DNA of 64,000 bases from contig NZ_CP081150.1 in assembly GCF_019665765.1 (NCBI RefSeq), forward strand, positions 2,356,001-2,420,000, given 5' to 3'. Source of the stretch: Deefgea tanakiae (GTDB lineage Bacteria > Pseudomonadota > Gammaproteobacteria > Burkholderiales > Chitinibacteraceae). This document shows positions 1 through 64,000 of this stretch, piece by piece. The notes below the pieces were generated by a model, which did not search any database, was not told where the DNA came from, and saw only the letters and a list, made by a program, of their open reading frames with translations. Each line of letters starts with the position of its first letter. Within the stretch, counting starts at the first letter, position 1. The translations under genes and the position numbers were made by a program.

Positions 1-970
1 CTTCGATCTCTTTATTGAGCATCAAGTTTTCATACGCAATCGCGACATTTTTGCAGAACAAATCAATCAAATCAGCATCAGGGTGCGACAACGCAACGGG
101 GCCATCAATAATCAATAAATTCAAGGCCCCGTGCGGCGCTTGGAAAAAGCCAACAAAATGATCGGGCGCAAAAATACTTTGTCGCTTCTCTAGTGCCTCT
201 TCAATCGATGGGCGCAAACGCTCCAAATCGGCCTCGGCTAAAGACTGACCACAAAACGCTTGGTAGCCTCCGGTCGCATACATGACCTTCAAATTATCGC
301 TATCGCTCAGCGCTGCAAGACCACCACTAACCACCACATACAAAGCGTCTTGCTCAAAAAACAGTAACGCTTGCAGTTGCTCAAGCACGCCTTGTGCAAA
401 TTTCAGCACCGACTGCTGCTTGAAGATCGTTGTTGATGCATCGACGACTTTGATCAACCCTCTACGATTCGCTTCAAGCTGGCGTCGTTGATGCTCGATC
501 AACATGATGTCATTGTACGAGCGCAAAGTACCCAACACGGCGGTGTATAACTTGTCGCGCGTGAGTTCGGTTTTGGCTTTGTAATCATTGATATCGTAGT
601 TTTCAATCACATGCCGTTCTGGTGCCACGCCAGGCTGGCCAGTCCGTAAGATAATTCGAATGTGATGGTTATGAAGTTTTTCCCGAATATCACGCGCGAC
701 ATTCAGACCCGCGTCTTCAGACTCCATCACCACATCGAGCAGCACCAGCGCAATATCATCACGTGTGGCCAATAAATCCAACGCCTCGCTGCCTGAGTAA
801 CACGACAAAATGTTCAATGGCCGTTTCAGAAAGTCGATATTGGATAGCGCTAATTTTGTCACATGATGAATATCGGGCTCATCATCCACCACGAGGACAT
901 GCCAAGGCTCAACGTGTACGCTCGATAGCGAATCGGTGTCGTCCTCTAGCCAGTTGTCATCATCAATCAT
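1..970 (-). CDS. Response regulator, receiver plus DUF3369 domain (partial, runs off left edge)
   Basis: The frame is open from an ATG at 970 to the window edge, giving 323 residues without a stop. After an acidic N-terminal stretch, the receiver domain begins near residue 23 (VLVVDDEPD, the acidic pair). The phosphoacceptor is Asp79 in LVLLDVVMES, and NDYKAK supplies the switch lysine. The following region, with RSYNDIMLIEHQRRQLEANR and then a GAF-like fold, resembles DUF3369, which is usually followed by an output domain such as HD-GYP or GGDEF. That output part lies outside the window, so the final function cannot be stated. The gene is divergent from hslU. Confidence 0.82.
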   Translation of the reverse strand, partial: MIDDDNWLEDDTDSLSSVHVEPWHVLVVDDEPDIHHVTKLALSNIDFLKRPLNILSCYSGSEALDLLATRDDIALVLLDVVMESEDAGLNVARDIREKLHNHHIRIILRTGQPGVAPERHVIENYDINDYKAKTELTRDKLYTAVLGTLRSYNDIMLIEHQRRQLEANRRGLIKVVDASTTIFKQQSVLKFAQGVLEQLQALLFFEQDALYVVVSGGLAALSDSDNLKVMYATGGYQAFCGQSLAEADLERLRPSIEEALEKRQSIFAPDHFVGFFQAPHGALNLLIIDGPVALSHPDADLIDLFCKNVAIAYENLMLNKEIE

Positions 971-1176
971 TGCGCCCCCTTGTTAAATCCATTCATGCGG
1001 CTTGTCTAAGCTTGCACCGCATCATTTGGCGTTTTTTTATACTTCAATCTCAGTGAGGCATTGGATTACTTCTATATCGCCCTAAGCACCTTGACGCGTT
1101 ATGTATAAGACTAGTCAAAAAATTTGAAATTGCACCATCGAATTGACAGACAAATTTACATCACGAACTACGCTCC

Positions 1177-1204
1177 CTTTAAAAAAGACCTGCCAGCCCC
1201 GATG
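1177..1204 (+). promoter_or_regulatory. Possible heat-shock (sigma-32-type) promoter of hslU
   Basis: CTTTAAA at 1177-1183 and CCCCGATG at 1197-1204 are 13 bases apart. This resembles the sigma-32 pattern CTTGAAA - 13/14 - CCCCATnT, with a few mismatches. A start near 1211 would leave a 25-base leader before hslU. E. coli hslVU is a heat-shock operon, so the context fits. It is a by-eye match only. Confidence 0.3.
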
Positions 1205-1235
1205 TATTTTCCAACCTGTATGAAATGGAATGCAT

Positions 1236-2558
1236 ATGACCCAAATGACCCCGCAAGAAATCGTCCACGAACTCGACAAGCACATCGTCGGTCAAGCTGC
1301 TGCGAAAAAAGCCGTTGCCATTGCGCTACGCAATCGCTGGCGCCGTCAGCAAGTGGCTGAACCGCTACGCAGTGAAATCACGCCGAAAAATATTTTGATG
1401 ATTGGGCCAACGGGCGTAGGCAAAACTGAAATTGCGCGTCGTTTAGCCAAACTCTCTGATGCACCATTTATTAAAGTGGAAGCCACCAAATTCACCGAAG
1501 TCGGTTATGTCGGCAAAGATGTCGACAGCATCATTCGTGATTTAATTGAAATCGCGATTAAACAAGTTCGCGATACCGCCATTAGCAAAAATCGCGTTCG
1601 TGCCGAAGATGCCGCTGAAAACCGCGTACTAGATGTGCTCCTGCCGCCTGCAACGCCGAGCTACGGCGCCGTCAATGGCGAAGACAGCATGAGCGAAACG
1701 CGGCAGAAATTCCGCAAAATGCTGCGCGAAGGCAAATTCGACGATAAAGAAATCGAGATCGACGTCGCCGCCCACGCGCCAACGATGGAAGTCTTTGCAC
1801 CGCCGGGCATGGAAGACTTTTCTAGCCAGATTCAAAATATGTTTAAAGGTGCGATGGGCGATAAGAAAAAGTCGCAAAAAATGAAAGTGCCTGATGCCCT
1901 CAAAGCCTTAATCGACGAAGAAGCCGCCAAACTCGTCAACGACGAAGACACCAAGGCCGAAGCGCTACGATTGGTTGAGCAAAACGGTATTGTCTTTATC
2001 GATGAAATCGACAAAGTGACTACTCGATCTGAGGGCCAAGGCGGTGAAGTGTCTCGCCAAGGTGTGCAGCGCGATTTACTGCCGCTGGTTGAAGGCACCA
2101 CGGTGACAACCAAATACGGCATGGTCAAAACCGACCATATTTTATTTATCGCCAGCGGCGCATTTCACTTAGCCAAACCGTCCGATTTAATCCCAGAACT
2201 GCAAGGCCGCTTTCCGATTCGCGTTGAGCTGAACTCGCTCACTGTTGAAGACTTTGCGACTATTCTGACTGGCACGGATGCTTGCCTATCCAAGCAATAT
2301 CAAGCCTTGCTGGCGACTGAAGACGTTGAGTTGGTCTACACCGAAGACGGCATCCGTCGCTTGGCTGAAATGGCATGGCATGTGAATGAAAGCACCGAAA
2401 ACATCGGCGCGCGCCGTTTGTATACGGTGATGGAGCGCCTACTCGAAGAGATTTCTTTTGAAGCGAAACGCGGCACGGTAACGATTGATGCTGAATTTGT
2501 TAGTGGCAAACTCGCTAGTGTGGCCACCAATCATGACTTAGCGCGGTTCATGCTCTAG
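1236..2558 (+). CDS. hslU: ATP-dependent protease ATPase subunit HslU
   Basis: HslU is the AAA+ unfoldase that feeds substrates to the HslV peptidase in the cytoplasm. Walker A GPTGVGKT is at residues 57-64, followed by the strongly conserved [20 protein letters not shown]. Walker B is VFIDEID. The sensor region RVELNSLT and the C-terminal tail DLARFML are also present; the tail inserts into HslV. The length of 440 residues is close to the family norm of about 443. An in-frame ATG exists at 1230, but GGAA at 1227-1230 is better spaced for the ATG at 1236. No hslV lies directly upstream, where it is normally found; that space holds a divergent response regulator. Confidence 0.97.
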
Positions 2559-2566
2559 CTCGCAGG

Positions 2567-2613
2567 GGTATTGCTGTTTATTCACTATTAAATAATGGCT
2601 AGATAGCAATACC
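2567..2613. repeat. 47-bp GGTAT...ATACC palindrome, copy 1
   Basis: The ends GGTATTGCT and AGCAATACC pair perfectly around a 29-base centre. The copy lies just downstream of the hslU stop and before the convergent outer-membrane gene. It is exactly 47 bp, like the other copies in the window. Confidence 0.8.
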
Positions 2614-2619
2614 CACCCA

Positions 2620-3567
2620 TCAAAAACTCACCGCCAAACCCATACCAAATCCAGATACATTAGGGCCAAACATATAGCGCGCCACCAAACGAGTGCGGGT
2701 GACGATGATTGAATAAGCGCTCGAATCCAACTCCAAGCCCAAGCCCACTGTAGATAAATAATCGAACCCCAGTACGCCCGCTTGATCACCGTAATAACGG
2801 GAGTGCGAGGCCTCCAACACATAGCGCAAGGGGCGTTGCAACAAACTTACCCCCGTTGGTGCTCGATAACGCGCCCACACATTCGCCGTTTGCGAATCCG
2901 CACTGCCAGAAACCAAATCATCTGATTTAAAAGTCTGTAAATGCATTGCCGAGAATCGAAATTCAACATCAACCTCATACTCGGGTTTGACCAACTCATA
3001 ATCAAACATCAAAGCGCCGCCCAAGCCATACATATTCATCGAGCCGTCTTGAAAAAAGTTTAAATCGGTATCTGCTTTTTGATTGACCCACCAATTAGCA
3101 ACCCGCAAATCACTCACCACTTTGCCCAAAGAAAAATCAAAAATGGGTCGCACTACCCAGTTTTCTGACAACGGGAAATCCCAACCGATACCGCCAGTGC
3201 CCGTCACCGCAGTCCACTTCAGCGGAATATCGCGCGTCTCGGTGCCATTACTGGCGACAAAGGTCGGATCAAAGCGGCTGTAAGCGATTGCCCCTTCTAA
3301 ATACAAAGGAATAGTGTCACTAATCACGTCACCACCACCGAGTTGCGACATCACCAGACTTTTATCCTCACTACCCGACTGTTGAATCGACAAATTACTC
3401 GAAGCCAAATCTAAAATCGTCGAATACGACATCACCGCCAACACGGCATCCGCATTTTTTTTCACACTTTGCCGATCTTTCAAACTAAAGCTTTTACTTT
3501 CAGCAGCATGAACAAGCTGCAGCACAGAGAGAACAAGCAAACCCAAGCCCCATTTCGCCCCCAACAT
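2620..3567 (-). CDS. Predicted outer-membrane beta-barrel protein, function unknown
   Basis: This 315-residue protein has a Sec signal peptide at residues 1-21, with likely cleavage after VHA. The mature part is rich in alternating hydrophobic and polar strands with aromatic girdles (YLEGAIAYSRF, YMFGPNVSGFG) and ends in phenylalanine after GLAVSF, the usual BAM recognition signature. About 12 strands can be imagined but were not modelled. I do not recognise a named family; the overall look resembles autotransporter-barrel-like outer membrane proteins. It stands alone, convergent with hslU. The substrate or role is not inferable. Confidence 0.7.
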   Translation of the reverse strand: MLGAKWGLGLLVLSVLQLVHAAESKSFSLKDRQSVKKNADAVLAVMSYSTILDLASSNLSIQQSGSEDKSLVMSQLGGGDVISDTIPLYLEGAIAYSRFDPTFVASNGTETRDIPLKWTAVTGTGGIGWDFPLSENWVVRPIFDFSLGKVVSDLRVANWWVNQKADTDLNFFQDGSMNMYGLGGALMFDYELVKPEYEVDVEFRFSAMHLQTFKSDDLVSGSADSQTANVWARYRAPTGVSLLQRPLRYVLEASHSRYYGDQAGVLGFDYLSTVGLGLELDSSAYSIIVTRTRLVARYMFGPNVSGFGMGLAVSF

Positions 3568-3688
3568 CTTGCCTCTCCACTAAATAAAAGCGCAGCATAA
3601 CACCAAGGAATTACGAGACTAAAACGCTCACTGATGCGCCATACAAAATGCCAACAGATTAAGAAACGCCAATTGACTCCGTCAGAAT

Positions 3689-3702
3689 TTGACCATCATC
3701 AA
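3689..3702 (+). promoter_or_regulatory. FNR-type binding site upstream of nrdD
   Basis: TTGAC-CATC-ATCAA matches the FNR/Anr consensus TTGAT-N4-ATCAA at nine of ten positions. If TATATT at 3743-3748 is the -10 element, the site centre lies about 60 bases upstream of the start. That is the class I position of an oxygen-controlled activator. Confidence 0.7.
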
Positions 3703-3704
3703 AA

Positions 3705-3752
3705 ACACAGCATTGTGTGCAGCAAACAAAAACAAAACACCATATATTGTGT
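3705..3752 (+). promoter_or_regulatory. Paired NrdR boxes upstream of nrdD
   Basis: Box 2 at 3737-3752 reads ACACCATATATTGTGT, very close to the NrdR consensus acaCwAtATaTwGtgt. Box 1 at 3705-3720 reads ACACAGCATTGTGTGC and is weaker. The starts are 32 bases apart, about three helical turns, the usual NrdR geometry. Box 2 covers the likely -10 element TATATT (3743-3748), consistent with repression when dATP is high. Confidence 0.75.
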
Positions 3753-3817
3753 TTATTCATGATTCGCAATACAGCTTTTAAATCGACCGACTAGTAAAAA
3801 CATAGGGCAGCAATCAA

Positions 3818-3864
3818 TGTATCTTGCCCAAATCGTTTAAAGCAAATAAGCCAAGCGCTATACC
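3818..3864. repeat. 47-bp palindrome family, degenerate copy
   Basis: The sequence starts TGTAT and ends ATACC with exactly 47 bases between the outer ends. One end base differs from the family pattern and internal pairing is poor, so membership is uncertain. It lies inside the nrdD leader. Confidence 0.4.
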
Positions 3865-3881
3865 CTGTAATGAGCCAATTG

Positions 3882-3916
3882 GGGCGAGCGTACTTTGCTC
3901 GCCCACTTTTTGTTTT
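3882..3916 (+). terminator. Intrinsic terminator-like hairpin inside the nrdD leader
   Basis: GGGCGAGC at 3882-3889 pairs perfectly with GCTCGCCC at 3897-3904 across a 7-base loop, followed by ACTTTTTGTTTT. It lies between the FNR/NrdR promoter (about 3750) and the nrdD start at 4018, with no protein gene in between. It could be an attenuator, or the end of a small RNA of about 155 nt starting near 3755. Confidence 0.65.
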
Positions 3917-4017
3917 GAGCTATGTTGAAGGTTATTTGCGTCAGACGAACAAAGTTGCCCAGCAAGAATTTACTATTAATTGACACACCAATAACTCGCC
4001 AAGGGAAGCCCACCACC

Positions 4018-6168
4018 ATGCTCAAAGTGATTAAACGCGACGGCGCCAAAGCCGCTTATGACAGCGCCAAAATTTATGAAGCCTGCCGCCGCGCCGCCAC
4101 TGCCGCCCGCTACCCTGAGCCTGAGTTATTAGCCGAACAAATCACCAATTTTGTTGAAGAGGAATGCCGTCGCCTCAATGAAGCCGACCTGTTCAATAAA
4201 ACCCCCTCCGTGCTTGATATTCCAACCATTCAACAACTCGTCGAAGACGCTTTAATGCAGGAATACCCAGAAGTTGCGCGTATCTATATACAGTATCGTT
4301 TCGAGCGCGACCGAATCCGCGCGCAAGGCTCTGAGCTGCACGCCAAGTTGATGGGCTTGGTCAACAAAACCGATATCGATGCAACCACTGAAAACGCCAA
4401 TAAAGACGCCAACGTATTCCCCGTGATGCGCGATTTGATGGCAGGGATTGTGTCTAAACAGTTCGCCAGCACCTTTTTACCCAAAGACATTCTCGAAGCA
4501 CACAATAGCGGCGACATTCATTTTCACGACCTCGATTACTCGCCCTTCCTACCATTCACTAACTGCTGCCTCGTTGATTTAAAAGGCATGCTGCGTGATG
4601 GCTTTAGGCTTGGGAACGCCAAAATCGAAAGCCCCAAATCGGTCGGGGTCGCTTGCGCCGTCACTGCACAAATCATCGCCCAAGTGGCCAGCCATCAATA
4701 CGGCGGCACGACGATTCCGAATATCGACCAAACGCTTGCGCCGTATGTGCTCAAATCGTACGAAAAAAATCTCGCTGTGGCGCATGAATACGGCATCGTT
4801 GAACCAGAACGCTACGCGATTGAGCGCACTGAAAAAGAAGCCTACGATGGCATTCAAGCCTGCGAGTACGAAATCAACACGCTATTTAGCTCGAACGGCC
4901 AACAGCCATTTGTGACGTTCTCGTTTGGCATGGGTACCAGCTGGGCGGAACGCATCATTCAGCAATCGATTTTACGAGTGCGAATTAAAGGCTTAGGCAA
5001 AGAAGGCACCACGCCGGTGTTCCCGAAACTGGTGTTTTTTATCGATGAAGGCATCAATCTCAAACCAACTGATCCGAATTACGACATCAAACAGCTCGCA
5101 CTCGAATGCACATCCAAACGCATGTACCCCGACATCATCTCGGCCAAGCTCAACCGCCAAATTACCGGTGCCAGCGTGCCCGTATCGCCAATGGGCTGCC
5201 GCAGCTTTTTATCCACTTGGCATGATGAAAATGGCGTGGAGCAACTCGACGGACGTAACAATCTGGGCGTTGTCAGCCTCAATCTACCGCGCATCGCGAT
5301 TCAAGCGCAGGGAGATCAAGCACGCTTTCATGAAATACTCCAAGAACGCCTTTCAGTTTGCTTTCGCGCGCTGTATTTGCGCATTCAACGCCTCGAAGGC
5401 GTCAAAGCGAATGTCGCACCGATTTTGTATATGGAAGGCGCGTTTGGTATTCGGCTGAAGGCTGACGACGACATCATCAGCATTTTTAAAAACGACCGCG
5501 CCTCGATTTCGCTCGGTTACATCGGCCTGCACGAAGTCGGCATATTAATGTTTGGCCAGCACCCAGCACAAAACGCCGCCGCGCGCGAGTTCTTGCATAC
5601 CGTGATCGAAACGATGAGCGCAACCACCAAACGCTGGAAAGCCGAAACGGGATTTGGCTTTTCGCTGTACTCAACACCGAGCGAATCGCTCTGCCATCGT
5701 TTCTGCAAACTCGACCAAGCACAATTTGGCACGATTGCCGAAGTAACTGACAAGGGCTACTACACCAACTCTTTCCACTTGGACGTGCTGCGCAAAGTCA
5801 ATCCATTTGAAAAAATAGATTTCGAAACGGGTTACGCTGAACTCGCCAGCGGTGGGCATATTACTTATGTCGAATTGCCCAATATGAAGCACAACTTATT
5901 AGCCTTAGAGCGCATTTGGGACTATGCCGTCACAAAAGTGCCGTATTTCGGCACAAATACGCCAGTTGACGCCTGTGGCGCTTGTGGATTCATGGGCGAG
6001 ACACTGGCGACTGCTGAAGGTTTCACTTGCCCCGACTGCGGCAATAGCGACAGCGCGACCTTATCAGTCACCCGCCGCGTCTGCGGCTACCTCGGTAGCC
6101 CGAATGCGCGGCCTTTTAATGCCGGCAAACAAAAAGAAGTGATGCGCCGGGTGAAACACGCAGCTTAG
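4018..6168 (+). CDS. nrdD: Anaerobic (class III) ribonucleoside-triphosphate reductase
   Basis: NrdD reduces ribonucleoside triphosphates to deoxy forms without oxygen, using a glycyl radical. The N-terminal ATP cone (KVIKRDGAKAAYDSAKIYEA) occupies roughly residues 1-95. The large barrel follows (DIHFHDLDYSPFLPFTNCC). Near the C-terminus are a four-cysteine zinc site (CGACGF and CPDCG) and RVCGYLG, whose Gly at about residue 690 carries the radical. The protein has 716 residues against about 712 in E. coli. The frame is open upstream to 3922, but ATG 4018 follows AAGGGA at 4001-4006 and begins at the usual ATP-cone residues. The activase nrdG follows. Confidence 0.97.
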   Translation: MLKVIKRDGAKAAYDSAKIYEACRRAATAARYPEPELLAEQITNFVEEECRRLNEADLFNKTPSVLDIPTIQQLVEDALMQEYPEVARIYIQYRFERDRIRAQGSELHAKLMGLVNKTDIDATTENANKDANVFPVMRDLMAGIVSKQFASTFLPKDILEAHNSGDIHFHDLDYSPFLPFTNCCLVDLKGMLRDGFRLGNAKIESPKSVGVACAVTAQIIAQVASHQYGGTTIPNIDQTLAPYVLKSYEKNLAVAHEYGIVEPERYAIERTEKEAYDGIQACEYEINTLFSSNGQQPFVTFSFGMGTSWAERIIQQSILRVRIKGLGKEGTTPVFPKLVFFIDEGINLKPTDPNYDIKQLALECTSKRMYPDIISAKLNRQITGASVPVSPMGCRSFLSTWHDENGVEQLDGRNNLGVVSLNLPRIAIQAQGDQARFHEILQERLSVCFRALYLRIQRLEGVKANVAPILYMEGAFGIRLKADDDIISIFKNDRASISLGYIGLHEVGILMFGQHPAQNAAAREFLHTVIETMSATTKRWKAETGFGFSLYSTPSESLCHRFCKLDQAQFGTIAEVTDKGYYTNSFHLDVLRKVNPFEKIDFETGYAELASGGHITYVELPNMKHNLLALERIWDYAVTKVPYFGTNTPVDACGACGFMGETLATAEGFTCPDCGNSDSATLSVTRRVCGYLGSPNARPFNAGKQKEVMRRVKHAA

Positions 6169-6175
6169 GATTTAT

Positions 6176-6279
6176 CCCCTCCCCCTTGACGGGGGAGGGC
6201 TAGGGTGGGGGTGAAACTACGGAGTGCCGTGATAGTTCATCACCCCCATCCCAGCTTTCCCCCGTCAAGGGGGAAGGAG
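6176..6279. repeat. Long inverted repeat between nrdD and nrdG
   Basis: A left arm of about 38 bases (6176-6213) and a right arm (6241-6279) are near-perfect inverted copies around a 27-base centre. Each arm holds the smaller palindrome CCCCCTTGACGGGGG. It resembles the G/C-tract palindromes scattered in many proteobacterial genomes. It sits within the nrdD-nrdG transcript, eight bases after the nrdD stop. Confidence 0.8.
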
Positions 6280-6288
6280 CTAAAGCAA

Positions 6289-6335
6289 TGTATATTAATC
6301 AAGCAACTAATAAACAAAGCCCACAACAGCATACC
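6289..6335. repeat. 47-bp palindrome family, degenerate copy before nrdG
   Basis: The sequence starts TGTAT and ends ATACC with an exact 47-base span. One end base differs from GGTAT. It ends one base before the nrdG ATG. Membership is uncertain because the inner part pairs poorly. Confidence 0.4.
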
Positions 6336-6336
6336 C

Positions 6337-6804
6337 ATGAATTATGACCGCTACTACACCCACGACCTTGTCAACGGCGAAGGTATTCGAGTGACGCTTT
6401 TTGTCACTGGCTGCGCCCACGCCTGTGCAGGCTGCTACAACGAATCAACGTGGGATAGAAAATCAGGCTTACCTTTTACGGCACAAATTCAACAAGAATT
6501 GTTAGACGCCTGCGAAAATCACGACGGCCTCAGCCTCTCCGGCGGCGACCCCCTCCACCCAGCCAACCGCGACGCCATCCTCAAGCTCTGTAAAGCCTTC
6601 AACCAGCGTTATCCAAACAAGAATATTTGGCTGTGGACGGGATATGTTTATTCAGAAATTGCGGAACTAGAAATATTAAAGTATGTGGATGTGTTAATAG
6701 ACGGTAAATATGAGAAAGATCAGCCAACTAGCCTGCCATGGCGCGGCTCTGAGAATCAACGGCTAATGCCAATCCAACAGATCGGTGCGCCATTAATAGA
6801 GTGA
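6337..6804 (+). CDS. nrdG: Anaerobic ribonucleotide reductase activating protein
   Basis: NrdG is the radical-SAM activase that generates the glycyl radical on NrdD. The protein has 155 residues (E. coli 154). CAHACAGC gives the CxxxCxxC iron-sulfur ligands, and LSLSGGDPL is the SAM-binding GGDP motif. An upstream in-frame start at 6205 would translate part of the inverted repeat. MNYDRYYTHDLVNGEG at 6337 is the family N-terminus, so it was chosen. It is co-directional with nrdD, 168 bases downstream, with palindromic DNA between them. Confidence 0.95.
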   Translation: MNYDRYYTHDLVNGEGIRVTLFVTGCAHACAGCYNESTWDRKSGLPFTAQIQQELLDACENHDGLSLSGGDPLHPANRDAILKLCKAFNQRYPNKNIWLWTGYVYSEIAELEILKYVDVLIDGKYEKDQPTSLPWRGSENQRLMPIQQIGAPLIE

Positions 6805-7088
6805 ATATTAAAAGCCAATACCTTCAAATCATAATGATTACACCGGCCGAGGACATAAAAAATAACCCAGCAAGTACAAAGCCTCATCACTAAGCGGGCC
6901 AACAATCAACGTAGCAACTGACGATTTACGTCACATCCCCGACTAAATTAGGCAACACTAATACTCTTACCACCCACTCTTCTCCATAACCACCTAATCA
7001 GCCGTTAGTCAGCTTCTTTCTTTATCCATCGTTCAAAATCAGGCAAATCAGCACGATACTACGACTGCAAGATAGTGCAATAAGCAGC
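6805..7088. other. AT-rich non-coding stretch upstream of the pilin genes
   Basis: No convincing gene is visible on either strand. The stretch probably holds upstream activator sites for the sigma-54-like promoter at 7089-7104, but I could not pick out a specific enhancer motif. No terminator with a T-run is evident after nrdG. Confidence 0.5.
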
Positions 7089-7104
7089 TGGCATTAAATC
7101 TGCT
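7089..7104 (+). promoter_or_regulatory. Sigma-54 (-24/-12) promoter before first pilin stub
   Basis: TGGCATTAAATCTGCT has GG and GC at the exact -24/-12 spacing of the consensus TGGCAcg-N4-ttGCw. The predicted start is near 7115, about 29 bases before the pilin ATG. Pilin genes of Pseudomonas, Geobacter and Myxococcus are known sigma-54/PilR targets. Confidence 0.65.
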
Positions 7105-7143
7105 AACTGTATACCTAGCTAAACCCAAATCAGTGAGCACATC

Positions 7144-7320
7144 ATGAAAATCAATGGATTCACCCTGATCGAATTGATGATCGTTGTTGCCATTATTGGG
7201 ATTTTGGCGAGCATTGCAATTCCACAATATGATGAAATCACCAAAAAGGCTGAGAATAAATCAGCGCAAAGTGATGCAAGAAATTTTCTTACCGCAGCAA
7301 CAGTAAGCAACGACAATTAG
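7144..7320 (+). CDS. Minimal type IV pilin (N-terminal stub), copy 1
   Basis: This 58-residue prepilin has leader MKING, then the processed N-terminus [17 protein letters not shown] with Glu5, as in classical type IVa pilins. The mature product is only 53 residues: the alpha-1 spine plus a short basic/polar tail ([18 protein letters not shown]). It has no globular head and no cysteine. The natural stop TAG sits in a clean intergenic region, and a second, similar gene follows 66 bases on, so truncation by mutation is unlikely. Geobacter PilA-N (61 mature residues) is the nearest known analogue. I infer a split pilin whose head is encoded separately. Confidence 0.85.
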
Positions 7321-7321
7321 C

Positions 7322-7337
7322 TGGCATGATTCATGCT
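7322..7337 (+). promoter_or_regulatory. Sigma-54 (-24/-12) promoter before second pilin stub
   Basis: TGGCATGATTCATGCT again has GG and GC with exact -24/-12 spacing, starting two bases after the first pilin's stop codon. The duplicate promoter suggests the whole promoter-pilin unit was duplicated and that each copy can be expressed by itself. Confidence 0.65.
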
Positions 7338-7386
7338 TAACTCAACACCAGACGTATAGAGCAACCTATCCAACAGGAGCAACAAA

Positions 7387-7569
7387 ATGAAAAAGCTACA
7401 AAAAGGTTTTACATTGATTGAACTTATGATTGTAGTAGCAATTATTGGTATTTTGGCTGCAATTGCTATTCCACAATTTTCGGAATACACCAAGAAAGGC
7501 GAGAATAAAGCCGCCCAGTCCGACGCTCGTAATTTTCTAACTGGCGCAGTTGCCAATTCAAACAATTAA
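7387..7569 (+). CDS. Minimal type IV pilin (N-terminal stub), copy 2
   Basis: This 60-residue prepilin has leader MKKLQKG, then [18 protein letters not shown] with Glu5; the mature product is 53 residues, the same as copy 1. The tail ([18 protein letters not shown]) aligns with copy 1, so the two are paralogues. A good ribosome site (AGGAGC near 7375) precedes ATG 7387. The stop is 19 bases before the next gene, a Sec-exported small protein, so the two probably share a transcript. The head domain of an ordinary pilin is missing. Confidence 0.87.
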
Positions 7570-7588
7570 GCATAAATAGGTGAAAAAC

Positions 7589-7927
7589 ATGAATAAAATG
7601 ATTAAAACAGGCTTACTTGCTGGTGCGGCATTGGTAGCTCTTTCTGGCCAAGTTCTAGCGACTGACGCATGCACTGGCACAGGTGGTGATGCAACAATTT
7701 CGGCTGGCTCATTCATTGTTAATGGCTTTACGCTTAAATGCTCTAAAAATGTAGTATTGGGTTACACCGAATCTACAAACACAAAAGTTGGTGTTTGCGC
7801 AGCCTCACAAAAAGGCAATCGCAAATTCGGCGGTACAAGTGAAGGTGGTGCAGTAGCAGATTTAGGTGCCCACACACAAGGTACAGCCACGACGATCACG
7901 AGTGGTGCTGGCAACGGATGCTCTTAA
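7589..7927 (+). CDS. Sec-exported four-cysteine protein, candidate pilin head (PilA-C-like)
   Basis: This 112-residue protein has a classical signal peptide (residues 1-24, GAALVALSGQVLA, then TDAC). The mature 88 residues hold four cysteines (4, 27, 46, 87), enough for two disulfides, and are rich in Gly/Ser/Thr with predicted beta character. A GTG at 7580 is in frame, but AGGTGA at 7578-7583 is properly spaced for ATG 7589. The 53-residue stub plus this 88-residue chain totals 141, about the size of one ordinary mature pilin. By position it matches the PilA-C/Spc partner of Geobacter PilA-N. No sequence family was recognised; the role is inferred from context. Confidence 0.6.
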   Translation: MNKMIKTGLLAGAALVALSGQVLATDACTGTGGDATISAGSFIVNGFTLKCSKNVVLGYTESTNTKVGVCAASQKGNRKFGGTSEGGAVADLGAHTQGTATTITSGAGNGCS

Positions 7928-7954
7928 TTTAATTGTTCAGCAAAAAGAACTTTC

Positions 7955-7984
7955 AAACCCCAAATTTTTTTTGGGGTTTTTTAA
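7955..7984 (+). terminator. Intrinsic terminator after the pilin genes
   Basis: AAACCCCAAA pairs with TTTGGGGTTT and the arm runs into a T-tract. It would separate abundant pilin mRNA from the downstream membrane and transport genes, with partial read-through possible. Confidence 0.85.
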
Positions 7985-8002
7985 TTTAAGAAAAATAATT
8001 AA

Positions 8003-9283
8003 ATGCCAAACACTGTGACCAAACCAAGCGTTAAGAAAATACAACTTCAAGTTCTTAGTGGAGGGTGTTTAATTTGGCTAATAATTACAGCTCTGATGCC
8101 CAGCCTAACACCATCAGGACTTGACTCAATACTCCATCTGGCGACAAACGGTAACTGGCTATTGACAGATGAGATTCAATATTCAATTAGTATCGTTTTC
8201 ATATTAGCGCTCACCCATCAAATATTGCCATATTCCCAATGGCCATGGCAATTTTTCATATTCTGGTTACCATATGGAATATGGGCAAGTTTTTCAGTAA
8301 TCTGGTCTATTTACTCAGGCTATAGCATGCATGAGTCAGTTCATGAAGTATGGCTACCTATCTCAATTTTTTTATTTTCATTTGTTATAACAAAAGAAAG
8401 AGTATTCACACTAAGTCAAATATACTCCGCATTGTTATGCATTACACTTGCCGGAGCCTTAGCTGTAGTAGTTACAAATGAAACAACTCCCGGCAGTACT
8501 CGACATTATTTTGATAAAGTACTATTCGGAAACTGGCTTAGCTACACATTAGCTTTCGCAATGATTGGCAGCATTCCATTTTTAAAGTCACAACAAAATA
8601 TAAATTCAGCTATTTACTTATTGATTTGCAGTATTATTCTAGGCGCAACTCTTGGGTCTAGAATGTTTTGGCTATCAGCAATTCCTATTTGGCTATTTAT
8701 TACCTACATAACAAAGAATCAGCTTTTAAAAAATAGAAATAGAGCAACATTCTGGGTAATTATTTTTATAATTATTTGCGCAATGTACATCTTCACTGCG
8801 GCACCAAAAAAATCGAATGAACTCTCAAACCTTCCGCAACAATGGACTTGGCTAAGCACATTATTCAATAATGAACGCTATGCAATGTGGAACGCTTGGT
8901 TTAACGCATCTCAATCGAACTGGATAACAGGAACTGGACTCGGCTGGGAACTCCCAGGCATGGCTTACAGTCAACATCTTCCCGACTGGATGAGCAATAC
9001 CATGATGGCATCACATGGGCACAATTTATTTCTCAATGTTTATTTACAACTGGGCTTAATTGGATTTTTTCTATACTCACTTTTTTTTGCCTTAATGCAA
9101 CTTCATGCACATAGAACACCAGAAACGGCTGAAAGTATACAGAATGGATTCATGTTAATGCTCTTAATTTTGATTGGTAAAAATTTTAGCGATGATGGAA
9201 TGAGGGATCAGAATATCAGCTATTACTTCTCTCTTATTGGATTTATATTCGGCCACAATAACCAAGCACAAATAAAAAACTAA
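8003..9283 (+). CDS. O-antigen ligase (Wzy/WaaL/PilO-type) family membrane protein
   Basis: A 426-residue integral membrane protein with about ten hydrophobic segments. A large periplasmic loop carries GTGLGWELPGM, and the segment ASHGHNLFLNVYLQLGLIG is the conserved His-containing motif of Wzy_C/WaaL ligases. Such enzymes move lipid-linked glycans to lipid A or, in the PilO/PglL/TfpO group, to pilin Ser/Thr. Its position after pilin genes suggests pilin or pilus glycosylation, but the acceptor cannot be read from sequence. It is shorter than PglL (about 600) and close to TfpO. Coding DNA is markedly AT-rich with many ATA codons. Confidence 0.75.
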   Translation: MPNTVTKPSVKKIQLQVLSGGCLIWLIITALMPSLTPSGLDSILHLATNGNWLLTDEIQYSISIVFILALTHQILPYSQWPWQFFIFWLPYGIWASFSVIWSIYSGYSMHESVHEVWLPISIFLFSFVITKERVFTLSQIYSALLCITLAGALAVVVTNETTPGSTRHYFDKVLFGNWLSYTLAFAMIGSIPFLKSQQNINSAIYLLICSIILGATLGSRMFWLSAIPIWLFITYITKNQLLKNRNRATFWVIIFIIICAMYIFTAAPKKSNELSNLPQQWTWLSTLFNNERYAMWNAWFNASQSNWITGTGLGWELPGMAYSQHLPDWMSNTMMASHGHNLFLNVYLQLGLIGFFLYSLFFALMQLHAHRTPETAESIQNGFMLMLLILIGKNFSDDGMRDQNISYYFSLIGFIFGHNNQAQIKN

Positions 9284-9296
9284 AAGTCAAAATACA

Positions 9297-11291
9297 ATGA
9301 CAAATTTAAAATTTTACCAGCAGTTAATTGAGAGTGGAAAAGCGCAACAAGCCATTTCATCCATAGAAAAAAATATTAAAAAACAGCCAAAATCAGACTC
9401 TTTGTGGGTGCTGCTAGGTGCCGCACATCAAACAGAGGACAACCTTGAAAAGGCTGAGAGAGCCTTCAAGATGGCACTCCAAATTAATCCTCGCAACATA
9501 GACGCAAAAATCAATCTAGCAACTATTTATGTTGAACAGTTCCAACTTGTTGATGCGAAAAAGCTAATTTTAGAACTTGAGAAATTAGCCAAAAACCTGC
9601 CTTTAATCTGGCGACTAAAAAGCCGTATTTTTATGATTGAGGAGAACTACAAAGAGTCGTTTGCCACGACAAAAATAGCGATTAGATTGGAACCAGACAA
9701 TATTGAATACTGGTATGAACTCGTAAGTAGCGCAATCAATGGCAATTTAGATGCCCATATCGTTTATGCATTTACAACAGCATCAAAATCAATTTCTAAA
9801 AAATCTGAATTCATTAGTCTACAAGCTCTAATTTTTGCGAGACTACACCTTATTCCATTTGAAGATGCGTTTCAATATACACTTTGGCAGCCAAAGTCAG
9901 AGGATGAATTACTTCGAAGAACAATGGTTCAAAGCAGCCTACTTCTATGGGCAGGAGCCTTTGCTGATGCAGCCGAACTTTTAGAGATATTAATACCTCA
10001 ATATACCAATTTAATTGAATGCCGCGCCTTACTAGGCATCGCTCAATTAGCAACAAAAAATTGGAAAGACGGATGGAAAAATTACGCACACCGCTCACAG
10101 AAAAAGACTCTAATAAATTCACTTAAAATACCAGTCTGGACTGGAGAGAGCTTGAGTGGTAAGCGGTTACTTATCCACGGTGAACAGGGTGCTGGAGATG
10201 TCATTCAATTCATTCGATATATTAAATGTATTGAACAAACAGCGCTAAAAGTTAGCTTTAACTGTTCACCAGATATGTTGCCACTTTTCGGCAAGGATGC
10301 AATTAATGAAGCCAATCAAAATACAACTTTTGAAGCGGATACAATATTTGACTTCCAAACACGTTTGTTAGATCTTCCTCAATGGGTCAAATTTGAGGAT
10401 ACTCAACCCACCCCCTATATACAGATAGACATGTCTTGCAAAAAAAAGTGGGCTGCAATTTTAGGAAACAAAGAAAATATTCGAATTGGCATTGTATGGG
10501 CAGGTAATCCAAACCATGCTGGTGATTTTGAAAGATCAGCAGCATTGCTAGATTTTGAGTCTCTTTTTACGACAAGTGGGATTAGCTGGTACAGCCTACA
10601 AAAAGGAGTAGCGGCACAAAATGAGTTGAACGATTTACTAAATACTTTTCCAATAGTTGATTTAAGCTCACACATTTACGACTTCTCTGATACTGCTGCA
10701 ATAATATCTGAGCTTGATTTATTATTAACAGTCGACACCTCAGTTGCTCACCTTGCAGGCGCACTTAATACTCCAACATGGGTGTTACTTAGCTCTTTTA
10801 GTCCAGATTGGCGATGGGACACAGAGCAAAACTCATCCGATTGGTACCCATCAATTCAGACATTCAGGAAGAAAGAAATTTCATGGCAAAATTTTATAAG
10901 CTCAGAAATTAAAAATAAGCTTAAAGAATTTTTTCATTTAACCCCAAAAATAGATCTCAAACAAGCAACAAACTCTTACTTAAACAGCACTCTTGAGAAT
11001 TTTGAATTGCTCAAAAACATGAAGAGTTTGACCACTGATGAGATTTTAAAAGCTTTAAATGAAATTTTATCAACTCATAAGAGACACCTTGAATCACTCT
11101 TACTTAGGGCGCATATTCTCATTCAACAGCAACAATTTGAGCATGCACTCTTAGATATATGTGCTGCATGTCGTTGGCATCCAGACAACTCAAATGCAAA
11201 GATGCTTATGGCTGACTGGCTACAATTATTTGAAAAAAACTGGATGCTCAACAAAGAGAGCTTAACTTTAACTCTATTGGATATCGAGTAA
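9297..11291 (+). CDS. TPR protein with GT9/GT41-like glycosyltransferase domain
   Basis: A 664-residue protein with at least three TPR units in residues 1-150 (for example LWVLLGAAHQTEDNLEKAERAF). The C-terminal domain (about 290-540) carries HGEQGAGDVIQFIRY, GIVWAGNPNHAGDF and TVDTSVAHLAGALNTPTW, the hallmarks of heptosyltransferase-like domains found in TPR-glycosyltransferase fusions. A second short TPR stretch lies near the C-terminus. It starts 14 bases after the ligase gene, so it is probably translated from the same mRNA. No signal peptide is present, so it should act in the cytoplasm, perhaps building a glycan for the neighbouring ligase. The sugar is unknown. Confidence 0.75.
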   Translation: MTNLKFYQQLIESGKAQQAISSIEKNIKKQPKSDSLWVLLGAAHQTEDNLEKAERAFKMALQINPRNIDAKINLATIYVEQFQLVDAKKLILELEKLAKNLPLIWRLKSRIFMIEENYKESFATTKIAIRLEPDNIEYWYELVSSAINGNLDAHIVYAFTTASKSISKKSEFISLQALIFARLHLIPFEDAFQYTLWQPKSEDELLRRTMVQSSLLLWAGAFADAAELLEILIPQYTNLIECRALLGIAQLATKNWKDGWKNYAHRSQKKTLINSLKIPVWTGESLSGKRLLIHGEQGAGDVIQFIRYIKCIEQTALKVSFNCSPDMLPLFGKDAINEANQNTTFEADTIFDFQTRLLDLPQWVKFEDTQPTPYIQIDMSCKKKWAAILGNKENIRIGIVWAGNPNHAGDFERSAALLDFESLFTTSGISWYSLQKGVAAQNELNDLLNTFPIVDLSSHIYDFSDTAAIISELDLLLTVDTSVAHLAGALNTPTWVLLSSFSPDWRWDTEQNSSDWYPSIQTFRKKEISWQNFISSEIKNKLKEFFHLTPKIDLKQATNSYLNSTLENFELLKNMKSLTTDEILKALNEILSTHKRHLESLLLRAHILIQQQQFEHALLDICAACRWHPDNSNAKMLMADWLQLFEKNWMLNKESLTLTLLDIE

Positions 11292-11296
11292 TACTT

Positions 11297-12106
11297 ATGA
11301 GTCCTGTATTTATTTTTAACAAAATGACTGTAATCTCTGGAATTAGAAGCAAAGCATTTTGGTTGATTTTATTTATAACAGTCCTTCTCTTTAGCGCTGC
11401 TTTTTTATCAGGATCATTTTCATCTAGACAGCCCCTTGTTGTTAGTTTAGATGTTGGTTACACAGCAGCAAGAATAGGATTGCTTTTTTTAGCGCTAGTT
11501 TGGACTCAAGAATTACTACAAAAAGATCTTGATAAAAAAACTGTGCACTGGGCTGTTGCATATCCATGCTCTAGAGCAAGCTATTTATTAGGAAAATTAC
11601 TTGGGATTTCCGCATTACTTTTAATGTCTACAATTATTTTTTCTCTACCACTTTGGTGGATTGCCAACTATGCTAGCTGGGGATATGAAGCCTCAAGTTT
11701 GCCTTATATAGGCCTATCTTACCCAATAAGCATGTTTGGACTATGGCTAGAGTCGATGATAATTTTAGCTTTTACAGCTTGTATGATTACAATTAGTACC
11801 ACACCTTTTTTAGCTATTGCTATAGGACTTTTATTTTCACTAGCTGGACGTGGACTTGGCGCTGTTCTCGATTTTTTATTATTTAGCCCTTATGCTGATG
11901 CTAGTTTTAAAGCAAAATTTTTACCTATAGCTAATACTCTCCGCTGGTTCTTACCTGATTTATCAGCTTTAGACTGGAGACAAGCAACACTTTATGGACA
12001 TTGGCAAGGTCTATATCCTGGAGCTGCTATTTGTATGGCATTGGGCTATATATTAATATTTACTGCACTTTCCATGATTATATTCAACAAAAGAGCGCTC
12101 AATTGA
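11297..12106 (+). CDS. ABC-2 type transporter permease (PilI-like by context)
   Basis: A 269-residue protein with about six transmembrane helices, including a long first helix (AFWLILFITVLLFSAAFL) and the ABC-2 feature QELLQKDLDKKTVHWAVAYPCSR between helices 2 and 3. It starts six bases after the TPR-glycosyltransferase. Together with the ATPase at 13004 it forms a transporter. Myxococcus and Bdellovibrio pil clusters contain an analogous set, PilG-PilH-PilI, needed for pilus formation; assigning this gene as PilI is inference from context, not alignment. Confidence 0.7.
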   Translation: MSPVFIFNKMTVISGIRSKAFWLILFITVLLFSAAFLSGSFSSRQPLVVSLDVGYTAARIGLLFLALVWTQELLQKDLDKKTVHWAVAYPCSRASYLLGKLLGISALLLMSTIIFSLPLWWIANYASWGYEASSLPYIGLSYPISMFGLWLESMIILAFTACMITISTTPFLAIAIGLLFSLAGRGLGAVLDFLLFSPYADASFKAKFLPIANTLRWFLPDLSALDWRQATLYGHWQGLYPGAAICMALGYILIFTALSMIIFNKRALN

Positions 12107-12166
12107 ATATCGATCAACTTATTCTAGCTATTAAACGTTATCACCATTTTTTGGACTGATATTGCG

Positions 12167-13000
12167 ATGCAAAAAAAAGAGTTAATTTATACATTAATAA
12201 TTATAGTAGTGGGATTGACTTTGCATACCATAGGCAGCTTTACACTAAATAATAATCGAAAAGCAAAATCACATAACGATGACCTTGCGGTAGCGGCACC
12301 CGTGCCTATTCAATTATTTATTGCGGGAGGGGATCGTTACTTAGCCTCAAATATTAATATTTTTCGCACATTTATGCTAGACAATCCCTACCCAACCCCT
12401 GAAACAATTTCAACACAAGCTAAATTACAAAGTACCGCAAGTTTCTTTAATCCAGCACATGAAGACAATTACTACTTAGCTGCAGCAACAATTAGTTGGC
12501 AAAATGAAATCCCTACAGCTCAACAGATTTTATATGCAGCAATGACTAGTCGACCTCAAGATATTTACCCTGGTTTTTTCTATGCATTCAACAAAAAATA
12601 TTTCGAGCATGATATTGCTGGGGCAATAAAGACTCTTAATCAAGTAGCTCTTCGCGCAGATAAAAACAACTATCAAGCTTTAATGGTTATGGCTGCAAGA
12701 TGGGCGGACCAAAGTAATGATAGCATTGAAGCAATTAATATACTGCAAGCAATGATTAAACAAACCAATGAACCAGCATTAAAGGAATTTCTAGAACAAA
12801 GGGTTACACGGCTAAAGGGGCTACTTTCTTTACAAACTGCCGCACACCAATATGCCAAACAAACAGGTCTAGTACTAACCCAGCTTGATTCACTAGTTCA
12901 ATCGGGTATCATTAATCAAATTCCAGTAGACCCTATAGGGCAAGGTTATGGCCTGAGTCCAGATGGGAAACCAATATTACTTTCGGCGAAGACTAATTAA
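12167..13000 (+). CDS. Membrane-anchored TPR-like protein between ABC transporter genes
   Basis: A 277-residue protein with one N-terminal membrane anchor (LIYTLIIIVVGLTLHTIG) and an extracytoplasmic helical domain. Helical repeats at about 100-235 look TPR-like (YLAAATISWQNEIPTAQQIL; ALMVMAARWADQSND). The C-terminus ends with IPVDPIGQGYGLSPDGKP, a short motif reminiscent of pilin-type DP-G loops. I do not recognise a named family. It sits between permease and ATPase, so it is probably a third subunit, in the position PilG holds in deltaproteobacterial clusters. Confidence 0.55.
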   Translation: MQKKELIYTLIIIVVGLTLHTIGSFTLNNNRKAKSHNDDLAVAAPVPIQLFIAGGDRYLASNINIFRTFMLDNPYPTPETISTQAKLQSTASFFNPAHEDNYYLAAATISWQNEIPTAQQILYAAMTSRPQDIYPGFFYAFNKKYFEHDIAGAIKTLNQVALRADKNNYQALMVMAARWADQSNDSIEAINILQAMIKQTNEPALKEFLEQRVTRLKGLLSLQTAAHQYAKQTGLVLTQLDSLVQSGIINQIPVDPIGQGYGLSPDGKPILLSAKTN

Positions 13001-13003
13001 ATT

Positions 13004-13924
13004 ATGGCTGCAATTGAACTTATAAATTTAAGTAAATCTTACACTAGTCAATGGGGTAAAAAATCGATAGCCCTCAATGATTTGAATTTAAAAATAGAAG
13101 ATGGAGAAGCGTTTGGATTTATAGGAGCAAATGGAGCAGGAAAAAGCACTACAATTAAAATAATTATGGGGTTACTCAAAGCAAGTTCAGGGACAGCATT
13201 ACTATATAATCAAGATGTCAAAACTCCAACAGCTCGAAATGGGATAGCTTATGTACCTGAGAATCCTTTGCTCTACGATTATCTAACTCCGCTTGAAATT
13301 TTAAAAGCAGGAGCGCAACTCCATAGACTTAAGACAAATGATTTACATCGGCATTGCCTGAGTTGGCTAGAACGTTTTGATTTATTACACGTAGCTAAGA
13401 AGCAATTACGAAGTTTCTCTAAAGGAATGATGCAGCGAACGGCCTTGGCACATGCGTTCACAATACAACCTAAGCTAATGATACTTGATGAACCATTTTC
13501 AGGATTAGATCCTTTAGGAAGAAAACTTGTACTTGATATTCTTGCTGAGTATAGGCAACAAGGAGGTACATTATTTTTCTCCTCACATATTCTATATGAC
13601 GTAGAACGACTTGCAGATCGGTATGCGTTAATTAATAAGGGCAAACTAGAAACAGTTCATAAGCCTAGCGAGTTATTAAATAATGAAACAACTGTTTTAA
13701 TTACTAGCTCTGGTGAGATGCATGCTATGGGAATGGAATCTCAAGGTCTAAATCGCTGGAAAGCAGAAGTAAGTAGAGCGAATTTATGGAGTTTAATTGA
13801 GCAGCTAAAACAATCAGGACATCAGATTCATGAAATACGCTCTATATCAACTTTAGAGCAAACTTTTATCGCTTCTATAGAAGCCCAAAAAGCCAGCTAT
13901 ACGACAAGTCAAAAATCAGCCTAG
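13004..13924 (+). CDS. ABC transporter ATP-binding protein (PilH-like by context)
   Basis: A 306-residue ATPase with Walker A GANGAGKST (about 42-50), the signature stretch RSFSKGMMQR, Walker B LMILDEPFSGLDP and the switch histidine in FFSSHIL. The C-terminal extension of about 80 residues is typical of exporters pairing with ABC-2 permeases. It begins three bases after the preceding stop, so translation is likely coupled. With the permease at 11297 and the TPR-like protein it makes a complete inner-membrane transporter. The substrate is unknown. Confidence 0.85.
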   Translation: MAAIELINLSKSYTSQWGKKSIALNDLNLKIEDGEAFGFIGANGAGKSTTIKIIMGLLKASSGTALLYNQDVKTPTARNGIAYVPENPLLYDYLTPLEILKAGAQLHRLKTNDLHRHCLSWLERFDLLHVAKKQLRSFSKGMMQRTALAHAFTIQPKLMILDEPFSGLDPLGRKLVLDILAEYRQQGGTLFFSSHILYDVERLADRYALINKGKLETVHKPSELLNNETTVLITSSGEMHAMGMESQGLNRWKAEVSRANLWSLIEQLKQSGHQIHEIRSISTLEQTFIASIEAQKASYTTSQKSA

Positions 13925-14023
13925 CGTAACTTAATATCAATACTAAAATATAAAATAACATGACCACACATCAATAGTTTTACTCATTATTAATTACCGG
14001 CATATAATTTAAAGGAATAATTT

Positions 14024-14389
14024 GTGCAAAAAATATTGTTTTTATTCATAATGTGTTTTACAACTTACTCCTTCGCCGCCCGTATTCTCCCCGAAGGCGT
14101 ATTTACAACGTTGGACTCATACACTCCACCGGTCATTCGCTTAGATGGCAAGGATTTTCAAACTTCGGCTGCTTTTCAGATTCGAGATGCTCAAAACCGA
14201 TTGATTGCTCCGCAACGCGTACCGACTGATGTGCCGGTTTGGATACAGGTTGAGCCAAGTCGGCAGGATTTGATTTGGCGTGCTTGGATTTTGTCGCCGG
14301 AGGAAGTGGAATATCTCAAGTCAATCGGCCGTATCAAAGAGCCTCGATCCAGCTTCTTTGGTTTAGAATGCTTGTTTGTTCAATGCTGA
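14024..14389 (+). CDS. Small exported hypothetical protein
   Basis: A 121-residue protein starting at GTG behind AAAGGAA (about 14011-14017). Residues 1-19 form a signal peptide (ILFLFIMCFTTYSFAA). The body (RILPEGVFTTLDSYTPP, then QDLIWRAWILSPEEVEYL) has no motif I recognise; two cysteines lie in the last ten residues. Base composition returns to that of the flanking chromosome within this gene, so it marks the right border of the AT-rich block. It may end a little early: the last dozen residues look unlike the rest. Confidence 0.5.
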   Translation: MQKILFLFIMCFTTYSFAARILPEGVFTTLDSYTPPVIRLDGKDFQTSAAFQIRDAQNRLIAPQRVPTDVPVWIQVEPSRQDLIWRAWILSPEEVEYLKSIGRIKEPRSSFFGLECLFVQC

Positions 14390-14870
14390 GTGCTGAAAAA
14401 TTTGCCGCTCGTTTGCTGCATGTATTTCGATCGAATGCGTTTTGTCGGCCAATGGATGGCGCTCTTCGCAACCACAGGCAGGAAACACTATTTTGACCGA
14501 ATTGCAGTTGCCTCCAAAAATCTTGCTTGCACGCTGTCATCACTGATCACAGCGTGCAAATATGCCACCATGACCGCTGCTCAAAGATTCCTTAGCAATC
14601 TGAACTCTATTAATTATCAAGCGACAGCATTTAATAATCAGTGAGCTTTTTGCGCCACGATTCCCCATGACGCGCTGCAATATTTTTGGCAATCACCGAT
14701 AGTCAAATCAAGAAAACACTCCACCATTCAGCAAGCTACTGTTTTTAGTAACAAATTCCTCAGTTAATCAGCTCCGCTCAGGCCGTGATTTGCGTTAAAA
14801 TCCAGCTCAATGATTTAATCTCTGCCATCCGCACGATACAACGCAACGCCGCTCTTCATCGTCTTTCATG
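14390..14870. other. Non-coding stretch before miaB
   Basis: No open frame here looks like a protein on either strand. A perfect 11-bp inverted repeat, TTGCACGCTGT at 14527-14537 and ACAGCGTGCAA at 14549-14559, lies in the middle, with no T-run behind it. The rest may be decayed sequence. Confidence 0.5.
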
Positions 14871-14917
14871 GGTATACCTACCAATGCATTACAAATTATT
14901 GCGGCCAAGCATATACA
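14871..14917. repeat. 47-bp palindrome family, copy upstream of miaB
   Basis: Starts GGTAT and ends ATACA, 47 bases exactly, one end base off the pattern. The internal GCATT at positions 16-20 matches the copy at 20187. It ends 27 bases before the miaB start. Confidence 0.5.
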
Positions 14918-14944
14918 TCCAGTTTTTTGAAAAGAAGTTACGCA

Positions 14945-16291
14945 ATGAGCAAAAAAGTATTTATTAAAACCTTCGGCTGCCAGATGAACGAATACGATTC
15001 GGACAAAATGGTCGACGTGTTACACGCCTCCGAAGGCTTGGTGAAAACCGATAACGTCGAAGAAGCCGATGTGATTTTGTTTAACACCTGTAGCGTGCGC
15101 GAAAAAGCGCAAGAGAAAGTGTTTTCTGATCTAGGTCGAATTAAAGACTTAAAAATCGCCAATCCAAATCTGGTGATTGGTGTCGGCGGCTGCGTTGCTT
15201 CGCAAGAAGGTGATGCCATCGTCAAGCGTGCGCCGTATGTAGATATTGTGTTTGGTCCGCAAACTTTGCATCGTTTGCCTGAGTTGATTGCCGCCAAACG
15301 TAAATCCGGGATTAGCCAAGTTGATATTTCTTTCCCAGAAATCGAAAAATTCGACCACCTGCCGCCTGCTCGCGTTGAAGGCGGCGCGGCATATGTATCG
15401 ATCATGGAAGGCTGTTCGAAATATTGCAGTTTCTGCGTTGTGCCTTATACACGCGGTGAAGAAGTATCGCGCCCGTTTGAAGACATCCTGACCGAAGTCG
15501 CACATTTAGCGCAGCAAGGCGTGAAAGAGCTGCATTTGCTCGGCCAAAATGTGAACGCCTATCGCGGCGTGATTTTAGATGGCTCTGATGAAGGCGAAAC
15601 CGCCGATTTAGCCACGCTGCTTGAATACGTGCACGAAATTCCTGGCATCGAGCGCATTCGGTACACCACCAGCCACCCCAAAGAAATGACGGCGCGGATT
15701 ATTGATTGCTACCGCACGCTGCCTAAGCTTTGCTCGCAATTGCATTTGCCAGTACAAGCCGGTTCGGATCGCGTGTTGGTGAATATGAAACGCGGCTACA
15801 CCACGCTGGAATATAAATCAGTCATTCGCAAACTACGCGAAGCGCGCCCTGATTTGTGTTTCTCGAGTGACTTTATCGTTGGCTTCCCTGGCGAAACCGA
15901 AGAAGACTTCGAGCGCACAATGAAGCTCATCGAAGACGTGGGCTTTGATACCAGCTACAGCTTTGTGTACAGCCGTCGCCCAGGTACGCCAGCCGCCGAT
16001 TTGCCTGATGATGTGCCAGAGGAAGTTAAACTCGCTCGCCTGCAACGGATGCAGAAACGTCTAGAGCAACAAGCCGAAGCGATTAATTTGGCCATGGTCG
16101 GCAGTGTGCAGCGTGTGATGGTTGAGCGTTTTGCCAAAAAAGACAAAACCGAGCTTGCTGGTCGTACCGACAATAACCGCATCGTGAATTTTGAAGGCAA
16201 TCCACGCTTGATGAATCAATTTGTGCACGTCAAAATCACCGATGCGTTCCCACGCAGCTTGCGTGGCGAGATTGTGACGCAAGAAATCTAA
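14945..16291 (+). CDS. miaB: tRNA-2-methylthio-N6-dimethylallyladenosine synthase
   Basis: MiaB is the radical-SAM methylthiotransferase that modifies A37 of tRNAs. The N-terminal UPF0004 domain has Cys12 ([10 protein letters not shown]), Cys49 (NTCSVRE) and Cys83 (GGCVASQ), which hold one 4Fe-4S cluster. CSKYCSFC near residue 157 is the radical-SAM cluster. The C-terminal part contains the TRAM domain. The product has 448 residues. An in-frame ATG at 14927 adds six residues, but [14 protein letters not shown] at 14945 is the family start. It begins the conserved block miaB-ybeZ-ybeY-ybeX-lnt. Confidence 0.97.
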
Positions 16292-16309
16292 TCGCAAACG
16301 AGGATTGTT

Positions 16310-17317
16310 GTGCATACCGAATCCATCAGTTTCACCCCCATCGACAACACACGCCTCGATAATCTGTGCGGCGCGTTGGATGACAATCTGCGCCAAATCG
16401 AAGTGGCGCTCGACGTGACGATTGCGCGGCGTAATGAGGTTTTCAAAGTCACAGGGGCGATCAAAGCAGCACGCAAAGCGCTCGATGCTCTGGAAATATT
16501 TTACGACGATGCAGACGAGCCGCTGGATATCGATACGGTGCAATTGGGTTTGATTGAAATTTTGCGCAACCCAAATGAGCTGATTATTGATCCGACCGTG
16601 CCGCAACTGCGCACCAAACGCGGTGATTTGCGTGGCCGCACGCCGGGGCAAAATACCTACATCAAAATGATTGCCGAACATGATGTGACATTTGGTATTG
16701 GCCCCGCCGGAACAGGCAAGACGTATCTGGCTGTAGCCAGCGCAGTTGATGCGCTAGAGCGAGATACTGTGCAACGTCTCGTTTTAGTTCGCCCAGCAGT
16801 TGAGGCTGGAGAAAAGCTCGGTTTCTTGCCCGGCGATTTGGTGCAAAAAGTCGACCCGTATTTACGGCCACTGTACGACGCGCTGTATGATTTACTGGGC
16901 GTAGAAAAAGTCACCAAGCTATTTGAAAAACAAATCATCGAGATCGCACCACTCGCGTTTATGCGTGGCCGTACTTTGAGCCACAGCTTTATCATTTTGG
17001 ACGAAGCGCAAAACACCACGCCCGAACAAATGAAGATGTTCTTGACGCGGATTGGTTTTGGTAGCAAAGCCGTGATTACCGGCGATGCAACGCAAGTTGA
17101 TTTGCCTAAACATCAAAAATCAGGCCTGACCGACGCGCAAGAAGTGCTGCAAGGCGTGCGCGGCATTGGTGTGCATCACTTCACCGCTGCCGACGTCGTA
17201 CGCCACCCGCTAGTGCAAAAGATCGTCACCGCTTACGAAAAAACCGCGGCGCAACGTGCCGCACAAGAAGCCGCGCGCGAAGAACAACGCCGCGCCATCA
17301 AAGGTCTCGCCTCATGA
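16310..17317 (+). CDS. ybeZ: PhoH-like ATPase (YbeZ/PhoL)
   Basis: A 335-residue PhoH family protein with Walker A GPAGTGKT near residue 130, Walker [15 protein letters not shown], and the family stretch [22 protein letters not shown]. It is thought to act with YbeY in ribosome or rRNA quality control. It uses a GTG start with AGGA at 16301-16304. The gene overlaps ybeY by four bases (ATGA), so translation is coupled. Confidence 0.93.
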
Positions 17318-17781
17318 GTCGCAATATCCAACTCGCCATCCAAAACGAAAGTGTAGCCAGCCCAATCCCGCGTAAAAGCCTACTCAAAAAATGGTTTCGC
17401 GCGGCACTGTCCGAGCAATTTACACAGGCAGAAATCACGCTGCGCTTTGTCGATGCTGAGGAAGGCCAAATCTTAAATCGCGATTATCGCCAAAAAGACT
17501 ACGCCACCAATGTACTGACGTTTACTTTTGACGATGATTTGCCGCAAGGCGCGCCATTGATGGGTGATTTAGTCTTGTGTGGCTCAGTGATTGAGCGCGA
17601 AGCAATTACGCAAAACAAACCTTTGTTGGCGCATTATTGCCACATGATTGTGCACGGCACGCTGCATTTACAAGGTTTTGACCACATTGATGAGGCCGAA
17701 GCCGAAGCGATGGAGTCGTTAGAAACACAAATTGTCACGAAGCTGGGTTATGATGACCCTTATCTGAGTGAAAAGGAGTAG
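17314..17781 (+). CDS. ybeY: Endoribonuclease YbeY (16S rRNA maturation)
   Basis: A 155-residue metalloenzyme. The zinc motif [11 protein letters not shown] fits the family H3xH5xH pattern, and [13 protein letters not shown] is the conserved substrate-cleft stretch before it. YbeY processes the 3' end of 16S rRNA and takes part in ribosome quality control. It overlaps ybeZ by four bases and is followed nine bases later by ybeX. Confidence 0.95.
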
Positions 17782-17789
17782 TTTGAATT

Positions 17790-18638
17790 ATGGACGACGT
17801 TCCGTCCCCGAGTCATAAACCTAGCCTGCTAGAAAGACTGACTCACTTCCTGTTACGGGAGCCGGAAAACCGCGGCGAACTGGTTGAAATTCTACATTCG
17901 GCGTTCGAGCGCCAACTTCTCGATGCCGATGCGCTCGGTATGATCGAAGGCGTGCTCAATGTCGGCGATATGCAAGTGCGCGATGTGATGGTGCCGCGCT
18001 CGCAAATGGATGTCATCGACATCAACGATTCCCCCGCCGAATTTATCCCCTATGTCATTGAAACAGCTCACTCACGGTTTCCAGTGATTGATGGCAGCAA
18101 AGATCATGTGCTGGGCGTTTTGCTAGCCAAAGATTTGCTGCGCTACTACGCAAATGACAGCGAATTCAATGTGCGCGATATGCTGCGCCCTGCCGTCTAT
18201 ATTCCCGAAGCCAAACGTCTGAATGTCTTGCTCAAAGACTTTCGTAATAATCGCAATCACATGGCGATTGTCGTCGATGAATACGGCGGTGTTGCGGGCT
18301 TGGTGACGATTGAAGACGTGATGGAACAAATCGTCGGCGACATCGAAGATGAATACGATGAGGATGAAGACGAAGACAATATGGTGCAAGATCGTAAAGG
18401 TCACTGGCGCGTCAAAGGTGTCACTGAAATTAGCGATCTGAACGAAACTATCGGCAGCCACTTCCCTACCGATGAGTTTGACACCTTAGCCGGCGTGATG
18501 ATGGATTGCTTTGGCCACGTACCGAAACGCGGCGAAAGTGTCGACTGCTATGGCTATCGCTGCCTAATTCTGCGCGCCGATAGCCGCCGCGTGCATTCCA
18601 TTTTGCTCGAAAAAATCACAGACAATCACGAGGCTTAG
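17790..18638 (+). CDS. ybeX: CBS-domain protein of the CorC/YbeX family
   Basis: A 282-residue cytosolic protein. Two CBS domains (about 65-190: VPRSQMDVID; NHMAIVVDEYGGVAGLVTIEDV) are followed by an acidic linker (EDEYDEDEDED) and a CorC_HlyC domain (FDTLAGVMMDCFGHVPKRGE). Family members were linked to Mg/Co efflux and more recently to ribosome metabolism. AGGAG at 17776-17780 precedes the ATG. The gene lies in the standard ybeZYX-lnt order. Confidence 0.93.
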   Translation: MDDVPSPSHKPSLLERLTHFLLREPENRGELVEILHSAFERQLLDADALGMIEGVLNVGDMQVRDVMVPRSQMDVIDINDSPAEFIPYVIETAHSRFPVIDGSKDHVLGVLLAKDLLRYYANDSEFNVRDMLRPAVYIPEAKRLNVLLKDFRNNRNHMAIVVDEYGGVAGLVTIEDVMEQIVGDIEDEYDEDEDEDNMVQDRKGHWRVKGVTEISDLNETIGSHFPTDEFDTLAGVMMDCFGHVPKRGESVDCYGYRCLILRADSRRVHSILLEKITDNHEA

Positions 18639-18704
18639 TGCCTTGCTGGCGATGAATCTGTTGATTCCACTGATTCATCGCCCCTTCCCGCCCAAAGCCA
18701 ATCG

Positions 18705-20183
18705 ATGACACTTAATCGCCCTACCGCATTACTCCTTCAATTTCTGAGTGGCACAGCCGCCGTTACTGCGTTTGCCCCGCTATCGCAAGCGTGGGTGATC
18801 CTCATTTCCCTGTGGGTCTTATTCTACGGCTGGCAACAAGCGGGTTCTGCGCGACGGGCACTACTGCCGAGTTTTGTTTGGGGACTGGGGTATTTCATTG
18901 GCAACGCCAGCTGGATTTACATCAGTCTACATACCCATGGCAATATGCCAGCGCCATTGGCTGGCGCGGCCGTTTTCTTGTTCGCCGCCTACTTAGCACT
19001 ATTCCCTATGCTGGCTGGCTGGCTCACTTGGCGACTGCCCTGCCCTGAAAAATGGCGTTTCACACTACTTGCCCCAACACTGTTTCTTTTGACTGAATGG
19101 CTACGCGGCTGGTTATTTACTGGTTTCCCATGGGCATCGATTGGTAGCGCTCAGATTGATTGGCTGGGCGGCCTATACCCAATCATAGGCACTTATGGCG
19201 TCGGTTGGTTAGTCGCCTTATGCGTCAGCGTGTTTTTAGTCGACAAGCGCTTTGCTGTTGGCCTTGCGATTGCCGTACTCAGCACCAGCAGTTTGCTCAG
19301 CCAAATTACGTGGACTCAGCCGATGGGTGAACCAGTCAAGGTCAGCGTCTTACAAGGCAATATCCAGCAAAGCATGAAATGGAACTCGGCGTTTTATATG
19401 CAGAGTTTGGAAAACTATCTCAAGCTCACCCAGCAAGCCAAAGGTCAATTAATTTTAATGCCGGAAACGGCGATTCCGTCATTCTTCAAAGATATCCCCG
19501 CTTGGTATATCGAAGAGTTACGTGTGGCGGCCGCAGCCAAATCGGCAACGCTACTACTCGGCGTCGCAACGCAAGGCGAAAATCCGCAGCATTATTACAA
19601 TTCAGTGGTAAACCTCGCCCAGCCCGAAGCAACGCCCTACGGTAAATCGCATTTGGTGCCATTTGGTGAGTACATTCCACTGCCGTGGCTGTTTGGCAGC
19701 ATTTATAAAGTGCTCGATATGCCGCTCAGCGGCTTTCAGCGTGCACCACTGGCGCAAGTGCCATTTGATATTGTGGGCGGGAAAGTGGCGGCGAATGTGT
19801 GTTACGAGGACGTCTTTGGTGATGAAATCCGCGTCAATGCCGCCAATGCCACGTTGCTGGCTAATTTCACCAATATGGCGTGGTTTGATGGCTCGTGGGC
19901 AGCAGAGCAACACGCGCAAATGGCGCGCGCCCGCGCACTAGAAAATGGCCGCTACTTAATCCGAGCCACCAACACTGGCAAAACCGCAATCATCAACCCA
20001 AAAGGGCAGTTTGTCGCCATGCTTGCGCCAGAGCAAACCGGCATTCTGGAAGGCGAAGTGCGCCACATGCAAGGCACAACGCCGTATCAATGGGCGGGGG
20101 ATAAGCCCGTAATTGGCTTGCTATTCGGCATATTGCTGGCGGCAGGGATTGTGAAGCGCCGCAAGCAATCTGAAACAAACTAG
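18705..20183 (+). CDS. lnt: Apolipoprotein N-acyltransferase
   Basis: Lnt adds the third acyl chain to lipoproteins in the inner membrane. The 492 residues begin with about six transmembrane helices, then a periplasmic nitrilase domain. The catalytic triad is visible: Glu in LMPETAIPSF, Lys in GKSHLVPFGEY and Cys in VCYEDVFGD. A last helix (KPVIGLLFGILLAAGIV) closes the protein. It follows ybeX by 66 bases and ends the block. Confidence 0.96.
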   Translation: MTLNRPTALLLQFLSGTAAVTAFAPLSQAWVILISLWVLFYGWQQAGSARRALLPSFVWGLGYFIGNASWIYISLHTHGNMPAPLAGAAVFLFAAYLALFPMLAGWLTWRLPCPEKWRFTLLAPTLFLLTEWLRGWLFTGFPWASIGSAQIDWLGGLYPIIGTYGVGWLVALCVSVFLVDKRFAVGLAIAVLSTSSLLSQITWTQPMGEPVKVSVLQGNIQQSMKWNSAFYMQSLENYLKLTQQAKGQLILMPETAIPSFFKDIPAWYIEELRVAAAAKSATLLLGVATQGENPQHYYNSVVNLAQPEATPYGKSHLVPFGEYIPLPWLFGSIYKVLDMPLSGFQRAPLAQVPFDIVGGKVAANVCYEDVFGDEIRVNAANATLLANFTNMAWFDGSWAAEQHAQMARARALENGRYLIRATNTGKTAIINPKGQFVAMLAPEQTGILEGEVRHMQGTTPYQWAGDKPVIGLLFGILLAAGIVKRRKQSETN

Positions 20184-20186
20184 ATA

Positions 20187-20233
20187 GGTATAATCACAAA
20201 TGCATTATCTATCAATGCATTGAGATAAATACC
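20187..20233. repeat. 47-bp GGTAT...ATACC palindrome, copy 2
   Basis: Perfect GGTAT and ATACC ends, exactly 47 bp. The inside carries two AATGCATT blocks that can pair. It sits between the convergent lnt and RDD genes, where it could also act as a bidirectional stop. Confidence 0.75.
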
Positions 20234-20235
20234 CA

Positions 20236-20796
20236 CTACTCATTTTCAGGCTTTGCATGTTTAGAAGGTACTTCCTTCGGGAAAAATACCATCCGTGTTT
20301 TAGCCAAACGATCGTGAATGAATTGCTTATCGCGATCAAACAAAGCCCATAGCAAAGGCAGTACAAACAGCACCAACGATACCCACATCAGCGGCTGATA
20401 TTCGGCCTGCTTACGCGCTAATAAATAAACGGGCAACAACGGGGCATAACATAGGCTTGCGACTGAAAAGCGAATCAACACCGCCTTACGCGTCAAGCTC
20501 GTTCCATCTTGCATCAGTAAACGACTGCGCCATGTTTTCATCGCCAGCGTTTGCCCGCCGCGCATCCAGCACCAGCCGAAATACAGCAACGTAACGATCA
20601 GCAACCAGAAAAAGTTAACGACGCCGATCCACGGATAATCGGTCAATTGCGTCACGCTTAAACCGGAAACGATTTGAAACACGCCCTGAAACACACCCTC
20701 AGCAATCAGCAATAAGGCCGTCAGCAATAATATTTCATACAAAAACGACACCACACGGCGGATCAGGCCGGCGGCGGGATATTGATTTTGTGTCAT
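20236..20796 (-). CDS. RDD family membrane protein
   Basis: A 186-residue protein with the RDD signature near the N-terminus (AAGLIRRVVSFLYEILLLTALLL), two further hydrophobic segments (VVNFFWLLIVTLLYFGWCW) and the motif GQTLAMKTWRSRL. RDD proteins are inner-membrane proteins, some linked to ion exchange; a transport role is not shown here. It is the last gene of a minus-strand run with the sigma factor, DUF3619 and DUF3106 genes, a gene order that recurs in betaproteobacteria. Confidence 0.85.
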   Translation of the reverse strand: MTQNQYPAAGLIRRVVSFLYEILLLTALLLIAEGVFQGVFQIVSGLSVTQLTDYPWIGVVNFFWLLIVTLLYFGWCWMRGGQTLAMKTWRSRLLMQDGTSLTRKAVLIRFSVASLCYAPLLPVYLLARKQAEYQPLMWVSLVLFVLPLLWALFDRDKQFIHDRLAKTRMVFFPKEVPSKHAKPENE

Positions 20797-20808
20797 GGTG
20801 ATGGCAAC

Positions 20809-21195
20809 TCAAGGTTCTATCGAATGGATACGACTGGCTTTATGTCTGTGATGCATTTTTTGCAACCACTGTTTTCGCTCTTCAACTGGCATGGCTTGCA
20901 GACGGCGATAATTCTCGCGCGCTTTTTCCCTTTGCTCGGGCGTCCATGCGGCCCAGCGATTCAATCGCTCGCGCATTCTAGCTTGTTTTTCCGCTGGCAT
21001 ATTGGGCAACCGCGCCGCCATCGCTGAAAAGTGATGCTGATCCTCGACAGGCAAAGTTCCCCATTGGCTCGCCATCGGTGCCAATACTTCACGCTGCGCG
21101 GACGTTAATGAGCTCCACTGCACGCCGTTGGCGGCATGTAGCACTCCAGCCCACATCAGCAATAATGCAAAAAAAAGATGACAGATTCGCTGCAT
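20809..21195 (-). CDS. DUF3106 family exported protein
   Basis: A 128-residue protein with a signal peptide (residues 1-21, cleavage after LHA). The mature part is Trp/Arg-rich with repeated LxxxQREVL and WAAWTPEQREKARENYRRLQ segments typical of DUF3106. Function is unknown. Its start overlaps the preceding DUF3619 stop, so the genes are translated as a unit; a link to an envelope-stress sigma pathway is plausible from context only. Confidence 0.8.
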   Translation of the reverse strand: MQRICHLFFALLLMWAGVLHAANGVQWSSLTSAQREVLAPMASQWGTLPVEDQHHFSAMAARLPNMPAEKQARMRERLNRWAAWTPEQREKARENYRRLQAMPVEERKQWLQKMHHRHKASRIHSIEP

Positions 21196-21521
21196 TATTC
21201 ACTCGCATCCAGCATGGCCGATTCAAGCAAAAGCTCCATCGGCACGTCACTACTTAACAGGGCAATATCAATGGCCACGTCGCGTTGATTTTGCTGCTGC
21301 TGAATCACAGCAACACCCATCAGTAAAAATACGGCCAAACTTGCCAAGGCAAATTTTGGATGGCTGCAAACCATCGCCAAAATACCAATCGGTGATTTTT
21401 TTGAGCTTGTGGTTTGCGCAACCGCAGCTTGCCGAGCTTGTCGCAAACGGACTTGCACCGTATCAGGCACCGCTGCATCGGCGACTTGCTGGCTCATGCG
21501 GCCAATTTGATCTTCATTCAT
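21195..21521 (-). CDS. DUF3619 family protein, possible anti-sigma partner
   Basis: A 108-residue protein with a cytoplasmic N-terminus (MNEDQIGRMSQQVADAAVP), one membrane helix (FALASLAVFLLMGVAVI) and a short periplasmic tail. A longer frame starts at 21605, but ATG 21521 overlaps the sigma-factor stop by four bases (ATGA) and has GGGGAG in front. One membrane pass directly behind an ECF sigma gene is the classical layout of an anti-sigma factor; that role is inferred. Confidence 0.75.
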   Translation of the reverse strand: MNEDQIGRMSQQVADAAVPDTVQVRLRQARQAAVAQTTSSKKSPIGILAMVCSHPKFALASLAVFLLMGVAVIQQQQNQRDVAIDIALLSSDVPMELLLESAMLDASE

Positions 21522-22084
21522 AGGGTAACTCCCCTTTCTTTTAGCCAGTCGGCCAAGGTATGACAAGCGCGGGAACAATGTGTTTTGACACTGCCTTCTG
21601 AACACCCCATCACCTGCGCAGTCTCTGCCACATCAAGCTCTTCCCAATAACGCAGCAGAAAGGCTTCTCGTTGACGGGCAGGTAATAAAGTGAGGCCAGT
21701 TTCGATTAAGGCCATTTTTTGCTGCTGATCGACCTCGTCTTCGGCGCTCGGATTTGATGGGCTGATGTGTGGCAGATGATTAAGTGGATCGGCGTCCAGT
21801 TCATCTTCAGCTGTATTGCCCGCAAATTTAGAATACAAAGACACCCAAAAGTTGCGTAACTTGGCGCGCCGCTGAAAGTCACGAATCGTGTTTTGTAAAA
21901 TGGTTTGAAACAACATCGGCCATTCGGCCTCGGGCTTATCGGCATAGCGTGTCGCCAGTTTGAGCATCGCATCCTGCACAATATCCAGCGCATGCTCATT
22001 ATCGCGCACCGCGTACTGCGCTTGCCGCCAAGCTCGGCGTTCCACCCGCGCCAAGAAGTCATTCAATTGCTGCGAACTTGCCAA
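21518..22084 (-). CDS. ECF-type RNA polymerase sigma factor (TTG start)
   Basis: A sigma-70 family protein of 188 residues. Region 2 is ALDIVQDAMLKLATRY with AEWPMLFQTILQNTIRDFQRR, and region 4 is LPARQREAFLLRYWEELDVAETAQVMGCSEGSVKTH, a helix-turn-helix. The frame is open to an ATG at 22156, but that adds a hydrophobic, Cys-rich leader unlike any sigma factor. GGAGG lies four bases before TTG 22084 and the protein then begins LASSQQLNDFLARVERRAW, the usual start of this group. The next gene (DUF3619) overlaps it by four bases. Confidence 0.85.
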   Translation of the reverse strand: MASSQQLNDFLARVERRAWRQAQYAVRDNEHALDIVQDAMLKLATRYADKPEAEWPMLFQTILQNTIRDFQRRAKLRNFWVSLYSKFAGNTAEDELDADPLNHLPHISPSNPSAEDEVDQQQKMALIETGLTLLPARQREAFLLRYWEELDVAETAQVMGCSEGSVKTHCSRACHTLADWLKERGVTL

Positions 22085-22526
22085 ACGGCCTCCAAATTGC
22101 ACGCAAATAAAAATAGATGCAAAAAATGAGCAAAAACAGGGGATTGATACTAACAAAAGCTCTAGGTGCTGTCGTCATGAGTTTTGCGGAAAAACTCGAC
22201 GACAGTACCTAAATTATCAGCTAGAAAAACTTGCCAAAATAAGGTTCATCGTTTACCTTTAACCCCCTACACAAAAGTCACTATAGCGACCGGTCGTTTA
22301 AAACAGACGGCAGGGGCACTGAGATAAACCGCATGCAAAGCGCAATTCGTCTTAAATGGCCAAAAGCCAGTAGACGGCGGAACATCCAGTTAATAAAAAC
22401 ACCCACAGGAGGAGGTAGGCCAAAGCGCCTACCCGTGCGGTGTTCACTACTGAGCCAACGCCAGTAGTCGCCTGCTGCTACACGCAGCTTGCACCAACCG
22501 ATCAACTATTGACTCAGGATAAACCC
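22085..22526. other. Divergent regulatory stretch between the sigma-factor operon and ilvI
   Basis: No gene is evident. It contains a long hairpin at 22163-22211, a palindrome CGACCGGTCG near 22288 that resembles TetR-family operators, and a hairpin GGTAGGC/GCCTACC near 22414-22434 in what should be the ilv leader. I looked for a leader peptide rich in Leu, Ile or Val and found none. Confidence 0.5.
22163..22211. repeat. Long near-perfect inverted repeat upstream of the sigma-factor gene
   Basis: Left arm 22163-22176 (TAGGTGCTGTCGTC) pairs with 22198-22211 with one mismatch. The centre contains GAGTTTT and AAAAACTC, which extend the stem, so nearly the whole 49 bases form one hairpin. No T-run follows on either strand. 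Confidence 0.75.
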
Positions 22527-24287
22527 ATGCAGATTTCGGGCGCAGAAATTCTCGCGCGCTGTCTTGCCGAAGAAAATGTCGAGTTCGTATTCGGCTATCC
22601 CGGTGGCGCCGTTTTGGAAATCTATGATGCGATTTTCAAACAAAATAAATTCAAACACGTTCTCGTTCGTCACGAACAAGCTGCAGTCCATGCCGCTGAT
22701 GCTTACTCGCGCTCTTCCGAAAAAATCGGTGTCGCTTTAGTAACTTCTGGCCCAGGCGCAACCAATGCTTTAACTGGCATTGCTACTGCGTTTATGGACT
22801 CGATCCCGATGGTGGTGATTTCGGGTCAAGTTGGCACGCCTTCAATTGGCTCCGATGCATTCCAAGAAGTCGACATGGTGGGCTGCTCACGCCCAATCGT
22901 GAAGCACAACTTCTTGGTCAAAGACGTAAAAGACCTTGCGACGACGATCAAAAAAGCCTTCCATATTGCAACCACTGGCCGCCCTGGTCCTGTTGTAATT
23001 GATGTGCCAAAAGACGTAACACAAGCCAAATTTACGTTTGAATATCCAAAATCAGTTTCAATTCGCAGCTACAACCCGCCAGTGAAAGGTCATCCAGGCC
23101 AAATCAAAAAAGCGGCTCAAATGCTCGCTGAAGCCAAACGCCCATTTATTTATGTTGGCGGTGGCGCGGTATTAGGCAATGCAGCAGCCGAAGTGACTGA
23201 ATTGGTTCGCATGCTCAACTTGCCATGTACCAATACGCTGATGGGTTTGGGTGCTTATCCAGGCTCGGATCCACTGTTCGTCGGCATGCTCGGCATGCAT
23301 GGCACGTACGAAGCCAATATGGCGATGCAATATGCCGATACGATTATCGCGATTGGCGCACGTTTTGACGACCGCGTGATTTCGAATCCAAAACAATTCT
23401 TGTCGCAAAGCAAACGCATCGTACAAATCGACATCGATCCATCTTCGATCGCTAAACGCGTTAAAGTCGATGTGCCTATTGTGGGCGACGTTAAAGACGT
23501 ATTGAAAGACCTGATCGCGGTTCTAAAAGAAACCAACGCTAAGCCAAGCGAAAAAGCGTTGGCTGCGTGGTGGGATCAAATCAACGAATGGCGTGCACCG
23601 AAAAGCTTGTGGTATCCACAAGACAACGAAATCATTCAGCCGCAATTTGTGATGGAAAAACTCTACGAAGTGACCGGTGGCGATGCCATCATCACTTCGG
23701 ACGTTGGCCAGCATCAAATGTACACGGCGCAATACTACGCATTCAATCGTCCACGCCAATGGATTAATTCTGGTGGCTTGGGAACGATGGGCTTTGGTTT
23801 GCCTGCGGCAATGGGCGCGCAATTGGCTAATCCAGATGCAACGGTGGCATGTATTACCGGCGACGGCTCAATTCAGATGAATATCCAAGAATTGTCGACG
23901 TGCAAGCAATACCACACGCCAGTGAAAATCATTAACTTGAATAATGGTTATCTCGGCATGGTTCGCCAATGGCAAGAGTTCTTCTATGGCACTCGCTATT
24001 CAGAATCCTATGTTGATGCATTGCCTGACTTTGTAAAATTGGCAGAAGCCTACGGTCACGTTGGTATGCAAATCACCAAACCAGCGGATGTTGAGCCGGC
24101 ATTGCGCGAAGCGTTTGCGATGAAAGAGCGTTTGGTCTTTATGGATTTCCTCACTAATCCAAAAGCCAACGTATTCCCGATGATTCAAAATGGGAAAGGC
24201 CTAGACCAAATGGATTTACCGCCGCATATGCAATCGATGCAGCTCACCCCATTTGAAAACAACCGTGATTACGGCAATCTTTGCTAA
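22527..24287 (+). CDS. ilvI: Acetolactate synthase large subunit
   Basis: A 586-residue thiamine-diphosphate enzyme that condenses two pyruvates, or pyruvate with 2-oxobutyrate, as the first common step of Val/Leu/Ile synthesis. The N-terminal PYR domain has FGYPGGAVLEIYD and the catalytic Glu in RHEQAAVHAADAYSR. The C-terminal PP domain has GDGSIQMNIQEL and NLNNGYLGMVRQWQ, the metal and cofactor site. The frame is open to 22440, but MQISGAEILA at 22527 behind AGGAT is the family start. The small subunit follows 12 bases after its stop. Confidence 0.96.
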   Translation: MQISGAEILARCLAEENVEFVFGYPGGAVLEIYDAIFKQNKFKHVLVRHEQAAVHAADAYSRSSEKIGVALVTSGPGATNALTGIATAFMDSIPMVVISGQVGTPSIGSDAFQEVDMVGCSRPIVKHNFLVKDVKDLATTIKKAFHIATTGRPGPVVIDVPKDVTQAKFTFEYPKSVSIRSYNPPVKGHPGQIKKAAQMLAEAKRPFIYVGGGAVLGNAAAEVTELVRMLNLPCTNTLMGLGAYPGSDPLFVGMLGMHGTYEANMAMQYADTIIAIGARFDDRVISNPKQFLSQSKRIVQIDIDPSSIAKRVKVDVPIVGDVKDVLKDLIAVLKETNAKPSEKALAAWWDQINEWRAPKSLWYPQDNEIIQPQFVMEKLYEVTGGDAIITSDVGQHQMYTAQYYAFNRPRQWINSGGLGTMGFGLPAAMGAQLANPDATVACITGDGSIQMNIQELSTCKQYHTPVKIINLNNGYLGMVRQWQEFFYGTRYSESYVDALPDFVKLAEAYGHVGMQITKPADVEPALREAFAMKERLVFMDFLTNPKANVFPMIQNGKGLDQMDLPPHMQSMQLTPFENNRDYGNLC

Positions 24288-24299
24288 GGAGAGATGAAC

Positions 24300-25878
<1,579 letters not shown>

Positions 25879-25980
25879 TTTCGTCGCTGCAATGCATTAG
25901 GGCTTTGTCGCTGCGGCTCTCGTGTACTACTCGTACACGTCGAGCCTAGCTTCTCGCCCTACTGCATTTCGCAGACGAAA
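25879..25980. repeat. 102-bp inverted-repeat element downstream of ilvC
   Basis: The ends TTTCGTC and GACGAAA are perfect inverted copies; about 25 bases of each arm pair imperfectly (TGCAATGCA... / TGCATTTCGCA). An inner hairpin GTGTAC-TACTC-GTACAC with GGCTC/GAGCC flanks fills the centre. It resembles a small non-coding mobile or REP-like element. Confidence 0.7.
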
Positions 25981-25992
25981 CATAGTTAATAA

Positions 25993-26020
25993 AAAAAACC
26001 GGCTTTGCGCCGGTTTTTTT
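25993..26020 (+). terminator. Intrinsic terminator of the ilv genes
   Basis: ACCGGC and GCCGGT pair around TTTGC, flanked by A-runs and a run of seven T. It is a strong terminator and may work on both strands. Confidence 0.9.
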
Positions 26021-26097
26021 ACATATAAATATCGAACTAACTCTTTCTGATTCAAATATTATGCGATAGTCGGTGAAGCTAATGCGAAGGAAAACAT

Positions 26098-26316
26098 ATG
26101 GAGCAACCTCCAAAAATTGATCGCTCGAAGTGGCATAAACCAACATATCTTGGTCATTATGATGAAAATGCAAATCACTACGAAGGAATTCGATGCTTTT
26201 GCAAAAACTGCGGCATCTCATTTATTTTCACGGCAGAGTCGCAGAAAAATGCTTTTGAAGTAGAACATCGATACCCTGGCTGGTTACCAAAACTCTGTTC
26301 AATCTGTTGCATTTGA
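26098..26316 (+). CDS. Small zinc-ribbon protein
   Basis: A 72-residue protein with CFCKNCG and, 38 residues later, CSICC; the stretch GISFIFTAESQ lies between them. The spacing CxxCG...F.FT...Q...P..C..C fits the short 'probable zinc-ribbon' domain class. AAGGAA precedes the ATG by six bases. Its last 18 bases overlap the end of the convergent gene at 26299. The role is unknown; it could bind nucleic acid. Confidence 0.65.
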   Translation: MEQPPKIDRSKWHKPTYLGHYDENANHYEGIRCFCKNCGISFIFTAESQKNAFEVEHRYPGWLPKLCSICCI

Positions 26317-26778
26317 TAACGTGGCGCTCGTACCTACGTACTTTGCACTTTCTTCAAAAACTAAAAGCATATCTGCCAACTTTAAATTTTCTACAGAATT
26401 TTTACTTAAAGAACCGTCGACAATTCCTTTGATCAAATAGTATTCCATTTGATTACGTATCACTCCGCGCTTAGAGATTTGCTGAAACCTCTTCGAGAAT
26501 CGATACCTAACTGCACTCAATGTAAAAGTTTCTTGCGATAAAAACCTAGCATCCGCAGCAGAGACTTGATCCGCTCTCCATTCAGAACTCATTTCAACAA
26601 TATCGTTAATCGCCATCTGCAGACCTTTTTTTGCATTAGGCATTGATGTCAGTTCTAAATTTCTAAGAAAAACAGAAGGATGATCTTCTGGATTTTTGCT
26701 TTTGTGCTCTTCGGGAATAAACCAGTCAACAAAACAGGAGAAAAAGACTTTCAAACGTTGATATTCTTCATTCGACAA
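26299..26778 (-). CDS. Hypothetical protein of unknown family
   Basis: A 159-residue, mostly helical soluble protein (MSNEEYQRLKVFFSCFVDWFIPEEH at the start; MEYYLIKGIVDGSLSKNSVENLKLADMLLVFEESAKYV near the end). No signal peptide, membrane helix or known motif is visible. A ribosome site AGGAGA lies just before the ATG. The DNA is AT-rich compared with ilvC and psd on either side, so this pair of small genes may be an acquired insertion. Confidence 0.5.
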   Translation of the reverse strand: MSNEEYQRLKVFFSCFVDWFIPEEHKSKNPEDHPSVFLRNLELTSMPNAKKGLQMAINDIVEMSSEWRADQVSAADARFLSQETFTLSAVRYRFSKRFQQISKRGVIRNQMEYYLIKGIVDGSLSKNSVENLKLADMLLVFEESAKYVGTSATLSNATD

Positions 26779-26929
26779 AGAAGTCTCCTTAATTAAATAT
26801 CAAGTAAATCGACTCGATCAGCTCTAATTTAACCAACTCGTCAGTCGCAAGATCGTAGGGCGCGAACAAGCAAAGCGCATTAAAGCCAACACAGCACACA
26901 TCAAATCACACTTTTCAGTCATTACATAG

Positions 26930-26976
26930 GGTATATAAGCGTAGATATTTTAAGATAATAACTACATAGATATACC
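26930..26976. repeat. 47-bp GGTAT...ATACC palindrome, copy 4
   Basis: Ends GGTATAT and ATATACC are perfect, exact 47-bp length. It lies just after the psd stop codon on the minus strand. Confidence 0.75.
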
Positions 26977-26982
26977 CACACA

Positions 26983-27825
26983 TTAATCAGCCATCACCTC
27001 ACCCAACCGCACGCCATGCCCCGCTTTCCAATCGGAATTAAATTCCAAATCACCTTCAGGAAACAGCAGCACCACGGTTGAGCCGAGTAAAAAGCGGCCC
27101 ATTTCGGCGCCCTGCTCCAAGATGATTTGTTGATCGCGATAATCTTTCGTCCACACTGCATTGCTACGCGGCGGATTGACGACGCCATGCCATGTGGTGG
27201 CCATGCTACCAACAATCGTCGCGCCAACAAGCACTTGTACGAAGGGTTGACCTTTATCGTTCTCAAACACGCACACCACGCGCTCATTGCGCGCAAATAG
27301 CGCATCAACACCACGCGCAGTAGCAGGGTTAACCGAAAACAATTCACCCGGCACATAGGTCATTTCCAGTAAGCGGCCACGGCATGGCATGTGGATGCGG
27401 TGGTAGTCTTTCGGGCTCAGATAGATCGTCGCAAACAGGCCATTTTCAAACTTTTTCGCCAGCGCGGCATCGCCACCGAGCAAGGCTTTAGTGGTGAAAT
27501 ATTTGCCTTTGGCTTGATAAATTTGGTCTTTTTCAATCGGACCAAACTGGCTAATCGCGCCATCAACAGTACAGATCAGCTCCGCATTGGCGATCGGGCG
27601 AGCGTCCGCTTTGAGCGGGCGCGTAAAAAATTCATTAAAAGTGGGATAGGCGGCAATATCCGGATTGGCGGCTTCCGCCATATTCACTTGATACTTGGCG
27701 ACAAAACCCCGAATCACTGAAGTCGTCAGCTTTCCTGCGCGTAAACCAGCCAAAAAACCCATCAGTTGCGTCAATAGCAACTTTGGAATGACATACTGCA
27801 ACATCACAAAAAGACGATCGGACAC
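26983..27825 (-). CDS. psd: Phosphatidylserine decarboxylase proenzyme
   Basis: A 280-residue proenzyme that makes phosphatidylethanolamine at the inner membrane. LGST in GRFLLGSTVVLLFPEG is the self-cleavage site that creates the pyruvoyl group. The HRIHMPCRG stretch and the N-terminal LQYVIPKLLLTQLMG match the family. A TTG at 27837 is in frame, but GTG 27825 has GGGGA five bases upstream and gives the usual N-terminus. It is divergent from pssA, which makes its substrate. Confidence 0.95.
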   Translation of the reverse strand: MSDRLFVMLQYVIPKLLLTQLMGFLAGLRAGKLTTSVIRGFVAKYQVNMAEAANPDIAAYPTFNEFFTRPLKADARPIANAELICTVDGAISQFGPIEKDQIYQAKGKYFTTKALLGGDAALAKKFENGLFATIYLSPKDYHRIHMPCRGRLLEMTYVPGELFSVNPATARGVDALFARNERVVCVFENDKGQPFVQVLVGATIVGSMATTWHGVVNPPRSNAVWTKDYRDQQIILEQGAEMGRFLLGSTVVLLFPEGDLEFNSDWKAGHGVRLGEVMAD

Positions 27826-27942
27826 GCAAGTCCCCAAAATCCAAAAAGAGCGCGAATTATAGCGTATCCGGCGATGCGCTACCGATGCGACGATGCCTCA
27901 GTTACAATGTCGACTCATACGCAAGGATATATAGAGGTTTTC

Positions 27943-28716
27943 ATGCCGCAATCGCCGTACACAAAACCACCATTGAACCGCGCACAAACCTTGCGCCGGC
28001 AAAGCATTTATCTACTGCCCAATCTATTTACGCTCGCAGCTCTTTTTTCCGGCTTTTATGCCATCGTCCAAGCGATGAATGGCAAATTTGAACACGCCGC
28101 ACTAGCGATTTTTGCCGCTATGATCTTAGACGGGCTCGACGGCCGCGTCGCACGAATGACACATACGCAATCTGAATTTGGCGCGCAATTTGATAGTTTG
28201 TCCGATATGGTGTCGTTTGGCGTTGCACCCGCGCTGATTATGTATTCATGGGGATTATCGGGCTTTGGTAAGCTAGGCTGGGCGGTGGCATTTATTTATT
28301 GTGCTGGCGCGGCGCTACGCTTAGCGCGTTTTAACACCAATATTGAAACGGTTGATAAACGCTTTTTTCAGGGCTTACCCAGCCCAGCCGCTGCCGCACT
28401 CGTCGCAGGATTGGTTTGGATTAATATTGAATACCACGAAGACCTTGCGCCACTCGCCGAGTTAATCCCCTACGCCGCGATGTTTTTTACGCTCTTTGCA
28501 GGTCTCACGATGGTGTCGAACGTGCCGTTCTGGAGTTTTAAAGAGCTGCATATGCGTAAAACAGTCCCGTTTGTGACGTTATTGATTGCGACACTGGTCT
28601 TACTGATCGGCGCATCGCGGCCTGCCTTAGTTTTGTTTAGCTTTTTCATCTGCTATGCAGCCTCTGGCTATCTGTACTGGTTCTGGACGATACTGCGGAA
28701 ACCCAAGACAAATTAG
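27943..28716 (+). CDS. pssA: CDP-diacylglycerol-serine O-phosphatidyltransferase
   Basis: A 257-residue integral membrane enzyme making phosphatidylserine. The CDP-alcohol phosphotransferase motif is visible: DGLDGRVARMTHTQSEFGAQ followed by FDSLSD, which supplies the metal-binding aspartates. About seven hydrophobic segments follow. Earlier in-frame ATGs exist, but GAGG sits five bases before 27943. It pairs functionally with the divergent psd. Confidence 0.95.
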   Translation: MPQSPYTKPPLNRAQTLRRQSIYLLPNLFTLAALFSGFYAIVQAMNGKFEHAALAIFAAMILDGLDGRVARMTHTQSEFGAQFDSLSDMVSFGVAPALIMYSWGLSGFGKLGWAVAFIYCAGAALRLARFNTNIETVDKRFFQGLPSPAAAALVAGLVWINIEYHEDLAPLAELIPYAAMFFTLFAGLTMVSNVPFWSFKELHMRKTVPFVTLLIATLVLLIGASRPALVLFSFFICYAASGYLYWFWTILRKPKTN

Positions 28717-28747
28717 ACATTTAGTCCAAACAATACTTTTCAGACAT

Positions 28748-28785
28748 AAAAAATAGCGCCAAATATGATATTGGCGCTATTTTTT
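28748..28785 (+). terminator. Intrinsic terminator after pssA
   Basis: A 15-bp perfect stem (28748-28762 with 28771-28785) ending in six T. It is A/T-flanked on both sides, so it could work in both directions. It separates pssA from the leuA promoter. Confidence 0.9.
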
Positions 28786-28796
28786 CGTCTAAATGT

Positions 28797-28825
28797 TTGA
28801 CATCAAGTCCAATAATATTTAATCT
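28797..28825 (+). promoter_or_regulatory. Sigma-70 promoter of the HTH-leuA gene
   Basis: TTGACA at 28797-28802 and TAATCT at 28820-28825 are 17 bases apart, close to the ideal. The start would be near 28832, leaving about 20 bases of leader with AAGGGG before GTG 28853. It shows the transcript begins ahead of the HTH region. Confidence 0.75.
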
Positions 28826-28852
28826 AAAGTCATTAATGCGAAGGGGAATACT

Positions 28853-30661
28853 GTGTCATTAGACATTGACCGTCTAATCGCTGATTTTGGTGGCCCAAGT
28901 ACACTGGCAGATCAGCTTAATGCTGCATTTCCAGCTGACCCAGTCTCCCGAGCTGCGATTTATAAATGGCGTGAACGCGGCAGTTTGCCACTCACCCAAG
29001 TGGACAAGCTGGCTCAATTGGCCAACAGCCAAGGCCGTAGTTTTAATATCCAAAACTATATGACGAGTGCGCAATCCGCACCGAATCAGATTAAGGAGAA
29101 CACCATGAGCACCATGAGTAATAGCAGCAATCGTTTGGTTATTTTTGATACAACATTGCGTGATGGCGAACAATCGCCGGGCGCGTCGATGACCAAAGAA
29201 GAAAAAATTCGGATTGCACGACAATTGGAGCGCTTGGGTGTTGACGTGATTGAGGCTGGTTTTGCTGCAGCCAGCCCAGGCGATGCTGACGCGATCAAAA
29301 CTATCGCCAGCATCATCGAGCACAGTACCGTCTGTTCTTTGGCGCGCGCGAATGAGCGTGATGTGCGCGCTGCTGGTGAAGCTATCAAAGACGCAAAACG
29401 CGGCCGCATTCATACTTTTATCGCGACCAGCCCGATTCACATGGAACACAAATTGCGCATGACGCCGGATCAAGTCGTTGATGCCGCAGTCAAAGCAGTC
29501 AAAATGGCGTTGGAATACACCAACGACGTTGAATTTTCGGCTGAAGACGCATTGCGCAGCGACATCGACTTTTTAGCGCGCATTTTTAGCGCGGTGATTG
29601 AAGCGGGCGCGACCACCTTGAATGTGCCAGACACCGTAGGTTACGCTGTGCCACAACGCACCGAAGCGTTTTTCCGCGAATTGATTTCAAAAACCAAAGG
29701 CGGCGACAAAGTCATCTGGTCCGCACATTGCCACAATGATTTGGGGATGGCTGTTGCCAATTCATTGGCTGCTGTTTTGGGCGGCGCACGCCAAGTGGAA
29801 TGCACGATTAATGGCTTGGGCGAACGTGCAGGTAATGCAGCGCTCGAAGAAATCGTGATGGCCACTCGCACCCGCCGCGATGTATTTGGCGTGGAATGCG
29901 GCATAGATGCCACGCAAATCGTACCCACCAGCAAATTGGTATCGACCATTACCGGCTACCCAGTTCAGCCAAATAAAGCGATTGTCGGCGCGAATGCATT
30001 TGCACATGAATCGGGCATCCACCAAGACGGCATTTTGAAATGCCGCGAAACCTACGAAATCATGAGCGCGGAATCAGTTGGCTGGAGCACCAATCGCTTG
30101 AGCTTGGGTAAATTGTCGGGCCGCAACGCATTTAAGACCAAATTGCTTGAGATTGGCATTGAGTTGCAATCAGAAGAAGCTTTGAACGCCGCATTTGCGC
30201 GTTTTAAAACTTTGGCTGATAAAAAACGTGAAATTTTTGACGAAGACTTGCACGCCTTGGTTTCTGATGAGTTGATTACTATCGAGCAAGAACACATCAA
30301 GTTGATTTCACTGAAAGTGGTGTCGGAAACCGGCGAAACGCCAAGTGCGGATTTAGTAGTCAGCGAAGCCGGTGTTGAACGCCGCGCGACCGCCTTGGGT
30401 GATGGCACTGTAGATGCCACATTCAAAGCTATTGAGTCACTCTTTAATAGCGGAGCTGAATTGCAATTGTATTCAGTGAATGCAATCACCTCAGGCACCG
30501 ACAGCCAAGGTGAAGTGACGGTGCGATTGATGAAAGACGCCAAAATCGTCAACGGCCAAGGTGCCGATACCGACATTATTGTAGCCAGCGCGAAAGCTTA
30601 TATTTCAGCGCTCAACAAAATTCACAACAATATCAGCCGCGTACACCCGCAACCGGTTTAA
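28853..30661 (+). CDS. leuA: 2-isopropylmalate synthase with N-terminal HTH extension
   Basis: LeuA condenses acetyl-CoA with 2-oxoisovalerate, the committed leucine step. Residues 85-602 are a normal Leu[17 protein letters not shown], the metal motif [13 protein letters not shown], and a C-terminal regulatory domain ([12 protein letters not shown]). Residues 1-70 are in frame without any stop and look like a Cro/YdaS-type helix-turn-helix ([28 protein letters not shown]). GTG 28853 has AAGGGG six bases upstream; ATG 29105 has AAGGAG (29093-29098) six bases upstream. Both a 602-residue fusion and a 518-residue LeuA could be made. The fusion itself is seen; regulation by it is inference. Confidence 0.9.
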
Positions 30662-30791
30662 AGCTTTGCGATCACGGAGCGAGTCAATACCACCATTTTG
30701 ACTCGTGAGGCTGCTGCCACAAACTGCAGTGCTCAAGCCAAGTAGCTCGTGAACCTAAGCGAGAATAACTAGAAACCGACCGTAAAAATAC

Positions 30792-30818
30792 AAAGCCCCG
30801 CTTATCCAGCGGGGCTTT
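30792..30818 (+). terminator. Intrinsic terminator after leuA
   Basis: AAAGCCCCGC and GCGGGGCTTT form a perfect 10-bp stem around TTATCCA, followed by GTTCATTTC. Confidence 0.85.
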
Positions 30819-30830
30819 GTTCATTTCTAG

Positions 30831-30877
30831 AGTATATGACCGCAGACATTACCCTGTAATAGCCACAAGCAAATACC
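30831..30877. repeat. 47-bp palindrome family, copy after leuA
   Basis: Starts AGTAT and ends ATACC, exactly 47 bases, one end base off. Read on the minus strand it starts GGTATTTGC. It abuts the stop codon of the next minus-strand gene. Confidence 0.55.
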
Positions 30878-31264
30878 CTATTGCTCTTTTGAATTAAACT
30901 CGTCAAGCATACTCGGGCGTGAATATTTAGCATATAGGGTTGCCGACACAAAACTGATTACGGTCAATGCCACCTGCACACTCGCCAGCATTTGTGAAAT
31001 ACCTTTATCACCCCATGCCCGCATCACCCCTTCCATAAAAAACAGCAGCACAAACATCGTGTACCACTGGTAGGTATAACGGCGACCATACAATAAGCCG
31101 CGCAAGGGTAACATCAATATAAAAGCTTTTAATACCACCCAAGAAGGTGATCCACCGACCGGGTCCAACCACAATTCCCAAGCTAAGACCAAAAAGATCA
31201 TTGCGACTACGGCAGAAACAGTTATCTTTTGCAGCAAGGGCAAGTTAGCAGGGCTCAACTTCAT
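30878..31264 (-). CDS. DUF2069 family inner-membrane protein
   Basis: A 128-residue protein with four membrane helices (VSAVVAMIFLVLAWELWL; WVVLKAFILMLPLRGLLYG; YTMFVLLFFMEGVMRAW; VALTVISFVSATLYA). This is the DUF2069 pattern common next to wrbA in betaproteobacteria. Function is unknown. Its start overlaps the wrbA stop by four bases. Confidence 0.85.
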   Translation of the reverse strand: MKLSPANLPLLQKITVSAVVAMIFLVLAWELWLDPVGGSPSWVVLKAFILMLPLRGLLYGRRYTYQWYTMFVLLFFMEGVMRAWGDKGISQMLASVQVALTVISFVSATLYAKYSRPSMLDEFNSKEQ

Positions 31265-31863
31265 GCGGCCTCCCCTTTAAGCTTGATGGCGATTTCAGCA
31301 ATCCGGCGCCCTTGTGCTAAGCAGAGTTGGCGTTCGGCATCTGAAATTGGCTGATTGGACTCAGCACCCGCCCAATGACTCGTACCGTACGGCGTACCGC
31401 CTGTTGTAGTCGACATCAAAGCAGTTTCTGAATAGGGAGTACCCACAATAATCATGCCATGGTGCAGCAAGGGCAACATCATCGTAATTAATGTCGATTC
31501 ATTACCCCCATGCAATGTACCTGAACTTGTAAACACAGATGCTGGCTTACCAATCAAAGTGCCCTTGAGCCAATCCGCAATGGTCGAATCCCAAAAATAC
31601 TTCATTGGCGCAGCCATATTGCCAAAGCGGGTCGGACTACCCAGCACCAAGCCATCACACTCTTGCAAATCAGCGAGGGATACATAGGGTGCACCAGCTT
31701 CCGGCACATCAGACTCAGTCGCCTCACACACCGTAGAGATGCGTGGCACCGTACGCAAGCGTGCCGTGCAGCCAGAAGTAGACTCGATACCACGACCAAT
31801 TAACTGCGCCATTTGCCGCGTAGCGCCATGAGTCGAGTAATACAAAACAAGAATTTCAGTCAT
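31261..31863 (-). CDS. wrbA: NAD(P)H:quinone oxidoreductase WrbA
   Basis: A 200-residue flavodoxin-like protein. The FMN loop is YYSTHGATRQMA; GSPTRFGNMAAPMKYFWD and FTSSGTLHGGNES are family motifs. It reduces quinones by two electrons and protects against oxidative stress. It is divergent from yihY and co-transcribed with the DUF2069 gene. Confidence 0.95.
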   Translation of the reverse strand: MTEILVLYYSTHGATRQMAQLIGRGIESTSGCTARLRTVPRISTVCEATESDVPEAGAPYVSLADLQECDGLVLGSPTRFGNMAAPMKYFWDSTIADWLKGTLIGKPASVFTSSGTLHGGNESTLITMMLPLLHHGMIIVGTPYSETALMSTTTGGTPYGTSHWAGAESNQPISDAERQLCLAQGRRIAEIAIKLKGEAA

Positions 31864-31907
31864 TGTGCAGGCTCACTTTCAAGATGCGCTATTATAATGG
31901 GATTCGC

Positions 31908-33164
31908 ATGTCACCGTGGCTCACTATGAATTTTGCCTGCACATTTCCGCTTCTAGCCCGAGTTAGTGGTTTTTCTCGATTCGTAGGCCGCCGGTTAATC
32001 AATGATCGCTGCTTAGAAACGGCAGGCAGCTTGACCTTTACGACATTACTGGCTGTTGTACCGCTTTTTACCATCGCACTGACACTCGTTTCAGCCTTTC
32101 CGATGTTTGGCATCAATGTAAGTCGCTTTCGCGGCTTTATTCTGAACAATCTGGTTCCCGATGCCTCTGGAAAAGTGATTGGTGTCTATATGCGCCAATT
32201 TGCCGACAACGCCGATAGCCTCACCACCATGGGCATGATTGGTTTGCTGGCCACAGCACTACTGATGATGTTTACCATCGAAAAAACGTTCAACACCATT
32301 TGGCGCGTCAAACGGCCTAGAAAATTACTATCCCGCACAATGACTTACTGGGCCACGCTCACCCTGGCGCCGCTACTCATCGGTTTGAGCCTTTCAGCGA
32401 CCAGTTGGATATCCCAAAATGCGGGGCTAAGTGGACTGAATTTCCCACTTTTAAAAATCTCATCGCTTTCGCTGATGTTTGTGACGCTAAGCTTGCTCTA
32501 CCTCACACTACCCAATTGCTTTGTGCCACGCTCTCATGCACTAACCGCAGCCCTACTCGTTAGTGCGGGTTTAGAGCTGATGAAAATTTTATTTGGCTTG
32601 TACATCAAACAATTCACCACCTATAACTTGGTTTACGGTACGTTTGCTAGCTTTCCGATTTTCTTGATCTGGTTGTATTTGTGCTGGGTACTTATTTTAG
32701 GCGGGGCAGTACTTTCAGCCACACTTTCATATTGGTACGGCAACGGCTGGCGCTGGGACAATCACCACGGTACGCGCTTTGAACAAGCAGTACGTATCTT
32801 AGCCGCTTTGGCGACCGCGCATCAAAATGGGCAACTGATGCACATCAATCAATTACGTCGAAAAGTTGAATTGGGCGTCGATGTAACGCAAGAGATTCTT
32901 GAGCTGATGACGACCAAGCAATGGGTCGAATCAACGCGCGACGGGGAATGGGTATTGGCCAGCTCAGCTGAGTTGATCAGCTTACTGGCGGTCTTTGAAT
33001 TGGTGGTGAGTCCACTCAATAGTGATGTAGAGAGCGGCCTAGAAACTCGCCTAGAAGCCGCCCGTTCGAACTTAAATCTTAGTCTTGCCGATTATTTAGC
33101 ATCCGTTTCGCAACCAGAAATCAAAGCAGCATCAATGGCTACTTCAGGCAACTCACCGATATAA
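31908..33164 (+). CDS. YihY/BrkB family inner-membrane protein
   Basis: A 418-residue protein with the YihY/BrkB pattern: [29 protein letters not shown], six hydrophobic segments, and [32 protein letters not shown]. The cytoplasmic C-terminal extension (about 130 residues) is typical of the betaproteobacterial form. Once called RNase BN, its real function is unclear. GGGA lies before ATG 31908; ATG 31926 is an alternative, and TATAAT near 31893 may be the -10. The last 73 bases overlap aroB on the other strand. Confidence 0.87.
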
Positions 33165-34186
33165 GCCTCACCCAAAGCGCGCAAGAGAATAAATTTGATT
33201 CGTCCAGCATCGACTTTCTTATCTTGCGCCATCAAAGCCTTGTAGCGATCGTGCCCCAATGCTGGCGAAACCACTGGCAGACCTGCACTTTCAATAAGGC
33301 TAATCACCCGAGCGATATCGCCATCATTCAAGTGACCTAAGGCGCGAGATGCATAAGCTGCTAAGACCATGCCAGCAGCCACCGCCTCACCATGCAACCA
33401 AGTGCCATAACCCAAACCAGCCTCAATCGCATGGCCAAACGTATGACCTAAATTAAGTAGCGCACGTTGGCCATTTTCTTTTTCATCGGCAGCAACAATA
33501 CGCGCCTTATTTTGACAACAGCGCTCAACCGCATAAGCAATCAATTCTTTATCACGCGCCATCAAGCCGACAATATTTTGCTCAAGCCAAACCAAGAAAT
33601 CCACATCATCAATTAAGCCGTACTTGATGACTTCCGCCATACCTGCAGAAAATTCACGTTGCGGCAGCGTGTCAAGCGTACTTAAATCAGCGAGCACCAA
33701 CTTAGGCTGGTAAAACGCACCAATCATATTCTTACCCAGAGGATGATTGATTGCTGTTTTACCGCCAACCGAAGAATCAACCTGTGCCAATAAAGTAGTT
33801 GGAATCTGAATAAAAGGGACACCGCGCTGATAGACTGCAGCTGCAAAACCAGTCATATCACCAATAACACCACCACCCAATGCAATCAACGTGGTCTTAC
33901 GCTCTGCACGCTCAGTAAGTAGCGCATCAAAAATGAGATTAAGACTATCCCACGTTTTAAATTGCTCACCATCAGGCAACACAATTGATTGGCACTCTAC
34001 ATCGGATTGCTCAAGCAAGCCCACCAGACGGCTTAAATACAAAGGGGCAATCGTCTCATTGGTTACAATAGCCACCCGCTTTTGCGCCAACAAAGGCAAA
34101 ATGCTAGCGACTGACTGTAATAAATCTTGACCAATCAAAATTGAATACGGCGCGTGATCAATATCAACGTTTACGATGCGGCTCAT
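33092..34186 (-). CDS. aroB: 3-dehydroquinate synthase
   Basis: A 364-residue NAD- and zinc-dependent enzyme, second step of the shikimate pathway. The [19 protein letters not shown] and [19 protein letters not shown] motifs bind NAD and substrate. The zinc ligands lie in GHTFGHAIE and HGEAVAAGM. The start overlaps the aroK stop by four bases, so aroK-aroB are coupled. The 3' end overlaps yihY. Confidence 0.97.
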
Positions 34187-34713
34187 GGCTGGCGTTCCAA
34201 TTCTTTCAGTAATAATTGCAATAGGGAATTTACAGTTTGCTGGCTGGTATCAATGACCAAGTCTGCAACCTCACGATAAAGTGGGTCACGTATCTCATAT
34301 AACTCCCTGAGCTTGCCAAGCGGATCTGCCGTCTGTAACAAGGGTCGGTTCTTATCGTGGCAGGTGCGGGAATATAGCTCTTCTGGGCTGGCGCGCAGAT
34401 AAATCACATAACCATTACGGCGCAATAGTTTGCGATTATTTGGATTTAAAATAACTCCACCACCGGTTCCGAGTACGATACCTTGCAATTGCGTTAGCTC
34501 CGCAATCGACTCAGCTTCACGCTCACGAAATCCACTTTCACCTTCGATCTCAAAAATCATATGAATCTTGGCACCGGTGCGGGCTTCGATATCATGATCA
34601 GAATCATAAAAAGTTTTTTGGGTCGCACGCGCTAGGGCACGCCCTACGGTCGTCTTGCCAGCCCCCATTAGGCCGACTAAATAAAAATTGCCTGGCATTC
34701 TCATGCCAGGCAT
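34183..34713 (-). CDS. aroK: Shikimate kinase
   Basis: A 176-residue enzyme with Walker [15 protein letters not shown], the shikimate-binding DSDHDIE and GTGGGVIL, and the lid RPLL. The frame is open further upstream into pilQ, so the start must be within 34713, 34704 or 34698. ATG 34713 gives about the N-terminal length seen in Neisseria. All three candidate starts fall within or at the edge of a strong hairpin (34689-34712). It lies between pilQ and aroB, as in Neisseria. Confidence 0.93.
34680..34712 (-). terminator. Terminator-like hairpin inside the aroK start region
   Basis: TGCCTGGCAT (34689-34698) and ATGCCAGGCA (34703-34712) form a perfect 10-bp stem with a 4-base loop. On the minus strand it is followed by ATTTTTATTT, an intrinsic-terminator shape. 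It begins right at the aroK start codon, so the T-run itself encodes Asn-Phe-Tyr-Leu. Confidence 0.7.
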
Positions 34714-34765
34714 TTTACTTGAATATGTACTTCTTAGCGAGTTGAGCGAAACATCAAATCGATAA

Positions 34766-36853
34766 TTAACGCAGAGTAAGATCAGACTCCAAAACACGCG
34801 GGGTCAAGAATATGAGCAACTCACGACGAACTTTATTGACGGCCCTATTCTTGAATAAATTACCTAAGTAAGGAACGTCACCAAGTAATGGAACTTGAGT
34901 AACCGTATTACTATTGTCTTCAATGTAAATACCCCCAATTACTACAGTACCACCGCTCTCGACCAACACTTTAGTCCTAATTTGTTTGGTGTTAATTGCT
35001 GGGCCATTCAGGGTATTTTCACCACGGCTATCTTTATTAACCTGAACTTCCATAAAAACACTGCCATCTGGCGTTATTTGTGGTGTGACTCGCAATGACA
35101 GAGTTGCTTTTTTAAACTCTACTGTCGTGGCACCATTTTGAGATGAACTAGAGTAAGGAATCTCTTGACCATCTTCAATCACAGCCTCAACTTGATCCGC
35201 CGTCACCAATCGTGGGCTAGAGATAATTTTTAGTTTTCCATCCTGTTCTAGCGCATTTAACTCTAAACCTAAAATACCATCAGAGCCCGCAATAAGCATA
35301 GCTATAGAACCAGGGGAAAAGCCACCAATACCGGCGGCAGGCAAGTTAAGTAAAGGCTTATCTCCCGAAATTGCAGGACCTGGTACGGTCGATCCATCAG
35401 AGTTTGTATATGTTTTTGTAGTTAAACCACCACCAATTGCGGTATTATTTTTAGCAAAAAGACCACTTAATTTCACACCTAGATTACGCTGAAAACCATC
35501 TTCAGCCTCCACAATCCGTGACTCAATCATAACTTGCCGAACAGGAATATCAATTTTTGCAAGCAATTCACGGATTTGCTCAAGTTTTGCAGGAATGTCT
35601 TGAACTACAACTTGATTAGTACGTGGATCGATTACCGCAGAGCCGCGTGGAGATAAAATTCGTTGCTTCTCATCACTCAAAATAACTTTCAGTGCATCGG
35701 CTTTATGATATTTAAGCTGGAAGAACTCAGTGCGAGTTGGCTCTAGCTCCGAAATTTGCTTACGACTTTCAAGCTCAGATTTTTCCTTAGCAGCAAGTTC
35801 ATCGCGCGGAGCAATCCACATTACATTGCCAGTTTTACGCTGATCCAAACCTTTTGCTTGCAAGATAATATCCAAGGCTTGATCCCATGGAACATCTTTC
35901 AAACGCAATGTCAAAGCGCCACCGACAGAGTCACTCGTAATGATGTTCATACCAGTAAACTCAGCAATAACTTGCAGAACTGTTCTTACTTCAACATTTT
36001 GAAAATTAAGTGATAGCTTCTCGCCTTTAAAATTAGCTTTTGACGCCACTTTGTCTTTACTTTGTGACGCATCACGAACTTCAACCACAAAGCGATTTTC
36101 AGTTTGGTAAGCCGAGTACTCCCAGTTTCCTTTAGGCTCAATCATCATCTTGACTGAATCACCCTGTGCAAAAGTTTCAACTTTTTGAATAGGGGTGCCA
36201 AAGTCCGTAACATCAAGTCGGCGCTCTAAATTTTTAGGTAACGCCGATTTCGGAAATTCAACAACCAAGTTTTTACCTTGTTGACGAATGTCGATTCCCA
36301 CATTTGGGCTCGTCAAATCGATAATGACCTTACCTTCGCCGCTGGAGCCACGGCGAAAGTCGATATTTTGTATACCTTCTCTCTTCCCACTTGGTTTCGT
36401 CTCTGCAAACTGAGTGTTTTTCTGTGCAGGCGCACTACTAGCAGCACTACCAGTACCAGTTGAAGCGGCATCAACAGTAATGAATAAAGAATTACCATCA
36501 ACTTTGGTTTCATACCCAGCCAACTTCTGCAAATTAAAGACTAATCGTGTGCGACCTGTCCCTTCTGCAACATTTAGGGTACGAAGAGCGGCACCATTCA
36601 CCTGAACTGTATTTTTGCCTGTCTGATTAGCAGTGTTTGCAAAATCAAATGCAATTCGTGGTGGTGTGTTAACAGAGAAACTAGTTGGCGTCGGTGGTAC
36701 GTCGTTGAATGTGAGCTTAACTATTTGCTTGTCAGCACTCACAGTACTGACTTCAATATTAGTTATACTTGCAGCATCGGCCGCAAAAGCTAAAGGCACC
36801 CAAAGACTCAATGCAACTTGGCTTAAACGAGTTACGAATTTTTTGATTTTCAT
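34766..36853 (-). CDS. pilQ: Type IV pilus secretin PilQ
   Basis: A 695-residue outer-membrane secretin through which the pilus exits. Residues 1-24 are a signal peptide. Two AMIN domains (about 30-130, 160-260) bind peptidoglycan. An STN domain ([25 protein letters not shown]) and N1 domain follow, and the secretin domain ends with [32 protein letters not shown]. Its start overlaps pilP by four bases. It is the last pil gene before aroK. Confidence 0.97.
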
Positions 36854-37374
36854 TTTTTCTGCTCCGCATCATCCAAGCTCAAACTAGTGGTTCGCTCAAC
36901 CCAATCACCACCACTATCTTCGACAATTTCTTTTAAAGTAACTTCAGTCTCTGAAACTTGAGTCACCATCCCAAAGTTTTGCCCCATATAGCTACCCTGT
37001 TTAACACGGTATAGATTTCCGTCCGGGGCTCGAACTAGAGCCTGTACTATTTTTCCCTGCTGCAAAGTACCCACCATACGCAGCTTCTCAAGGTCATAAT
37101 TCTCTAAAACTTCTTTAATTCGATTCGTATTCGGGGCTAACCCGCTTCCACCTCCTTTCTTTGCCAGTTCCATCTTACTAGCACGAAATGGATCAGGAAG
37201 TTCAAATGCATTATATGGAAATGCAACATAGACTTTTGCTTCAGGCAAAGGCTCTACCTTACCTCGCAAGCCTTTTGACTCTTCAGTCATCCACTCTTTC
37301 AAATCTCCGTGTTCTTCACCAAAACAGCCAGTAAGACCAGTGAATAACAACACGTAAAGGAGCCATCTTTTCAC
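36850..37374 (-). CDS. pilP: Type IV pilus pilotin-like lipoprotein PilP
   Basis: A 174-residue lipoprotein with lipobox LTGC at residues 14-17. The mature part has a disordered stretch then a small beta domain (MVGTLQQGKIVQALVRAPDGNLYRVKQGSYMGQNFG). PilP links the inner-membrane PilNO to PilQ. It overlaps pilQ by four bases and follows pilO by 21 bases. Confidence 0.95.
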   Translation of the reverse strand: MKRWLLYVLLFTGLTGCFGEEHGDLKEWMTEESKGLRGKVEPLPEAKVYVAFPYNAFELPDPFRASKMELAKKGGGSGLAPNTNRIKEVLENYDLEKLRMVGTLQQGKIVQALVRAPDGNLYRVKQGSYMGQNFGMVTQVSETEVTLKEIVEDSGGDWVERTTSLSLDDAEQKK

Positions 37375-37395
37375 AATTTATTCTCCGATAGACCT

Positions 37396-38025
37396 TTATT
37401 TTTTCTTCTTACGAGCTTCAGCTTCAGCTTGCTGAATTGCCTGTATCTCTGCTTCATCTAATGCACGATATGTTTTGATGGTTGCTTCCATTGTTAATAG
37501 CTGATCCTTAGCGCCTATTAGCTTTACATCAGTCAATATAACAATCCGAGACAACTGAGCAATGTCACTTACAAAGGCAGCTAAGTCATGGTAAGAGCCG
37601 GTGACTTTGATGGCAATAGGGCCCTCAACAAACTCCGCAGTCTTAACCTCAACACCAGGCTTAAATAACTCAAACAATAAACCACGACCAACACCGGCCT
37701 GATTAATCTCGGTCAGCAGCGTCTCCATCTCAGAGCGATTAGGTAATTGTTTTAGCAAGGCACCAAATGACTGCTGGATTTCTAACAACTGCTGTTTGTA
37801 CTCTGCCAAATTAATGGCCCGTTTCTTTTTATCAAGATAGTCAATTTTTAACTGTTCTTCAGTTGCTTTTGCAGCTGTCAACTCTTCCATTTGTGAACTC
37901 CACAAATAGAAGTATCCACCTGCAATCACTAAAACCAAAACCAAAACAAAAGATGAAATCTGAACCTGTGCAGGCCAATTCCCAGCATCTTTTGGGTCTA
38001 AGTTCCTTAAGTCATCCATTGTCAT
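37396..38025 (-). CDS. pilO: Type IV pilus alignment protein PilO
   Basis: A 209-residue inner-membrane protein with one helix (VLVLVLVIAGGYFYLWSS), a coiled coil (ATEEQLKIDYLDKKKRAINLAE) and a ferredoxin-like periplasmic domain (FVEGPIAIKVTGSYHDLAAF). It forms a heterodimer with PilN. It overlaps pilN by four bases. The C-terminus is lysine-rich. Confidence 0.95.
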   Translation of the reverse strand: MTMDDLRNLDPKDAGNWPAQVQISSFVLVLVLVIAGGYFYLWSSQMEELTAAKATEEQLKIDYLDKKKRAINLAEYKQQLLEIQQSFGALLKQLPNRSEMETLLTEINQAGVGRGLLFELFKPGVEVKTAEFVEGPIAIKVTGSYHDLAAFVSDIAQLSRIVILTDVKLIGAKDQLLTMEATIKTYRALDEAEIQAIQQAEAEARKKKK

Positions 38026-38612
38026 GATTGACCCCGTTTAACTGCGCTTGCAGTTGCTTCTGTTGCCTCATCTACACGAGTCAATTTCACATTTAAAGTG
38101 AACTCAGATAGACGCTGATTCCCTACTGTTGCTGATTTAGCTTCAATCAACAGCGGTTGCTCAAATGTAGGAGAATCATTCAAATTTCGCATTAAGGTAG
38201 ACACACGAGCGTTAGATTGAGCATAGCCAATCAGTACTAACTGATCGTTAGTTTGTTTAACATCTTTCAAATAAACGCCCTCAGGGACCTGCCGAGTTAA
38301 TTGATCAAGTAAATGAACCGTTTCTGTTCGATTTGACTGTAAACGCTCAACAATTTTTTTACGATCAAGTAACGCTTGTTTTTCAGCCTTTAGCTTGTCA
38401 ATTTCGGCGATCTCACGATCTAACTTGGCATTTTCCTCAGTTAAAAACTGATTTCTGTCAGCCTGAGTATCAATTTTTGCTGAAAGTACCATGTACCCAG
38501 CCAAAACGACACCGGCGGCGGCAAGAAAAGATACGATCAACATCGAGACATAGCGACGTTGCCTTGCAATTCTTTTTTGCTCACGATGCGGAAGTAAGTT
38601 AATTCTAATCAT
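38022..38612 (-). CDS. pilN: Type IV pilus alignment protein PilN
   Basis: A 196-residue inner-membrane protein. INLLPHREQKR at the N-terminus is the PilM-binding motif, followed by one helix (MLIVSFLAAAGVVLAGYMVL), a coiled coil and a periplasmic domain (QVPEGVYLKDVKQTNDQLVLIGYAQSN). It overlaps pilM and pilO by four bases each, so the operon is tightly coupled. Confidence 0.95.
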   Translation of the reverse strand: MIRINLLPHREQKRIARQRRYVSMLIVSFLAAAGVVLAGYMVLSAKIDTQADRNQFLTEENAKLDREIAEIDKLKAEKQALLDRKKIVERLQSNRTETVHLLDQLTRQVPEGVYLKDVKQTNDQLVLIGYAQSNARVSTLMRNLNDSPTFEQPLLIEAKSATVGNQRLSEFTLNVKLTRVDEATEATASAVKRGQS

Positions 38613-39682
38613 ACTGGGTCAAACCTCCGCATAGCCAATCCACATGCAATTAACAGTGAAGGTGCATCTAATTGAATTTGCTTACCTTTAACTTTCCCAG
38701 TGGACATGCTAAAAAAAGGATTTGCTCTCATCGTACTCGCTACTTGAGTACGACTCGACACTGCCTCATCCAAACCATGAATGACACTGCAACCGCCAGC
38801 GAGCAAAATGTGATCCACTGAATTGTAATTACTTGATGTATAGAAAAATTGCAAGGAACGAGATATTTCCAGAGCCATTGTGTCCATAAATGGCTGCAAA
38901 ACATCTGGTTCGTAATTGTCAGGCAAGCCGCCTTGGCGTTTTGCTTGTTCAGCCTCTTCGGCTGACATATTAAATTTTCTTTGTATTTCTTGGGTCAATT
39001 GATTCCCAGCATAACCTTGATCTCGGCTGTAAATTGACTGTCCATCTTTAAAAATATTCATATGCATTGCTGTTGAACCAATGTCTACCACCGCAACAAT
39101 TTGATTTTCACCCCCGTTAGGAAGTTGTGGACGCATTAGTTCAAAAGCCGCTTGAGTTGCATAAGACTCAACATCCAATACGACAGCTTTCAGGCCTGCC
39201 TCTTCAATTGCAGCAACTCGCTCGTCAACTTTATCTTTTTTTGCAGCAGCAATAAGCACATCTTCTTCTTCAGGATTGTTAATTGCAAATCCTAAAACTT
39301 GAAAATCTAAATTGACTTCATCTAAGGAAAAAGGAATGTATTGATTTGCCTCAGTTTCAACTTGACTTTCCAGCTCTCGCTCGCTCATTCCAGCTGGCAC
39401 AAGAATTTTTTTGGTAATCACAGCGGATGCTGGCAGAGCAGCTGCAACATTTTTTACCTTCGTCCCCATGCGTCGCCACGCATTTCGTATGGCAAGAGCT
39501 ACGGCTTCGGAATTTACGATATTATTATCGGTGACCGCATCTTTAGGGAGTGGCTCAATTACGTATCGTTCAAGGCTAAAATTGCGCCCTGCTTGGCTCA
39601 GCTCCACCATTTTCACGGCCGACGAGCTGATGTCCACACCGATTAGTGGTGGGGCTTTCGGTTTTAGAAAATCGAGGTTCAA
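38609..39682 (-). CDS. pilM: Type IV pilus actin-like ATPase PilM
   Basis: A 357-residue cytoplasmic actin-like protein. The nucleotide-binding motifs GVDISSSAVKMVEL, VAVVDIGSTAMHMNIF and HILLAGGCSVIHGLDEAV are visible. PilM docks on the PilN tail and links the motor to the alignment complex. It is the first gene of pilMNOPQ, divergent from ponA, as in Neisseria and Pseudomonas. Confidence 0.96.
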   Translation of the reverse strand: MNLDFLKPKAPPLIGVDISSSAVKMVELSQAGRNFSLERYVIEPLPKDAVTDNNIVNSEAVALAIRNAWRRMGTKVKNVAAALPASAVITKKILVPAGMSERELESQVETEANQYIPFSLDEVNLDFQVLGFAINNPEEEDVLIAAAKKDKVDERVAAIEEAGLKAVVLDVESYATQAAFELMRPQLPNGGENQIVAVVDIGSTAMHMNIFKDGQSIYSRDQGYAGNQLTQEIQRKFNMSAEEAEQAKRQGGLPDNYEPDVLQPFMDTMALEISRSLQFFYTSSNYNSVDHILLAGGCSVIHGLDEAVSSRTQVASTMRANPFFSMSTGKVKGKQIQLDAPSLLIACGLAMRRFDPV

Positions 39683-39827
39683 CGCAATATTCCCTATTCT
39701 AGTTGGTAAAAAATCCTATCAGCCGACACTTACTCCTGTAAAGTAAGCTAGATCTCAATCTCTTTTTTTGCAACATCTAAATAAAACCCGTAAATTACAA
39801 TAACATCAAACAATCGACCCTGCTGAC

Positions 39828-42125
39828 ATGGCAAAAAAACTATTTTTTACGGTACTCATTGCAATACTCGGCTTGGCTTTTATGGCTGTAAGCATCGCCG
39901 CGCTCGCGATTATAGTGACCTACCCCAAACTACCATCATTAAACGCGCTGACTGACTACAAACCCAAAATACCGCTACGTATTTTCAGCGAAGATAACGT
40001 ACTAATTGGCGAGTTTGGCGAGGAAAAGCGCGCGTTCACGCCAATTAACCAAGTCCCTCCACTCATGATTAAAGCCCTGCTTGCGGCTGAAGATGAGCGT
40101 TTTTACCAGCATGGTGGCATTGACTATATTGGCGTACTTCGTGCGATTGGCGGCAATTTAATTTCTGGTCGCTCACAATCAGGAGCAAGTACAATCACGA
40201 TGCAAGTGGCCAAAAATTTCTATCTTTCAAATGAAAAAACCTACAGTCGAAAATTTAACGAAGCCCTTTTGTCGTTTAAAATTGAACACAATTTATCGAA
40301 AGATCAAATTCTAGAACTGTATCTGAACCAAATTTATCTGGGCCAACGCGCGTACGGTTTCTCTTCCGCAGCCCAAATTTACTTCGGAAAAGAACTTAAA
40401 GATCTAAGTATTGCTGAGTATGCAATGCTGGCTGGCCTTCCCAAAGCACCTTCAGCCTACAACCCTATTGTGAATCCTAAACGGGCCACATTGAGGCAAA
40501 AGTATGTTTTGCGCAGGATGACTGAATTAAGTTTTATTAACGAAGCAGAATATAAGGCGGCTTTAGAAGCAAATCTAACCTACAAACGTAGTAATCAACA
40601 GTACCCTATTCATGCCGAATACGTAGCAGAAATGGTTCGGCAAATGATGGTTAAGAAGTATCAAGACGCCACATATACTCAAGGCTTCAAGGTCTATACC
40701 ACAATTAACAGTCAGGCTCAGCAAGATGCCTATACCGCACTAAGATCTGGCATCCTTAATTACGACAGCCGCCATGGTTACAATGGACCAGAAGGCTTTA
40801 TTGATGCAGCCTTACTCAATGCGCAACAAGAAGAACCGCTCGATGAAGCACTCAGCAATATAAAAGAAGCAGATGATCTTAGGCCTGCGATTGTATTAAG
40901 TAGCAATACCAACCTTGTCACTGCTTATTTGCACGGGGGAGAAAAGATCAATATTCAAGGTGACGGTCTACGTTTTGCAAGAGGCTCATTATCTGAAAAA
41001 AATCCACCGGCAATTCGAATCAGGCCAGGAGCAATTATTCGCGTGATTGCCACTGAAAAAGGATGGGTTATCTCCCAAGTCCCTAAGGTAGAGGGCGCAA
41101 TAGTCGCCATGGATCCAAATAACGGCGCAATTCGTGCCCTTGTTGGGGGCTTTGACTTCAACAATAGTAACTTTAACCATGTCACCCAAGCGTGGCGTCA
41201 ACCCGGCTCTACATTTAAACCATTCGTATACTCTGCAGGCCTAGAGCGCGGCATCACACCCGCTACTATGATTAATGATGCGCCACTAGTCATTGAGATG
41301 AATGGGCAGCGCTGGGAGCCAAAAAATTACGACGGCAGTTTTTCTGGAATGACGTCTGTGCGACGAGCACTTACTTTTTCAAAAAACTTAGTTTCTGTTC
41401 GAATTCTCCAAGCCATTGGCGCTGATTACGCACAAAAACACATCACTCGATTTGGTTTTGATACAAAACAACACCCTGCCTACCTAACCATGGCGCTCGG
41501 TGCGGGGAGTGTAACGCCATTACAAATGGCTGAGGGCTATTCAGTATTTGCAAACACGGGTTATCGTGTACGTTCGTATTACGTAGATCGTATCGAAGAT
41601 TCTCGCGGCAAGGTAGTTGCAAAAACACAGCCAGAAATTGCAGGCAAAAATGCGCCTAGAACGCTTGATGCAAGAAATGCTTTTATTATGACATCCATGA
41701 TGGGCGATGTTATTCGTATGGGTACTGCGACAAAAGCAAAAGCATTAGGAAGAAATGATTTAGCAGGTAAAACAGGCACAACTAACGATGCATTTGATGC
41801 TTGGTTTGCAGGCTTCCATCCCAATTTGGTTGCTGTTACTTGGATTGGATTCGATCAGCCAAAAAGTTTAGGTGCAAGGGAAACTGGTGGCGCTGCAGCA
41901 CTTCCGATTTGGGTCAACTTTATGAACAAGGCACTCAATAATATGCCAGAATCACCTTGGGAAGTTCCTGAAGGTGTTATCGCGAAAACAACCGAAACTG
42001 AGCGCGGGCCAATTACGGAATATTTTTATCAAGAATTCCAGTCTACCAATCCACAACTAGGTTTAAGTGGCGGCGGGGACTCCGATGCTGCACCTATAGA
42101 GGAAATTAAGGAGCAACTATTTTAG
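39828..42125 (+). CDS. mrcA: Penicillin-binding protein 1A
   Basis: A 765-residue bifunctional peptidoglycan synthase (also called ponA). One N-terminal membrane helix is followed by the GT51 domain (LLAAEDERFYQHGGID; GASTITMQVAKNFYLS). An OB-like linker with Tyr-rich stretches follows, then the transpeptidase domain with catalytic Ser in RQPGSTFKPFVY, the SxN motif SKN and KTGTTND. It is divergent from pilM, the conserved placement in many proteobacteria. Confidence 0.96.
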   Translation: MAKKLFFTVLIAILGLAFMAVSIAALAIIVTYPKLPSLNALTDYKPKIPLRIFSEDNVLIGEFGEEKRAFTPINQVPPLMIKALLAAEDERFYQHGGIDYIGVLRAIGGNLISGRSQSGASTITMQVAKNFYLSNEKTYSRKFNEALLSFKIEHNLSKDQILELYLNQIYLGQRAYGFSSAAQIYFGKELKDLSIAEYAMLAGLPKAPSAYNPIVNPKRATLRQKYVLRRMTELSFINEAEYKAALEANLTYKRSNQQYPIHAEYVAEMVRQMMVKKYQDATYTQGFKVYTTINSQAQQDAYTALRSGILNYDSRHGYNGPEGFIDAALLNAQQEEPLDEALSNIKEADDLRPAIVLSSNTNLVTAYLHGGEKINIQGDGLRFARGSLSEKNPPAIRIRPGAIIRVIATEKGWVISQVPKVEGAIVAMDPNNGAIRALVGGFDFNNSNFNHVTQAWRQPGSTFKPFVYSAGLERGITPATMINDAPLVIEMNGQRWEPKNYDGSFSGMTSVRRALTFSKNLVSVRILQAIGADYAQKHITRFGFDTKQHPAYLTMALGAGSVTPLQMAEGYSVFANTGYRVRSYYVDRIEDSRGKVVAKTQPEIAGKNAPRTLDARNAFIMTSMMGDVIRMGTATKAKALGRNDLAGKTGTTNDAFDAWFAGFHPNLVAVTWIGFDQPKSLGARETGGAAALPIWVNFMNKALNNMPESPWEVPEGVIAKTTETERGPITEYFYQEFQSTNPQLGLSGGGDSDAAPIEEIKEQLF

Positions 42126-42130
42126 TGCAA

Positions 42131-42177
42131 GGTATATTCTCGAAAGTTTAATTAGAAATAAGCTCCGAGCACATACC
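42131..42177. repeat. 47-bp GGTAT...ATACC palindrome, copy 5
   Basis: Perfect GGTAT/ATACC ends, exact length, 10 of 12 end positions pair (GGTATATTCTCG with CGAGCACATACC). It lies six bases after the PBP1A stop. Confidence 0.75.
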
Positions 42178-42278
42178 CACCATGTATTTTTTAGTTCCGC
42201 ATCATTCAGTGCAAGTGCTAGATTAAGATCTACAATTGACTGGCTAATTTATATTAAGCAAAGATGAGAAGAACATTA

Positions 42279-42869
42279 ATGGCGACGCAAACAAATGCAG
42301 CACGAATCGCGCAACGTGCTGCACAACTAATCTGCAACCATCAACAAAGCGACCCTAAACTTGCCAGCCAGCAAGCGATATTAGAATTAGGTTTTTCAAA
42401 AAAAGAAGCGCCACCCAGTGCAGCAGAGATTGAAGCAGCAATCGCCGATTATCGCCAATTATTTAGTCCAAACTATGACTTGGATCTGCTCAATTTACGC
42501 CAAAAATCATTAGCACTACTCGATTTTTTTAAACAATTTCAGCCTTTTCTAGTTGGCTCTGTCCTCAAAGGCAGCGCAAGCAAACACTCTGACATTAATC
42601 TACTTATTTTTTCTGATGACCCAAAAGCTATTGAGATTTTCTTACTCAACCAGCAGATTGATTACAATTGTAAAGAAAGAAAAACCCAGTATCGCCAAAC
42701 TGATTCACCTGCAATTGCTTTTTGGTTTGATAGCACTCAAGTACACTTACAAGTACTACCAAGCACGGCCCGACATCAAACCACTAAAAAAGTAGATCGT
42801 GCCAATTACGAACAGCTCAAACAATTAATTGCACGTAATATGCAAACCGATTGTATTGCAGCAGATTAG
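42279..42869 (+). CDS. Nucleotidyltransferase-like protein, function unknown
   Basis: A 196-residue protein. LVGSVLKGSASKHSDINLLIF matches the GS-x-G...D-I pattern of the polymerase-beta-type nucleotidyltransferase fold, with the second acidic position replaced by Asn (DIN rather than DID). A later acidic residue in FWFDSTQVHLQVLP could complete the site. ATG 42264 is also possible; 42279 has AGAAGA at good spacing. It overlaps the start region of the YcgR-like gene context. The substrate is unknown. Confidence 0.6.
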   Translation: MATQTNAARIAQRAAQLICNHQQSDPKLASQQAILELGFSKKEAPPSAAEIEAAIADYRQLFSPNYDLDLLNLRQKSLALLDFFKQFQPFLVGSVLKGSASKHSDINLLIFSDDPKAIEIFLLNQQIDYNCKERKTQYRQTDSPAIAFWFDSTQVHLQVLPSTARHQTTKKVDRANYEQLKQLIARNMQTDCIAAD

Positions 42870-42886
42870 ATGTGCAGGAAATTTTT

Positions 42887-43627
42887 ATGGCCGAAAAACA
42901 ATTGCTCACCCCAATCCAGTTAAAAGATCCTACTCCTTATCTAGTCAGCGATCCGAACCAGATTGATTTCACGCTCAAATCATTGGCTAGAAAACCTGAA
43001 TTAGTATGTTTATATTCGGATAAACATCGCCAGTTATTTGTTTTGAGTGCTATATTAGATGTTAACTTGGAAAATTTAATTTTCGATTACGGCCCTGATT
43101 CAGAACTTAATCAGCAAATAGTCACATCAAATAAAATCTGCTGCGTCTCTCACCTTAATAGTGTTCATTATCAATTTGAATTAACAAACCTTCAACAAGT
43201 AGAGTTTAATAATCAACCAGCGTTCCAAAGCGCCATCCCTTCACAGATTTTACGATTACAGCGTCGAGACTACTACCGGCTTTCTGTACCTTTATCGACC
43301 CCGTTATCTTGCCTAATTCCAATAGGTAATGAGCAAGCTGAAATATCAATTGCAGATATTAGTCTAGGCGGTGTTGGTTTACTCGGCTACTTTCCAGATA
43401 TTTCGCTAGAAGTTGGCAATACTTTAAAAAACTGCCGCATCGAACTCCCACAAATGGGTGTAATTACAGCAGATATTGAAGTGTGCACTAGCAACGAACA
43501 AATCCTTAGAAATGGCATTCGCACCTTACGAAGTGGGTGCCGCTTTTTAAATCTTTCGGGCACTGGACAAACTTTATTGCAACGCTATATTAATCAAATT
43601 GAACGAAAACGCTTAACACTAGAATGA
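42887..43627 (+). CDS. YcgR-like protein with C-terminal PilZ (c-di-GMP-binding) domain
   Basis: A 246-residue protein. The N-terminal YcgR domain (about 1-120) precedes a PilZ domain with LQRRDYYRLSVP (the RxxxR motif) and DISLGGVG (DxSxxG), the two c-di-GMP contacts. YcgR proteins slow flagellar motors or tune surface behaviour when c-di-GMP is high. AGGAAA precedes ATG 42887. The stop overlaps nnrD by four bases. No flagellar gene lies in the window, but pilMNOPQ is nearby. Confidence 0.85.
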   Translation: MAEKQLLTPIQLKDPTPYLVSDPNQIDFTLKSLARKPELVCLYSDKHRQLFVLSAILDVNLENLIFDYGPDSELNQQIVTSNKICCVSHLNSVHYQFELTNLQQVEFNNQPAFQSAIPSQILRLQRRDYYRLSVPLSTPLSCLIPIGNEQAEISIADISLGGVGLLGYFPDISLEVGNTLKNCRIELPQMGVITADIEVCTSNEQILRNGIRTLRSGCRFLNLSGTGQTLLQRYINQIERKRLTLE

Positions 43628-44466
43628 TTAAAACCTACCCAGTTCCTGATCCAGCTATTGCGCTGCGATCACTTATACGCCAAGTAGATAGTCATAAAGG
43701 CCTATATGGAAATGTTGCGGTCATTGGTGGCGCTAATAGCATGATTGGTGCTGCCCTGCTCGCTGGACGTGCAGCACTAAAACATGGCACAGGAAAAGTC
43801 AGCATTGGGTTACTCAACGACAATTTTCAAGTCGACCCAGAACAGCCCGAACTCATGGTTTACAAATCGAAGCGACTCATTAAGAATACCTCGCTAACTC
43901 ATATCCTACTCGGGCCTGGCCTGGGGCAATCTAAAAAAGCAAACACCCTGCTTGAAATGTGCTTACGCACAAACAAACCTTTAATTATTGACGCAGATGG
44001 TTTGAATCTAATAAGCAAAAGTCTCAAACTCCAATTATTACTCAAACATCGCCAAGCCGAAACTATCATTACTCCACACCCTATGGAAGCAGCAAGGCTA
44101 CTGCAATGCGATACTTCAGATATTCAAAAAAATAGACCAGTAGCAATAATGAAGCTACAAAGTATATTTCAATGCGGAGTCATTCTTAAAGGACACGACA
44201 CTTTAGTTCTAGGTAATAACTCTAAGCTTTTTCAGAATAATACTGGCAATTCTGCGCTTAGCAGTGCAGGACAAGGCGATGTATTAGGCGGTATTATTCT
44301 TGCTTTATGGGCGCAAGGATTGAGTCTTATTGAAGCATGCTGTTGCGGTGTTTATATTCACGGAAAGGCTGCAGACACTTGGCGAATTAGCAATTCAGAA
44401 CGAATCGGTTTAACCGCGACTGAAACAATTGAATTTAGTCGGTGTTGTTTAAATAATTATCTTTAA
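43624..44466 (+). CDS. nnrD: ADP-dependent (S)-NAD(P)H-hydrate dehydratase
   Basis: A 280-residue enzyme repairing hydrated NADH/NADPH. GNVAVIGGANSMIGAALLAGRAALKHGTG, ITPHPMEAARLL and NSALSSAGQGDVLGGIILAL are the YjeF C-terminal (carbohydrate kinase-like) motifs. The epimerase domain found fused in E. coli Nnr is absent, so it must be elsewhere. It overlaps the YcgR-like gene by four bases. Confidence 0.92.
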   Translation: MIKTYPVPDPAIALRSLIRQVDSHKGLYGNVAVIGGANSMIGAALLAGRAALKHGTGKVSIGLLNDNFQVDPEQPELMVYKSKRLIKNTSLTHILLGPGLGQSKKANTLLEMCLRTNKPLIIDADGLNLISKSLKLQLLLKHRQAETIITPHPMEAARLLQCDTSDIQKNRPVAIMKLQSIFQCGVILKGHDTLVLGNNSKLFQNNTGNSALSSAGQGDVLGGIILALWAQGLSLIEACCCGVYIHGKAADTWRISNSERIGLTATETIEFSRCCLNNYL

Positions 44467-44497
44467 TAAAAAAACGCCCAATCCATTGATTGGGCGT
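44466..44497 (-). terminator. Intrinsic terminator of the first porin
   Basis: ACGCCCAATC and GATTGGGCGT form a 10-bp stem with loop CATT. The T-run (seven T) lies on the minus-strand 3' side, so it stops transcription from the porin at 44533. Confidence 0.88.
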
Positions 44498-44532
44498 ATT
44501 AAGTTCAAGCGGTTAATTCGTTACGGAACAAA

Positions 44533-45624
44533 TTAGAAATCAGTACGCACACCGACTGACAATATATCTGCACTTTGACCATTATTTACACTAAAGCCCG
44601 ACTCTGTAACAAAGCTTGCGTTTTTGTCATTATCCAGCATTGTGTAAGTCGCATAAATACGTGATTTCTTAGACAAATTGTAGGTTGCGCCAAAAGAAAT
44701 TTGCTCGCCACCAGAATCAGCTAACGTATCCACATCATTAACTGTAACGTAAGTTGCTAGGAAATTGAATTTATCGAACTTATATGATGCAGCAATTGCA
44801 TATGAATCTTGATCACGTGCTTTTTTTCCATCATCACGTGTTACATTTTCATATGTAAGACCTAGACCAAAGTCCATATATTTGGCATTAGCGCCAACCA
44901 TAAAGCCACTTACACTTGAACCATCGCTTGTACCTTTAAGCGTGATTTTTGATGACTTATAATCAGATGATTGGTCCATTGACATCGAATATACGGCACC
45001 AATGTTAAACATTTTGTCACTCCAAGAGCCACCAATCTGGTAGGTTGAAGCATCAAACTTATCTGTTTTTTCGCCAATAGTATAAGAACCATGCGCATTA
45101 AAACCACTAAAATTAGGGGTTTCATAGTAAATCACTGATGCATCACGATTACCCAAACGACGGAGCATTTGTGAAGAGCCCATATAGCTTGACGAGTCGT
45201 TTATATTACCATCAAGAGTCGGTGACATATTCTTATAAATATTCTTATATGCATTATCCATTTTACCAAAGCGAGCAAAACCGAAGTCACCTTTGTAGCC
45301 AACATAAGTGTCGCGTGAGCCCCAAACAGCGCTGCTTGCTTTAGCGTAAGGATCACCAACATAAAAACGATTTTCTAACACCCAAACCAACTCGCCACCA
45401 AAATCTAGTTTGTCTTTGCCTGCCACACGGATACGAGAACCTTGGTCTGCAATATTGAACTGGTTAGTCCCAGATTTTACGCCAGTCGCACCAGCTTTCA
45501 CGCCAACTTGGTCTGGACTAATGTATTCAAATGCAGTGCGAACGCTACCGCTGATAGTGACTTCAGCGTTAACAAATGATGATGTCATTGCTGCAGCAAC
45601 TGACAAAGCTAGAATTTTGTACAT
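44533..45624 (-). CDS. Gram-negative trimeric porin, paralogue 1
   Basis: A 363-residue porin: signal peptide 1-20 (cleavage after VNA), first strand EVTISGSVRTAFEY, the barrel repeat GKDKLDFGGELVWVLENRF and WGSRDTYVGYKGDFGFARFGKMDN, and a C-terminal SVGVRTDF ending in Phe. It differs more from the next two porins than they do from each other. It probably passes small anions or solutes through the outer membrane; specificity cannot be read. Confidence 0.92.
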   Translation of the reverse strand: MYKILALSVAAAMTSSFVNAEVTISGSVRTAFEYISPDQVGVKAGATGVKSGTNQFNIADQGSRIRVAGKDKLDFGGELVWVLENRFYVGDPYAKASSAVWGSRDTYVGYKGDFGFARFGKMDNAYKNIYKNMSPTLDGNINDSSSYMGSSQMLRRLGNRDASVIYYETPNFSGFNAHGSYTIGEKTDKFDASTYQIGGSWSDKMFNIGAVYSMSMDQSSDYKSSKITLKGTSDGSSVSGFMVGANAKYMDFGLGLTYENVTRDDGKKARDQDSYAIAASYKFDKFNFLATYVTVNDVDTLADSGGEQISFGATYNLSKKSRIYATYTMLDNDKNASFVTESGFSVNNGQSADILSVGVRTDF

Positions 45625-45821
45625 GAATTTAAACTCTTAAAAAAATTAAAATATAGTTTGTAGCGAAATAAATAATCTGTTCAGTAAAATTAACAGACTA
45701 TTATTTTACATGTGGCAATATTAACACTTAGACATTTCAAAGAGATGACAAAACCCAAATTGTCTTTTAAAAATGCGCTTTTTTTACCACAAATCATATT
45801 TAAAAATTTTCAAACTCACGC

Positions 45822-45848
45822 AAAAAAGGCAGCCAAAGCTGCCTTTTT
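45822..45848 (-). terminator. Intrinsic terminator of the second porin
   Basis: AAAAAGGCAGC and GCTGCCTTTTT pair perfectly around a 4-base loop with T-runs on both strands. Confidence 0.88.
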
Positions 45849-45878
45849 CATCTAACTAATGATTATTAAATCACTAGA

Positions 45879-46943
45879 TTAGAAACCAGTCCAAGTACCT
45901 ACTAAGATACGAGTAGCATTGTCTTGGTTACCCGCTTTACCATCAGCATTTTGCCAGATAGCTGCATTTTTGTCCCAGTCGTTGCCAACCATGTTGTGAC
46001 GGATTTGCAAGAATGCGCCAGTGTTTTTAGACAAAGAGTAATCCCATTGGAAGCCAATAGTTTCGAAGTCGTTGTCGTTTTGTACTTGGCCGTCTTTCTT
46101 AGCAGTTTGCAACATGTAACCAAGGCTCAAAGCGTTTTTGCCAAAGCCGTAAGTACCGCTTAGCAAGTAACCCATTTGGTCAGCTTCAACACCTTTGTTT
46201 GTTTCAGTAGTTACATTACGTACAGCAGCACGGATCGCTACATCAGCAATAGAACCACGAGCACCAACTACCCAGTTTGAGTAGCTCGCACCTTTATCTG
46301 TAGTAACGCCATTTGGCTTGCCTGCAGTTGGACCACCAGCCCAATCACGGCCAGCTGTTTGTGGCATACCATCTTCAACTGCGAAGTAGCCCATATCCAA
46401 ATTAACTGGACCAATAGCGCCTTGCAATGTTACTTCGTATGCAGTAGCTGAATCGCTGTTACCGCCACCGAAGTCATAAGCAGCTGTCAAGTTGAAGCCA
46501 CCGAATGATGGAGAAGCGTAGCTAATACCTTGGCCGAAACCAGTATTAGGAACTTCACCCATAGTGCCTGAGAAGCCTTTAGAGCCATATGGCCAGTCTT
46601 GGATCAGGTAAGTGTTAGACCATTGGTTACCGAACTTCAAAGTACCCCAGTCGCCACCGTAAGCAACCCAAGCTTCACGGATACCGAACGCATCAAAACG
46701 ATCAGGAGTTGCAACTTTTTGAGCAAGACGCCAAGACAAAGTGCTGCCGTTGTCTAGTTTGTCTTTACCATCAACGTTTACAACGATTGCAATTTCTTGC
46801 AACATTTTACCGCCACCATCAGTGGTGTTGTTTGTACGGTAAAACAAGTCCATCTCAACTGAACCGTTGATTGAAACTTCAGCAAAAGCTGGAGCAGATA
46901 CAGCAGCAGCTACAGCTGCAGCCAATAGAACGCGCTTGAACAT
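45879..46943 (-). CDS. Gram-negative trimeric porin, paralogue 2
   Basis: A 354-residue porin with signal peptide 1-21 (cleavage after AFA), first strand EVSINGSVEMDLFYRTN, the conserved GKDKLDNGSTLSWRLAQKVATP and C-terminal LVGTWTGF. It is very similar to paralogue 3, including the stretch REAWVAYGGDWGTLKFGNQWS, so the two arose by tandem duplication. Each gene has its own terminator, so they can be expressed separately. Confidence 0.93.
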   Translation of the reverse strand: MFKRVLLAAAVAAAVSAPAFAEVSINGSVEMDLFYRTNNTTDGGGKMLQEIAIVVNVDGKDKLDNGSTLSWRLAQKVATPDRFDAFGIREAWVAYGGDWGTLKFGNQWSNTYLIQDWPYGSKGFSGTMGEVPNTGFGQGISYASPSFGGFNLTAAYDFGGGNSDSATAYEVTLQGAIGPVNLDMGYFAVEDGMPQTAGRDWAGGPTAGKPNGVTTDKGASYSNWVVGARGSIADVAIRAAVRNVTTETNKGVEADQMGYLLSGTYGFGKNALSLGYMLQTAKKDGQVQNDNDFETIGFQWDYSLSKNTGAFLQIRHNMVGNDWDKNAAIWQNADGKAGNQDNATRILVGTWTGF

Positions 46944-47105
46944 TTATTATTCTCCAAAGATACGAGAGTTAAGTTAAAACCACCGTAACAGCAGGCCACA
47001 ACCTGAACAATTGCCGCCACTGCTTTACAAACTCGAGAATACGCACTTTTAGTAACTCAAGCAAAGGCAAGACACTTGCGCACAACAAACTGTATCTCAC
47101 GCGCA

Positions 47106-47134
47106 ACAAAAAACGGCACATCACTGTGCCGTTT
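47106..47134 (-). terminator. Intrinsic terminator of the third porin
   Basis: AAACGGCACA and TGTGCCGTTT form a 10-bp stem with loop TCAC; a T-run follows on the minus strand. Confidence 0.85.
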
Positions 47135-47169
47135 GAGTACAAAGCCTTTGTTTACAAAAAGCTAAAGGA

Positions 47170-48279
47170 TTAGAACCCCGTCCAAGTACCCACCAAGATG
47201 CGCGTTGCAGTATCTTTACCACCATTCGCCGCGCCGTCCAACTGCCATGCACCGTGCATCACGCTAGTCTTATTCGCATTGTCCATCATATGGTGACGGG
47301 CCTGGACAAATGCACTGGTATTTTTAGACAATGCATAGTTGTATTGAGCGTTGATCACGTCCATGCCATCATTTGCAGTTACGCCATCTGTTTCACTATC
47401 AGCAACACGTTGGTAACCCAAATTGAAGTTATGCTTACCTGTTGTATAGCCAGCACGAACCAAGTATTGGTCTACTGTTGTTTTACCAGTACCTGCATGA
47501 ATAGCATTATCAACATCGCCAGTCCATTCATTGCGTTTCATACTTGCCGCAACATTAAAGCCATTATCGAAGCTGTAGATTGCGCCAATGTTATATGCAC
47601 GTGCTTTATTATCGCCAACATTGCTAGTGCCGCCGGAGAAGTCACCTGAGGTACCCCATGCGCTACCACCAAATACATATGCCTCAGAAGACATGGTTGC
47701 GCTATTTTTTGACTCAGAGTAGCCTGCATCCAAGCGCAAGCCACCTACGGCGTAATTTGCTGTGATTTCATAGGCATTAGCATCTGAATTACCAGACCCT
47801 AAATCATATTGAGCTTGGAAAGAGAACCCACCAAAGTTTGGCGAGAAGTAGCTAACCGCATTTGCGTATTGAACGTTATGTGCACCAAAGTCAGCCCATA
47901 CGTTACCTTGTCCCTGAGCACCGTACGGCCAATCTAGTGTCAAATATTGATTCGAGAATTGGTTACCGAAACGAGCCTCACCCCAGCCGCCTTCATAACC
48001 GATCCATGCTTCGCGTTGACCAAAAGAATCATAACGACTTGGTGTTGCGACTTTCTGCGCCAAGCGCCATTTCAACGTATCACCGCTATCGAGTTTGTCT
48101 TTACCATCGATATTCACAATGATCGCGATTTCTTGACCAAACGCGCCATCACCGTTAGAGGCTTGATTTGTACGGTAGAAAAAATCCATTTCTGCAGAAC
48201 CGCTGATTGCCACTTCTGCCATAGCAGGGGCGGCAAAAGCAGTTGCAAGTAAACTAACCATTAAGATACGTTTGAACAT
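47170..48279 (-). CDS. Gram-negative trimeric porin, paralogue 3
   Basis: A 369-residue porin with signal peptide 1-21 (cleavage after AMA), first strand EVAISGSAEMDFFYRTN, then GKDKLDSGDTLKWRLAQKVATP and C-terminal LVGTWTGF. It shares the tail and many strands with paralogue 2, while the loops differ, which suggests different permeability or phage and immune exposure. It is preceded by a 235-base gap before gap. Confidence 0.93.
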   Translation of the reverse strand: MFKRILMVSLLATAFAAPAMAEVAISGSAEMDFFYRTNQASNGDGAFGQEIAIIVNIDGKDKLDSGDTLKWRLAQKVATPSRYDSFGQREAWIGYEGGWGEARFGNQFSNQYLTLDWPYGAQGQGNVWADFGAHNVQYANAVSYFSPNFGGFSFQAQYDLGSGNSDANAYEITANYAVGGLRLDAGYSESKNSATMSSEAYVFGGSAWGTSGDFSGGTSNVGDNKARAYNIGAIYSFDNGFNVAASMKRNEWTGDVDNAIHAGTGKTTVDQYLVRAGYTTGKHNFNLGYQRVADSETDGVTANDGMDVINAQYNYALSKNTSAFVQARHHMMDNANKTSVMHGAWQLDGAANGGKDTATRILVGTWTGF

Positions 48280-48457
48280 ATTTAAATACTCCAGATTGAA
48301 CAGAGAAAACCCAAGAACCCTAGGGCATGTGACGCATTATCCAGACTCAGTAGGATGCGCTCTGTGCAAAATGACGCTTCATCAGAATGTAAAACTACAC
48401 CCATTTGCAACTTAAAACCCTGCTCGTCATATCTAGTTCGGTTGTAACATCAGCAAC

Positions 48458-48488
48458 AAAAAAGCCAGTCGAAAATTTCGACTGGCTT
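48458..48488 (-). terminator. Intrinsic terminator of gap
   Basis: AAGCCAGTCG and CGACTGGCTT pair around a short A/T loop, followed on the minus strand by a T-run. Confidence 0.85.
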
Positions 48489-48514
48489 CCCATTAAAAAC
48501 TGCGCAACTAAATT

Positions 48515-49522
<1,008 letters not shown>

Positions 49523-49743
49523 TCATCTCCAGAGAATGGGAAAATCGAATAAATCGGGACGGTTAAGCATGCACTATGTAGCGCACTCTTGCCTTTGCGC
49601 CACGACAAACACCGCGCAAAAATTCTATCAAGAGCAAGACAAACAGGTATTAATTACAATTGCCGTAACAATCTATACGGGCTCACCATAGACAGCAAGC
49701 CCAACATCGCCGGCGGTCAATGACCCACGGCGACCTGACAATG

Positions 49744-50367
49744 TTATGGACGCAATGCAGCAGCTTCACGTGCTAAAGCGGTGATACCAGCCCAATCGCC
49801 AGCGGCAACCATCTCTTTTGGCGCTAACCAAGAGCCACCAACACAGCCCACGTTTGGCAATGCCAACAATTTTGGCGCCGACTCCAAGCTCACGCCACCC
49901 GTTGGGCAGAATAAAATTTGTGGCAATGGGCCGCCAAGCGCTTTCAGCATGGCCAAGCTACCAGCTTGCTCTGCAGGGAACAACTTCATTGCATCAAAGC
50001 CTTCTTCCAATGCCGCAATCGCTTCTGATGGCGTCATCACGCCTGGCAGCAATTGAATACCACATTCACGCGCAGCTGCAGCGAGTTTTGGGGTCAAGCC
50101 AGGAGTAACTGCAAATACCGCACCAGCATCTTTCGCTTGTTGGAATTGCTCTGGACGAACCACGGTACCGACACCAACGATCGCGCCTGGCACATTATCA
50201 GCAATGGCTTTAACTGCAGCTAAGGCAGCTTCAGTGCGCAAAGTCACTTCCAATACTCGGATACCACCTTCTACCAAAGCTTGCGCCAAAGGCACAGCGT
50301 GTTCCACTTTTTCAATGACCAAAACTGGCATCACCGAGCAAGAGCGCATAATGTCGCGAATTTGCAT
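49744..50367 (-). CDS. eda: KHG/KDPG aldolase
   Basis: A 207-residue aldolase that splits KDPG into pyruvate and glyceraldehyde-3-phosphate, the last Entner-Doudoroff step. The Schiff-base Lys is in DAMKLFPAEQAG; EVTLRTEAAL carries the catalytic Glu; FAVTPGLTPKL is the conserved loop. ATG 50382 is in frame, but GGAAGAG lies six bases before ATG 50367, which was chosen. It follows edd on the same strand across a 47-bp palindrome. Confidence 0.95.
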   Translation of the reverse strand: MQIRDIMRSCSVMPVLVIEKVEHAVPLAQALVEGGIRVLEVTLRTEAALAAVKAIADNVPGAIVGVGTVVRPEQFQQAKDAGAVFAVTPGLTPKLAAAARECGIQLLPGVMTPSEAIAALEEGFDAMKLFPAEQAGSLAMLKALGGPLPQILFCPTGGVSLESAPKLLALPNVGCVGGSWLAPKEMVAAGDWAGITALAREAAALRP

Positions 50368-50433
50368 GTTCAACTCTTCCATTTTCGTTATAAAAATAAG
50401 CCACTCAAATAAATGACCCAGTAAAAAAAATTA

Positions 50434-50480
50434 GGTATAGCCACCTAGCCATTGTTATTAAATAGCTAGGTGGCCATACC
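50434..50480. repeat. 47-bp GGTAT...ATACC palindrome, copy 6 (best-paired copy)
   Basis: Arms 50434-50449 and 50465-50480 pair at 15 of 16 positions (GGTATAGCCACCTAGC against its inverted copy). The centre is A/T-rich. It lies between edd and eda within the likely mRNA. Confidence 0.85.
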
Positions 50481-50486
50481 CTTAAA

Positions 50487-52310
50487 TCAATGTGCCAAAC
50501 CCATACTCACAGCGCCTTCTTCGGCGCCGGTCGCATTTTGACGGAATGTAGTAAACAATTCGCGCCCCATGCCAAAACCATTTTTAGACATATCAGCCGT
50601 CACCACTTCACGAGCAGCCCAAACTGCTTCATCTACTTGCGCGACCAGCTCACCTGTCTCTGCGTTCAGCAAAATCATATCGCCAGTGCGAACTTTACCC
50701 AAGGCACCGCCCGATACAACTTCAGGCGTAATATGAATTGCTGCAGGCACTTTACCCGACGCGCCCGACATACGGCCATCGGTAACCAGCGCAACTTTGA
50801 AGCCGCGATCTTGCAATACGCCCAATGGCGGCGTGAGTTTATGTAACTCTGGCATGCCGTTAGCACGCGGGCCTTGGAAACGCACCACGGCGATAAAGTC
50901 TCGCTCAAGTTCGCCGCGTTTAAACGCTGCAATCACATCTTCTTGATCATCAAACACAATCGCTGGGGCATTCACGACACGGAACTCAGGCGCGACGGCC
51001 GAAGTTTTAATCACCGCACGACCCAAATTACCTTGCAGCAATTTGGTGCCACCATCAGCTTGGAATGGTTTTGCAACGGTACTCAATACTGTTGTGTCAC
51101 CCGCAACCGTTGGCGCATCACGCCAAACCACAGCACCATTATCCAAGAATGGTTCTTGCGCATAATGACGTAAACCAAACCCTGCAGCAGTCCATACATC
51201 GTTATGCAATAGACCCGCATCCAGCAATTCACGAATCACGTAGCCCATGCCGCCCGCTGCATGGAAGTGATTCACATCCGCAGCGCCGTTTGGATAGACT
51301 TTGGCCAACAATGGAATCACTGCAGACAAATCACTAAAGTCTGACCAATCAATAATTACGCCAGCGGCGCGTGCAATTGCGATCAAGTGAATCGTGTGAT
51401 TAGTTGAACCGCCAGTAGCGAGCAAACCGATGATGCCGTTGATAATCGCTTTTTCATCGATCACTTTACCTACTGGAATAAATTCATTACCCAAAGAGGT
51501 GATTTGAGCTGCGCGCTTGGTCGCAGCCACTGTCAGTGCATCACGCAATGGCGTACCTGGATTAACAAATGCGGCGCCTGGCAAATGCAGACCCATGATT
51601 TCCATCAGCATTTGATTTGAATTGGCAGTACCAAAGAAAGTACAAGTACCTGGACCGTGATAAGAGCCCTCTTCTGATGCCAACAAGGCATCGCGACCTA
51701 CTTTGCCCTCGGCAAACAATTGGCGCGTTACATTTTTTTCTTTATTAGAAATGCCGGTGGTCATCGGACCAGCAGGTACAAAAATTGTTGGCAAGTGGCC
51801 AAATTGCAAAGCGCCAATCAAAAGACCAGGAACGATCTTGTCACAAACACCTAAACACAGCGTTGCATCGAACATATTGTGCGATAAAGCCACCGCAGTT
51901 GACATCGCAATCACATCACGGCTAAACAAAGACAATTCCATGCCAGCCTGACCTTGGGTCACACCATCGCACATTGCAGGCACACCGCCAGCGAACTGCG
52001 CAGTGGCACCGACTTCATGGGCGGCTCTTTTAATAATGGCTGGGAACGTCTCAAAAGGTTGGTGTGCCGATAGCATTTCATTGTATGACGACACAATCGC
52101 GATATTGGCTGATTTCATTTCGCGCAACATGATTTTATCGGTCGTCGGCATTGCTGCCCAAGCATGCGCCTGATTGGTACAGGCCAAACCTTTACGAACA
52201 GGCTCTTTTTTTGCTGCTTCTTCCAAACGCGCCAAATAACGACCGCGTGAATCTTTACTGCGCTCAATAACACGTTGTGTTACTTCAGCCAGACGTGGAT
52301 GCAATGTCAT
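50487..52310 (-). CDS. edd: 6-phosphogluconate dehydratase
   Basis: A 607-residue IlvD/Edd family iron-sulfur dehydratase. Cluster cysteines are likely in [11 protein letters not shown] and [33 protein letters not shown] and [19 protein letters not shown] are family signatures. It converts 6-phosphogluconate to KDPG. A TTG at 52322 is in frame, but GGAG sits six bases before ATG 52310. It is divergent from zwf, with a HexR-like operator in front. Confidence 0.96.
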
Positions 52311-52366
52311 ACGAAACTCCAAATAATCTGGGGGCGATACCCCAGCAAAAATGCACGGAAATTAAG

Positions 52367-52381
52367 CGTAGTTTTACTACA
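52367..52381 (-). promoter_or_regulatory. HexR-type operator at the edd promoter
   Basis: CGTAGTTTTACTACA (minus strand TGTAGTAAAACTACG) is a near-perfect palindrome matching the HexR consensus TGTArTwwwAyTACA except one end base. On the minus strand it overlaps a plausible -10 TAAAAC, 17 bases after TTGCTC, so binding would block edd transcription. Confidence 0.7.
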
Positions 52382-52534
52382 ATCAACGCCGTAGAGCAAC
52401 CCAAAAAGTACATTGTCACTTTGCGCTGCAATGCAACATTGGCGTTTAGGACCATGGACTTGCTGCTCTTTACGAACAAAAAACACATGGTAGAATTAAC
52501 AAATAACAAATTCGTTTGCACCGCCATTTATGCA

Positions 52535-52549
52535 TGTAGTAAGATTACA
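52535..52549 (+). promoter_or_regulatory. HexR-type operator at the zwf promoter
   Basis: TGTAGTAAGATTACA fits the HexR consensus TGTArTwwwATTACA with one internal mismatch. It overlaps a possible -10 (TAAGAT) with TTGCAC 18 bases upstream. HexR itself is encoded two genes downstream of zwf. Confidence 0.7.
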
Positions 52550-52615
52550 AAGCTTACTTGTCTGCACGCACAATTTAGGTGCACATCAAACCTCAACTGG
52601 GAAGGATTTTCGGCA

Positions 52616-54064
52616 ATGACTCCGATCGACGCTTTCGACATGGTATTTTTTGGCGGCACTGGTGACTTGGCCCTGCGCAAGCTATTACCAGCACTTTACC
52701 ACCAACACCAAGATGGCAACCTTCCAGAGGATGGTCGCATCATCTGCTTAGGCCGCAGCCCTTCAGACACAACAAGCTACGTCGCGAAAGCACAAAGCAA
52801 AGCACGCGAATTCTTAGGCAAGCATTATAACGAAGCCGACTGGGCTGTGTTCGCCTCACGCATTGAATATTTCAAAGTTGATGCAAATACCTTGAGTGAT
52901 TTTGTTGTTTTAGCAGAAGCACTCAATAAATTCCCTACTCGCAATCGCGTATTTTATCTCTCGACTGCGCCTGATTTTTTTGCTCCGATTGCAAAAAACC
53001 TAGCTGAAGTCGGCCTAAACAAAGGCAACGCCCGCGTTGTTCTCGAAAAACCCCTCGGCCACGACCTTGACTCATCAAATAAAATTAATGATGAAGTGGG
53101 CGAATACTTCACCGAACAGCAAATTTATCGGATTGATCACTATCTCGGCAAAGAGCCTGTGCTCAATTTAATTGCCCTGCGCTTTGCCAATACCTTGCTT
53201 GAGCCTCTCTGGCGCCGTGAATGGATTCGTGACGTACAAATCACCGTGACTGAACAAGTCGGCGTTGAAACTCGCGCAGACTTTTACGACAAAACAGGCG
53301 CTTTGCGCGATATGGTACAAAACCATCTCTTGCAATTGCTCACTATCGTGGCAATGGAACCGCCAGCCTCAATCGACGCTGATGCAGTACGTGATGAAAA
53401 ACTCAAAGTATTGCGCGCACTGAAACCGCTCACGCCAGAAACAGTGCATAGTAAAGTCGTGCGCGGTCAATATCGTGCCGGTGCAGTCGGTGGCAAAGCA
53501 GTTCCTGGTTACCAAGATGAACCAGGTGTTCCGGCTGGCTCAAAAGCAGAAACATTTGTGGCTCTAAAAGCTGAAATCGAAACTTGGCGTTGGGCGGGTG
53601 TGCCATTCTTCTTGCGTACCGGCAAACGCCTACAAGAACGCCTTGCTGAAATCGTGATTAATTTCCGTGAAGCACCGACTTCAATTTTCGGCAAAAATAC
53701 GCAACCGAACCGTCTAGTGATTCAATTACAACCTGCTGAGTCAGTTCGCCTCTACATGCTTGCGAAAGAACCAGGTCGTGAACGCTTGCGTGAAGTGTAT
53801 TTGGATTTGGATTTCAAAGAAGCTTTTAGTACCCGCAGCCCAGAAGCTTATGAGCGCCTATTAATGGATGTCATCAAAGGTGATCTATCGCTGTTCGTAC
53901 GTCGCGACGAACAACGTGCGGCTTGGCGTTGGGTTGAGCCAATTATCGATAGCTGGGAAAACAGCAACGAAGGCCCTAAAACCTACTCTGCTGGCACTTG
54001 GGGCCCTGCGGCCTCTTCTGCACTATTGTCTCGCGACGGAATGTGTTGGCACGAAGAGGCGTAA
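52616..54064 (+). CDS. zwf: Glucose-6-phosphate 1-dehydrogenase
   Basis: A 482-residue enzyme making 6-phosphogluconolactone and NADPH. The coenzyme loop is FFGGTGDLALRKLLPAL (family GxxGDLA); RIDHYLGKEPVLNL is the catalytic motif with His; VPFFLRTGKRL is conserved. The open frame extends 113 codons upstream across the promoter and operator, but ATG 52616 behind GGAAGGA gives the family start. It heads zwf-pgl-hexR-pgi. Confidence 0.97.
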   Translation: MTPIDAFDMVFFGGTGDLALRKLLPALYHQHQDGNLPEDGRIICLGRSPSDTTSYVAKAQSKAREFLGKHYNEADWAVFASRIEYFKVDANTLSDFVVLAEALNKFPTRNRVFYLSTAPDFFAPIAKNLAEVGLNKGNARVVLEKPLGHDLDSSNKINDEVGEYFTEQQIYRIDHYLGKEPVLNLIALRFANTLLEPLWRREWIRDVQITVTEQVGVETRADFYDKTGALRDMVQNHLLQLLTIVAMEPPASIDADAVRDEKLKVLRALKPLTPETVHSKVVRGQYRAGAVGGKAVPGYQDEPGVPAGSKAETFVALKAEIETWRWAGVPFFLRTGKRLQERLAEIVINFREAPTSIFGKNTQPNRLVIQLQPAESVRLYMLAKEPGRERLREVYLDLDFKEAFSTRSPEAYERLLMDVIKGDLSLFVRRDEQRAAWRWVEPIIDSWENSNEGPKTYSAGTWGPAASSALLSRDGMCWHEEA

Positions 54065-54074
54065 GCCTTTAATC

Positions 54075-54117
54075 AGTTTCCCGAATTACGCCAAGCCGTG
54101 GCAAAATTCGGGAAACT
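54075..54117. repeat. Nested perfect inverted repeat between zwf and pgl
   Basis: AGTTTCCCGAATT (54075-54087) and AATTCGGGAAACT (54105-54117) are perfect 13-bp arms; inside, GCCA and TGGC form a second stem around AGCCG. No T-run follows, so it is more likely an mRNA-stability or processing hairpin than a terminator. Confidence 0.8.
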
Positions 54118-54163
54118 CCGAATTGCACAGCAAATATTGTATTGAATCTCTGGAGAATCCTGA

Positions 54164-54862
54164 ATGTCCCTGCAATGGCATGAGTTCGCAAACAAAGACG
54201 AGCTCGACCTTAACCTCGCCCACTCTATTGCTGAGCAATTAAAACAAGCAATCGCAGAGCGCGGTACCGCCAGCCTGGCCGTTTCCGGTGGTCGCACACC
54301 AGCAGGGATGTTTAAGGCTTTGCGTACTAGTCCTATCGACTGGGCAAAAGTAAACATCACCTTAGTCGATGAACGTTGGGTTCCCAATGACCATGCAGAC
54401 AGCAACGAGCGCTTGACTCGCGAGAACTTACTGCAAGAAAACGCAGCTGCGGCCAACTTTATTTCTATGGTCAACGAATCTGCAACACCACACGAAGGCT
54501 TAGCAGGTATTGAATTACAGCTTAATGTAATCAAATGGCCTATCGACATACTGATCCTTGGCATGGGTGATGACGGCCATACCGCCTCACTATTTCCAAA
54601 TGCAATCGAGCTTGAGGCTGCATGCGCTTCGACCAATTTAGTCGCAGCGGTAACGCCTCCTGCTGCGCCTCATCAACGAATCACCCTCACTTTACCGACG
54701 ATTGCACAAGCTAGAAACGTACTGGTGCACATTACCGGCACCGGTAAAAAAGAATTGCTCAATACAGCAATGCAAGAACAAAAAGCCATCACCGATCTCT
54801 ACCCAATTCGCCGCGTACTCGACCAAGTTAAGAGCACCGCACAGGTTTATTGGACTGCCTAA
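54164..54862 (+). CDS. pgl: 6-phosphogluconolactonase
   Basis: A 232-residue DevB-type lactonase that hydrolyses the product of Zwf. SLAVSGGRTPAGMFKAL, ITLVDERWVPNDHADSNE and LGMGDDGHTASLFPN are the family motifs; the last holds the catalytic His. GGAGA precedes the ATG. It lies between zwf and hexR. Confidence 0.95.
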   Translation: MSLQWHEFANKDELDLNLAHSIAEQLKQAIAERGTASLAVSGGRTPAGMFKALRTSPIDWAKVNITLVDERWVPNDHADSNERLTRENLLQENAAAANFISMVNESATPHEGLAGIELQLNVIKWPIDILILGMGDDGHTASLFPNAIELEAACASTNLVAAVTPPAAPHQRITLTLPTIAQARNVLVHITGTGKKELLNTAMQEQKAITDLYPIRRVLDQVKSTAQVYWTA

Positions 54863-54892
54863 GTGATTTCAACCTTTTCCATTTTTTCTTCC

Positions 54893-54924
54893 AACGCCAA
54901 AGCAGCTTTTCTGCTTGGCGTTAT
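54893..54924 (+). terminator. Hairpin between pgl and hexR
   Basis: AACGCCAAAGCAG pairs with CTGCTTGGCGTT, one base bulged. The tail is ATTGCGTTTG, a poor T-run, so termination would be weak; it may set hexR expression below zwf-pgl. Confidence 0.45.
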
Positions 54925-54949
54925 TGCGTTTGATTGAGGGCGCCAAATC

Positions 54950-55795
54950 ATGCTCGAACGAATCAAAGCAGTACTTGATACATTATCTAAATCTGAACGC
55001 AAGGTGGCCGATCTGGTATTGGCTCAGCCAAACCTCGTGGCCAATGCACCGATTGCACAAATTGCAGAGCTATCTGACGTTTCGCAACCGACTGTGATTC
55101 GCTTCTGCCGTTCACTCAATTGCTCTGGCCTGCAAGACTTTAAACTTCGCCTCACGCGTAGCTTGGTCTCGGGTGTGCCCTATGTGCACTCGATGGTCTC
55201 TGCAGATGACTCAGCGCATGATTTAGCCAAAAAGTTATTCGATAACAATATTTCTCATCTACTGCGCTGCCGCAATGAGCTCGATACCGATGTACTCGAC
55301 AAAGCCATTCGTATTCTTTCCAGCACAGGAAAAATCGAGGTTTGGGGACAAGGTCAATCCGGTGCCGTCGCAATTGATGCGCAAAATAAATTTTTCCGTT
55401 TAGGCGTTCCGACTGTCGCCTATACCGACCCGCATATGCACGGCATGAGCGCATCGATGCTCAAACCGGGCGACGCGGTGATTGCCGTATCTAACTCTGG
55501 CCGCACGCTAGACATGCTGCGGTCAGTCGAAATCGCGCGTGATTCAGGCGCGGACGTCATTGGGATTACGCACTCCAAATCACCGATGGCTAAGCGCTGC
55601 AATATTTGTCTGTTTGCCGACACGATGGAAGATCCAGACCTATACACCCCGATGATTACCCGCATCGTGCATTTGGTGATTATCGACGTACTGGCCGTAG
55701 GGGTTGCACTCAAACGCGGCCCTGAGCTGATCGATCAGCTCGAGAAAATGAAACGCAATATGAAAGAAAAACGAGTCCGTGGACATGACCACTAA
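54950..55795 (+). CDS. hexR: HexR, RpiR-family repressor of central carbon genes
   Basis: A 281-residue regulator. The RpiR-type HTH ([45 protein letters not shown]) lies at 13-60 and a SIS sugar-phosphate domain ([35 protein letters not shown]) follows. HexR releases DNA on binding KDPG. Its own operators appear upstream of edd and zwf, so the window holds repressor and targets. The stop region overlaps the upstream open frame of pgi. Confidence 0.95.
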
Positions 55796-55853
55796 AAAAC
55801 CACGTAGCAATAATAAGACAACACCAGTTTGCGATCAAAAAGGAACGATTCAG

Positions 55854-57500
55854 ATGTCCAACCTCACCGCATCCCCTGCTTGGCAAGCGCTTGCCGAACA
55901 TTTCAAAGAAATTTCACCACTGCAAATGCGGGATATGTTTGAGAATGACCCGCATCGCTTTGAACGATTTTCACTTGAGTCGGGCGGCTTGTTCTTTGAT
56001 TACTCAAAGAATCGTATTAATGAAAAGACCGTCGCCTTGCTAATGGATTTGGCGCGCCAGTCAGGACTGTCTGAACGCATTGAAAAGATGTTTTCCGGTG
56101 AAAAAATCAACACCACCGAGAATCGTGCTGTTTTGCATACCGCTTTACGCAATCTCGATCGCAATCCCATCATGGTCGATGGCGAAGACGTGATGCCAAA
56201 AGTGAACGCTGTGAAAGAGCAAATCGGCAATTTCTCCGATAAAGTTCGCTCAGGCGAATGGCAAGGCTACACAGGCAAACCAATTACCGATGTAGTAAAT
56301 ATTGGTATTGGTGGCTCAGACCTAGGCCCACTGATGGTGTGCCAAGGCCTGAAAGAGTACGGTCACGCTCGGCTGACCATGCACTTTGTTTCAACTGTAG
56401 ATGGCGATCAAATCGTTTCAACGCTGAAAAACCTCGATCCAGAAACAACACTGTTTATCGTTGCTTCAAAAACCTTCACGACCCAAGAAACGATTACCAA
56501 TGCCCGCACTGCACGTAAATGGTTCTTATCAACAGCCATCGATGAAAAGCACATCGCCAAGCATTTTGTTGCTGTATCGACCAATAGCAAAGCCGTGGCC
56601 GAGTTTGGTATCGACATCAACAATATGTTTGAATTCTGGGATTGGGTCGGCGGTCGTTACAGCCTCTGGTCAGCAATTGGTCTACCGATTGCCATTTACT
56701 TGGGTAAACACAATTACCAAGATTTGTTGCATGGCGCGTACACCATGGATCAACACTTCCGTGGCAAACCACTCGAGCAAAACCTGCCGGTCATTATGGG
56801 CATGCTTGGCATTTGGTATGCGAACTTCTTTGAAGCGAGCACACACCTGATTTCTCCATACAACCAATGCTTATCCCGCTTCCCTGCATACTTGCAGCAG
56901 CTGGATATGGAATCAAATGGTAAGTCGGTCGATTTAGACGGCAATCGCGTTGATTATGCAACAGGCCCTGTCGTATGGGGTGATGCAGGTATTAACGGCC
57001 AGCACGCGTATTACCAGATGCTGCACCAAGGTACCCAGCTACTGCCTATCGATTTTATCTCCACCATCGAGCATCCAGATATTCCAGAGCCACACAGCAC
57101 CATCTTGATGGCTAATGTGTTTGCGCAGACCGAAGCCTTTATGCGCGGCAAGAATGAAGCTGAAGTTCGCGCTGAACTCGATAAAGCCGGCATCGTCGGT
57201 GAGGCGCAAGAAAAACTCGCTCCACACAAGATTTTCAAGGGCAATCGCCCAACCAATACGATTCTGATGCAACGCCTGACGCCACGTCGTTTGGGTGCGC
57301 TTATTGCGCTGTACGAGCACAAAGTCTTCGTTCAAGGCACAGTTTGGAATGTCAACTCCTACGACCAGTGGGGCGTTGAGCTTGGCAAGCAACTAGCCAA
57401 AGCGATTGAAGCCGACCTCACTACACCGGGCTTGACCAATACGCACGACGCATCAACCAATGGTTTAATCAATTATTACAAGCGGAACACCCCGCGCTAA
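55854..57500 (+). CDS. pgi: Glucose-6-phosphate isomerase
   Basis: A 548-residue enzyme interconverting glucose- and fructose-6-phosphate. [13 protein letters not shown], the [16 protein letters not shown] phosphate-binding motif, [15 protein letters not shown] and KNEAE are family signatures. The frame is open to 55779, overlapping hexR, but AAGGA upstream of ATG 55854 and [13 protein letters not shown] fit the family start. It ends the zwf-pgl-hexR-pgi set. Confidence 0.97.
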
Positions 57501-57504
57501 AGCC

Positions 57505-57529
57505 AAAAGGCGGTTACTCCCCGCCTTTT
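57505..57529 (+). terminator. Intrinsic terminator after pgi
   Basis: AAAAGGCGG and CCGCCTTTT pair around TTACTCC; the T-rich arm and following CATTAA complete a modest terminator. Confidence 0.75.
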
Positions 57530-57595
57530 CATTAACTCAACATCCGACCTAAGCATCGGATGCGTAAAACACCACCACTCACAAGGTAGATACAA

Positions 57596-60256
57596 ATGGC
57601 AGAGCAATTACATGACCATGATCCACAAGAAACTAAAGAATGGCGCGACGCCCTAGCTGGCGTCATCGAAGCCGAAGGTGCCGAACGTGCGCACTTTTTA
57701 GTTGAGCAACTCGTTGATCATGCTCGTCAGGATGGCGTGAACATTCCGTACACCGCCACCACCGCTTACATCAATACGATCCCTGCGCACTTGCAAGCTA
57801 AACACCCTGGCAATGCACATTTGGAAGAACGTATTTTGTCGTACACCCGCTGGAATGCAGCGGCAATGGTGGTGAAAGCCAATCGTTTTGATGGCGATTT
57901 GGGTGGTCACGTTTCATCGTTTGCCTCTGCTGCCACGTTGTACGATGTGGGTTGGAATCACTTCTGGCATGCAGCTGATGAAAATCACGGTGGTGACTTG
58001 GTGTACGTTCAAGGTCACTCTGCGCCGGGCGTGTATGCTCGTGCCTTCCTTGAGGGTCGCATCTCTGAAGATCAATTGAATAAATTCCGTCAAGAAGTCG
58101 ACGGTGGTGGTTTGTCATCCTACCCACACCCATGGCTGATGCCTGATTTCTGGCAATTCCCAACCGTATCAATGGGTCTTGGCCCCTTGATGGCGATTTA
58201 CCAAGCTCGCTTTATGAAATACCTCGACGACCGAGGCTTTACGCAAAAAGGCGATCGTCATGTTTGGTGCTTCTGCGGTGACGGTGAAATGGACGAGCCA
58301 GAATCACTTGGCGCGATTTCTCTTGCTGGACGTGAACATCTCGACAACCTCATTTTTGTCATCAACTGCAACTTGCAGCGCCTTGACGGCCCAGTACGTG
58401 GTAACGGCAAAATCATCCAAGAACTCGAAGGCGACTTCCGCGGTTCAGGCTGGAATGTCATTAAAGTCGTGTGGGGCACAGGCTGGGATGCCATCTTGGC
58501 GCAAGACAAAAAAGGCTTGCTACAAAAACGCATGATGGAAGTGGTTGACGGCGAATACCAAACCTACAAATCAAAAAATGGCGCGTACGTTCGTGAACAT
58601 TTCTTCGGCGCATACCCAGAATTGCTCGATCTCGTTTCAGCAATGTCAGATGACGACATCTGGAAATTGACGCGTGGCGGCAATGACTTGTACAAAGTCT
58701 ATGCAGGGTACAAAGCTGCCGTTGCACACAAAGGTCAACCGACACTGCTACTCGTGAAAACAGTGAAAGGCTTTGGCCTAGGAACTGCAGGCGAATCGCA
58801 AAACGTAGCACACAACACCAAGAAATTGGCCAACGATGATTTACTGCATCTACGCGACCGTTTCAATATTCCATTGACGGATGAGCAAGCAACCAACTGC
58901 ACGTTCTACAAACCGGCAGCTGATTCGCCTGAGTTGAAATACATGCACGAGCGTCGTGCAGCATTGGGTGGCTACTTGCCAAGCCGTAATCCAGTCGATG
59001 AGCCATTGACTGTACCTGGTCTTGACCTTTTCAAAGCTTTGCTCGATAGCTCGGGCGAACGCGAAATGTCAACGACAATGGCATTCGTTCGTATCTTGAC
59101 AGCGCTCGCCAAAGACAAAGCCATCGGCAACCGCATCGTACCGATTGTGCCGGATGAATCACGCACCTTTGGTATGGAAGGCTTGTTCCGTCAGCTCGGT
59201 ATTTGGTCGCACGTGGGTCAATTGTACGAGCCACAAGATGCTGACCAATTGATGTTCTACAAAGAGTCTAAAACTGGTCAAATCTTGCAAGAAGGCATCA
59301 ACGAAGCGGGTGCGATGTCGGACTGGATCGCTGCTGCAACATCGTACGCCAACCACGGCGTAACGATGATTCCGTTCTACATCTACTACTCAATGTTTGG
59401 TTTCCAACGTATTGGTGACTTGGCTTGGGCGGCTGGCGACTTGCGCGCTCGTGGTTTCTTGATCGGCGGTACTGCGGGTCGCACGACATTGAACGGCGAA
59501 GGCTTGCAACATCAAGATGGCCACGGCCACTTGTTTGCTGAGTTCATCCCAAGCTGCGTTTCGTACGATCCAACGTTTGCCTATGAATTGGCTGTGATCG
59601 TCCAAGACGGTATGCGCCGTATGTTCCAAGACCAAGAGAACATCTATTACTACCTATCAGTAATGAACGAAAACTACACCCAGCCGGCAATGCCAGCAGG
59701 TGCAGAAGCCGGCATTCTGAAAGGCATGTACATGTTCCAAGAAGGCCCAAAAGACGCGAAACTGAAAGTGCAATTGATGGGTTCGGGTACGATTTTCCGC
59801 GAAGTGATTAAAGCGGCTGAATTGCTCAAAGCTGATTTCGGTATTGAGTCTGATATCTGGGCTTGCCCAAGCTTTAACGAATTGCGCCGCGATGGCATGG
59901 CTGCTGAGCGTCATAATTTGCTCAACCCAATGGGCGAAGCAGCGGTGCCGTACGTGACTCAATGCTTGGCTGGCCGTCAAGGTCCAGTGATCGCTGCAAC
60001 CGATTACAAACGCGCGTTTGCCGATCAAGTTCGTGAATACGTGCCAGGTCGTTACGTTGTGCTTGGTTGCGATGGTTTCGGTCGCTCTGATTCACGCAAA
60101 CAATTGCGTAAATTCTTTGAAGTCGACAGCTTCTACGTTGCTGTTGCCGCAATTAAAGCCTTGGCTGACGAAGGCAAAATCGGTAAAGAGAAAGTGCTTG
60201 AAGCCATGGAAAAATATGGTATCAACCCAGCGAAACCGGCCCCTTGGACAGTGTAA
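57596..60256 (+). CDS. aceE: Pyruvate dehydrogenase E1 component (homodimeric)
   Basis: An 886-residue thiamine-diphosphate enzyme that decarboxylates pyruvate. The cofactor motif is CGDGEMDEPESLGAISLAGREHLDN with NCNLQRLDGPVRGNGKI; HLFAEFIPSCVSYDPTFAYELAV and DGFGRSDSRKQLRKFFEVD are C-terminal features. The length matches the E. coli-type single-chain E1 (887). A short inverted repeat CATCCGA/TCGGATG at 57541-57562 lies upstream. It starts aceE-aceF-lpdA. Confidence 0.97.
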   Translation: MAEQLHDHDPQETKEWRDALAGVIEAEGAERAHFLVEQLVDHARQDGVNIPYTATTAYINTIPAHLQAKHPGNAHLEERILSYTRWNAAAMVVKANRFDGDLGGHVSSFASAATLYDVGWNHFWHAADENHGGDLVYVQGHSAPGVYARAFLEGRISEDQLNKFRQEVDGGGLSSYPHPWLMPDFWQFPTVSMGLGPLMAIYQARFMKYLDDRGFTQKGDRHVWCFCGDGEMDEPESLGAISLAGREHLDNLIFVINCNLQRLDGPVRGNGKIIQELEGDFRGSGWNVIKVVWGTGWDAILAQDKKGLLQKRMMEVVDGEYQTYKSKNGAYVREHFFGAYPELLDLVSAMSDDDIWKLTRGGNDLYKVYAGYKAAVAHKGQPTLLLVKTVKGFGLGTAGESQNVAHNTKKLANDDLLHLRDRFNIPLTDEQATNCTFYKPAADSPELKYMHERRAALGGYLPSRNPVDEPLTVPGLDLFKALLDSSGEREMSTTMAFVRILTALAKDKAIGNRIVPIVPDESRTFGMEGLFRQLGIWSHVGQLYEPQDADQLMFYKESKTGQILQEGINEAGAMSDWIAAATSYANHGVTMIPFYIYYSMFGFQRIGDLAWAAGDLRARGFLIGGTAGRTTLNGEGLQHQDGHGHLFAEFIPSCVSYDPTFAYELAVIVQDGMRRMFQDQENIYYYLSVMNENYTQPAMPAGAEAGILKGMYMFQEGPKDAKLKVQLMGSGTIFREVIKAAELLKADFGIESDIWACPSFNELRRDGMAAERHNLLNPMGEAAVPYVTQCLAGRQGPVIAATDYKRAFADQVREYVPGRYVVLGCDGFGRSDSRKQLRKFFEVDSFYVAVAAIKALADEGKIGKEKVLEAMEKYGINPAKPAPWTV

Positions 60257-60277
60257 TTGAGTGAGGTGCTCTTTTAG

Positions 60278-60324
60278 GGTATAGCCCGCTAAACAAAGAG
60301 TACTGATAGGGTGAGGGCAATACC
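60278..60324. repeat. 47-bp GGTAT...ATACC palindrome, copy 7
   Basis: Ends GGTATAGC and GCAATACC, exact 47-bp length. A second hairpin GGGTGAGG/CCTCACCC (60309-60330) overlaps the right end. It lies between aceE and aceF, 36 bases before the aceF ATG. Confidence 0.75.
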
Positions 60325-60360
60325 TCACCCCTTCCCTCTCACCCATCATAGGATTTGATA

Positions 60361-62004
60361 ATGAGCAATTTAATTGAAGTGACCATTCCCGATATCGGCG
60401 GCCACGCTGGTGTTGATGTAATCGAAGTGTTTGTCAAAGTCGGCGACACTATCGAAAAAGAACAATCATTGATCGCGCTTGAAACCGATAAAGCCACAAT
60501 GGAAGTACCAGCGACGCACGCCGGTGTGATTAAAGAAATGAAAATCAAAGTCGGTGACAAAGCCTCTGAAGGCGATGTGGTGTTGTTGCTTGAATTGGGC
60601 GAAGTTGCTGCTGCAACCGCACCAGTTGCTGCGCCAGCGCCAGCCGTTGCAGCGGCACCAGCAACCGTTGCGAGTGCACCTGCTGCGCCTGCAACGAGCG
60701 GTGGCTTGATTGAAGTGAAAGTACCGGACATCGGCGGCCACGCTGGCGTAGACGTGATTGAAGTGTTCGTTAAAGTTGGCGATGTGATCGAGAAAGAGCA
60801 ATCACTGATTGCTCTGGAAACTGACAAAGCGACGATGGAAGTGCCTTCAACTCACGCAGGTACTGTCAAAGAAATCAAAATCCAAGTTGGCGGCAAAGCC
60901 TCTGAAGGCGATGTGGTGTTGTTGCTCGAAGTTGCAGGTGCGGCGGCAGTTAGCGCTCCTGTTGCTGCTCCAGCTCCTGCACCAATTGCTGCTGCGCCAG
61001 TCGTTGCGGCACCTGCTGCAGTTGCTGCGCCTGTAGCAACGACTTCTGCTCCAGCTAAAGTCGACGAAGCTAACTTCAGCAAAGCCCATGCCTCTCCATC
61101 AGTGCGTAAATTCGCTCGTGAACTCGGCGTAGACTTGATCAAAGTAAGCGGCAAAGGTCCAAAAGGCCGCATTTTGCATGAAGACGTGCAAAGCTTTGTT
61201 AAATCAGTGATGACCAGCGCGGTGGCCTCATCATTGGCGGCACCTACTGCTGGCGCATCACTCGGTGGTGGCATTGATTTGTTGCCATGGCCAAAAGTGG
61301 ACTTCGCCAAGTTCGGCCCAATCGAAAGTAAACCGCTGTCAAAAATCAAAAAGATTTCTGGCGCGAACTTGCATCGCAACTGGGTAGTGATCCCACACGT
61401 AACGTTTAACGACGAGTGCGATATCACTGAACTGGAAGACTTCCGTAAAACCATCGGTAAAGAATGGGAAAAAAGTGGCCTGAAATTATCACCACTCGCT
61501 TTCATCATCAAAGCCGCTGCCGAAGCACTCAAAGCCTTCCCAGAAATGAATTCATCGCTCGACGGCGACAATCTGATTCTGAAGCAGTATTACAACATCG
61601 GTTTTGCCGCTGATACGCCAAACGGTTTGGTTGTTCCAGTGATCAAGAACGTTGACCAAAAAGGCCTCAAACAAATCACCAAAGAGTTGACCGAATTGTC
61701 AGCCTTGGCGCGTGATGGCAAGCTCAAACCAACCGATATGCAAGGTGCAACCTTCACGATTTCTAGCTTGGGCGGTATTGGCGGCACGGGCTTTACGCCT
61801 ATCGTGAATGCACCTGAAGTCGCCATCTTGGGCGTGTGCAAATCGCAAATCAAACCAGTTTGGAATGGCAAAGAATTCGCGCCACGCCTGATGTGCCCAT
61901 TGTCGCTGTCATTCGATCACCGCGTGATCGACGGCGCGCAAGCAGGTCGCTTCACCGTGTATTTGGGTAAATTGTTGTCCGACGTTCGTCGTTTAGTTCT
62001 GTAA
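60361..62004 (+). CDS. aceF: Pyruvate dehydrogenase E2, dihydrolipoamide acetyltransferase
   Basis: A 547-residue core subunit. Two lipoyl domains have the lipoylated Lys in ALETDKATMEVP (about residues 1-80 and 120-200), each followed by an Ala/Pro linker. The E3/E1-binding domain is ASPSVRKFARELGVDLIKVSGKGPKGRI. The catalytic domain ends with SFDHRVIDGAQAGRF, which holds the active His. TTG 60355 is in frame but ATG 60361 gives MSNLIEV, the same start as lpdA. The two lipoyl copies are nearly identical in DNA. Confidence 0.97.
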   Translation: MSNLIEVTIPDIGGHAGVDVIEVFVKVGDTIEKEQSLIALETDKATMEVPATHAGVIKEMKIKVGDKASEGDVVLLLELGEVAAATAPVAAPAPAVAAAPATVASAPAAPATSGGLIEVKVPDIGGHAGVDVIEVFVKVGDVIEKEQSLIALETDKATMEVPSTHAGTVKEIKIQVGGKASEGDVVLLLEVAGAAAVSAPVAAPAPAPIAAAPVVAAPAAVAAPVATTSAPAKVDEANFSKAHASPSVRKFARELGVDLIKVSGKGPKGRILHEDVQSFVKSVMTSAVASSLAAPTAGASLGGGIDLLPWPKVDFAKFGPIESKPLSKIKKISGANLHRNWVVIPHVTFNDECDITELEDFRKTIGKEWEKSGLKLSPLAFIIKAAAEALKAFPEMNSSLDGDNLILKQYYNIGFAADTPNGLVVPVIKNVDQKGLKQITKELTELSALARDGKLKPTDMQGATFTISSLGGIGGTGFTPIVNAPEVAILGVCKSQIKPVWNGKEFAPRLMCPLSLSFDHRVIDGAQAGRFTVYLGKLLSDVRRLVL

Positions 62005-62017
62005 GGGTGCCTATAAG

Positions 62018-62064
62018 GGTATTGGCCCGTAGCCACTACCCTTTAATGCCCTTATTCATATACC
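62018..62064. repeat. 47-bp GGTAT...ATACC palindrome, copy 8
   Basis: Perfect GGTAT/ATACC ends and exact length; an inner pair TAAGGGTA/TACCCTTTA overlaps. It fills the aceF-lpdA gap and ends 16 bases before the lpdA ATG. Confidence 0.72.
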
Positions 62065-62080
62065 CATACAGGATTTTATT

Positions 62081-63874
62081 ATGAGCAATCTGATTGAATT
62101 AAAAGTACCCGATATTGGCGGCCATGCTGGTGTTGATGTGATTGAAGTTTTCGTTAAAGTCGGCGACACCGTTGCGATTGAAGACAGCTTGATCGCTCTC
62201 GAAACCGACAAAGCGACGATGGAAGTTCCATCTACGCACGCTGGTGTGATTAAAGAGATGCGCATCGCTGCGGGCGGCAAAGCCACCGAAGGCGATGTGA
62301 TTGCAATCATTGAAATCGCAGCCTCAGCTTCTGCACCGGTAGTGGCGGCAGCTCCTGTAGCGGCGCCAGCTGTAGCCCCTTCTGTATCAGCCCCTGCTGC
62401 AGCAGTAGCGCCAGTCGCAGGTCAATACACCGGCAAAGTGGATATAGAATGCGATATCCTCGTTGTTGGTGCAGGGCCTGGCGGCTATTCAGCAGCATTC
62501 CGTGCTGCTGACTTAGGCATGAAAGCCGTGATTGTTGAGCGTTATTCAACACTCGGTGGCGTGTGCTTGAACGTGGGTTGTATTCCATCAAAAGCCTTGC
62601 TACACAATGCGGCGGTGATTGATGAAGTCGCTCACATGGCGACCAACGGGATCAAATTTGGTAAACCCGAAGTCGATATCGACGCACTGCGCGGCTACAA
62701 AGACCAAGTGATCAACAAGCTCACTGGTGGTTTGGCCGGCATGGCGAAAATGCGTAAAGTCGAGCACGTTCGTGGTCTGGGTACTTTCCTTGATGCCAAC
62801 CACATGGAAGTGCAAGTCACCACCGGCACTGGCCAAGAACGATCAGGCGAGAAAAAAGTCGTTAAATTTGCGCAAGCCGTGATTGCAGCAGGTTCGCAAG
62901 CGGTGAAATTGCCATTCATTCCGAACGACCCACGGATTATTGACTCAACAGGCGCGCTCGAATTAAAAGCAGTTGTGAAACGCATGTTGATTATCGGCGG
63001 CGGGATTATTGGCTTGGAAATGGGTACGGTTTATTCAACGCTCGGCGCGCGCCTAGACGTCGTTGAGTTGTCAGACGGCCTAATGCAAGGCGCAGACCGT
63101 GATCTGGTTAAAGTGTGGCAAGACTGGAACAAACACCGCTTTGACAACATCATGCTCAGCTCAAAAACCACTTCGATTGTGCCAAAAGAAGATGGTGTTT
63201 GGGTAACGTTTGAAGGCCCGAATGCGCCCGCAGAAGCACAATGCTACGATTTGGTACTGTACTCTACAGGTCGTTCACCGAACGGCAAGAAAGTCGGCGC
63301 TGAAAACGCCGGCGTGATTGTGGATGAGCGTGGTTTTATCGTAGTTGACAAGCAAATGCGCACCAACGTACCCAACATTTACGCCATTGGCGATTTGGTT
63401 GGTCAACCGATGTTGGCGCACAAGGCCGTTCACGAAGCTCACGTTGCTGCAGAAAACGCGGCAGGCCACAAAGCCTACTTTGACGCTCGCGTGATTCCAG
63501 GCGTGGCCTACACCGACCCAGAAGTGGCCTGGGTTGGTTTAACTGAAGATCAAGCCAAGAAAGACGGCATCAAGATCACCAAAGGCGTGTTCCCTTGGGC
63601 TGCTTCTGGCCGTGCGATTGCCAATGGCCGGACTGAAGGCTTCACCAAGTTGATTTTTGATGCTGAAAATGGTCAATTGCTCGGTGGCGCGATTGTTGGC
63701 CCGCATGCTGGCGATATGATTGGTGAAATCTGTCTCGGCATCGAAATGGGCGCAGATGCAGTTGATATCGGCAAAACCATTCATCCTCACCCAACCATGG
63801 GCGAATCGATTGGTATGGCTGCCGAAGTGGCAAAAGGCGTTTGTACTGACTTACCACCGCAACGTAAAAAGTAA
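62081..63874 (+). CDS. lpdA: Dihydrolipoamide dehydrogenase with N-terminal lipoyl domain (E3)
   Basis: A 597-residue flavoprotein. Residues 1-80 are a lipoyl domain (LETDKATMEVPSTH) nearly identical to those of AceF, followed by an Ala/Pro linker. The FAD loop is ILVVGAGPGGYSAAFRAADLG; the redox disulfide is GGVCLNVGCIPSKALL; HPHPTMGESIGMA holds the catalytic His. Lipoyl-E3 fusions are known in Neisseria and some other bacteria. It ends the operon. Confidence 0.97.
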   Translation: MSNLIELKVPDIGGHAGVDVIEVFVKVGDTVAIEDSLIALETDKATMEVPSTHAGVIKEMRIAAGGKATEGDVIAIIEIAASASAPVVAAAPVAAPAVAPSVSAPAAAVAPVAGQYTGKVDIECDILVVGAGPGGYSAAFRAADLGMKAVIVERYSTLGGVCLNVGCIPSKALLHNAAVIDEVAHMATNGIKFGKPEVDIDALRGYKDQVINKLTGGLAGMAKMRKVEHVRGLGTFLDANHMEVQVTTGTGQERSGEKKVVKFAQAVIAAGSQAVKLPFIPNDPRIIDSTGALELKAVVKRMLIIGGGIIGLEMGTVYSTLGARLDVVELSDGLMQGADRDLVKVWQDWNKHRFDNIMLSSKTTSIVPKEDGVWVTFEGPNAPAEAQCYDLVLYSTGRSPNGKKVGAENAGVIVDERGFIVVDKQMRTNVPNIYAIGDLVGQPMLAHKAVHEAHVAAENAAGHKAYFDARVIPGVAYTDPEVAWVGLTEDQAKKDGIKITKGVFPWAASGRAIANGRTEGFTKLIFDAENGQLLGGAIVGPHAGDMIGEICLGIEMGADAVDIGKTIHPHPTMGESIGMAAEVAKGVCTDLPPQRKK

Positions 63875-63892
63875 TTCGGACGATTCCGATGC

Positions 63893-63922
63893 AAAAAAAC
63901 CACGGTTTCCCGTGGTTTTTTT
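63893..63922 (+). terminator. Intrinsic terminator after lpdA
   Basis: CCACGG and CCGTGG pair around TTTC, flanked by seven A and seven T; strong, possibly bidirectional. Confidence 0.92.
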
Positions 63923-64000
63923 CTGCTTGCTCGATTTAAAACGACCAACGGAATGTTTGAAATTTATCCGCGAATGCAAAGAATTTCGACAACAAGCTCA

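Follow-up and report, generated by a model that had tools for sequence, protein, structure and literature searches.

The window, a 64,000-nucleotide stretch of the Deefgea tanakiae genome, carries a cassette of eight genes, all on the + strand, with a GC content of 0.371 over positions 7144-13924 as opposed to 0.488 and 0.507 in the flanks. ORFs, Pfam matches and GC content agree with the gene list of the first-pass annotation, which had described two pilin stubs, an exported four-Cys protein (the head), a ligase, a glycosyltransferase and ABC genes in an AT-rich segment:

7144..7320, + strand: stub 1, a 58-aa prepilin with 53 residues when mature; it is the additional stub and varies more
7387..7569, + strand: stub 2, a 60-aa PilA-N-like prepilin, likewise with 53 residues when mature; it is of the recurrent type
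7589..7927, + strand: head, 112 aa from ATG, PilA-C-like, with a Sec-type leader, about 88 aa mature, 4 Cys
7955..7979, + strand: terminator-like hairpin of the intrinsic type with a T tail, immediately 3' of the head gene
8003..9283, + strand: Wzy_C/O-antigen-ligase-family membrane protein (PF04932, E 1.6e-12), optional part
9297..11291, + strand: TPR protein with a weak glycosyltransferase-9 domain (Pfam), optional part
11297..12106, + strand: ABC-2 type permease (PF12679, ABC2_membrane_2, E 1.3e-10)
12167..13000, + strand: membrane-anchored TPR-fold protein by predicted structure, used as cassette marker in our surveys
13004..13924, + strand: ABC transporter ATPase (PF00005, ABC_tran, E 2e-28)

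Both stubs have a class III leader, with 53 residues following the Gly of GFTLIE, and lack a globular domain. N_methyl is the sole Pfam family matching either of them above the cut-off, and neither the stubs nor the head match PF00114, even at E values up to 1. When solved pilins were ranked against a stub profile, three Geobacter PilA-N chains took places 1-3 (E 3e-24 to 6e-22), with the best one-chain pilin at E 4e-17. A direct scan of 80 related loci detected a prepilin with 51-55 mature residues in 70 of them; ORF-picking, which misses stubs that overlap other ORFs, gave 64. For stub 2, pN/pS against six relatives is 0.05-0.09, at pS values of 0.70-0.98, i.e. near saturation. Because so many loci keep this short prepilin and the pN/pS of stub 2 is low, we conclude that the split between stub and head is no accident. 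The two stubs reported initially are indeed both present here, but the pattern across the family is one recurrent stub accompanied by an extra, more variable one; across the cassettes, a second stub is frequent and a second head occurs now and then. Upstream of the stubs, no promoter-like site exceeded chance expectation.

The head ORF would give 115 aa instead of 112 if it started at GTG. Cleavage is predicted at VLA|TDAC by a motif rule of our own rather than by a signal-peptide program, leaving 88 residues with four Cys, and the leader suggests export. Neither Pfam nor NCBIfam has a family matching the window head, and no Pfam family is common to more than 2 of 61 related heads. The top Foldseek matches of the predicted head fold are three Geobacter PilA-C chains, and the head profile also points to PilA-C; on this structural model, the head is the C chain with a PilA-C fold. 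The likeness to Geobacter PilA-N/PilA-C proposed at the outset was thus right for both chains. A Cys28-Cys51 disulfide is probably present in the heads of most relatives. Among 14 head matches in relatives, those in genomes G098 and G033 (E 0.004-0.007) lack cassette genes and were dropped as chance, while the locus of another (L052) ends just past the head, so that its ABC genes are out of view. Where both chains were recognised, the head ORF starts -19 to +46 bases from the stub end in 58 of 59 loci. When the head profile was tested for fusion against one-chain pilins from a different class of the phylum that have the same ABC neighbours (L070, L098-L101), hhalign returned a probability of 4.7% and a pairwise P of 0.0085; the register was sensible, but we gave this result no weight.

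Terminator-like hairpins lie 3' of 59 of 72 related head genes. Such a hairpin is no peculiarity of the split pilin, since one also follows 3 of 6 one-chain pilin genes of Deefgea.

The glycan genes had been taken as an integral part of the cassette; they are optional instead: of 12 related loci, 5 have a Wzy relative, and other loci have different neighbouring genes. As the ligase is not conserved with the cassette, we rejected the idea of a dedicated pilin glycosylation locus, and a role of the Wzy_C ligase-family protein in pilin glycosylation is possible as a guess. The glycosyltransferase-9 score of the adjoining gene product equals the Pfam cut-off (22.0 versus 22) and comes behind clear TPRs.

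An ATPase, an ABC-2 permease and a third protein adjoin the pilin genes, as in a PilGHI-type transporter, and the proposed PilGHI likeness is borne out for gene content and for position beside the pilin. The third protein, originally called an anchored TPR protein, misses the Pfam cut-off (TPR_19, E 0.024), but its predicted structure (pLDDT 92) is TPR-like: an N-terminal helix is followed by a helical solenoid, and the best structural neighbours are TPR proteins. Its search against PDB sequences returned nothing below E 0.06. A single-sequence search of genome contigs with the anchored-TPR gene gave no match and an alignment-based search was used instead; the plasmids searched contained no match. 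In two f79 loci (L098, L099), one-chain pilins are followed by one ORF and then by the genes for the anchored TPR protein, ATPase and permease, an arrangement that resembles the Myxococcus pilA-G-H-I order, given the roles that we take G, H and I to have. The Deefgea order is permease, anchored TPR, ATPase. The likeness to Myxococcus xanthus concerns gene content and position: in both, ABC-type genes lie directly beside the major pilin gene, but Myxococcus PilA is one large chain. Deletion of pilGHI in M. xanthus is reported to cause S motility defects that are complemented by pilGHI (PMC5544727), and pilus clusters of Geobacter and its relatives are described as arranged much like the Myxococcus cluster that holds pilGHI (PMC6060248).

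The cassette occupies a major-pilin locus and nearly excludes another major pilin. The nrdG-miaB interval contains it in 3 of 7 Deefgea genomes and one-chain pilins of 125-144 residues in the other 4, none of which has ABC genes adjoining the one-chain pilin. In Chitinibacteraceae, a one-chain PF00114 pilin is found in 1 of 11 genomes with the cassette's anchored-TPR gene, compared to 29 of 32 without it, and in Pseudomonadaceae in 0 of 9 compared to 79 of 90; the exception is G024. The D. tanakiae genome has no PF00114 pilin at E 0.01, and the sole non-cluster pilin that we read in it is ComP-like. As far as examined, neither of the findings that the first-pass annotation had named as telling against a split pilin was encountered: a full-length pilin elsewhere in the genome as the sole pilus subunit, or a head structure unrelated to pilin heads and not binding the stub. 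Many beta- and gammaproteobacteria have relatives of the cassette, among them Pseudomonas, Thauera and relatives of Accumulibacter. The three Deefgea cassettes lie at one locus, and a single clade for their ATPases is rejected (AU p 3.3e-5); therefore, the locus has probably been exchanged, in support of the transfer suggested earlier.

A 777-787-aa GAF-domain relative of PilB is found in exactly the 3 Deefgea genomes with the cassette and in 0 of the 4 without. As a candidate for a dedicated assembly ATPase it was rejected, since the link vanishes family-wide (6 of 11 cassette genomes versus 17 of 32 others).

We propose, with a probability of roughly 0.8, that the cassette specifies a two-chain major pilin of the Geobacter type, together with an ABC transporter belonging to it. 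By analogy with Geobacter, stub and head would form one filament subunit; chain docking, filament composition, expression ratio and transporter function are, we infer, as follows. The stub would enter the inner membrane as a prepilin, be cut by prepilin peptidase and supply the conserved core of the filament, while the head would be exported by Sec via its own leader and fold in the periplasm. Docked on the end of the stub helix, the head would together with the stub replace one ordinary pilin (53 + 88 = 141 residues), and the usual type IV pilus machinery would polymerise the unit. The terminator past the head gene would cause stub and head to be made in excess over the downstream products. 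Permease, anchored TPR protein and ATPase would constitute a transporter of the PilGHI kind on which this pilin lineage depends, and which might extract subunits or hand them over.

Alternatively, the head could be a periplasmic 'short pilin chaperone', as in one view of Geobacter PilA-C/Spc, that helps folding or membrane retention of stubs which alone make up the filament. For Geobacter, PMC8844916 favours thin pili made of PilA-N and refers to PilA-C, by citation, as a trimeric inner-membrane chaperone, and in our loci the stub is indeed far more conserved than the head. We nevertheless consider this improbable: among five cassette products, the head shows the lowest conservation in 505 of 561 locus pairs (in one comparison of loci, ATPases are 97% identical yet heads 56%), which fits a surface-exposed part better than a chaperone whose client hardly varies; the hairpin that follows the head gene places stub and head in one output unit; and solved Geobacter filaments are described as having both chains within one subunit (PMC11046646). 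Slightly more doubtful is a secretion pseudopilus or periplasmic piston in place of a surface pilus. Geobacter PilA-N/C was reported to be secretory and not nanowire-forming (Gu 2021, as summarised by opponents in PMC8844916), and the stub matches GspG/GspH models, albeit below cut-off; the cassette, however, stands in place of one-chain PF00114 pilins and nearly excludes them, and a separate cluster with prepilins, GspE/GspF-like as labelled by likeness (L190), lies elsewhere in the genome. That the stubs are decayed pilin genes beside an unrelated export system of four-Cys protein and ABC genes, e.g. for a small secreted peptide, is already strongly disfavoured and very improbable: the head's want of a Pfam or NCBIfam family would suit it, but the retention and low pN/pS of the stub, the position of the head ORF close to the stub's end, and a head fold and profile indicating PilA-C do not.

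The two-chain major pilin that we favour resembles Geobacter PilA-N/PilA-C (geopilin domain 1/2; GSU1496/GSU1497, Spc; PDB 6VK9, 7TGG, 9EGP) in that a short prepilin is directly followed by a Sec-exported chain, each closest to its Geobacter counterpart, the head by fold. It differs in its shorter stub (51-55 residues, versus 61 given for PilA-N in PMC11046646), in heads that belong to another sequence family and mostly have a conserved Cys pair, in its frequent second stub, occasional second head and optional glycan genes, and in its location, at pilin loci that are open to exchange in beta- and gammaproteobacteria. With one-chain type IVa major pilins (PF00114) it shares the chromosomal locus and, presumably, the role, but not the single chain. 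As far as we know, discussion of two-chain pilins has centred on Geobacter and has been bound up with the debate on conductive pili. Shu et al. (2016) reported 'truncated pilins' in Accumulibacter, Neisseriaceae, Pseudomonas and others (PMC5174107); likened by description rather than by sequence comparison, these are very probably the same stubs, whereas a separate head partner is, in the sections covered, described for Geobacter only. Beyond Geobacter and its relatives, we recognised no paper among those listed by open-access searches that assigns truncated pilins a head chain of their own, which does not in itself show its absence. Tentatively, and as a reading that is less probable than not, the split might allow the heads to be exchanged on a near-invariant core: pili would be mixed or switchable where a cassette has two different heads beside one stub, or 2-3 stubs, and whole cassettes would be traded against one-chain pilins at the pilin locus like surface-antigen loci.

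The two-chain pilin would be an alternative major pilin that replaces the one-chain type in many beta- and gammaproteobacteria. The 'truncated pilin' stubs now have a probable head partner, and conclusions drawn from the stub alone, e.g. on conductivity, would need a second look. Finally, whether the head is chaperone or subunit, and what the pilus ABC transporter does, become testable by comparing closely related species, in Deefgea or Pseudomonas, with different types of pilin.

The interval between nrdG and miaB holds eight co-directional genes with a GC content of 37.1%, compared with 48.8% and 50.7% in the two flanks; the window is part of a single 3.56-Mb contig (completeness 100) of Deefgea, a betaproteobacterial genus of the Neisseriales and Chitinibacteraceae. 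The features are as follows:

6205-6804, nrdG, upstream flank of the cassette
7144-13924, the cassette, in the order stub1, stub2, head, Wzy_C ligase, TPR-glycosyltransferase, ABC-2 permease, anchored TPR protein, ABC ATPase
7955-7979, terminator-like hairpin after the head gene
14024-14389, 121-aa ORF without a Pfam match
about 14942-16291, miaB, downstream flank of the cassette

Stub1 and stub2 are prepilins that both retain exactly 53 residues after cleavage, and the head carries a Sec-type leader, about 88 mature residues and four Cys (by our own motif rule). Since the head gene lies in a different frame from the stub gene and has its own start and its own leader, the arrangement does not represent an interrupted pilin gene. 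When a profile of 23 stubs was searched against all PDB sequences, three sequences of PilA-N, a chain of the two-chain Geobacter pilin, took the top ranks (E 3.1e-24, 3.3e-24 and 6e-22), with the best one-chain pilin at 4e-17, and by this sequence comparison the stub is PilA-N-like. The optional glycan genes vary among cassettes, and our guess is that they are tied to pilin glycosylation. Irrespective of pilin type, each of the seven Deefgea genomes has the 121-aa ORF in the gap that separates the pilin locus from miaB.

The stub, the head and the ABC genes form a conserved unit. In a 150-genome sample of relatives, 14 of the 149 genomes besides the window's gave a match to the head protein. 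Two matches (G098, G033) were discarded as chance, the cassette genes being absent there; the remaining twelve adjoin stubs, eleven with ABC genes within reach, while at the twelfth (L052) a contig end cuts off the ABC-gene region. Aligning the anchored TPR protein, our marker for the cassette, against named genomes yielded 146 relatives. The best 80 of these 146 were kept, from Chitinibacteraceae, Rhodocyclales, Accumulibacter, Thauera, Comamonadaceae, Pseudomonas, Stutzerimonas and Atopomonas. Of these 80 loci, 70 encode a short prepilin with 51-55 residues in its mature form (seven of the ten without one lie on contigs under 11 kb), and a less sensitive first method recognised the head gene in 68, the permease gene in 59 and the ATPase gene in 71. 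Where both stub and head were recognised within this set, the head ORF starts -19 to +46 bases from the stub end in 58 of 59 loci, L149 being the sole exception. Six comparisons of stub2 gave pN/pS of 0.05-0.09, with pS near saturation, and its sequence is thus under strong purifying selection. Two-head cassettes were also seen (L046, L047, L054, L105, L154), the first three with a single stub each on direct scan.

The cassette stands in place of the major pilin. A cassette of this kind lies between nrdG and miaB in three of seven Deefgea genomes (the window's, G004 and G006), whereas the other four have one to three one-chain pilins at that site and lack the ABC genes there. PF00114, the ordinary pilin family, was confirmed for one pilin from each of these four, and no PF00114 match was found in any of the three cassette-bearing genomes. 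The one-chain pilins at the locus have 125-144 mature residues (seven proteins), compared with 53 + 88 = 141 for stub plus head. Of 43 Chitinibacteraceae genomes, 11 carry the anchored TPR gene; raw PF00114 matches occur in 5 of these 11 versus 30 of the 32 without it (p = 0.0017). Four of the five were rejected, being TM2/RDD membrane proteins whose pilin-like domain is internal and which N_methyl does not match, and a PF00114 pilin accompanies the gene in one genome of 11 (G024). Of the 32 genomes without the gene, 29 have a best match that was read as a prepilin, the 30th match (G027) being only partly covered by the stretch taken. The curated contrast is 1/11 versus 29/32 (Fisher p = 1.5e-6). 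A second family agrees: among 99 Pseudomonadaceae genomes, none of the nine with the gene has a PF00114 match (at most four of these nine showed a stub and a head, the other five being assigned by the anchored TPR gene alone), against 79 of the 90 lacking it (six of the 79 pilins individually read), giving p = 9.7e-8, a value that, like those for Chitinibacteraceae, ignores relatedness. PF00114 matches within membrane proteins of the TM2 or RDD kind that N_methyl does not match (L195-L198) represent a pilin-like domain in non-pilins.

Ten of the best 80 of 146 named loci, all Pseudomonadaceae, have the stub-head pair divergent from a coaE-pilD-pilC-pilB run. At one, L090, PilB and CoaE score above NCBIfam cut-offs, PilC hits the PilC/GspF models with sub-threshold scores, and the name PilD comes from position. 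In cassette-free genomes of the same genus, a one-chain pilin adjoins pilB or pilC in six of seven fetched (five divergent, one, L233, on the same strand); the seventh stretch (L238) ends short of the site. Immediately 3' of the ATPase in the Pseudomonas cassette of L090 is a membrane acyltransferase (PF01757; L090:11718-12767), perhaps another surface modification.

A solitary pilin at another site of the window's genome (L189:10041-10559, about 2963 kb), considered as a possible other subunit, is a ComP-like minor pilin of the DNA uptake sequence receptor family (PF16732), hinting at natural transformation. The GAF-PilB ATPase is present in all three split-pilin Deefgea and none of the other four, but this association fails family-wide. 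In the window's genome it sits in an unlinked module (L230:6154-12372, about 604-610 kb) of PP2C, FHA, a 255-aa ORF, GAF-PilB and GAF-HD, labels that rest on likeness to L133. A PilB-family ORF of 740-876 aa lies within the fetched stretch at 21 of the best 80 of 146 loci; at the two viewed in full, L133 (2327-8160) and L152 (2119-6129), it and a 540-aa ORF are upstream of the stub. At L133, Pfam gives GAF-MshEN-T2SSE and GAF-HD, preceded by PP2C and FHA; such genes would constitute a second, sensor-linked assembly motor.

Across the 34 loci having all five compared cassette products, the head ranks last in conservation in 505 of 561 pairs, as expected for a surface-exposed filament part; the closest pair shares 97% in the ATPase, 94% in the stub and 56% in the head. 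Terminator-like hairpins were seen directly downstream of 59 of 72 head genes (shuffled copies, mean 3.1), compared with 2 of 131 permease or anchored-TPR genes, for which the sequence that comes next is mostly coding, and 1 of 80 stubs (within 60 bases). Stub and head are therefore expected to be produced together, and we infer that their output would exceed that of the ABC genes, as with filament subunits.

Between the window and G004/G006, flanking MiaB is 96%/99% and NrdG 89%/86% identical; the cassette permease is 34%/27% and the ATPase 49%/42%. The ATPase nearest to the window's in the tree set (L056, 66%) belongs to another genus and likewise lies beside nrdG. A single clade of the three Deefgea cassette ATPases was rejected (AU p = 3.3e-5; a quick tree with 46 rows, including the oddly composed long branch L053). 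The simplest reading is that the cassette is exchanged by recombination in the conserved flanks. The anchored protein had zero matches in a plasmid collection, and no mobile genes were apparent next to the cassette on casual inspection.

Some genomes of group f79, which belongs to another class of the phylum, have these three ABC genes beside one-chain pilins of 138-148 aa (L098, L099, L101, L070), whose C-terminal part is weakly head-like in pattern, and other members (L095, L096) have them beside a stub and a larger head-like ORF. The ABC genes are therefore tied to the pilin lineage and not strictly to the split. In the working we propose, the stub would supply the buried helix and conserved filament contacts, and the head, putatively paired with it, would form the filament surface; the window's genome has a gene for an ordinary PilB at another site. 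Structure prediction gives the anchored protein, at high confidence, one N-terminal helix and a TPR-like solenoid. In Myxococcus, pilGHI, encoding the pilus ABC transporter, adjoins pilA, and its deletion is reported to impair pilus-dependent S motility (PMC5544727). By analogy, we therefore expect that the cassette ABC genes would similarly be needed for pilus function.
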